IMG/VR virus record: IMGVR_UViG_3300035070_002978
Coordinates: 1-20,076 of that record
DNA length: 20,076 nt
DNA from: a virus
Reading direction: 5' to 3' (one strand)
This document shows positions 1 to 20,076 of this stretch, one piece after another. Position 1 is the stretch's first letter. Each line of letters starts with the position of its first letter. A model generated the notes under the pieces. It made no database searches. It saw only the letters and a list, made by a program, of their open reading frames with translations, and was not told where the DNA came from. The translations under genes and the position numbers were made by a program.

Positions 1-1914
1 GGCCTGGGATTTATCCATAGTCGCTATGAACAATGGCCCAAGATCAGATGGTATATTCGCCGCAAGCCAGGGCATCAATTCTATTTGTATCCCAAAGTCC
101 CTAAGATGTAAACCGCTTAATTCTTCTAAAATTCCTACATCATGTGCACCGATACTTTGGATCCATGCGTCTTTCATAGGAGAATATTCCATTACATCTG
201 AAATTCTAAGTGTTAAACAATCCGCAAGATACTGCGTAATTGCTAATGATCCATCTTGAATATGACGGGTAGCAGTATTTGAATTTGCAGCTGCTAATTT
301 TTGAACACCTACTAATGCACGTTCATCTGGTGTACTACCATCACGAGCTTCATTTAATCCGGTGACATCTCTTATCATTTGTAAGTAATAGTTATACGTA
401 CTAATTAAAGATTGTATCTTATTATTACCTGAGCTGCTTGATACTTCTTGAATTGGTACTTTTCCTGGATTCATATCTCCCTCACCTGTAAACGATCTAC
501 CAATGATTGATCCTGTTTGGAAAAACATTTTCATCGCTTCTGCGGGATTATAGTTTGTACCATTACCTAAATCAATCTCAGCTAAACCATCTGCATCAAT
601 ATAGATACCGTCTGGCATCATTCTAGATAATACTTGTTGTAATTTTAAGTGGGTTATTTGAATCATATTTGCAAAACCGGTAATTCTGCCTACTGTACTT
701 TCAATAGTTCCTTTATACATACGCGGTGCGCATATACTATAATTCATCATTACTTTCTGAGACGCTGCTTTCGGCCTTACTTGATTAGTAGCTACTTCCC
801 ATTTTAATAGTTTGTTAGATCCTACTACAAATACACCTTCCATCAAAACCTCGTACGGATCAGAAACTCTTGAATAATTTACTTGGTCTTCTTGCGGTGG
901 ATCAAAACTAGAATCTCTTTTAATAGCTTTATCTGCTCCTGATGCAGTTTTCTTAACTTTATAGATATCTTCCATTACTGTTTTATATTCAAAATATAAT
1001 AACTGTACTGAATTAGAATCTACCTCATCTGCGCCATTGGCTGCTTGGTTATAGTTTTGTGCTGATTGTATACCTTGCTGTTGTATTTCCCCTAATTCTT
1101 CCGGTGATAAATGCGGAAATTGTTTTTGCAAGTCGTTGACGTGAACAATCTTTAGTTCTCCTGCATAATATAAGTCACTAAAATAAGGGTCGTCAGTAGC
1201 AGACCAAACTAAATTAGACGGATCAACATACTCAACTATTATACCTTCTGTTTTTGAAAATCTGTTTTTAGCTGCCCCAATTCCAATAGTAGTTAAATCA
1301 TATACTACTCGTTTAGAGATATTATTATAGCGATTGTCAGCGAATATCTTATTGATTGCTTTTTCTTCGGCTACCTCAGCTGTGTCTTTATAAGACATTT
1401 CCATATGTAAATCAAACTCATCTTGAGAATCTGGTAATTCTTCTTGGTTGTTTTCTGCCATATCAACTCCAAAAGCTTCAGCAGCAAATGCTGTTAGCTC
1501 TTTAGTATCCATATCTCTCATTATGGATTCCATATATTTAGTTCGCTTAGTCACCCCAAACTCATCTATAGAGAAGGCTTTAACTTTAAACTGTCTTTCA
1601 GATATACCGTTTACAATAATATCTACAAATTTAGGTATAATAGGAACTATCTTCCAGTCTAAATTCATATAAGATAAATCACCATCAATAGCTAACTCAT
1701 CTTTATATTTTTGTGTGGATTGCTCGCCTCTTGCGTATAATCGCAAATTATGAAAATTGACTTGGTTACTAGAAAAACGATTTGTTCCAGCGTTTGTTCT
1801 AAACCATTCTTGTTCAATTGCTTGTGCAATCTTCAAACCGTAGTCGCTACTCAACTTTTCTTCGTCGGTTGCAACTTGGCTCGGGAAATAACTTTTTATA
1901 ACTGACTCAGCCAT
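1..1914 (-). CDS. Phage portal protein (C-terminus cut by window edge)
   Basis: The minus-strand frame opens at 1914 and stays open for 638 codons to the window edge, so the C-terminus is missing. The start is MAESVIKSYF, one base after the TerL stop (TAA-T-ATG), which suggests translational coupling. The portal forms the dodecameric ring at the capsid vertex through which TerL pumps DNA. Support comes from position directly after TerL, large size, and a segment near residues 490-520 reading MIRDVTGLNEARDGSTP followed by a long helical stretch. That pattern (helix, TG-x-NE, GSTP) is what I recall from portals of crAss-like and related Bacteroidota podoviruses, which are usually 700-800 residues, so roughly 80% is present. 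The N-terminal third is acidic and helical. The next gene downstream, probably in the head module, is outside the window. Identification as a portal is fairly secure; the crAss-like assignment is inference. Confidence 0.85.
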   Translation of the reverse strand, partial: MAESVIKSYFPSQVATDEEKLSSDYGLKIAQAIEQEWFRTNAGTNRFSSNQVNFHNLRLYARGEQSTQKYKDELAIDGDLSYMNLDWKIVPIIPKFVDIIVNGISERQFKVKAFSIDEFGVTKRTKYMESIMRDMDTKELTAFAAEAFGVDMAENNQEELPDSQDEFDLHMEMSYKDTAEVAEEKAINKIFADNRYNNISKRVVYDLTTIGIGAAKNRFSKTEGIIVEYVDPSNLVWSATDDPYFSDLYYAGELKIVHVNDLQKQFPHLSPEELGEIQQQGIQSAQNYNQAANGADEVDSNSVQLLYFEYKTVMEDIYKVKKTASGADKAIKRDSSFDPPQEDQVNYSRVSDPYEVLMEGVFVVGSNKLLKWEVATNQVRPKAASQKVMMNYSICAPRMYKGTIESTVGRITGFANMIQITHLKLQQVLSRMMPDGIYIDADGLAEIDLGNGTNYNPAEAMKMFFQTGSIIGRSFTGEGDMNPGKVPIQEVSSSSGNNKIQSLISTYNYYLQMIRDVTGLNEARDGSTPDERALVGVQKLAAANSNTATRHIQDGSLAITQYLADCLTLRISDVMEYSPMKDAWIQSIGAHDVGILEELSGLHLRDFGIQIELMPWLAANIPSDLGPLFIATMDKSQA

Positions 1915-1915
1915 A

Positions 1916-4177
1916 TTAATTGTCTCTATTTATTATAGTAGATTGATCTCCACTTTGTTTATACCTAGCAATACCTAAGTTTATTTTCTTTACTTTTCTT
2001 TCTACAGCAGGGCTGTACAAATTCCTATTCACTGCCATACATGCTAAGCCAGAGCTTATACTTGCATCATGTGCTGTTCTATTATTAATATCGAATGAAA
2101 CCCAGTCTTGTAGTGTTCTTTGAAAATACATATTTCCGAATCCACCTTCTTCCAGCGCTCCGACGTGTTTATCAATGTACCACTCCAGAGCAGATGCATG
2201 ATCTTGTTTTATTTGCTCACCCGAGTTTGGTACTCCCCCAATTTCTTTTTCAGTTATAGAAAGCTTGTTCCATACTTTATCAGGCCTATTCATTGAGAAT
2301 CCCCTATAGCCCCTTTTCTTTAAATGATAGAGCAGTCGAGGTTTATTATTCTCCGCTAATATTGGCATACCATAATATACGATTGCCATTAATATATCTT
2401 CAAAAAATATATCAGCGGTTGGGGGTCTTGATATATATTCTAAAAAGAATGTATGGGGTGGCGCATTTTCCATACTAAATTTAGTAAGCCCGTGCAATGC
2501 CCCATTCGATCCACCTCCACCAACTACTCCTGATATATCATAACTATCACACCCAAATGCCCCAACATGAGCATTTCCTGGGTATTTTATTCCATTTTTT
2601 ACAATTATATTGTTTTCCAGGTGTTTATCGGGTGTCCAAGATATTTGAAATCTTCCTTTGGGGTTTGGCACAAATTCTACTTTTGTATCTTTAATACCAT
2701 GCTCCCACTGAAAATTACCTTTTGTTACTAACCCTTGATACTTTGTACCTTCGTTATAATCTATTTGAGCGTAAAGCTTTGTTAAGTTAAATAAACTATT
2801 TTTAGCTTCATCTCTAAACGCATGCTCGGTAGATCTTGGATATTGTCTATAGAATTCGTTTAAACCATCTTGATCATCTTTTAACCCATCTACTTCATTT
2901 TCCCAATGCTCTAATACCCCTATTTCGATTACTGACCCATCTAAAGCAGTAACTGGTGTTTGTGGAGTATCAAAGACCGGGTGTCCATAAGAATCAATGA
3001 ATCCTTCGAAGTTCCATTCCATAGGAATGAATAAAGAATGTAGTCCAGAGCTTGTCTGTCCATTGCGATTTCTTCGGGTGACATCAGACTGCCCCCATAA
3101 TTTTTTAAAGTTGCTTCCACCCTTGTCTAATGCGTTAGAGGTAGAGCCCATCATACATTTTCCTATGATCCTACTACCAAGACGTAAACAAGTTTTTGTT
3201 ACACGCCAGTTATTTAATATGTTATTAGGTTTTTCCCACTTACCAGATTCATCGTGTACTAGTAATCTAAGCTTTTCCCCATCATAACTGTTATCTCCTG
3301 TATTCTTCCAGTCAATTGTAGTGTCAAGACCTTCCATAGAATCCATCATTTCTTGCTCAGGGTTTTGTCCCCCCTTAGCCATCATACCTTTCTTAGTAAG
3401 CTTAGTTGCAGGCACTCTAAATGCTAATTCTGTTTTCGGACGATCCATACCATCCTGTATAGGTTTAAAGTAAAAAGGATAGTTAAGTGAAATAGGAACT
3501 ACCTTATCCGTAAACATCTTCTTTGCATCCGCCCCTGTTTTAGATAAAATACCTAAACGAGCATCCCCTAGTTGTGTACCTTGATTAACCGCTTCACCTG
3601 AAGCCATAAATGAAAATCCAGAACGCCTGTTCTTTAGATAGATCATTCCATAACATCTAAGGTCTGCTTTACAAGCTTCCCAAAATAAATAAAACAATCT
3701 GTTTGACTCTCTAAAATCTGCTCTACCTACATCAATCTTTGAATGCTGTAAATATACCCAATGACTACCAGTGATATACGTGTCTTCCCCGTTGTTCTTA
3801 AACCAAAATCCTTCTGATCTATATTCGAACTGTTTCTCTATATGATCAATCCAACGGTCTTTAAAGAGTCCGGGTTGTCTTTCCCACTCGAATATACTCT
3901 TAATCCTAGAAAGTTCCTTAGGCTCGTCCTGTGAGGTCCAGCGTTGTTCTTTCTTAGCAGATGAATTCTTATAAACTTTTTTTGGGGCAGCGGGTAAGGC
4001 TATTACTAATCCTTGAATATCATAAAGCTCACCAATAGTACCGTCTTTACTAATAATAACCACGTCATGATCTTTATTGTAACCATACTCCCACTTTTTA
4101 GATTTGTTAAGTCTTTTAATTTTATTAGCAGGTATAGGAGTCACAACTTTATACAGTGTTTGCTCGTATCTAACCAT
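1916..4177 (-). CDS. Terminase large subunit (packaging ATPase/nuclease)
   Basis: The protein has 753 residues, large for TerL but matching the ~750-residue type of crAss-like phages. TerL powers DNA translocation into the prohead and cuts the concatemer. A deviant Walker A-like loop is seen at about residues 181-190 (LKNRRSGFSF). A Walker B with catalytic acid, LLVHDESGKW, lies at 305-314 (D309, E310). A coupling-type segment MMGSTSN follows at 342-348. The C-terminal RNase H-like nuclease is suggested by GCDSYD at 542-547 (D544) and ILAENN at 606-611 (E609). The N-terminal KDGTIGELYDIQGL stretch is typical of this subtype. It starts one base after the preceding stop (TAG-T-ATG) and ends one base before the portal start, giving a tight packaging cassette. 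No frameshift or missing key acid was seen. Confidence 0.9.
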   Translation of the reverse strand: MVRYEQTLYKVVTPIPANKIKRLNKSKKWEYGYNKDHDVVIISKDGTIGELYDIQGLVIALPAAPKKVYKNSSAKKEQRWTSQDEPKELSRIKSIFEWERQPGLFKDRWIDHIEKQFEYRSEGFWFKNNGEDTYITGSHWVYLQHSKIDVGRADFRESNRLFYLFWEACKADLRCYGMIYLKNRRSGFSFMASGEAVNQGTQLGDARLGILSKTGADAKKMFTDKVVPISLNYPFYFKPIQDGMDRPKTELAFRVPATKLTKKGMMAKGGQNPEQEMMDSMEGLDTTIDWKNTGDNSYDGEKLRLLVHDESGKWEKPNNILNNWRVTKTCLRLGSRIIGKCMMGSTSNALDKGGSNFKKLWGQSDVTRRNRNGQTSSGLHSLFIPMEWNFEGFIDSYGHPVFDTPQTPVTALDGSVIEIGVLEHWENEVDGLKDDQDGLNEFYRQYPRSTEHAFRDEAKNSLFNLTKLYAQIDYNEGTKYQGLVTKGNFQWEHGIKDTKVEFVPNPKGRFQISWTPDKHLENNIIVKNGIKYPGNAHVGAFGCDSYDISGVVGGGGSNGALHGLTKFSMENAPPHTFFLEYISRPPTADIFFEDILMAIVYYGMPILAENNKPRLLYHLKKRGYRGFSMNRPDKVWNKLSITEKEIGGVPNSGEQIKQDHASALEWYIDKHVGALEEGGFGNMYFQRTLQDWVSFDINNRTAHDASISSGLACMAVNRNLYSPAVERKVKKINLGIARYKQSGDQSTIINRDN

Positions 4178-4178
4178 A

Positions 4179-4499
4179 CTATTTATTTTTCTTATTTCTT
4201 TCTGCGAAACCTTTATAAGATACTTTCTTTTCGGGTACTACTTCATTGAGCATGTCTTCTTCAGTCTTAATCCTCCCCAATATTTCAAATGCATCAAAAA
4301 TAGCTAACTTCTTTGCAGCAGCAGCATTCTTTAATTTTTCTGCAGACAACTCCTCATCTACTACAGGTGTTTCAACCCCTCCTTCAATTAGTGTTCTCCC
4401 TTCGTTGGCAATGATAGGTGCTTCAGCAACTTTAATTAGTTCCTGTACTGCTTTCATTCCAGCTGCTATTATTTGCAACTTGATCTCCTTTATATCCAT
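4179..4499 (-). CDS. Small protein upstream of TerL, possible terminase small subunit
   Basis: The protein has 106 residues: a helical N-terminus (IKLQIIAAGMKAVQELIKV), an acidic/proline linker, an Ala/Lys helix (KLKNAAAAKKLAIFDAFEIL, about 54-73) and a basic tail ending in KNKK. Placement directly before TerL and the helical make-up fit a small terminase subunit or a packaging accessory. No helix-turn-helix is obvious, so this is inference from position. The ATG at 4499 lies 68 bases inside the end of the upstream gene, in another frame. A later in-frame Met (residue 15, at 4457) would still overlap. The conserved-looking helix at the very N-terminus favours the longer start. Confidence 0.7.
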   Translation of the reverse strand: MDIKEIKLQIIAAGMKAVQELIKVAEAPIIANEGRTLIEGGVETPVVDEELSAEKLKNAAAAKKLAIFDAFEILGRIKTEEDMLNEVVPEKKVSYKGFAERNKKNK

Positions 4500-5049
4500 T
4501 GTTTATTGTTAGATTATATGACATGATTCGATATAATTTCTTACCATCTACATTAAACTCAAACTCACTGCTTGGTGTAAACGCTACTACCTCGTTAGTA
4601 ACTATAGTGTCCTCTTTAGGATCTGGGTAAGCGACAATTCCCCATAAAGGAATTTCTGTGCCACTTTGAAATAATCGTGTTTCTTTAATTGGTTGTACAA
4701 AAGTAAATCCGGGGAGTGACTCCCACCCGTTTCCTTTGTCTACCATATATACTTGATCTTCTGGCGCTAAGTAGGTGTCTTCATTAAAATAAGCTCTACT
4801 GTTTTTTTCTTCACCCCGAACATCTCTAAACCTTCTAAATATATTATGATGGATCAATACTTTGTGTCCAACTTCTATTCCGGTTTTGTTTCCTATCGCA
4901 GGTGTGCTTAATACTATGGCTTCGCGATTTACAAATATATGATTTTGCATTTCTGTGTTCAAAATCAATTGCGTCCCATTTACATCTTTGGTATTATTAT
5001 ATCTTTTACCAGCAGGCGTAACTAAAAAATCGTGGATGCTTTTCATCAT
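4432..5049 (-). CDS. Protein with two tandem GroES-like (Cpn10-type) barrels, inferred
   Basis: The protein has 205 residues and sits between small structural-module genes and the packaging cassette. Read against Cpn10, it seems to hold two copies of the barrel pattern. The first spans about residues 26-103 and contains GIEVGHKVLIHHN (57-69, compare VKVGDIVIF in GroES) and ends in YLAPEDQVYMV (93-103, compare LIMSESDILAIV). The second spans about 115-182 with FTFVQPI, WGIVAYP, TNEVVAF, VDGKKLYRI and a terminal NLTI. A classical mobile loop with a Gly-Gly-hydrophobic tripeptide is not clear in either half. The function could be a co-chaperonin partner of the phage GroEL, or a virion protein that reuses the fold. 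The start ATGATG at 5049 overlaps the TGA of the upstream gene. Coding status is certain; the fold call is pattern-based and unsearched. Confidence 0.6.
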   Translation of the reverse strand: MMKSIHDFLVTPAGKRYNNTKDVNGTQLILNTEMQNHIFVNREAIVLSTPAIGNKTGIEVGHKVLIHHNIFRRFRDVRGEEKNSRAYFNEDTYLAPEDQVYMVDKGNGWESLPGFTFVQPIKETRLFQSGTEIPLWGIVAYPDPKEDTIVTNEVVAFTPSSEFEFNVDGKKLYRIMSYNLTINNGYKGDQVANNSSWNESSTGTN

Positions 5050-5270
5050 TCAAAGTCGATGTTATACTCAATAGCAATGCCCATATTTTTATTAAAGGAC
5101 TTCCAACGCTTAACCTCGTTAAATTTTCTTATTAGAATTACATACTTAGTTGACTCTTCTAATATATCCGCTATAGTGTGCCCACCGTATACCTCTTGAC
5201 CAACTGCGTAGTGCATGGCATTACTTTTATAGTCTGTCCCTATACTTATTTTTCTAATTAACGTCGCCAT
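5046..5270 (-). CDS. Small conserved-looking phage protein, unknown function
   Basis: The protein has 74 residues from the chosen start MATLIRKISIGTDYKSNAMH at 5270. An in-frame ATG at 5294 would add eight residues (MSIKQLKT) but lies deeper inside the upstream gene. The shorter start is chosen because residues from there on look structured. The stretch DYKSNAMHYAVGQEVYGGH, then a beta-rich segment with KYVILIRKF, is reminiscent of a short protein often found near the packaging genes of Bacteroidota phages, but I cannot name its function. It overlaps the upstream gene by 17 bases and its stop overlaps the start of the tandem GroES-like gene (ATGA), so the three are probably co-translated. Confidence 0.7.
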   Translation of the reverse strand: MATLIRKISIGTDYKSNAMHYAVGQEVYGGHTIADILEESTKYVILIRKFNEVKRWKSFNKNMGIAIEYNIDFE

Positions 5271-5520
5271 TGTCTTCAATTGTTTTATACTCACCAGTAA
5301 TAGTATCTATTGATACTTTACCATATTTTAACTCAAGCTCTTGTCTCAGCTTTGTAAAAGAAGTTATAAATTGAGAGTATTCGCTTATTACACCCGCTTT
5401 GTGTACTTCTGCACGTCCAACTTCTAGGAGTAGCTCTGTTTGTTTATTTACATGCTCTTTAACTGCCTGTAAGTCTGCAGTATCTAATACCTCGACTTTT
5501 TTATTTTTTACTGTTGCCAT
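5254..5520 (-). CDS. Small helical/coiled-coil protein, unknown function
   Basis: The protein has 88 residues and is mostly predicted helical: two amphipathic helices (about 15-35 and 45-66, the latter including FTKLRQELELKYG), then a short beta tail with DTITGEYKTI. No catalytic motif or membrane segment is seen. It is the first gene of the packaging sub-operon. The 62-base gap upstream carries an AT-rich leader almost identical to the one before GroEL. A virion accessory or scaffold-like role is possible but unsupported. The start MATVKNKKVEVL directly follows the leader and is the only sensible one. Confidence 0.7.
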   Translation of the reverse strand: MATVKNKKVEVLDTADLQAVKEHVNKQTELLLEVGRAEVHKAGVISEYSQFITSFTKLRQELELKYGKVSIDTITGEYKTIEDNGDVN

Positions 5521-5582
5521 TTAATTTGATTTTATTTAATTATTCTATTTATTAATATCACGTCAATTTATCTATACCTAAG
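5521..5582 (-). promoter_or_regulatory. AT-rich leader before packaging sub-operon
   Basis: This is the non-coding gap between the methyltransferase-like gene and the packaging genes. On the minus strand its last 21 bases before the ATG match the leader of GroEL (15425-15445) at 20 of 21 positions. Further upstream is TTGACGTGATATTAATAAAT, which could contain a promoter, though no clear Bacteroidota -7 element (TAnnTTTG) is present. No Shine-Dalgarno sequence is visible; an A/T-rich leader of this kind is normal for translation starts in Bacteroidota. Confidence 0.4.
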
Positions 5583-6077
5583 TTATGCAAAATATTTGAG
5601 TAGAGGTATATATATGTTCCCTTCCACATTTAAATATTGAGAATATTTAGAAATCAGTTCATCCTTTTTTGCACTAGCCAAATTAGCGTCCCACCAAATA
5701 TCAAGCAATATTAAATCATACTGTCTTGTTGGTATGTATGAAAAACAATCACCTTCAATAATATTAATCTTATCATCTAGATACTCAACTTGAGTAATCC
5801 AATCAATAAGTTCAACATTATTTTCTACACAGTCAATAGTTGTACAGAGTGGTATGTTTTCAGCTATGTATTGAGGTACAATTCCTAGTCCCAATCCTAT
5901 CATTAAAATAGAATCAAAACTATTGTTCAATATCTCACCACAAAAACCTTCAACATAAACCATTCCATCATCAATATCGCCCTCATCAAATATCATCTTA
6001 GTGCCTACTGCACCATTCCTTTCAACTGAGAAAGAATCCTTTACCACTTCTGGTATTTTATTTGTATCAAATATCAT
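5583..6077 (-). CDS. SAM-dependent methyltransferase / spermidine-synthase-fold protein
   Basis: The protein has 164 residues. Motif I of a Rossmann methyltransferase is clear: SILMIGLGLGIVPQYI at about 56-71. An acidic residue follows at the next strand end (DCVENN, E85), then EGDCFSYI (109-115, D110) and the motif IV-like strand YDLILLDIWWD (120-130, D126). The order and spacing fit the short spermidine-synthase-like family. The protein is shorter than full spermidine synthases (~280 residues) and lacks their N-terminal beta domain, so methylation or simple SAM binding is more likely than polyamine synthesis. It is the last gene of the tail-fibre group, 13 bases after the propeller-like gene. 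It may modify a tail protein or a host factor, but the substrate is unknown. Confidence 0.65.
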   Translation of the reverse strand: MIFDTNKIPEVVKDSFSVERNGAVGTKMIFDEGDIDDGMVYVEGFCGEILNNSFDSILMIGLGLGIVPQYIAENIPLCTTIDCVENNVELIDWITQVEYLDDKINIIEGDCFSYIPTRQYDLILLDIWWDANLASAKKDELISKYSQYLNVEGNIYIPLLKYFA

Positions 6078-6090
6078 ATCTTATAATTTA

Positions 6091-7134
6091 TTAAACTATA
6101 CAATTTACTGCTGCTGTTACTACTCCACTAGAATCACAAGTTACTTGAGAACTAACAAGTGCTGTTCCCATTCTATACTTTCCTGCTGCTAATGTTACAG
6201 TTCCTGGGTCGTCTGAATAACATGTATCATTTACAACTGGTGTTGAATTTGCTCCATCATGATAGTATGTCTGAGTAAAAGCAGTTGAACATACGTCGAA
6301 CTTAACTGGTTGAACAGTAGAACTAGGTACTGATGTTACTGCAACTCCACTTGTATAATTAGTTGTAATTTCAGTATGTACTATTCCACAAGAGTAAGCG
6401 GAGTTTTGTAATAGCAAAGTCTCATCAGTACTAAAAACAAACCCACCACCACCCGCTAACGCTGAGATTGAATTTGCAGTTGTATCTGAAATAGAACTTA
6501 ATTCTATAAAGTTTTCATCCATTGATAGAATTAACTCCCCTCCAGACATTTCATGAAGTCCTAAACATTGTCCACCATAACCACTACTTGTTGTTGCATA
6601 ATCTATCTTTGTAGTTGAGGACAAACTTGATGCACTTAAAAGCCAGGCAGTACTAACTGCATATTCACATTTAAATGTTACACTACTTGCACTTCCAGAC
6701 ATTGCACTTCTTTCAAATCTTAAAACATGAAAGCTCAATCCATCATCTGCCCACTCTAATCCACTCCACCTTTGTATTGCACTATTACCACTATAAACAT
6801 TAAACTCTGTTCCCAATGGAAAAGTGATTGTTGTTGGTGTTGTTGGATTTGACAAAGATGATAAATCCCACGCCGTAGCTAGGGTGTATGATTTCATATA
6901 TCCAGCATTTGTTGTTCCAGTATAATCTGTATATACTATATACAATGTTGTACCTGCTGAACTTATAAATATTGAATCGCTATATGACCCATCATTTCCA
7001 TACAAACTACTTGTAAAAGAATCTGCTGATGATGAAGAAAAGTCATATGCCGTTGAAAAACTTCTTTGATATACATTACTGCTACCACCAAGATTATATC
7101 CTTGTAGTCCATCACTTTTAAAAAATATTCCCAT
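6091..7134 (-). CDS. Beta-propeller-like tail/adhesin protein (possible frameshifted C-terminal part)
   Basis: The protein has 347 residues from MGIFFKSDGLQGYNLGG at 7134, rich in Ser, Thr, Gly and Tyr. It carries blade-like repeats of a type common in marine phage and flavobacterial proteins: G-(I)-FFK-x-DG-x-x-x-Y, then (S/A)TA(Y/W)D(F/L)SS. Examples are FSTAYDFSSS, LATAWDLSSLS and VSTAWLLSASS. The C-terminus holds several Cys and ends in AAVNCIV. The annotated start is one base after the stop of the small adhesin gene (TAA-T-ATG). However, it begins abruptly in the middle of a blade pattern whose expected preceding strand is encoded at the end of the upstream frame. The two may therefore be one protein made by a +1 frameshift, or a gene split by a recent indel or sequencing error. 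Translation could alternatively begin upstream at 7200 in this frame, but those 22 residues do not look native. Confidence 0.7.
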   Translation of the reverse strand: MGIFFKSDGLQGYNLGGSSNVYQRSFSTAYDFSSSSADSFTSSLYGNDGSYSDSIFISSAGTTLYIVYTDYTGTTNAGYMKSYTLATAWDLSSLSNPTTPTTITFPLGTEFNVYSGNSAIQRWSGLEWADDGLSFHVLRFERSAMSGSASSVTFKCEYAVSTAWLLSASSLSSTTKIDYATTSSGYGGQCLGLHEMSGGELILSMDENFIELSSISDTTANSISALAGGGGFVFSTDETLLLQNSAYSCGIVHTEITTNYTSGVAVTSVPSSTVQPVKFDVCSTAFTQTYYHDGANSTPVVNDTCYSDDPGTVTLAAGKYRMGTALVSSQVTCDSSGVVTAAVNCIV

Positions 7135-7135
7135 A

Positions 7136-7375
7136 TTAACAAAGATTAGTATCTGTTGCAATAGAAGAGAATTCATCAACTCCCCATATTCCATCATCAA
7201 CGTGAGAGTAACCCTTAAAATTACTTAGCCTGTCTTTTACACCAACATAAGTTGGGTTAAACGTTCCTGCTGAAGAAGAAGAAAAGCATGTAGTTAAACT
7301 TCTACCACTATTTGTGTCTCCATATATTTCTGTCGTCACATCTTGTAATGTGATATTTCCTGTTCCTACTGCCAT
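7136..7375 (-). CDS. Small adhesin N-terminal domain protein (79 residues)
   Basis: It begins MAVGTGNITLQDVTTEIYGD, three codons' distance from the previous stop, and ends ATDTNLC. The stretch SLTTCFSSSSAGTFNPTYVG, then KDRLSNFKGYSH, is a domain I recognise from the N-termini of flavobacterial phage tail/adhesin proteins, where it normally leads into repeat domains. The last residues (DEFSSIATDTNL) look like the strand that should precede the first blade of the downstream propeller-like protein. It thus looks like the N-terminal part of an interrupted or frameshift-regulated gene rather than a free-standing protein. The translated frame contains no other oddity. Confidence 0.65.
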   Translation of the reverse strand: MAVGTGNITLQDVTTEIYGDTNSGRSLTTCFSSSSAGTFNPTYVGVKDRLSNFKGYSHVDDGIWGVDEFSSIATDTNLC

Positions 7376-7377
7376 AT

Positions 7378-9765
7378 TTATTTAGTTAATAATTTTTCTA
7401 ATCTTTCTATTCTATCTTCTAATTCTGCGTTCTTAGCTATTAATAAATCTATATAAGCTACAGACTTCATTCCCTTCTCGTCGGTTCTCACAAACTCTGG
7501 GTGAACTTCTTCTAACTCTTGAGCTATAACTCCATACCTCTTTTGACCTTTATCAGATTTCATTTCAAAAGTCTTCCAATCTACATCAATATGTTTATTT
7601 TCAAACTCTTCAATATTTTCTTTTAGTCTTTCATCAGATGATAATATAAAGTTTGTAGCAGTAACCGTATTAGAGAATACTGTAACTCCCGTAGCACCAA
7701 TCCACATTCTTGTAGCGAGTCCAGTTCCATTTCCTAACCTAACAGCTAGTCCACTATTTCCATTATCTCTACCTTGAATAACTGTAGCTCCAAAGAATCC
7801 AAATGGAGTATCTGTAGTAGTACCCGATGGACTACTAGTGTAGATATAAGTCCCTGTATCTCCAAGAGCATTTGCCTCCGCTTCCGATACATAAGACCTT
7901 ATACTAATATCTCTCCAATTACTTGTTGTATCTGTTGCACTAATTCTTACACCATTATTTAAACCTGAAACAATGTCAAGTTTTAAATTTGGACTAGTCG
8001 TTCCGATACCAACACTACCAGTTGAGGTAATTCTCATCCTCTCGTTAGCAGCTGCATTAGCATAACTTCCACCCGACGTTTGAGTGTGAAAAGATAAAAA
8101 TGCACTACTTGTACTTCCATCGTGAGCACCTTTCATATGAGCTAAATGGTCTCCATTTCTAGAGAAAGAAAACAATCCAATATCAGAACCCGTTCCTCCA
8201 TCAGAATGATCTACATTTACTTCACTATTTCCAGTACTAGATACTTTTAATATTCTAGAAGAACCTATTCCACTAGTTGCGTCAATACTTCCTACAGCAA
8301 GATTTCCAGTTGTTCTATCATTAGCATCACTTCTCAAGTATTTACTTTGAGTTGAACTAGCTGTTAAATACCCAGCTCCATTTGTAATAGCATTATTATT
8401 TAATGATATATTTGCAGTTCCATTAAATGAAACACCAGCTATTGTTCTTGCTGTTTGTAAAGCCGTAGCTGTTGCTGCGTTTCCAGTTATGGTTGTTTTT
8501 AAGTCTAATAAACTAGATACAGCAATTTCATTTACTGTACTTCCACCCGCTTCATATAATATTTTATCCGTTACAGCTATAGTAGCACCATCACCAGCTG
8601 AATCAATAATATTTCCAGCCCCTGAATAGTCAACGCTTATTTGTACCGTTCCTATACCAGACCCTGTTAAACCACCAGTTCCACTAACCTCTGTAACAGT
8701 TCCAGCATTAGTTGTATATCCTGAATCGTTTGTAAATTCACTTATATTTGTGTAGGTTGTATTAGTATCAACCCATGGTACATTTACAACCGCTTGGTTG
8801 GCTGTGTTTAATTGTATTCCATAAGTTCTACTTGCAGCGGTTGTAACTGCATTTGCCGCCACAGTTTGATCCGTATTAGAAAACAGTTCAATTCCACCCC
8901 GAACAGTACTTGTAGCAAGAGGTAATGAGTAAACAGTATTGGTGTAGTTATTTGCATTTATATTAGTAGCCCCTTGGTCTGTCGTCCAATCTATATGCTC
9001 GTTACTTACAAACCCTGTAAGATCATCATGTGTGAAATCAGAAGATACATAAGTGTTTTGTGTGTTTGTATCTGACCATGGTACATTTACTACTGCTTGT
9101 CCAGCTGTATTTAATTGAATACCATAAGTTCTACTTGCAACAGCACTAACCGCTGTAGCCGCAATTGCTTGATCTGTGTTAGAAAATAATTCTATACCAC
9201 CTCTAACTGTAGCTGTTGCTTCTGGTAAAGAATAAACAGTGTTTGTATAATTTCCAGAATGAATATTTGTTGCACCCTGATCTGTCGTCCAATCGATATG
9301 CTCGTTTGAAACAAAACCCGTTAAATCATCATGAGTAAAATCACTTGACACATATGTTGTATCTGTTGTGGAATAAGTTGTGGTATCTATACTAACATTC
9401 CCAGCTGCATCTGTTTTCATAAACCCAGCTGTAGCTAATCCACCAAACTTAACTGCACCACTTTTCGATAATTGAAGCCCTGCAACGTATGGTGTAAATA
9501 GTCCATCGCCAGCTGTACATGAATCAAATCTTAAGCCACCACTATCTTGTACGTGTCTCCAATATTTACCTTCTCCAGTGTAACCAGTTTCCTCAAATAT
9601 AAATGGAACTGCCGCACTAGCCATTGTTAATGTACCAGTTAAAGTATCCGTAGTGTTTAGTAAATATCCACTTAAGTTTTGGTCTCCAGTATTTGTCCCA
9701 CTAAGATTGTTTGCAGTAATATCTCCACTAACTTCTAGGTCTACCAGTAATTTTTTGCTTGCCAT
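7378..9765 (-). CDS. Tail fibre/spike with C-terminal peptidase S74 chaperone domain
   Basis: The protein has 795 residues. The N-terminus (about 10-120) has tail-fibre sequence including GTNTGDQNLSGY. Residues 137-338 are two tandem 101-residue repeats. The middle is Ser/Thr/Gly-rich with the common fibre signature MRITSTGSVGIGTTSP. The C-terminus (about 706-795) is an intramolecular chaperone of the S74 family. It carries the SSDERLKENI motif (S710 and K715 at the Ser-Lys dyad spacing known from endosialidase chaperones), then RYGVIAQELEEVHPEFV, VAYIDLL and a terminal coiled coil. In this family the domain trimerises the fibre and then cuts itself off just before the conserved Ser. The product should thus be a homotrimeric fibre, trimmed to about 709 residues, likely for receptor binding. 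A hairpin lies between this gene and the preceding fibre gene. Confidence 0.9.
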   Translation of the reverse strand: MASKKLLVDLEVSGDITANNLSGTNTGDQNLSGYLLNTTDTLTGTLTMASAAVPFIFEETGYTGEGKYWRHVQDSGGLRFDSCTAGDGLFTPYVAGLQLSKSGAVKFGGLATAGFMKTDAAGNVSIDTTTYSTTDTTYVSSDFTHDDLTGFVSNEHIDWTTDQGATNIHSGNYTNTVYSLPEATATVRGGIELFSNTDQAIAATAVSAVASRTYGIQLNTAGQAVVNVPWSDTNTQNTYVSSDFTHDDLTGFVSNEHIDWTTDQGATNINANNYTNTVYSLPLATSTVRGGIELFSNTDQTVAANAVTTAASRTYGIQLNTANQAVVNVPWVDTNTTYTNISEFTNDSGYTTNAGTVTEVSGTGGLTGSGIGTVQISVDYSGAGNIIDSAGDGATIAVTDKILYEAGGSTVNEIAVSSLLDLKTTITGNAATATALQTARTIAGVSFNGTANISLNNNAITNGAGYLTASSTQSKYLRSDANDRTTGNLAVGSIDATSGIGSSRILKVSSTGNSEVNVDHSDGGTGSDIGLFSFSRNGDHLAHMKGAHDGSTSSAFLSFHTQTSGGSYANAAANERMRITSTGSVGIGTTSPNLKLDIVSGLNNGVRISATDTTSNWRDISIRSYVSEAEANALGDTGTYIYTSSPSGTTTDTPFGFFGATVIQGRDNGNSGLAVRLGNGTGLATRMWIGATGVTVFSNTVTATNFILSSDERLKENIEEFENKHIDVDWKTFEMKSDKGQKRYGVIAQELEEVHPEFVRTDEKGMKSVAYIDLLIAKNAELEDRIERLEKLLTK
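8752..9357 (-). repeat. Two tandem 303-base repeats inside the S74 fibre gene
   Basis: Units at 9055-9357 and 8752-9054 each encode 101 residues beginning TYVSSDFTHDDLTGFVSNEH. By eye about 13 of 100 residues differ, while many third-codon positions differ between copies (for example TTCTACTTGCA versus nearby diverged stretches around 8890 and 9190). That points to an old in-frame duplication kept under protein-level selection. Confidence 0.9.
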
Positions 9766-9785
9766 TCTTTAATATGTGTTAATAA

Positions 9786-9813
9786 CCGCTAAGATTAATT
9801 AAAACCTTAGCGG
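9786..9813 (-). terminator. Hairpin between two fibre genes
   Basis: CCGCTAAG at 9786-9793 and CTTAGCGG at 9806-9813 form a perfect 8-base stem with a 12-base AT loop. On the minus strand it follows the 576-residue fibre gene and is followed only by TTATT, so it may be a leaky terminator, a processing site or an mRNA stabiliser that tunes fibre ratios. Confidence 0.5.
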
Positions 9814-9827
9814 GCTATGTAGTTAGT

Positions 9828-11558
9828 TTATCCTTGAACTACTATAACGTATTCACCTAAGGTTGGTGCTACGTTGAACGATACTACAACGGTAGTTGCG
9901 TTTGTAGAAGTCACTTGTGCTTCAACTTTATCAAAAGGAGTAAGTTTCCTGTAAACATCTACATTGACATATTGTCCTAAAGAGTGAGTAACTGTAGTAG
10001 AAGTTGCAGCCGCGCAATCAACTTGTACCTTTTTAACTGTACCAGTTGTAGTCGAGTATCCTTGATTCTTAACATATGCTGTTGTAGCTATTTGCGTAGT
10101 ATTAGTCCCTGTTGATGCAGTTGGTGCTGCTGGAACTCCCGTTAATGTTGGTGAAGCAATATTTGCTTTTAAATTTAAAGCAGTTTGTTGCGCTGTAGAT
10201 ACTGGCTTACTTGCATCAGTTGTATTATCTACATTCTCTAAAGAAAGTATTGTTTTTACTTCTGCTTCCGTTATCCCTGTGTTTAAACTAGGTACACTCC
10301 CTGATGAAAGAATAGCAGGTACTCCTGTATCCGAAACTAATCCACTATAAAGTGAGTTAACCGCGTTATCACCAGTGTTTGAGCCGGACAACGCTAATCC
10401 TGAATCTTTAATTAATTTTCCAGATGCTCCATCGAAAAAAGCAACATTATTATTTGAAGCTGATGCCGGTCCAACCACTGCACCATCAATATTAGTTTGA
10501 GCTACTGTCCAGTCTGCATCTACTCCTGCAGAAGCTCTATCTACTGTAGCAATGAATAAATCGCCTATTTCAGCAACTACACCTTTATATGTTCCTGCAG
10601 TTATAACTTTATAAGACCAACCAGCGTCATAGACCACTAATGCATTAAATGCAGCTAAAGTTAAAGTACCGCCAGTTCCAATAGTTCCTTTAAAGACCAT
10701 TGCATCATTCGCTGCGGTAATACCATCTACGTAAGCTTTAACAGATTGTTGTGTTGGAATTTTTGTCGCAGAATCTGATACCATGTTATCTTCATCAATA
10801 ACAAAATCCATACTAGCAGTAGAAGTATCTGATTCCATTACAGCTCCTGCTGCAGCCACATTAGTTGCATCTGTTACATCAGCACTAGCTTCAATACCGT
10901 CTAGTTTAGTTTTATCCGCACCTGTCATAACTCCAGCTACTGAAGTAGTAGCAGCGGGAAGAACTGCGTTTGTACCATCACTTGATACTACAGTGTTAGT
11001 GGTTGCAGTTGTAGTGGTAGACAAGTTAGTTGTAACGTTGTGATTAATATCACTTACTTTAGTATTGTTAACTTCAACTTCATCAAATTTAGCTTTAGTC
11101 ATTAAACCTGCTCTCGAAGTAGAAGCAGCCGCTAATGTTGCGTTAGTCCCTGTTGAAGAGTTAACATCTACAGTAGTATTTGTGGTTGTACCTTCTGTTA
11201 GGTTAGTTGCAACGTTTACTTCCGCACCTGTTGCTACACCATCTAACTTTGTTTTATCTGTTGCAGACATCACACCGGCTAACGATGTAGATGCTACAGG
11301 CAGAATTGCGTCTGTTCCTGTGTCAGAGGAAACTGTTACTGTAGTTCCGTTTCTAGTGAACGATAAATTTGTTACACCACTAGCGGATAAATCTAGCCAT
11401 GTAGCACCGTCATAAAGATATACAGTGTCATCTACAGTATCATAGTAGATTTGACCGGCTACCGGAGAACTCGGGGCTGCCGCAAGATTCTGCACTACCG
11501 CGTTTAATATCTGATTTTTACTTAAATCAATATTTGCTAAATACTTAATTTCTGCCAT
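9828..11558 (-). CDS. Tail fibre/structural protein with triplicated repeat
   Basis: The protein has 576 residues and low complexity, rich in Thr, Ala, Val and Ser. N-terminal residues 33-58 (AGQIYYDTVDDTVYLYDG then TWLDLSA) match a common tail-fibre anchor pattern. Residues 63-234 are three units of about 57 residues containing (S)TS-x-AG-(V/L)-M and, in units 1 and 3, DKTKLDG, a phage fibre hallmark. Later come VAFFDGASGKLIKDSGLA, SPTLTGVPAAPTAS (another fibre-repeat motif) and a C-terminal beta domain beginning near TTVTHSLGQY (about 522-576). The same domain type ends the neighbouring 335-residue protein. A trimeric fibre or fibre-shaft role is likely. The start MAEIKYLANIDLSKNQILN at 11558 follows an A/T-rich leader. 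Confidence 0.85.
   Translation of the reverse strand: MAEIKYLANIDLSKNQILNAVVQNLAAAPSSPVAGQIYYDTVDDTVYLYDGATWLDLSASGVTNLSFTRNGTTVTVSSDTGTDAILPVASTSLAGVMSATDKTKLDGVATGAEVNVATNLTEGTTTNTTVDVNSSTGTNATLAAASTSRAGLMTKAKFDEVEVNNTKVSDINHNVTTNLSTTTTATTNTVVSSDGTNAVLPAATTSVAGVMTGADKTKLDGIEASADVTDATNVAAAGAVMESDTSTASMDFVIDEDNMVSDSATKIPTQQSVKAYVDGITAANDAMVFKGTIGTGGTLTLAAFNALVVYDAGWSYKVITAGTYKGVVAEIGDLFIATVDRASAGVDADWTVAQTNIDGAVVGPASASNNNVAFFDGASGKLIKDSGLALSGSNTGDNAVNSLYSGLVSDTGVPAILSSGSVPSLNTGITEAEVKTILSLENVDNTTDASKPVSTAQQTALNLKANIASPTLTGVPAAPTASTGTNTTQIATTAYVKNQGYSTTTGTVKKVQVDCAAATSTTVTHSLGQYVNVDVYRKLTPFDKVEAQVTSTNATTVVVSFNVAPTLGEYVIVVQG
10857..11372 (-). repeat. Three degenerate ~57-codon repeats in a fibre gene
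   Basis: The repeats cover residues 63-117, 118-176 and 177-234 of the 576-residue fibre. Each starts TNLS or TNLT and runs through a Ser/Thr/Gly strand region to an AG-(V/L)-M turn. Unit 2 has lost the DKTKLDG motif kept in units 1 and 3 and reads MTKAKFDEVEVNN instead. Confidence 0.75.
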
Positions 11559-11605
11559 TTTTTAATTTTTTAATTTGGTTTTTTTTATTTTTAAGGGTTT
11601 ATTTA

Positions 11606-12613
11606 TTAGTTTAAGTTAGCGCTCCCTGAAAATGCACCTACAAAAGTTATTGTTAACGAGTTTTGATCTATATAAGTTATTTGTCCTTTTACAGTAGTTC
11701 CGCTTGAATCAACTACAGCGCAATTAGGGAATTTCCCTAAGTTATGTGTTATTGTCCACACACTGCTAGGCAGGCCTTGATCGTGAAAGAACGCACCTTC
11801 TCCAATACGTACCCATCCACCGACTTCCTTCTCCATCTCCCAACGCTTCTCTGTTTCTTCCCAGCGTATCCCTCTCGTAGGATAAGCACCTCTATGCACG
11901 GTAATCCCTGCATTTTCAGTAGGTAACCCTGTCTGGTCACTATTTATTAATGGGAAGTTATCTTTTATTTCTACTTCGTCTGATAAATCCGTTTTAGAGC
12001 CATTTAAGACCACCAAATCCCCGTCAGATGTTAAACCACCAGTTGTGATAGGAATACCCGTTACAGGGTCGTTTTGGGCCACTGAGTCCAGCGTGCTACT
12101 CCCTTGTGCTGATTTAGTATAGTTTGCTATTGCGAAAACCCCGTCACCATCTAATAAACCATTAGCAGCAAGTACGTTCCAAGTTAAATCATTGTAGCCT
12201 GAATAGGTTACGTTAGGTACAATACTGATAATCCCAGCTATAACAAAATTGTTAGGATCTGCTACATCTACCATGATAACCTCGGTACCTACCGTAGTAA
12301 GGAGATAATCTAATATATAAGATCCTCCCGCAGACTTATCAGAGATAAGAAATGTAGTTAGATCGCTTAAGTTTGTGCCGTTTCCCCCATACCCTGCAAA
12401 AGAAATACTACCCTCATCCCTATCTCCTGCTGAATGTCTCCATCTAAAAGAAAATTGAGACGCAGTAGTTACGAAGTCAGTTTCGTTAATGAACTGTGCC
12501 ATCCCTTCAGGTGTAAAGTTTTTAGTTACACTTCCAGAGGAGTCAGTTCCAATCCACTTATCATTTTGTGCTAGTAGAGTTGTTTTTATCTGGTAATTGG
12601 AAATTTTAGGCAT
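11606..12613 (-). CDS. Tail fibre/baseplate-type protein with C-terminal binding domain
   Basis: The protein has 335 residues. The N-terminus (QNDKWIGTDSSGSVTKNFT, about 16-34) is the attachment-type segment seen in many phage tail proteins. A central region (about 85-190) is beta-rich. Near 245-275 is a TRGIRWEETEKRWEME stretch. The C-terminus SVWTITHNLGKFPNCAVVDS, then GQITYIDQNSLTITFVGAFS and SANLN, is a compact beta domain shared by many phage tail fibres, with a related copy ending the next gene. It lies seven bases downstream of the holin gene. A role in adsorption or fibre assembly is likely; the exact receptor is unknown. Confidence 0.8.
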   Translation of the reverse strand: MPKISNYQIKTTLLAQNDKWIGTDSSGSVTKNFTPEGMAQFINETDFVTTASQFSFRWRHSAGDRDEGSISFAGYGGNGTNLSDLTTFLISDKSAGGSYILDYLLTTVGTEVIMVDVADPNNFVIAGIISIVPNVTYSGYNDLTWNVLAANGLLDGDGVFAIANYTKSAQGSSTLDSVAQNDPVTGIPITTGGLTSDGDLVVLNGSKTDLSDEVEIKDNFPLINSDQTGLPTENAGITVHRGAYPTRGIRWEETEKRWEMEKEVGGWVRIGEGAFFHDQGLPSSVWTITHNLGKFPNCAVVDSSGTTVKGQITYIDQNSLTITFVGAFSGSANLN

Positions 12614-12619
12614 AAGTTC

Positions 12620-13105
12620 TTATTTGTATTTTTTATTGTCGCGTTTCTCTAAGTATCTAGACCCAAAATATGCAGTGTTAATCATTCCCGAATTTGTTAG
12701 CAATATAGTTATCCATTGATTGTCTACATTGAAACCATTTACGTAAGAATCTAATCCTATTAAAACGAAGATTCCTACATTATATAATGCTAAAGAGAAT
12801 GGCCTAACATTTTTAGCTAACCAGGAATCTGATTTCATATCCGCCTCCCATCGCTTAGTTATTTCTACTAACTCTTGTTTATCTTTATCTAACTCACCAA
12901 GTAAAAACTTTAATTCGTTATCGTCAAAACCTTCTTTAGCCAACTGAGATTCTATATTAGTAAAAGTCTCCTCCCCGGTTACTGAGTCTATAATAGATTT
13001 AAGTTGAGGTGAAATCACCTTACCTACATCTACAAGTCCTCGAAGTAAATTCCCAACAACAGTTCCCTTACCACCGTTTTTTATTAATTTTGGATTTGTG
13101 CTCAT
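12620..13105 (-). CDS. Holin, 3TM / gene-transfer-agent type
   Basis: The protein has 161 residues. The centre has the signature RWEADMKSDSWLAKNVRPFS (about 86-104), typical of the GTA_holin_3TM family, followed by hydrophobic segments at about 102-121 (ALYNVGIFVLIGL) and 131-148 (WITILLTNSGMINTAYFGS). The C-terminus is highly charged (EKRDNKKYK). The N-terminal third, around VVGNLLRGLVDVGKVI, may form an amphipathic or weak third segment. Holins of this kind open the inner membrane at the end of infection. No endolysin gene is recognisable in the window. The gene is embedded in the late operon, 12 bases after the winged-helix-like gene, so it is expressed with structural proteins. Confidence 0.8.
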   Translation of the reverse strand: MSTNPKLIKNGGKGTVVGNLLRGLVDVGKVISPQLKSIIDSVTGEETFTNIESQLAKEGFDDNELKFLLGELDKDKQELVEITKRWEADMKSDSWLAKNVRPFSLALYNVGIFVLIGLDSYVNGFNVDNQWITILLTNSGMINTAYFGSRYLEKRDNKKYK

Positions 13106-13117
13106 AATTAGTTTAAT

Positions 13118-13558
13118 TTAACGCGTAGGATCATTTTTCATCCTTTCCATCGCGGTATTCATCACTTTATCGGTGTATGTCTTATTTTTATAAAAAACGT
13201 TACGTTCACTTGACGGTACGTCCTCTTCACCTAGTAAAATCCTATAAATTCTTAGAATAAGCTGTTTAGATTTAAAAGAAGTCTTATAAATAGTATATTT
13301 TCTCGATGTTCTATTTCGTTGTCTCCATACGTCTATCCAACCAGCTTTTCTTAAGCGATCCCAGCGACTTTTGTCCCAGGAGTAGATATGCATACCTTTA
13401 ATGAAGTCATCTCGTGTAAATTTATCCTCACAATCTAAATAAAGAAGCAATTCTAGATCGGCTTCTTTTATATCGTAAGTTTTACAGGCCCACTTGCGAA
13501 TGAGCCTGTAATACTTGAATAGTTGTATTTCTTTTATAGTGGAAGCTTCTATCTTCAT
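13118..13558 (-). CDS. Winged-helix-like (MarR-type) protein, putative DNA-binding
   Basis: The protein has 146 residues and is basic. The order helix (LFKYYRLIRKWACKTY), helix (DLELLLYLD), FTRDDFIKG, helix (WDKSRWDRLRKAGWIDVWR) and a strand pair (KYTIYKTS) fits a winged-helix DNA-binding domain of MarR type at about residues 33-95. SKQLILRIYRILLGEED then forms a C-terminal helix. I recall similar proteins in Bacteroidota phages, but the function is not established. It lies between GroES and holin genes with a six-base gap to GroES. It could regulate late transcription or be a virion-associated DNA-binding protein. Confidence 0.6.
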   Translation of the reverse strand: MKIEASTIKEIQLFKYYRLIRKWACKTYDIKEADLELLLYLDCEDKFTRDDFIKGMHIYSWDKSRWDRLRKAGWIDVWRQRNRTSRKYTIYKTSFKSKQLILRIYRILLGEEDVPSSERNVFYKNKTYTDKVMNTAMERMKNDPTR

Positions 13559-13564
13559 CCCACT

Positions 13565-13855
13565 TTATTTTTCGATAGCAACTAGGTCACCCAGTTTTAA
13601 TACTTTGAGGGGTTGGTCGTCTGTCCATCGGACCTCATGACCCGCGTGTCTATCATAATGAATGATGTCCCCTTCTTCGATTTGTACTGGTTCTCCTTGC
13701 ATCTCTTTGATAACTCGTCCTCCGACTGAAACTACCTTCCCGGTTAGATATCTTAATTCTTTGTCTAACTCTTGCGAGAGTTGCAACCCACCTGCTACCG
13801 TGTGATCTTTTTTCTTTATTGGGTCTATTACTATGTGAAAGTTTAATGCTTGCAT
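13565..13855 (-). CDS. groES: GroES-type co-chaperonin
   Basis: The protein has 96 residues, the normal Cpn10 length (~97). GroES forms a heptameric lid over GroEL. The N-terminal strand FHIVIDPIKKK fits. Residues 16-33 are a plausible mobile loop with AGGLQL (21-26), where the Gly-Gly plus hydrophobic tripeptide (LQL instead of the usual IVL) binds the GroEL apical domain. TGKVVSVGG (38-46), VQIEEGDIIHYDRHAGHEV (57-75) and KLGDLVAIEK at the end follow the barrel order. The middle position of the tripeptide is Gln, which is unusual. It starts three bases after the GroEL stop, so the gene order is GroEL then GroES, the reverse of the usual bacterial order. It is a real co-chaperonin by pattern; partner specificity is inferred. 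Confidence 0.9.
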   Translation of the reverse strand: MQALNFHIVIDPIKKKDHTVAGGLQLSQELDKELRYLTGKVVSVGGRVIKEMQGEPVQIEEGDIIHYDRHAGHEVRWTDDQPLKVLKLGDLVAIEK

Positions 13856-13858
13856 TGC

Positions 13859-15421
13859 TTACGATTTAATTTTATTAGATAATATCGCATCTGTTGAGAT
13901 GATTGTTGTAATAACGCTTACTGCATTCTTTAAAGCTGTTTTAGTAACTAATACTGGATCTATAATTCCAGCTTCTACCATATTTACAATTTCGCCGGAA
14001 ATTACGTCTAAGCCTGTGCCTGGAGAGTTTTGTAATTGTCCGAGGACTGGATCTGATAGTAATATATCCGCGTTAGCTAGTATTGTCTTAAATGGGGCTT
14101 GAATTGCCTTTGCTAGTACTGTTCCTTCTATTGCGTAAGAAGCATTTAGTAATGCGATACCACCTCCTGGTACAATACCTTCTTTAATTGCGGCTTTCAC
14201 TGCGTACATGGCATCTTCTATTCTATCTTTCTTTTCTTTCAACTCAATCTTAGACTCAGCGCCTACGTTGATGATAGATACAGCTCCTGCGAGTATATTA
14301 ATCCTTTCTTCTAATTTCTTTTTGATGTACGGGTTTTCTTCATTCTTAATCTTATCACGTACACTTTGTATTCTTTCTTCTGTGCCTTCTACTTCTGGTA
14401 CTTGAATAACTGTTCTCATTGAATCCGTTACAACCTGATCAACTTCACCTAAGAATGAAATATCAATAAAGTCAAAATCGTCGCCCAAAGCTTCGCTTAT
14501 GGGAGTTGCACCAGTTCTGAAAGAAACATCGTCAACTGTATCTTGTTTGGTCTTTCCAAAGCCTGGACAATCAATAACGTTTACTTTGATCACTCCCTTT
14601 ACCTTGTTTGATAACAATGTTGCTAAGGGTTGTTGTTCTAACTCACCGATAATAAGTAGAGGTCTGTTTTGTTTGATACAATGTTCTAATATGTTTTGTA
14701 TCTTTCTTATGTTGTTTAGCGGACTAGTTAATAACAATACAAATGGATTCTCTAACTCTGCTGTTTCTTTTTCTGTGTTCGTTCTCCAGTATTGTGACTT
14801 AATACTTGATTCGATGCGCATTCCCTTAACGGTTTCAACAAAGGTAGTTTCATCGATGCTATCCTTCATAATTACATCACCGTTTACTCCAGCTGCGCTG
14901 TATGCTTCCGAGATTAACTCTCCTAGTGGAACATCGTTATTTGCGGAAATAGTTGCGACGTCAGACAGTGTTGAACCTGTTACTTCCCTGGACATCGTAC
15001 TTAGCTGAGCCACAACGTCACTTAAACCACTATTAATTTCATTTGTCAGCGTCCGGATAGTTAAGGCTGGATCAGCTTTCAATGCTGCATCACATTCTTT
15101 TATCAATGCTTGTGCTAATACAGTAGCCGTAGTTGTACCATCACCCGCTTCTTTAACCGTTAGGCTAGCAGCCTCTTTTACCAGGTCTGCGCCTATGTTC
15201 TCAATTGGGTCCCATAAGATAGTTGCCTCAGCAACAGTTACCCCATCTTTAGTAATTAAAGGATTACCTTGGCCATCTTGGTATATCACAGTTCTTCCTG
15301 CTGCACCTAAGGTACTCTTTACAGTATCAGCTAACTCATTAATTCCTGCCATTAAAGCATCTCTACCTTTTTGGCCTCTAGTGATCTCTTTGATCGTTTG
15401 GCTTGGGTTGTTAAACTCCAT
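13859..15421 (-). CDS. groEL: Phage-encoded GroEL-type chaperonin
   Basis: The protein has 520 residues against ~545 in bacteria. It folds substrate proteins in an ATP-driven ring. Conserved elements are LGAAGRTVIY (38-47), ITKDGVTVAEAT (56-67, D59 equals E. coli D52), EAGDGTTTATVLAQ (91-104, D94 equals D87), SANNDVPLG (159-167), PLLIIGE (254-260), PGFGK (286-290), LAGAVSIINVGA (377-388), KKDRIEDAMYAVKAA (397-411, D403 equals D398) and GGGIALL (419-425). All three nucleotide-site Asp residues are present. Divergence is concentrated in the apical domain: the position of E. coli Y199 is Ile, while Y203 and F204 read Tyr-Trp. About ten residues are missing after GGGIALL. The Gly-Gly-Met tail is absent; the protein ends LSNKIKS. 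The gene lies inside the late operon, with GroES next. Confidence 0.95.
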   Translation of the reverse strand: MEFNNPSQTIKEITRGQKGRDALMAGINELADTVKSTLGAAGRTVIYQDGQGNPLITKDGVTVAEATILWDPIENIGADLVKEAASLTVKEAGDGTTTATVLAQALIKECDAALKADPALTIRTLTNEINSGLSDVVAQLSTMSREVTGSTLSDVATISANNDVPLGELISEAYSAAGVNGDVIMKDSIDETTFVETVKGMRIESSIKSQYWRTNTEKETAELENPFVLLLTSPLNNIRKIQNILEHCIKQNRPLLIIGELEQQPLATLLSNKVKGVIKVNVIDCPGFGKTKQDTVDDVSFRTGATPISEALGDDFDFIDISFLGEVDQVVTDSMRTVIQVPEVEGTEERIQSVRDKIKNEENPYIKKKLEERINILAGAVSIINVGAESKIELKEKKDRIEDAMYAVKAAIKEGIVPGGGIALLNASYAIEGTVLAKAIQAPFKTILANADILLSDPVLGQLQNSPGTGLDVISGEIVNMVEAGIIDPVLVTKTALKNAVSVITTIISTDAILSNKIKS

Positions 15422-15481
15422 AATTTAATTTGATTTAATTTAATTGAAAATATACTTTGGTTATAACTATTGGTTATTATG
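15422..15481 (-). promoter_or_regulatory. GroEL leader with direct repeat
   Basis: This short gap upstream of GroEL holds an AT-rich leader (15425-15445) shared with the leader at 5521-5541. It also has an 8-base direct repeat TTGGTTAT at 15457-15464 and 15470-15477 (plus-strand reading), 13 bases apart. TATATTTT on the minus strand is one base off a Bacteroidota -7 element. A separate promoter or operator for GroEL is possible but unproven. Confidence 0.35.
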
Positions 15482-15754
15482 TTATCTCTTTTGTTTTGCT
15501 GGTACTTTATAATTAGCACCACTTTCTGACTTTGTGCCTTTACCACCGTTACCTCGGTTACTACTAACTGACTTAAACGTTCTTGTTTTATGGTCAAAGT
15601 CTTTACCCTTAATATTCTTGCCTGCTTTCTTTGCCTTGCGCTGCTCCTTCTGGGAATCCCTTCGCTTAGCCTTACGGTCCGCACGGTTGGCATACCGCAG
15701 ATCCCTCGCTGCTTTTCTCTTTGCAGCAGCCGCGCTTAACTTCTGTTTTGGCAT
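15482..15754 (-). CDS. Small highly basic protein, first gene of the late operon
   Basis: The protein has 90 residues from MPKQKLSAAAAKRKAARDL at 15754. A start at 15796 would add 14 residues (MIYRYVQRPLNRNI) but lies in a non-coding-looking region. Lys and Arg make up about a third of the residues, in the first 45 especially. The second half has GKDFDHKTRTFKSVSSNRGN, then a Gly/Lys-rich stretch. I recall similar short proteins with a DxDH plus NRG pattern in aquatic phages, where the function is unknown. The DFDH could be a remnant of an HNH-type nuclease site, but the rest of that motif is not visible. Nucleic-acid binding or DNA condensation is a reasonable inference. Confidence 0.65.
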   Translation of the reverse strand: MPKQKLSAAAAKRKAARDLRYANRADRKAKRRDSQKEQRKAKKAGKNIKGKDFDHKTRTFKSVSSNRGNGGKGTKSESGANYKVPAKQKR

Positions 15755-15846
15755 AATGTTTCTATTTAGTGGTCTTTGTACATATCTATAAATCACACGC
15801 TAATATGCCTTATTAAATAGGATAGGGGTCTAAAAAAAATATGTGT

Positions 15847-15854
15847 CAAATATA
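15847..15854 (-). promoter_or_regulatory. Candidate Bacteroidota -7 element for the late operon
   Basis: On the minus strand this reads TATATTTG, matching the Bacteroidota TAnnTTTG consensus exactly, about 93 bases upstream of the first leftward gene. No clear -33 TTG is present at the right distance, so support is weak. Confidence 0.3.
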
Positions 15855-15996
15855 GAGGTAGGGGGTAGCATATAGAAATTATAGGTTACGGCCCCATATG
15901 GGAAGTCGATCTGTTTAGCCCAGCCCCCCTTGGTCCGGATCCCTTACAAGGCTTTTATGTACACACACGGATGTATCTATTGGGCTTATGTTTTTC

Positions 15997-16012
15997 GTTA
16001 AGTATTCTTAAC
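15997..16012. repeat. Inverted repeat overlapping an early promoter
   Basis: Perfect 6-base arms GTTAAG and CTTAAC surround TATT. The right arm overlaps the AACAC box of the first early promoter motif (16010-16014), so the repeat could be an operator that blocks it. Confidence 0.45.
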
Positions 16013-16038
16013 ACGGTTAGTTCTATATATTATAGTTG
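16010..16038 (+). promoter_or_regulatory. Early promoter motif, copy 1
   Basis: AACAC, nine bases, then TATATATTATAGTTG (11 of 15 to the consensus TATATATTAATAGTG without gaps, better with one base gap). It is in tandem with copy 2, about 90 bases upstream, both facing the first rightward gene. Confidence 0.5.
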
Positions 16039-16098
16039 TAAGAAAGTATGGTACTAGACATCTTCTAGATCAACGAGTAAGACTAAGCGAATTTCCTT

Positions 16099-16127
16099 AG
16101 CACGAAGGATAATATATAATAACAGTG
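16099..16127 (+). promoter_or_regulatory. Early promoter motif, copy 2
   Basis: AGCAC, nine bases, then TATATAATAACAGTG (13 of 15 to the consensus). It ends 37 bases before the ATG at 16164. Confidence 0.6.
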
Positions 16128-16163
16128 TAAGTAATTAATATTAACAATTAAATTTAAATACAG

Positions 16164-16547
16164 ATGGCAAAAGCAATCAAAGCAGTAAAAGAAGTAACTG
16201 AAGTACAAGTAGTAAAAACAGCAGCTCAAGTCTACCAAGAGACTATTGCAGCGATGAGTCTGGAAGAGAAGCGAACGATCTTCCCTCCAATGGTCAAGGC
16301 AAACTTTGTAGTACGCAAATCATGGTACGGGCGCAGACAGATCATTAAGTTCACAACCAAACCAACCAAAACCCAACCAGCCATGACTGTTGAATACGAC
16401 CACGATATTGCCCTGGACATTATGCGACCTTTGTTAGAGACCAAGAATGCATGGCACAAGTATGGCTACTGGTCACAAAGTACTAACATCCCATTGATCT
16501 TACGTCATAGAGACTTAATGACTATACCAAAACCAGTCAAGAAGTAA
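16164..16547 (+). CDS. Unknown small protein, first early gene
   Basis: The protein has 127 residues. The first 25 are Lys/Val/Ala-rich (AKAIKAVKEVTEVQVVKTAA), followed by a compact region with FVVRKSWYGRRQIIKFTTKP and MTVEYDHDIALDIMRPLL, then WHKYGYWSQS and a basic proline-containing tail. It is basic overall, with no recognisable catalytic or membrane motif. It follows two tandem promoter motifs and is the most promoter-proximal rightward gene, so it is likely expressed immediately on infection. The stop is one base from the start of the next tiny gene. The function is unknown; a DNA/RNA or host-polymerase interaction would fit its charge but is speculation. Confidence 0.75.
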   Translation: MAKAIKAVKEVTEVQVVKTAAQVYQETIAAMSLEEKRTIFPPMVKANFVVRKSWYGRRQIIKFTTKPTKTQPAMTVEYDHDIALDIMRPLLETKNAWHKYGYWSQSTNIPLILRHRDLMTIPKPVKK

Positions 16548-16548
16548 T

Positions 16549-16632
16549 ATGAATAAAATTAATAACCAAATCAGGGTGACTGTGATAGTCGCAATCATCC
16601 TGATCATTTTAAGAGCAATGTGCCCATACTAA
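16549..16632 (+). CDS. 27-residue single-span membrane peptide
   Basis: An ATG one base after the previous stop (TAA-T-ATG) opens 27 codons: MNKINNQIR, then a hydrophobic segment VTVIVAIILIILRAM, then CPY and TAA. The charge pattern (basic N-terminus, uninterrupted aliphatic core) fits a small inner-membrane peptide. The coupling junction matches those between other genes in this window, which supports real translation. It is too short to identify; a role as an early membrane-acting or superinfection factor is only a guess. Confidence 0.5.
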   Translation: MNKINNQIRVTVIVAIILIILRAMCPY

Positions 16633-16652
16633 TAATTAAAACCAAATACACC

Positions 16653-16862
16653 ATGTCAAAGACTTATAAAGTACGCAACGGATTAAAGTATCAACCAGTG
16701 AAACAATACAACCCAAATGGGACTTACAGAGCAACTGAGATCATCGTGACCAAGACGATTGAAGCTGACACAGACTCTGAGATTAAAGCCCCGTGGTCCA
16801 CACGCTTAAAGCTATTCGTTCAGGATCTTGGTCGAGGTGCAGCATACGCAATCAAGCGATGA
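16653..16862 (+). CDS. Unknown basic small protein
   Basis: The protein has 69 residues from MSKTYKVRNGLKYQPVKQY. The frame is open from an ATG at 16620, but that start lies inside the membrane-peptide gene and gives an unlikely MPILIIKTKYT extension, so 16653 is preferred. The sequence is beta-like at the N-terminus (YKVRNGLKYQPV), then TEIIVTKTIEAD, with a basic amphipathic C-terminus (WSTRLKLFVQDLGRG, ending IKR). No known motif. It probably shares the transcript of the first two early genes. Function unknown. Confidence 0.65.
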   Translation: MSKTYKVRNGLKYQPVKQYNPNGTYRATEIIVTKTIEADTDSEIKAPWSTRLKLFVQDLGRGAAYAIKR

Positions 16863-16880
16863 TACCTGGTAGTGCTGGTA

Positions 16881-16890
16881 TGCTATACAC
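16881..16890 (+). repeat. TGCTATACAC repeat, copy 1
   Basis: This ten-mer recurs at 17406-17415, 17434-17443 and (inside a gene) 19091-19100. The three intergenic copies are preceded by A and lie 26-68 bases upstream of an early promoter AACAC box, so they may be binding sites for a regulator. Confidence 0.5.
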
Positions 16891-16906
16891 ACCACATGCT
16901 TAACTA

Positions 16907-16935
16907 AACACGATCAGAATAATATAATATTACTG
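16907..16935 (+). promoter_or_regulatory. Early promoter motif, copy 3
   Basis: AACAC, nine bases, then AATATAATATTACTG (11 of 15 to the consensus). It ends 35 bases before the ATG at 16971. The match is weaker than in copies 4-6, but the spacing is exact. Confidence 0.5.
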
Positions 16936-16970
16936 AATAACAACGAGTATTAACTTTAATCTAAATAACT

Positions 16971-17336
16971 ATGTTTAACACCAAAATTACCACTGAGTCA
17001 CAGGCTAAGTCATTCTTAACTACTATGCAGCACCTCTTCCCTCTGCTACATCCTCAATCTGATCCTTGTGATTTCTATCATCAAGAAACAAACAAACCTG
17101 TATTTACCCAAGAGCAATGTGAATACATAGATGATCGCTTTGAAGAATGCTTCGATATAATGCCTGATCCATGCAGTTTCATACTAAATGAGGTGCGACC
17201 TAAGATGCCTATGTTTATGACACCTAAGAAACCTGATGTGCTCGCAACTATAGATGATCTTAATCAATACCTACTAGGCAATGTCACTGCTAAAGGTCTT
17301 AAAATTACCATACAAGATCTACTAACTAAATTCTAA
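16971..17336 (+). CDS. Unknown small acidic protein
   Basis: The protein has 121 residues and starts MFNTKITTESQAKSFLTTM. A helical N-terminus is followed by a Cys/His-containing middle (DPCDFYHQ, EQCEYIDDRFEECFDI, DPCSFI). Four Cys and a His in a 50-residue span could bind a metal, but the spacing matches no zinc motif I know. The C-terminus (DVLATIDDLNQYLLGN, then LKITIQDLLTKF) is helical. It has its own promoter motif upstream and a strong terminator just downstream, so it is a single-gene transcription unit. Confidence 0.7.
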   Translation: MFNTKITTESQAKSFLTTMQHLFPLLHPQSDPCDFYHQETNKPVFTQEQCEYIDDRFEECFDIMPDPCSFILNEVRPKMPMFMTPKKPDVLATIDDLNQYLLGNVTAKGLKITIQDLLTKF

Positions 17337-17343
17337 TAACCCT

Positions 17344-17366
17344 GGCTCACTTCGGTGGGCCTTTTT
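17344..17366 (+). terminator. Rho-independent terminator
   Basis: GGCTCAC, loop TTCG, GTGGGCC gives a 7-base stem with one G-T pair and a stable UUCG tetraloop, then a run of five T. It lies seven bases after the stop at 17336. Confidence 0.9.
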
Positions 17367-17405
17367 ATTTTACTTTTAGTCGGTAACCTAACGGTCTAGG
17401 ATAAA

Positions 17406-17443
17406 TGCTATACACAGTGACATACGGGTGCAATGCTATACAC
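17406..17443 (+). repeat. TGCTATACAC repeat, copies 2 and 3
   Basis: Two exact copies at 17406-17415 and 17434-17443, start to start 28 bases apart, in the gap between the terminator and early promoter copy 4. Between and after them are CATACGGGTG and a GGTATCTAGGCGGATC stretch with no gene. Confidence 0.55.
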
Positions 17444-17473
17444 GGTATCTAGGCGGATCAGGTGAGATCTACC

Positions 17474-17502
17474 AACACGTACAAGATTATATATTAATAG
17501 TG
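17474..17502 (+). promoter_or_regulatory. Early promoter motif, copy 4
   Basis: AACAC, nine bases, then TATATATTAATAGTG (exact consensus), followed by AATTTAAAA. It ends 19 bases before the ATG at 17521, directly downstream of a terminator, as expected for a new transcription unit. Copy 6 shares 24 consecutive bases with it. Confidence 0.75.
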
Positions 17503-17520
17503 AATTTAAAATAGCGAAAC

Positions 17521-17751
17521 ATGAGTGCAAAACAGAAAACTAGGTATTATTGGAGTGAAGATACCATAACACACTTTCAATTCACTAGCAATTACCTCAA
17601 CGAGATGGAACTATTAAGTAACATAGAGGAATTCATAGAACTAAACTGTGATTACTATATAAGTGAGGATCCCGAAGATGATTTCAGGGGATGTGTAGAA
17701 GACCTGTGGTTAGCAGTAACTGGGGAAATAGTAACAATCGAGGATATATAG
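17521..17751 (+). CDS. Small acidic protein, paralogue of the gene at 18671
   Basis: The protein has 76 residues and is strongly acidic (runs such as SEDPEDDF). YYWSEDTITHF near the N-terminus matches FHWNEDTIEYF in the 68-residue protein at 18671, and both continue with a helical, acidic C-terminal half (GCVEDLWLAV here, YQELIEDLI there). This suggests a duplicated small family. Acidic small early proteins often mimic DNA or bind host enzymes, but nothing in this sequence proves that. It is a single-gene unit bounded by promoter copy 4 and a hairpin at 17754. Confidence 0.7.
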   Translation: MSAKQKTRYYWSEDTITHFQFTSNYLNEMELLSNIEEFIELNCDYYISEDPEDDFRGCVEDLWLAVTGEIVTIEDI

Positions 17752-17753
17752 TC

Positions 17754-17811
17754 AAAAAGGTGACGTTAGGGGGGTAATATATATAATAACACCCTTGTGA
17801 CACCTTTTTTT
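17754..17811 (+). terminator. Long hairpin followed by T-run
   Basis: AAAAAGGTG (17754-17762) pairs perfectly with CACCTTTTT (17801-17809), with more pairing inside (AGGGGGGT with ACACCCTT, imperfect) and an AT-rich tip. It starts three bases after the stop at 17751. The stem and T-run fit a terminator; the A-run on the other side makes it potentially bidirectional. Confidence 0.65.
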
Positions 17812-17927
17812 AGGAAATTATGGTTTATACATAGTGAGACCTGACTTTACACCTGTCTTCTTCTTTTATCACTTTAACATTAGTATTACTTTAGAGTAAA
17901 GATCTAGTATAGGTAACGTTGTGGATT

Positions 17928-17978
17928 AACCAAGTAAAAACATAGAAATAAATTAGTAACCTTAAAAACCAAGTAAAA
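17928..17978 (+). repeat. Direct repeat AACCAAGTAAAA before the gene at 17983
   Basis: The 12-mer occurs at 17928-17939 and 17967-17978, 39 bases apart, and the second ends five bases before the ATG. No early promoter motif is found in this 170-base gap, so this gene may be controlled differently. The gap also has CTTTA-GAG-TAAAG, a weak hairpin. Confidence 0.45.
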
Positions 17979-17982
17979 CCTT

Positions 17983-18408
17983 ATGAATCAAGTAATTATA
18001 ATAAAAAATGGTAGTATCGATGTAGTAACCAATAATGGACTTTCATTGACAGAAGTTTCAAGTGTACTTCAGAAGAAAAAAGGTACAGTTATACTGTCGT
18101 TAGAATTTGAAGGAAAACAATGGTTATTCGGTAGCTATAGGAGTGGAATGGTACGTAAATTGCCTAGTAAATCGAGTAAATGTGGTGGTATTTACCAACT
18201 TAATCGAGTAATAAAGGTTAAAAAGACTTATTTCTGGCAAGGTAAGAAGTATCCAGGTGAGTTTCACGAAAGAGTATTAATTCCCGATGCTATAGATAGA
18301 CTGAATTATCTTATGGAATACATAGATAGAAACTATGGATATTATTTTAGAGGAGATATAGTAGAGTTAGTTTCTCTAACTGAAAAGAGGAGAATAGAAA
18401 GTTGTTAA
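17983..18408 (+). CDS. Unknown small protein
   Basis: The protein has 141 residues and is basic in the middle. The N-terminal half is beta-like (MNQVIIIKNGSIDVVTNNG, then KGTVILSLEFEGKQWLFGSY), followed by RKLPSKSSKCGG, YQLNRVIKVKKTYFWQGKKY and a helical C-terminus (DAIDRLNYLMEYIDRNYG). No known domain recognised. It is preceded by a direct repeat instead of the early promoter motif and is followed within four bases by promoter copy 5. Function unknown. Confidence 0.7.
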   Translation: MNQVIIIKNGSIDVVTNNGLSLTEVSSVLQKKKGTVILSLEFEGKQWLFGSYRSGMVRKLPSKSSKCGGIYQLNRVIKVKKTYFWQGKKYPGEFHERVLIPDAIDRLNYLMEYIDRNYGYYFRGDIVELVSLTEKRRIESC

Positions 18409-18411
18409 CCC

Positions 18412-18440
18412 AACACAACACCGAATATATATTAAAAGTG
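18412..18440 (+). promoter_or_regulatory. Early promoter motif, copy 5
   Basis: AACAC, nine bases, then TATATATTAAAAGTG (14 of 15 to the consensus), followed by AATATTAATTTAAAA. It ends 25 bases before the ATG at 18465 and starts four bases after the previous stop. Confidence 0.75.
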
Positions 18441-18464
18441 AATATTAATTTAAAATCAAAGTAT

Positions 18465-18671
18465 ATGTCAGTAGAAATTAAGAGTTTTAAGGAAATTAAA
18501 AGAGGAAAACACAAAGGTAAAATCATAGTAGATTCTAGAGTATTTACTCCGTTCCTAATTGGAAAGATTCCTAACAAGTTTGGATTTAAGTATGATGCTA
18601 ATGAGGATCAATACGGGTATTACGAGTGGTTTAATAGAAAAGGATTAACTTACATTAACGTTCCAGTATAA
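18465..18671 (+). CDS. Unknown small basic protein
   Basis: The protein has 68 residues from MSVEIKSFKEIKRGKHKGK. The frame is open from 18402, but that start precedes the promoter motif, which settles the choice of 18465. It is beta-rich with KIIVDSRVFTPFLIGKIP, then FGFKYDANEDQYGYYEWFNR and TYINVPV. The compact size and alternating strands suggest a small barrel, but no family is recognised. Its stop overlaps the next start (TAATG), so the two are translationally coupled, and it heads a four-gene unit. Confidence 0.7.
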   Translation: MSVEIKSFKEIKRGKHKGKIIVDSRVFTPFLIGKIPNKFGFKYDANEDQYGYYEWFNRKGLTYINVPV

Positions 18672-18877
18672 TGGGAAGTAACATAGAAGTTGGTAAACAA
18701 CCAGGATTTCACTGGAATGAAGACACTATAGAGTACTTCAAGTCTAAGAATAAACTAGGATGTGAAGGGGATTATGTCAGAGCGATCACAGACTTTGTAT
18801 ATAGAGATTGTACATTGGAAGACGGTGAAACTTACCAGGAATTAATAGAGGATTTAATCAGTAAAACAAGAAGATAA
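18671..18877 (+). CDS. Small acidic protein, paralogue of the gene at 17521
   Basis: The protein has 68 residues. GFHWNEDTIEYFKSKNK aligns with the start of the 76-residue protein at 17521 (W-[SN]-E-D-T-I-x-[HY]-F), and a second helix carries DYVRAITDFVYRDC. Both are acidic with a C-terminal ELIEDLI-type helix. It overlaps the previous stop by one base and its own stop is one base before the next start (TAA-C-ATG). Function unknown. Confidence 0.7.
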   Translation: MGSNIEVGKQPGFHWNEDTIEYFKSKNKLGCEGDYVRAITDFVYRDCTLEDGETYQELIEDLISKTRR

Positions 18878-18878
18878 C

Positions 18879-19190
18879 ATGGTGCTACAAGAAATAACTA
18901 CATTTCGACCGAGTTCATTTCACGGTGATACAATTAGAACAACTCCGGATAAACTAATGAGATTATGGGATGCGGTAGGTATCGAATATTACTCAAATAA
19001 TGATGGAGAAGACAAAACGAATTTTGATTTCGGTGGACAAATAAAAGATATACCATTCTATGTCTATGATTGTAAGGAGTACCGTCCTTGTGCTATACAC
19101 GAAACCTTAACATTTCATATAGGTGCAGAAGATCAGACTAAATCTAGATGGGCAGTAAAATTATTAGAGGAATTATTAACAAATTATTAG
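18879..19190 (+). CDS. Unknown small phage protein
   Basis: The protein has 103 residues, starting MVLQEITTFRPSSFHGDTIR. It contains LMRLWDAVGIEYYSNNDGED, then NFDFGGQIKDIPFYVYDCKEYR, a pattern (core strand, FYVYD-x-KEYR) I associate with uncharacterised phage early proteins, and a C-terminal helix (WAVKLLEELLTNY). No catalytic motif is seen. It is coupled to the previous gene (one-base gap). A TGCTATACAC ten-mer lies inside the coding sequence at 19091-19100. Confidence 0.7.
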   Translation: MVLQEITTFRPSSFHGDTIRTTPDKLMRLWDAVGIEYYSNNDGEDKTNFDFGGQIKDIPFYVYDCKEYRPCAIHETLTFHIGAEDQTKSRWAVKLLEELLTNY

Positions 19191-19196
19191 CATATT

Positions 19197-19484
19197 ATGA
19201 GAAAAAATTCAGGAGTATTCGAGATTACCCAACAATTTTGTAAAGAAGATGATAGATGGGTATTAATAGAGAGGGCACTTAGTGGTGGAATCGTGGGATT
19301 AAACTTTATGCAAGGGGATGATTTAAAGTTATTCAAAGAACAGTATAGTAAGAGTAATCCAGAACTAATGAAGTTCTTCAGGATTATTCAGAAGCATCTT
19401 TACCCTAACTTTTATGCCAATGGTAATAGAGATGTTCAATTTAATATACTTAATAAGATATTTTGGGCATTTGTAGAGTATTAA
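19197..19484 (+). CDS. Unknown small protein
   Basis: The protein has 95 residues and starts MRKNSGVFEITQQF, six bases after the previous stop. Helix-rich (DLKLFKEQYSKSNPELMKF, then FRIIQKHLYPNFYA) with a hydrophobic aromatic C-terminus (ILNKIFWAFVEY). There is no transmembrane segment of full length and no known motif. It is the last gene of the four-gene unit starting at 18465. Function unknown. Confidence 0.65.
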   Translation: MRKNSGVFEITQQFCKEDDRWVLIERALSGGIVGLNFMQGDDLKLFKEQYSKSNPELMKFFRIIQKHLYPNFYANGNRDVQFNILNKIFWAFVEY

Positions 19485-19491
19485 ACTTCCT

Positions 19492-19520
19492 AACACGCAA
19501 CCTAATATATATTAATAGTG
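19492..19520 (+). promoter_or_regulatory. Early promoter motif, copy 6
   Basis: AACAC, nine bases, then TATATATTAATAGTG (exact consensus), followed by AATTTAAAA as in copy 4. It ends 22 bases before the ATG at 19542. Confidence 0.75.
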
Positions 19521-19541
19521 AATTTAAAAAGTAATTATATT

Positions 19542-19766
19542 ATGAATATGCAAGAAGTAAAGCAGTATCTTGAAAATGAAAAGAAAAAACGTGGTCAACA
19601 ACATCTTCAGGACGTTTTAGGGCGCTCTAGGGGAGAGCATATCCAACCGTTTACAGATAAACAATGGAATAAAATTCGGACTCGTCAGAAGTCTTTTTTT
19701 GCTAAAGGTAAATCTGCAGCATTTAATAGTATTTGGAAACATAATCAAGTAAAAATAGCCATATGA
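19542..19766 (+). CDS. Unknown small basic protein
   Basis: The protein has 74 residues from MNMQEVKQYLENEKKKRGQ. A GTG at 19518 in the same frame is part of the promoter motif and cannot be the start of a transcript that begins near there. It is very basic and helical at the N-terminus, with RSRGEHIQPF, then DKQWNKIRTRQKSFFAKGK and SIWKHNQVKIAI. A nucleic-acid-binding role fits its charge. Its TGA overlaps the ATG of the next gene (ATGA). Confidence 0.65.
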   Translation: MNMQEVKQYLENEKKKRGQQHLQDVLGRSRGEHIQPFTDKQWNKIRTRQKSFFAKGKSAAFNSIWKHNQVKIAI

Positions 19767-20076
19767 GAGAAATAGAATTATCCTTTGTTCAAAGGATCGT
19801 AAACAAAGTTAATTGTAAAGTAAACTTTACGAAAGAACTATGCCCTAGCTCGGGCTTGAAGAATAGATATGTAGTAACATCGCAAGAAATATTCCGCGGT
19901 ACAAATCCGAGTATGGCATTAGGGTTACGTTTAAAAATAGCGGAAGCTGCAAGAAAACCATGTATATTTATTGAAAATAAATTCTACTTTAATAGTATTG
20001 GTGGGTGGACAGACCCAGAGACTAATGAGTATTATGTAGGTGCTAACTTACACTTCTATAATCTTGATTCTGCAGT
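19763..20076 (+). CDS. Unknown protein, cut by window edge
   Basis: The frame opens at ATG 19763, overlapping the previous stop by four bases, and stays open for 104 codons to the edge. It starts MREIELSFVQRIVNKVNCK and continues with KELCPSSGLKNRYVVTSQE, ARKPCIFIENKFYFNS and GGWTDPETNEYYVGANLHFY. It is mixed alpha/beta with three Cys and no recognised motif. The C-terminus lies outside the window. Confidence 0.65.
   Translation, partial: MREIELSFVQRIVNKVNCKVNFTKELCPSSGLKNRYVVTSQEIFRGTNPSMALGLRLKIAEAARKPCIFIENKFYFNSIGGWTDPETNEYYVGANLHFYNLDSA

Follow-up and report, generated by a model that had tools for sequence, protein, structure and literature searches.

A fixed-spacing early promoter family in uncultured Bacteroidota phages and its possible recognition by a phage sigma70-family factor

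A 20,076-nt stretch of viral DNA (hereafter the window) carries six copies of a bipartite element that are very probably early-gene promoters, of a type found in many uncultured Bacteroidota phages that also encode a sigma factor of their own. The reading that we favor, at somewhat better than even confidence, is that these copies belong to a phage-specific promoter family that is read by the host core RNA polymerase together with a sigma70-family factor encoded by the phage. Only a 20,076-base fragment is recorded, and it stops within the early block; it holds no sigma gene, being too short to reveal one. Much of the evidence comes from relatives, some of which were found by means of the window GroEL.

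When the window was scanned for AACAC-N9-TATATATTAATAGTG with up to four mismatches, six rightward copies were found (Table 1), against a chance expectation of 0.13 in dinucleotide shuffles (maximum 2 in 300). The copies at 17474 and 19492 have no mismatch and that at 18412 has one; the copy at 16099 has three (AGCAC), and those at 16010 and 16907 have four each, the latter scoring 18.4 on a matrix built from relatives. The next-best sites have six mismatches, with none at five, and six-mismatch sites occur at chance level on both strands. The analysis confirmed the number, coordinates and strand of the copies as described in an earlier note on this DNA, along with the 24 identical bases between copies 4 and 6, the lack of copies in the leftward block, and the placement of five copies 19-37 nt before a start codon, counted from the G at position 28, with the copy at 16010 in tandem upstream. 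The spacing given there, AACAC plus nine bases, holds as a fixed distance to the AT-rich block and is better written AACACG-N8. The -10 hexamer is TATATT in four of six copies and TATAAT in two (16099 and 16907), and T then G occupy positions 27-28 in all six, which agrees with the T-purine feature of the family in relatives.

Table 1. Promoter copies and genes of the window
Feature	Coordinates	Strand	Details
Promoter copy 1, tandem upstream	16010..16038	+	AACACG 16010-16015; -10 TATATT 16026-16031; inferred +1 G 16038
Promoter copy 2	16099..16127	+	AGCACG; -10 TATAAT 16115-16120; inferred +1 G 16127; ATG 16164 at 37 nt
Promoter copy 3	16907..16935	+	AACACG; -10 TATAAT 16923-16928; inferred +1 G 16935; ATG 16971 at 36 nt
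Promoter copy 4	17474..17502	+	AACACG; -10 TATATT 17490-17495; inferred +1 G 17502; ATG 17521 at 19 nt
Promoter copy 5	18412..18440	+	AACACA; -10 TATATT 18428-18433; inferred +1 G 18440; ATG 18465 at 25 nt
Promoter copy 6	19492..19520	+	AACACG; -10 TATATT 19508-19513; inferred +1 G 19520; ATG 19542 at 22 nt
First early gene	16164..16547	+	ortholog (about 42% over 72 aa) of relatives' first early gene, same promoter there
Early gene after promoter 3	16971..17336	+	function unknown
Early gene after promoter 4	17521..17751	+	function unknown
Early gene without own motif copy	17983..18408	+	function unknown
Four-gene operon of small early genes after promoter 5	18465..19484	+	18465-18671, 18671-18877, 18879-19190, 19197-19484
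Early genes after promoter 6	19542..20076	+	19542-19766 and 19763 onwards; last cut by record end
Phage GroES and GroEL	13565..15421	-	GroES 13565-13855, GroEL 13859-15421; first recognisable genes, divergent late block
Terminase large subunit	1916..4177	-	placement of the phage: alongside Elemovirus, Pachyviridae and the uncultured group that bears sigma

The search for the motif in relatives that the earlier note had proposed was positive: the element recurs in the relatives found independently by GroEL. Its form in IMG/VR is TTACAAACTAAAYACG-N8-TRGATAATAT-N5-R, and at least 120 stretches carry it (476 distinct sites), with the copies on a single strand in 116 of 120. Across whole contigs of relatives, 185 of 186 strict matches fall on one strand per genome and the element is confined to the early block, with 0 control matches; in every contig that lists both, the motif strand is also that of the sigma gene. 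Because the relatives carry hundreds of copies, on one strand per genome and before small early genes, we regard the element as a promoter, in agreement with the early promoter motif first proposed. In six relatives it stands before the orthologous first gene, at 37, 37, 37, 36, 40 and 32 nt from the ATG, compared with 37 nt for the 16099 copy.

Window and relatives share AAYACG and an AT-rich block at fixed spacing, on the early strand only. The window copies lack the upstream box that most relatives have over -35 (TTACAAAC; ACAAAC, with invariant CA at -35/-34). At -12, where most relatives have the G of GATAAT, all window copies have T, as do two relatives (G010 and L397). With the fixed-spacing boxes present, the window copies are filed here as a divergent variant of the relatives' promoter family. 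The exact window pattern gave one match in IMG/VR, which was unrelated, and a strict pattern of the element occurred in 18 stretches among 84,980 species genomes, the multi-copy ones being phage-contig-like and the single ones near chance.

Start codons in the relatives mark a likely transcription start. An ATG begins exactly at element position 28 in 88 of 432 sites (0-14 at neighbouring positions), and in 55 of these 88 no alternative start is in frame within 20 codons; in the leadered sites, position 28 is a purine in 335 of 340. Because the ATG starts exactly there in so many sites, position 28 is the likely +1, and some transcripts of the relatives should be leaderless, with the ATG at +1. 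GATAAT/TATAWT would then likely be a sigma70-type -10 box at -12 to -7, with AAYACG as a -28/-23 box and ACAAAC as a -35 box. A T7-promoter reading, in which AATACG-N8-TAG resembles T7 -16 to +1, was rejected, given that positions 7-13 vary freely, PF00940 is lacking and the start codons indicate position 28.

Of the 43 motif contigs that reach 58 kb or more, 42 encode a phage sigma70-family factor, and none of the eight motif-free references does. The protein contains sigma-70 regions 2 and 4 (PF04542 and PF04545) and matches a PHROG sigma family at 2e-20; all of its PDB sequence matches are sigma factors, and the Foldseek matches shown for its model, which was poor when built from four sequences (pLDDT 57) and reached 78 with 52, are sigma subunits. 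IMG/VR holds more than 400 sigma-bearing stretches. Among 80 loci fetched by the sigma gene, 69 carry the motif (434 sites share the strand of sigma, 5 face the other way), and most of those lacking it have less than 3 kb upstream. One candidate for a sigma-bearing genome without the motif (L315/G056) was discarded after a looser scan revealed a degenerate form of it at seven places on the early strand. The usual place of the sigma gene is downstream, within the same block as the early genes. No earlier report of a sigma factor in such phages was found in the mainly open-access literature searched.

Since boxes of the TATAAT type are not recognized by the primary sigma of Bacteroidota, we infer that a phage sigma acts on the host core enzyme. 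The promoter family would drive the small early genes next to the boundary between early and late blocks, and its sigma70-type -10 box (TATAWT in the window, GATAAT in most relatives), together with AAYACG at -28 to -23, would be recognized by the phage factor on host core RNA polymerase. These phages would thus probably redirect the host RNA polymerase rather than inject one of their own. Recurrence, strand, position, orthologous placement and the likely start site can be read from the sequences themselves; the link between sigma and promoter is correlative, and because the two co-occur within one lineage, shared descent could explain it. Sigma region 2.4 covaries with the -12 base in a suggestive way, but this was seen only in G010 and L397 and amounts to one evolutionary event. 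Counting against a phage sigma are the missing sigma gene in the window stretch, the copies without the -35 CA and the T instead of G at -12. The usual downstream position of the sigma gene counts against it too, pointing to a role in later transcription, and the relatives possess another promoter-like sequence, TAATTATA, ahead of their late genes. The first sigma molecules may be carried in the virion or made from a weak host-type promoter.

Phage sigma factors serve late genes in the transcription cascades of SPO1 and T4. The relatives' gene has sigma regions 2 and 4, as have other phage-encoded members of the sigma70 family that come with a promoter class of their own (SPO1 gp28, T4 gp55; PHROG phrog_351), and the promoter family is confined to the phages that carry it. 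Unlike in those systems, the promoters here precede the first genes, which are apparently early, and the genome as a whole has almost no host-type promoters. More tentatively, and less likely than not, a widespread Bacteroidota phage group may follow a strategy parallel to that of virion RNA polymerases but with sigma alone, dispensing with host-type promoters from the first genes on and relying on its own sigma from the start of infection (virion-carried or self-amplified), with three-part early promoters and partly leaderless early mRNAs. In two relatives an early promoter immediately precedes the sigma gene, as self-amplification would require.

The strongest rival, which we consider rather unlikely, has the host RNA polymerase and a host sigma (primary or alternative) read the early promoters, leaving the phage sigma for late genes only, as in T4/SPO1-type cascades. 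It would supply the reader that early genes need at time zero, and it fits both a sigma gene downstream in the early block and the distinct late-type TAATTATATTATATCATG that replaces the host box before late genes of sigma-bearing relatives. The Bacteroidota primary sigma promoter consists of a -33 TTTG and a -7 TAHHTTTG, the latter defined in F. johnsoniae by T-12, A-11, T-8, T-7, T-6 and G-5 (PMC6847099). The expected hosts are the same, the -10 region is in register with the host box and has its A-11 and T-7, and the window TATATT boxes match four of the six fixed -7 positions of the Flavobacterium consensus. However, T-6 and G-5 are missing from every window copy, relatives are mismatched at -12 and -8 too, and AAYACG and ACAAAC take the place of the -33 element; TAHHTTTG with TTTG or TTG near -33 was not found, which bears out the misfit to the host promoter that had been claimed. 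Taking TATAAATG as the host -7 box was rejected, because it would put the start downstream of the 88 start codons of the leaderless ATGs. Nor was a host regulon with the element seen across the 84,980 species genomes. Host boxes are near chance in sigma-bearing relatives and in the window, whereas close sigma-free relatives do use host-type TATCTTTG (8 vs 1.1 expected in MW202828 and 13 vs 1.6 in elemo). Since these host-type promoters lie at the same genes, an evolutionary switch is visible.

The earlier note had suggested promoters of a virion RNA polymerase, as in crAss-like phages such as phi14:2. The terminase does not support this: its 87 matching phage records are all of Elemovirus, Pachyviridae/Pervagoviridae-type or similar phages, with neither phi14:2 nor a Crassvirales alliance among them. 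By this marker the phage is allied to Elemovirus/Pachyviridae, although the terminase tree is weak for its exact place. Like the present phage, phi14:2 comes from Bacteroidota and has GroEL as well as giant late proteins, but it belongs to another terminase lineage and lacks the motif. Promoters of a virion-carried polymerase (crAss, phiKZ or N4 strategy) are in our view improbable. The relatives do close their late operon with a virion-type protein of 2,100-3,900 aa, a trait of N4 and crAss-like phages too, and an AT-rich block reaching -7 followed by six free bases and G at +1 recalls the AR9 early consensus AAATATATATTAT-N6-G (PMC5312081). However, AR9 has no AACACG box, and no multisubunit phage polymerase was seen in the present group. 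The AR9 late motif AACA-N6-TR was also considered and differs in spacing. The polymerase gene sought in relatives, beyond the window, was not detected: a search for T7-like RNA polymerase (PF00940) in which T7 and N4 served as positive controls found none in 30 motif contigs, and the giant protein has no profile similarity to phi14:2 or N4 polymerases and gave nothing useful against Pfam, PHROGs and PDB. The large conserved proteins of relatives contain no aligned DxDxD column, several giant ones lacking any DxDxD; such profile and signature searches have limited sensitivity for a very divergent polymerase.

Still less probable is a phage DNA-binding activator that sits at the upstream boxes and redirects the host holoenzyme, much as T4 MotA acts with a -10 box, with the sigma unrelated to that step. 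In addition to the -10 box there are strong boxes at -35 and -28/-23; this recalls T4 middle promoters, which likewise combine a phage-specific upstream box with a sigma70-type -10, but box sequence and position differ. OG6, a conserved 146-aa protein adjoining GroEL and annotated "repressor" in MW202828, occurs in 14 of 14 compared genomes; it is, however, equally present in motif-free relatives, no activator was tied to the motif, and an activator too would be needed at time zero. That the copies are operators or other repeats (repressor binding, packaging, recombination) is very improbable: such phages do have other repeats, namely a 16-bp palindrome before the MW202828 early genes and TGCTATACAC, but fixed strand, fixed start-codon distance, a purine at the start position and leaderless ATGs at position 28 are features of promoters.

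The promoter family provides a concrete, testable transcription program for a large uncultured Bacteroidota phage group, one that no cultured relative examined shows. If phages use a sigma of their own on matching promoters, this would reveal how they bypass the unusual Bacteroidota primary sigma, which does not read TATAAT-type promoters, and would give an orthogonal sigma-promoter pair for a phylum poor in expression tools.

A search for relatives of the protein encoded at 17983-18408 found none.

A mismatch count on both strands against AACAC-N9-TATATATTAATAGTG recovered all six elements exactly where the earlier note had placed them. Six window sites have at most four mismatches, compared to 0.13 expected from dinucleotide shuffles; none has five, and sites with six or more occur at chance level. 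The copies all point rightward, as had been claimed, and are confined to the last 4.1 kb of the window. A matrix built from them scores the copies at 28-39 and the next best window site at 8.7.

The window record, a virus fragment of 20,076 bases, carries leftward genes (portal, terminase, tail-type genes, holin, GroES, GroEL) and small rightward genes of unknown function. Its terminase matches 87 phage records, including MW202828.1 from Manatee Spring (61% identity), Flavobacterium elemo phages (43%), Maribacter phage Panino, and Cellulophaga phages phi18:3, phi13:2, phi46:3, phi19:3, and phi38:1. Uncultured IMG/VR contigs reach 70%, and in the terminase tree, which has modest support and long branches, the window groups with them, with MW202828 outside.

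The early blocks of 19 IMG/VR contigs fetched by GroEL, independently of the motif, contain a recurrent TTACAAACTAAAYACG-N8-TRGATAATAT-N5-R with the spacing of the window copies. In full contigs nearly all copies lie close to the GroEL divide on the early strand, and ca. 40 kb of late genes have none. The strict pattern matches at least 120 stretches; among the matches listed there are 476 distinct sites, with single-strand use in 116 of 120 stretches. In a scan of 46 whole records, each genome carried its strict matches on a single strand with one exception (185 of 186 matches), and a backwards control pattern gave none. The motif is absent from MW202828, elemo, phi38:1, phi18:3, and Panino. 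The window copies depart from the relatives' element in having T for G at -12, as do two relatives (G010 and L397), and in lacking CA at -35. Nevertheless, the first early gene of the window is orthologous to that of the relatives (ca. 42% over 72 residues, E 1e-16 to 1e-15), the distance from element position 28 to its ATG is similar (37 nt, versus 32-40 nt in six relatives), and several relatives have a tandem upstream copy, as the window does at 16010; the window copies therefore belong to the same element family. The six copies are very probably promoters of one family.

The first usable ATG falls exactly at position 28 in 88 of 432 distinct sites, compared to 0-14 at each neighboring position, and for 55 of these 88 no alternative in-frame start lies within 20 codons. 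A purine occupies position 28 in 335 of the 340 sites lacking ATG there, a figure partly built in because the site-collecting matrix includes that column; the ATG peak is far less affected. We infer that transcription starts at position 28, which would place GATAAT/TATAWT at -12 to -7, AAYACG at -28 to -23, and ACAAAC over -35. A TA-like box ca. 10-12 bp ahead of the start codon is accepted as indicating a leaderless gene (PMC3160421). The rightward gene at 17983-18408 lacks its own motif copy, and the transcript from promoter 4 may end ahead of it at a possible hairpin and T run (GGTG...CACCTTTTTTT, found by eye).

Positions of features in the window and in related contigs
Feature	Record	Position
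Promoter copies 1-6	window	16010, 16099, 16907, 17474, 18412, 19492
First early gene	window	16164-16547
Gene 5' of hairpin	window	17521-17751
Possible hairpin and T run	window	17755-17810
Gene without own motif copy	window	17983-18408
TGCTATACAC	window	16881, 17406, 17434, 19091
Promoter directly 5' of sigma gene	L265; L288	9963; 9963
Two sigma genes	G030 (IMGVR_UViG_3300047157_000162, 129,537 bp)	20760, 83045
Split sigma frame	G021; G035	55767-56520; 65743-66500
TTTAATTATATTATATCATG	G001; G005; G012; G014	38543; 34523; 39912; 29092
GTGTCGTTAACGACAC copies	MW202828.1	43745-49870

As for what reads these promoters, we lean toward a phage sigma factor acting with the host core. The relatives encode a protein of 243-255 aa containing sigma regions 2 and 4, whose model (pLDDT 78) has only sigma subunits as top Foldseek matches. 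Among motif contigs of at least 58 kb, 42 of 43 carry its gene, and the one without it (G005) is truncated and lacks the replication block; the gene is absent from all eight motif-free references. A reverse search starting from sigma found the motif in 69 of 80 loci, with 434 sites on the same strand as sigma and 5 on the other. In two loci the ATG of sigma itself lies at position 28 of an early promoter, an arrangement that suggests leaderless autoregulation. The main doubt is timing: in most genomes the sigma gene lies downstream, and a second, late-type sequence, TAATTATA, is present ahead of late genes and could be the real target of sigma. Shared descent alone could also explain the co-occurrence. 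The -12 base and sigma region 2.4 change in concert (G010 and L397 versus the rest), which points the right way for a sigma-promoter link but is one event. The two sigma genes of one contig (G030) are ca. 62 kb apart, so this contig is probably dimeric or was assembled from two phages joined together; in two others the sigma frame is split into two overlapping pieces (frameshift or stops).

Reading by the host primary sigma fits less well. Bacteroidetes do not use E. coli-type promoters, and the Flavobacterium -7 element has T-12, A-11, T-8, T-7, T-6, and G-5 (PMC6847099). The window copies fail it at -6 and -5, bearing out the reported lack of fit to Bacteroidota promoters, and the relatives' element fails also at -12 and -8. 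At late genes of sigma-free phages, TATCTTTG-type boxes number 13 in elemo (1.6 expected) and 8 in MW202828 (1.1 expected); they are near chance in sigma-bearing relatives and the window, where no full TTG-TAnnTTTG promoter was found. TTTAATTATATTATATCATG, a second promoter-like sequence, lies 5' of a late gene adjoining the head genes, at the place taken by TATCTTTG host boxes in sigma-free relatives, and is a candidate late promoter class.

The virion RNA polymerase of crAss/phi14:2 type proposed in the earlier note finds no support: phi14:2 is not among the 87 terminase-matching records and lacks the motif, no giant late protein matches phi14:2 or N4 polymerase profiles, no large conserved protein in the relatives has an aligned DxDxD, and a PF00940 search of 30 motif-bearing contigs found nothing while detecting the positive controls T7 and N4.

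Phage-encoded sigma factors that have promoters of their own are already known as a kind. What appears new is the lineage, the almost complete loss of host-type promoters, and a three-part promoter that serves the first genes and has many putative leaderless starts; no earlier report of such a system was found in the literature searched, whose coverage is incomplete.

Other repeats were also seen. The four window copies of TGCTATACAC compare with 0.05 expected; sigma-bearing relatives (G001, G010, G012, G014, G011, and L401) have 1-8 each, within and between genes on both strands, overlapping the promoters' -35 box in L401, and MW202828 and elemo have none. MW202828.1, which is sigma-free, has a different repeated early element, ca. 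10 copies of the perfect 16-bp palindrome GTGTCGTTAACGACAC, mostly just 5' of early-gene start codons. Upstream of GroEL, the distant relative L023 carries yet another repeat, CACTGTACTGGAGTCTCTC, in 7-13 copies depending on shared-word length.
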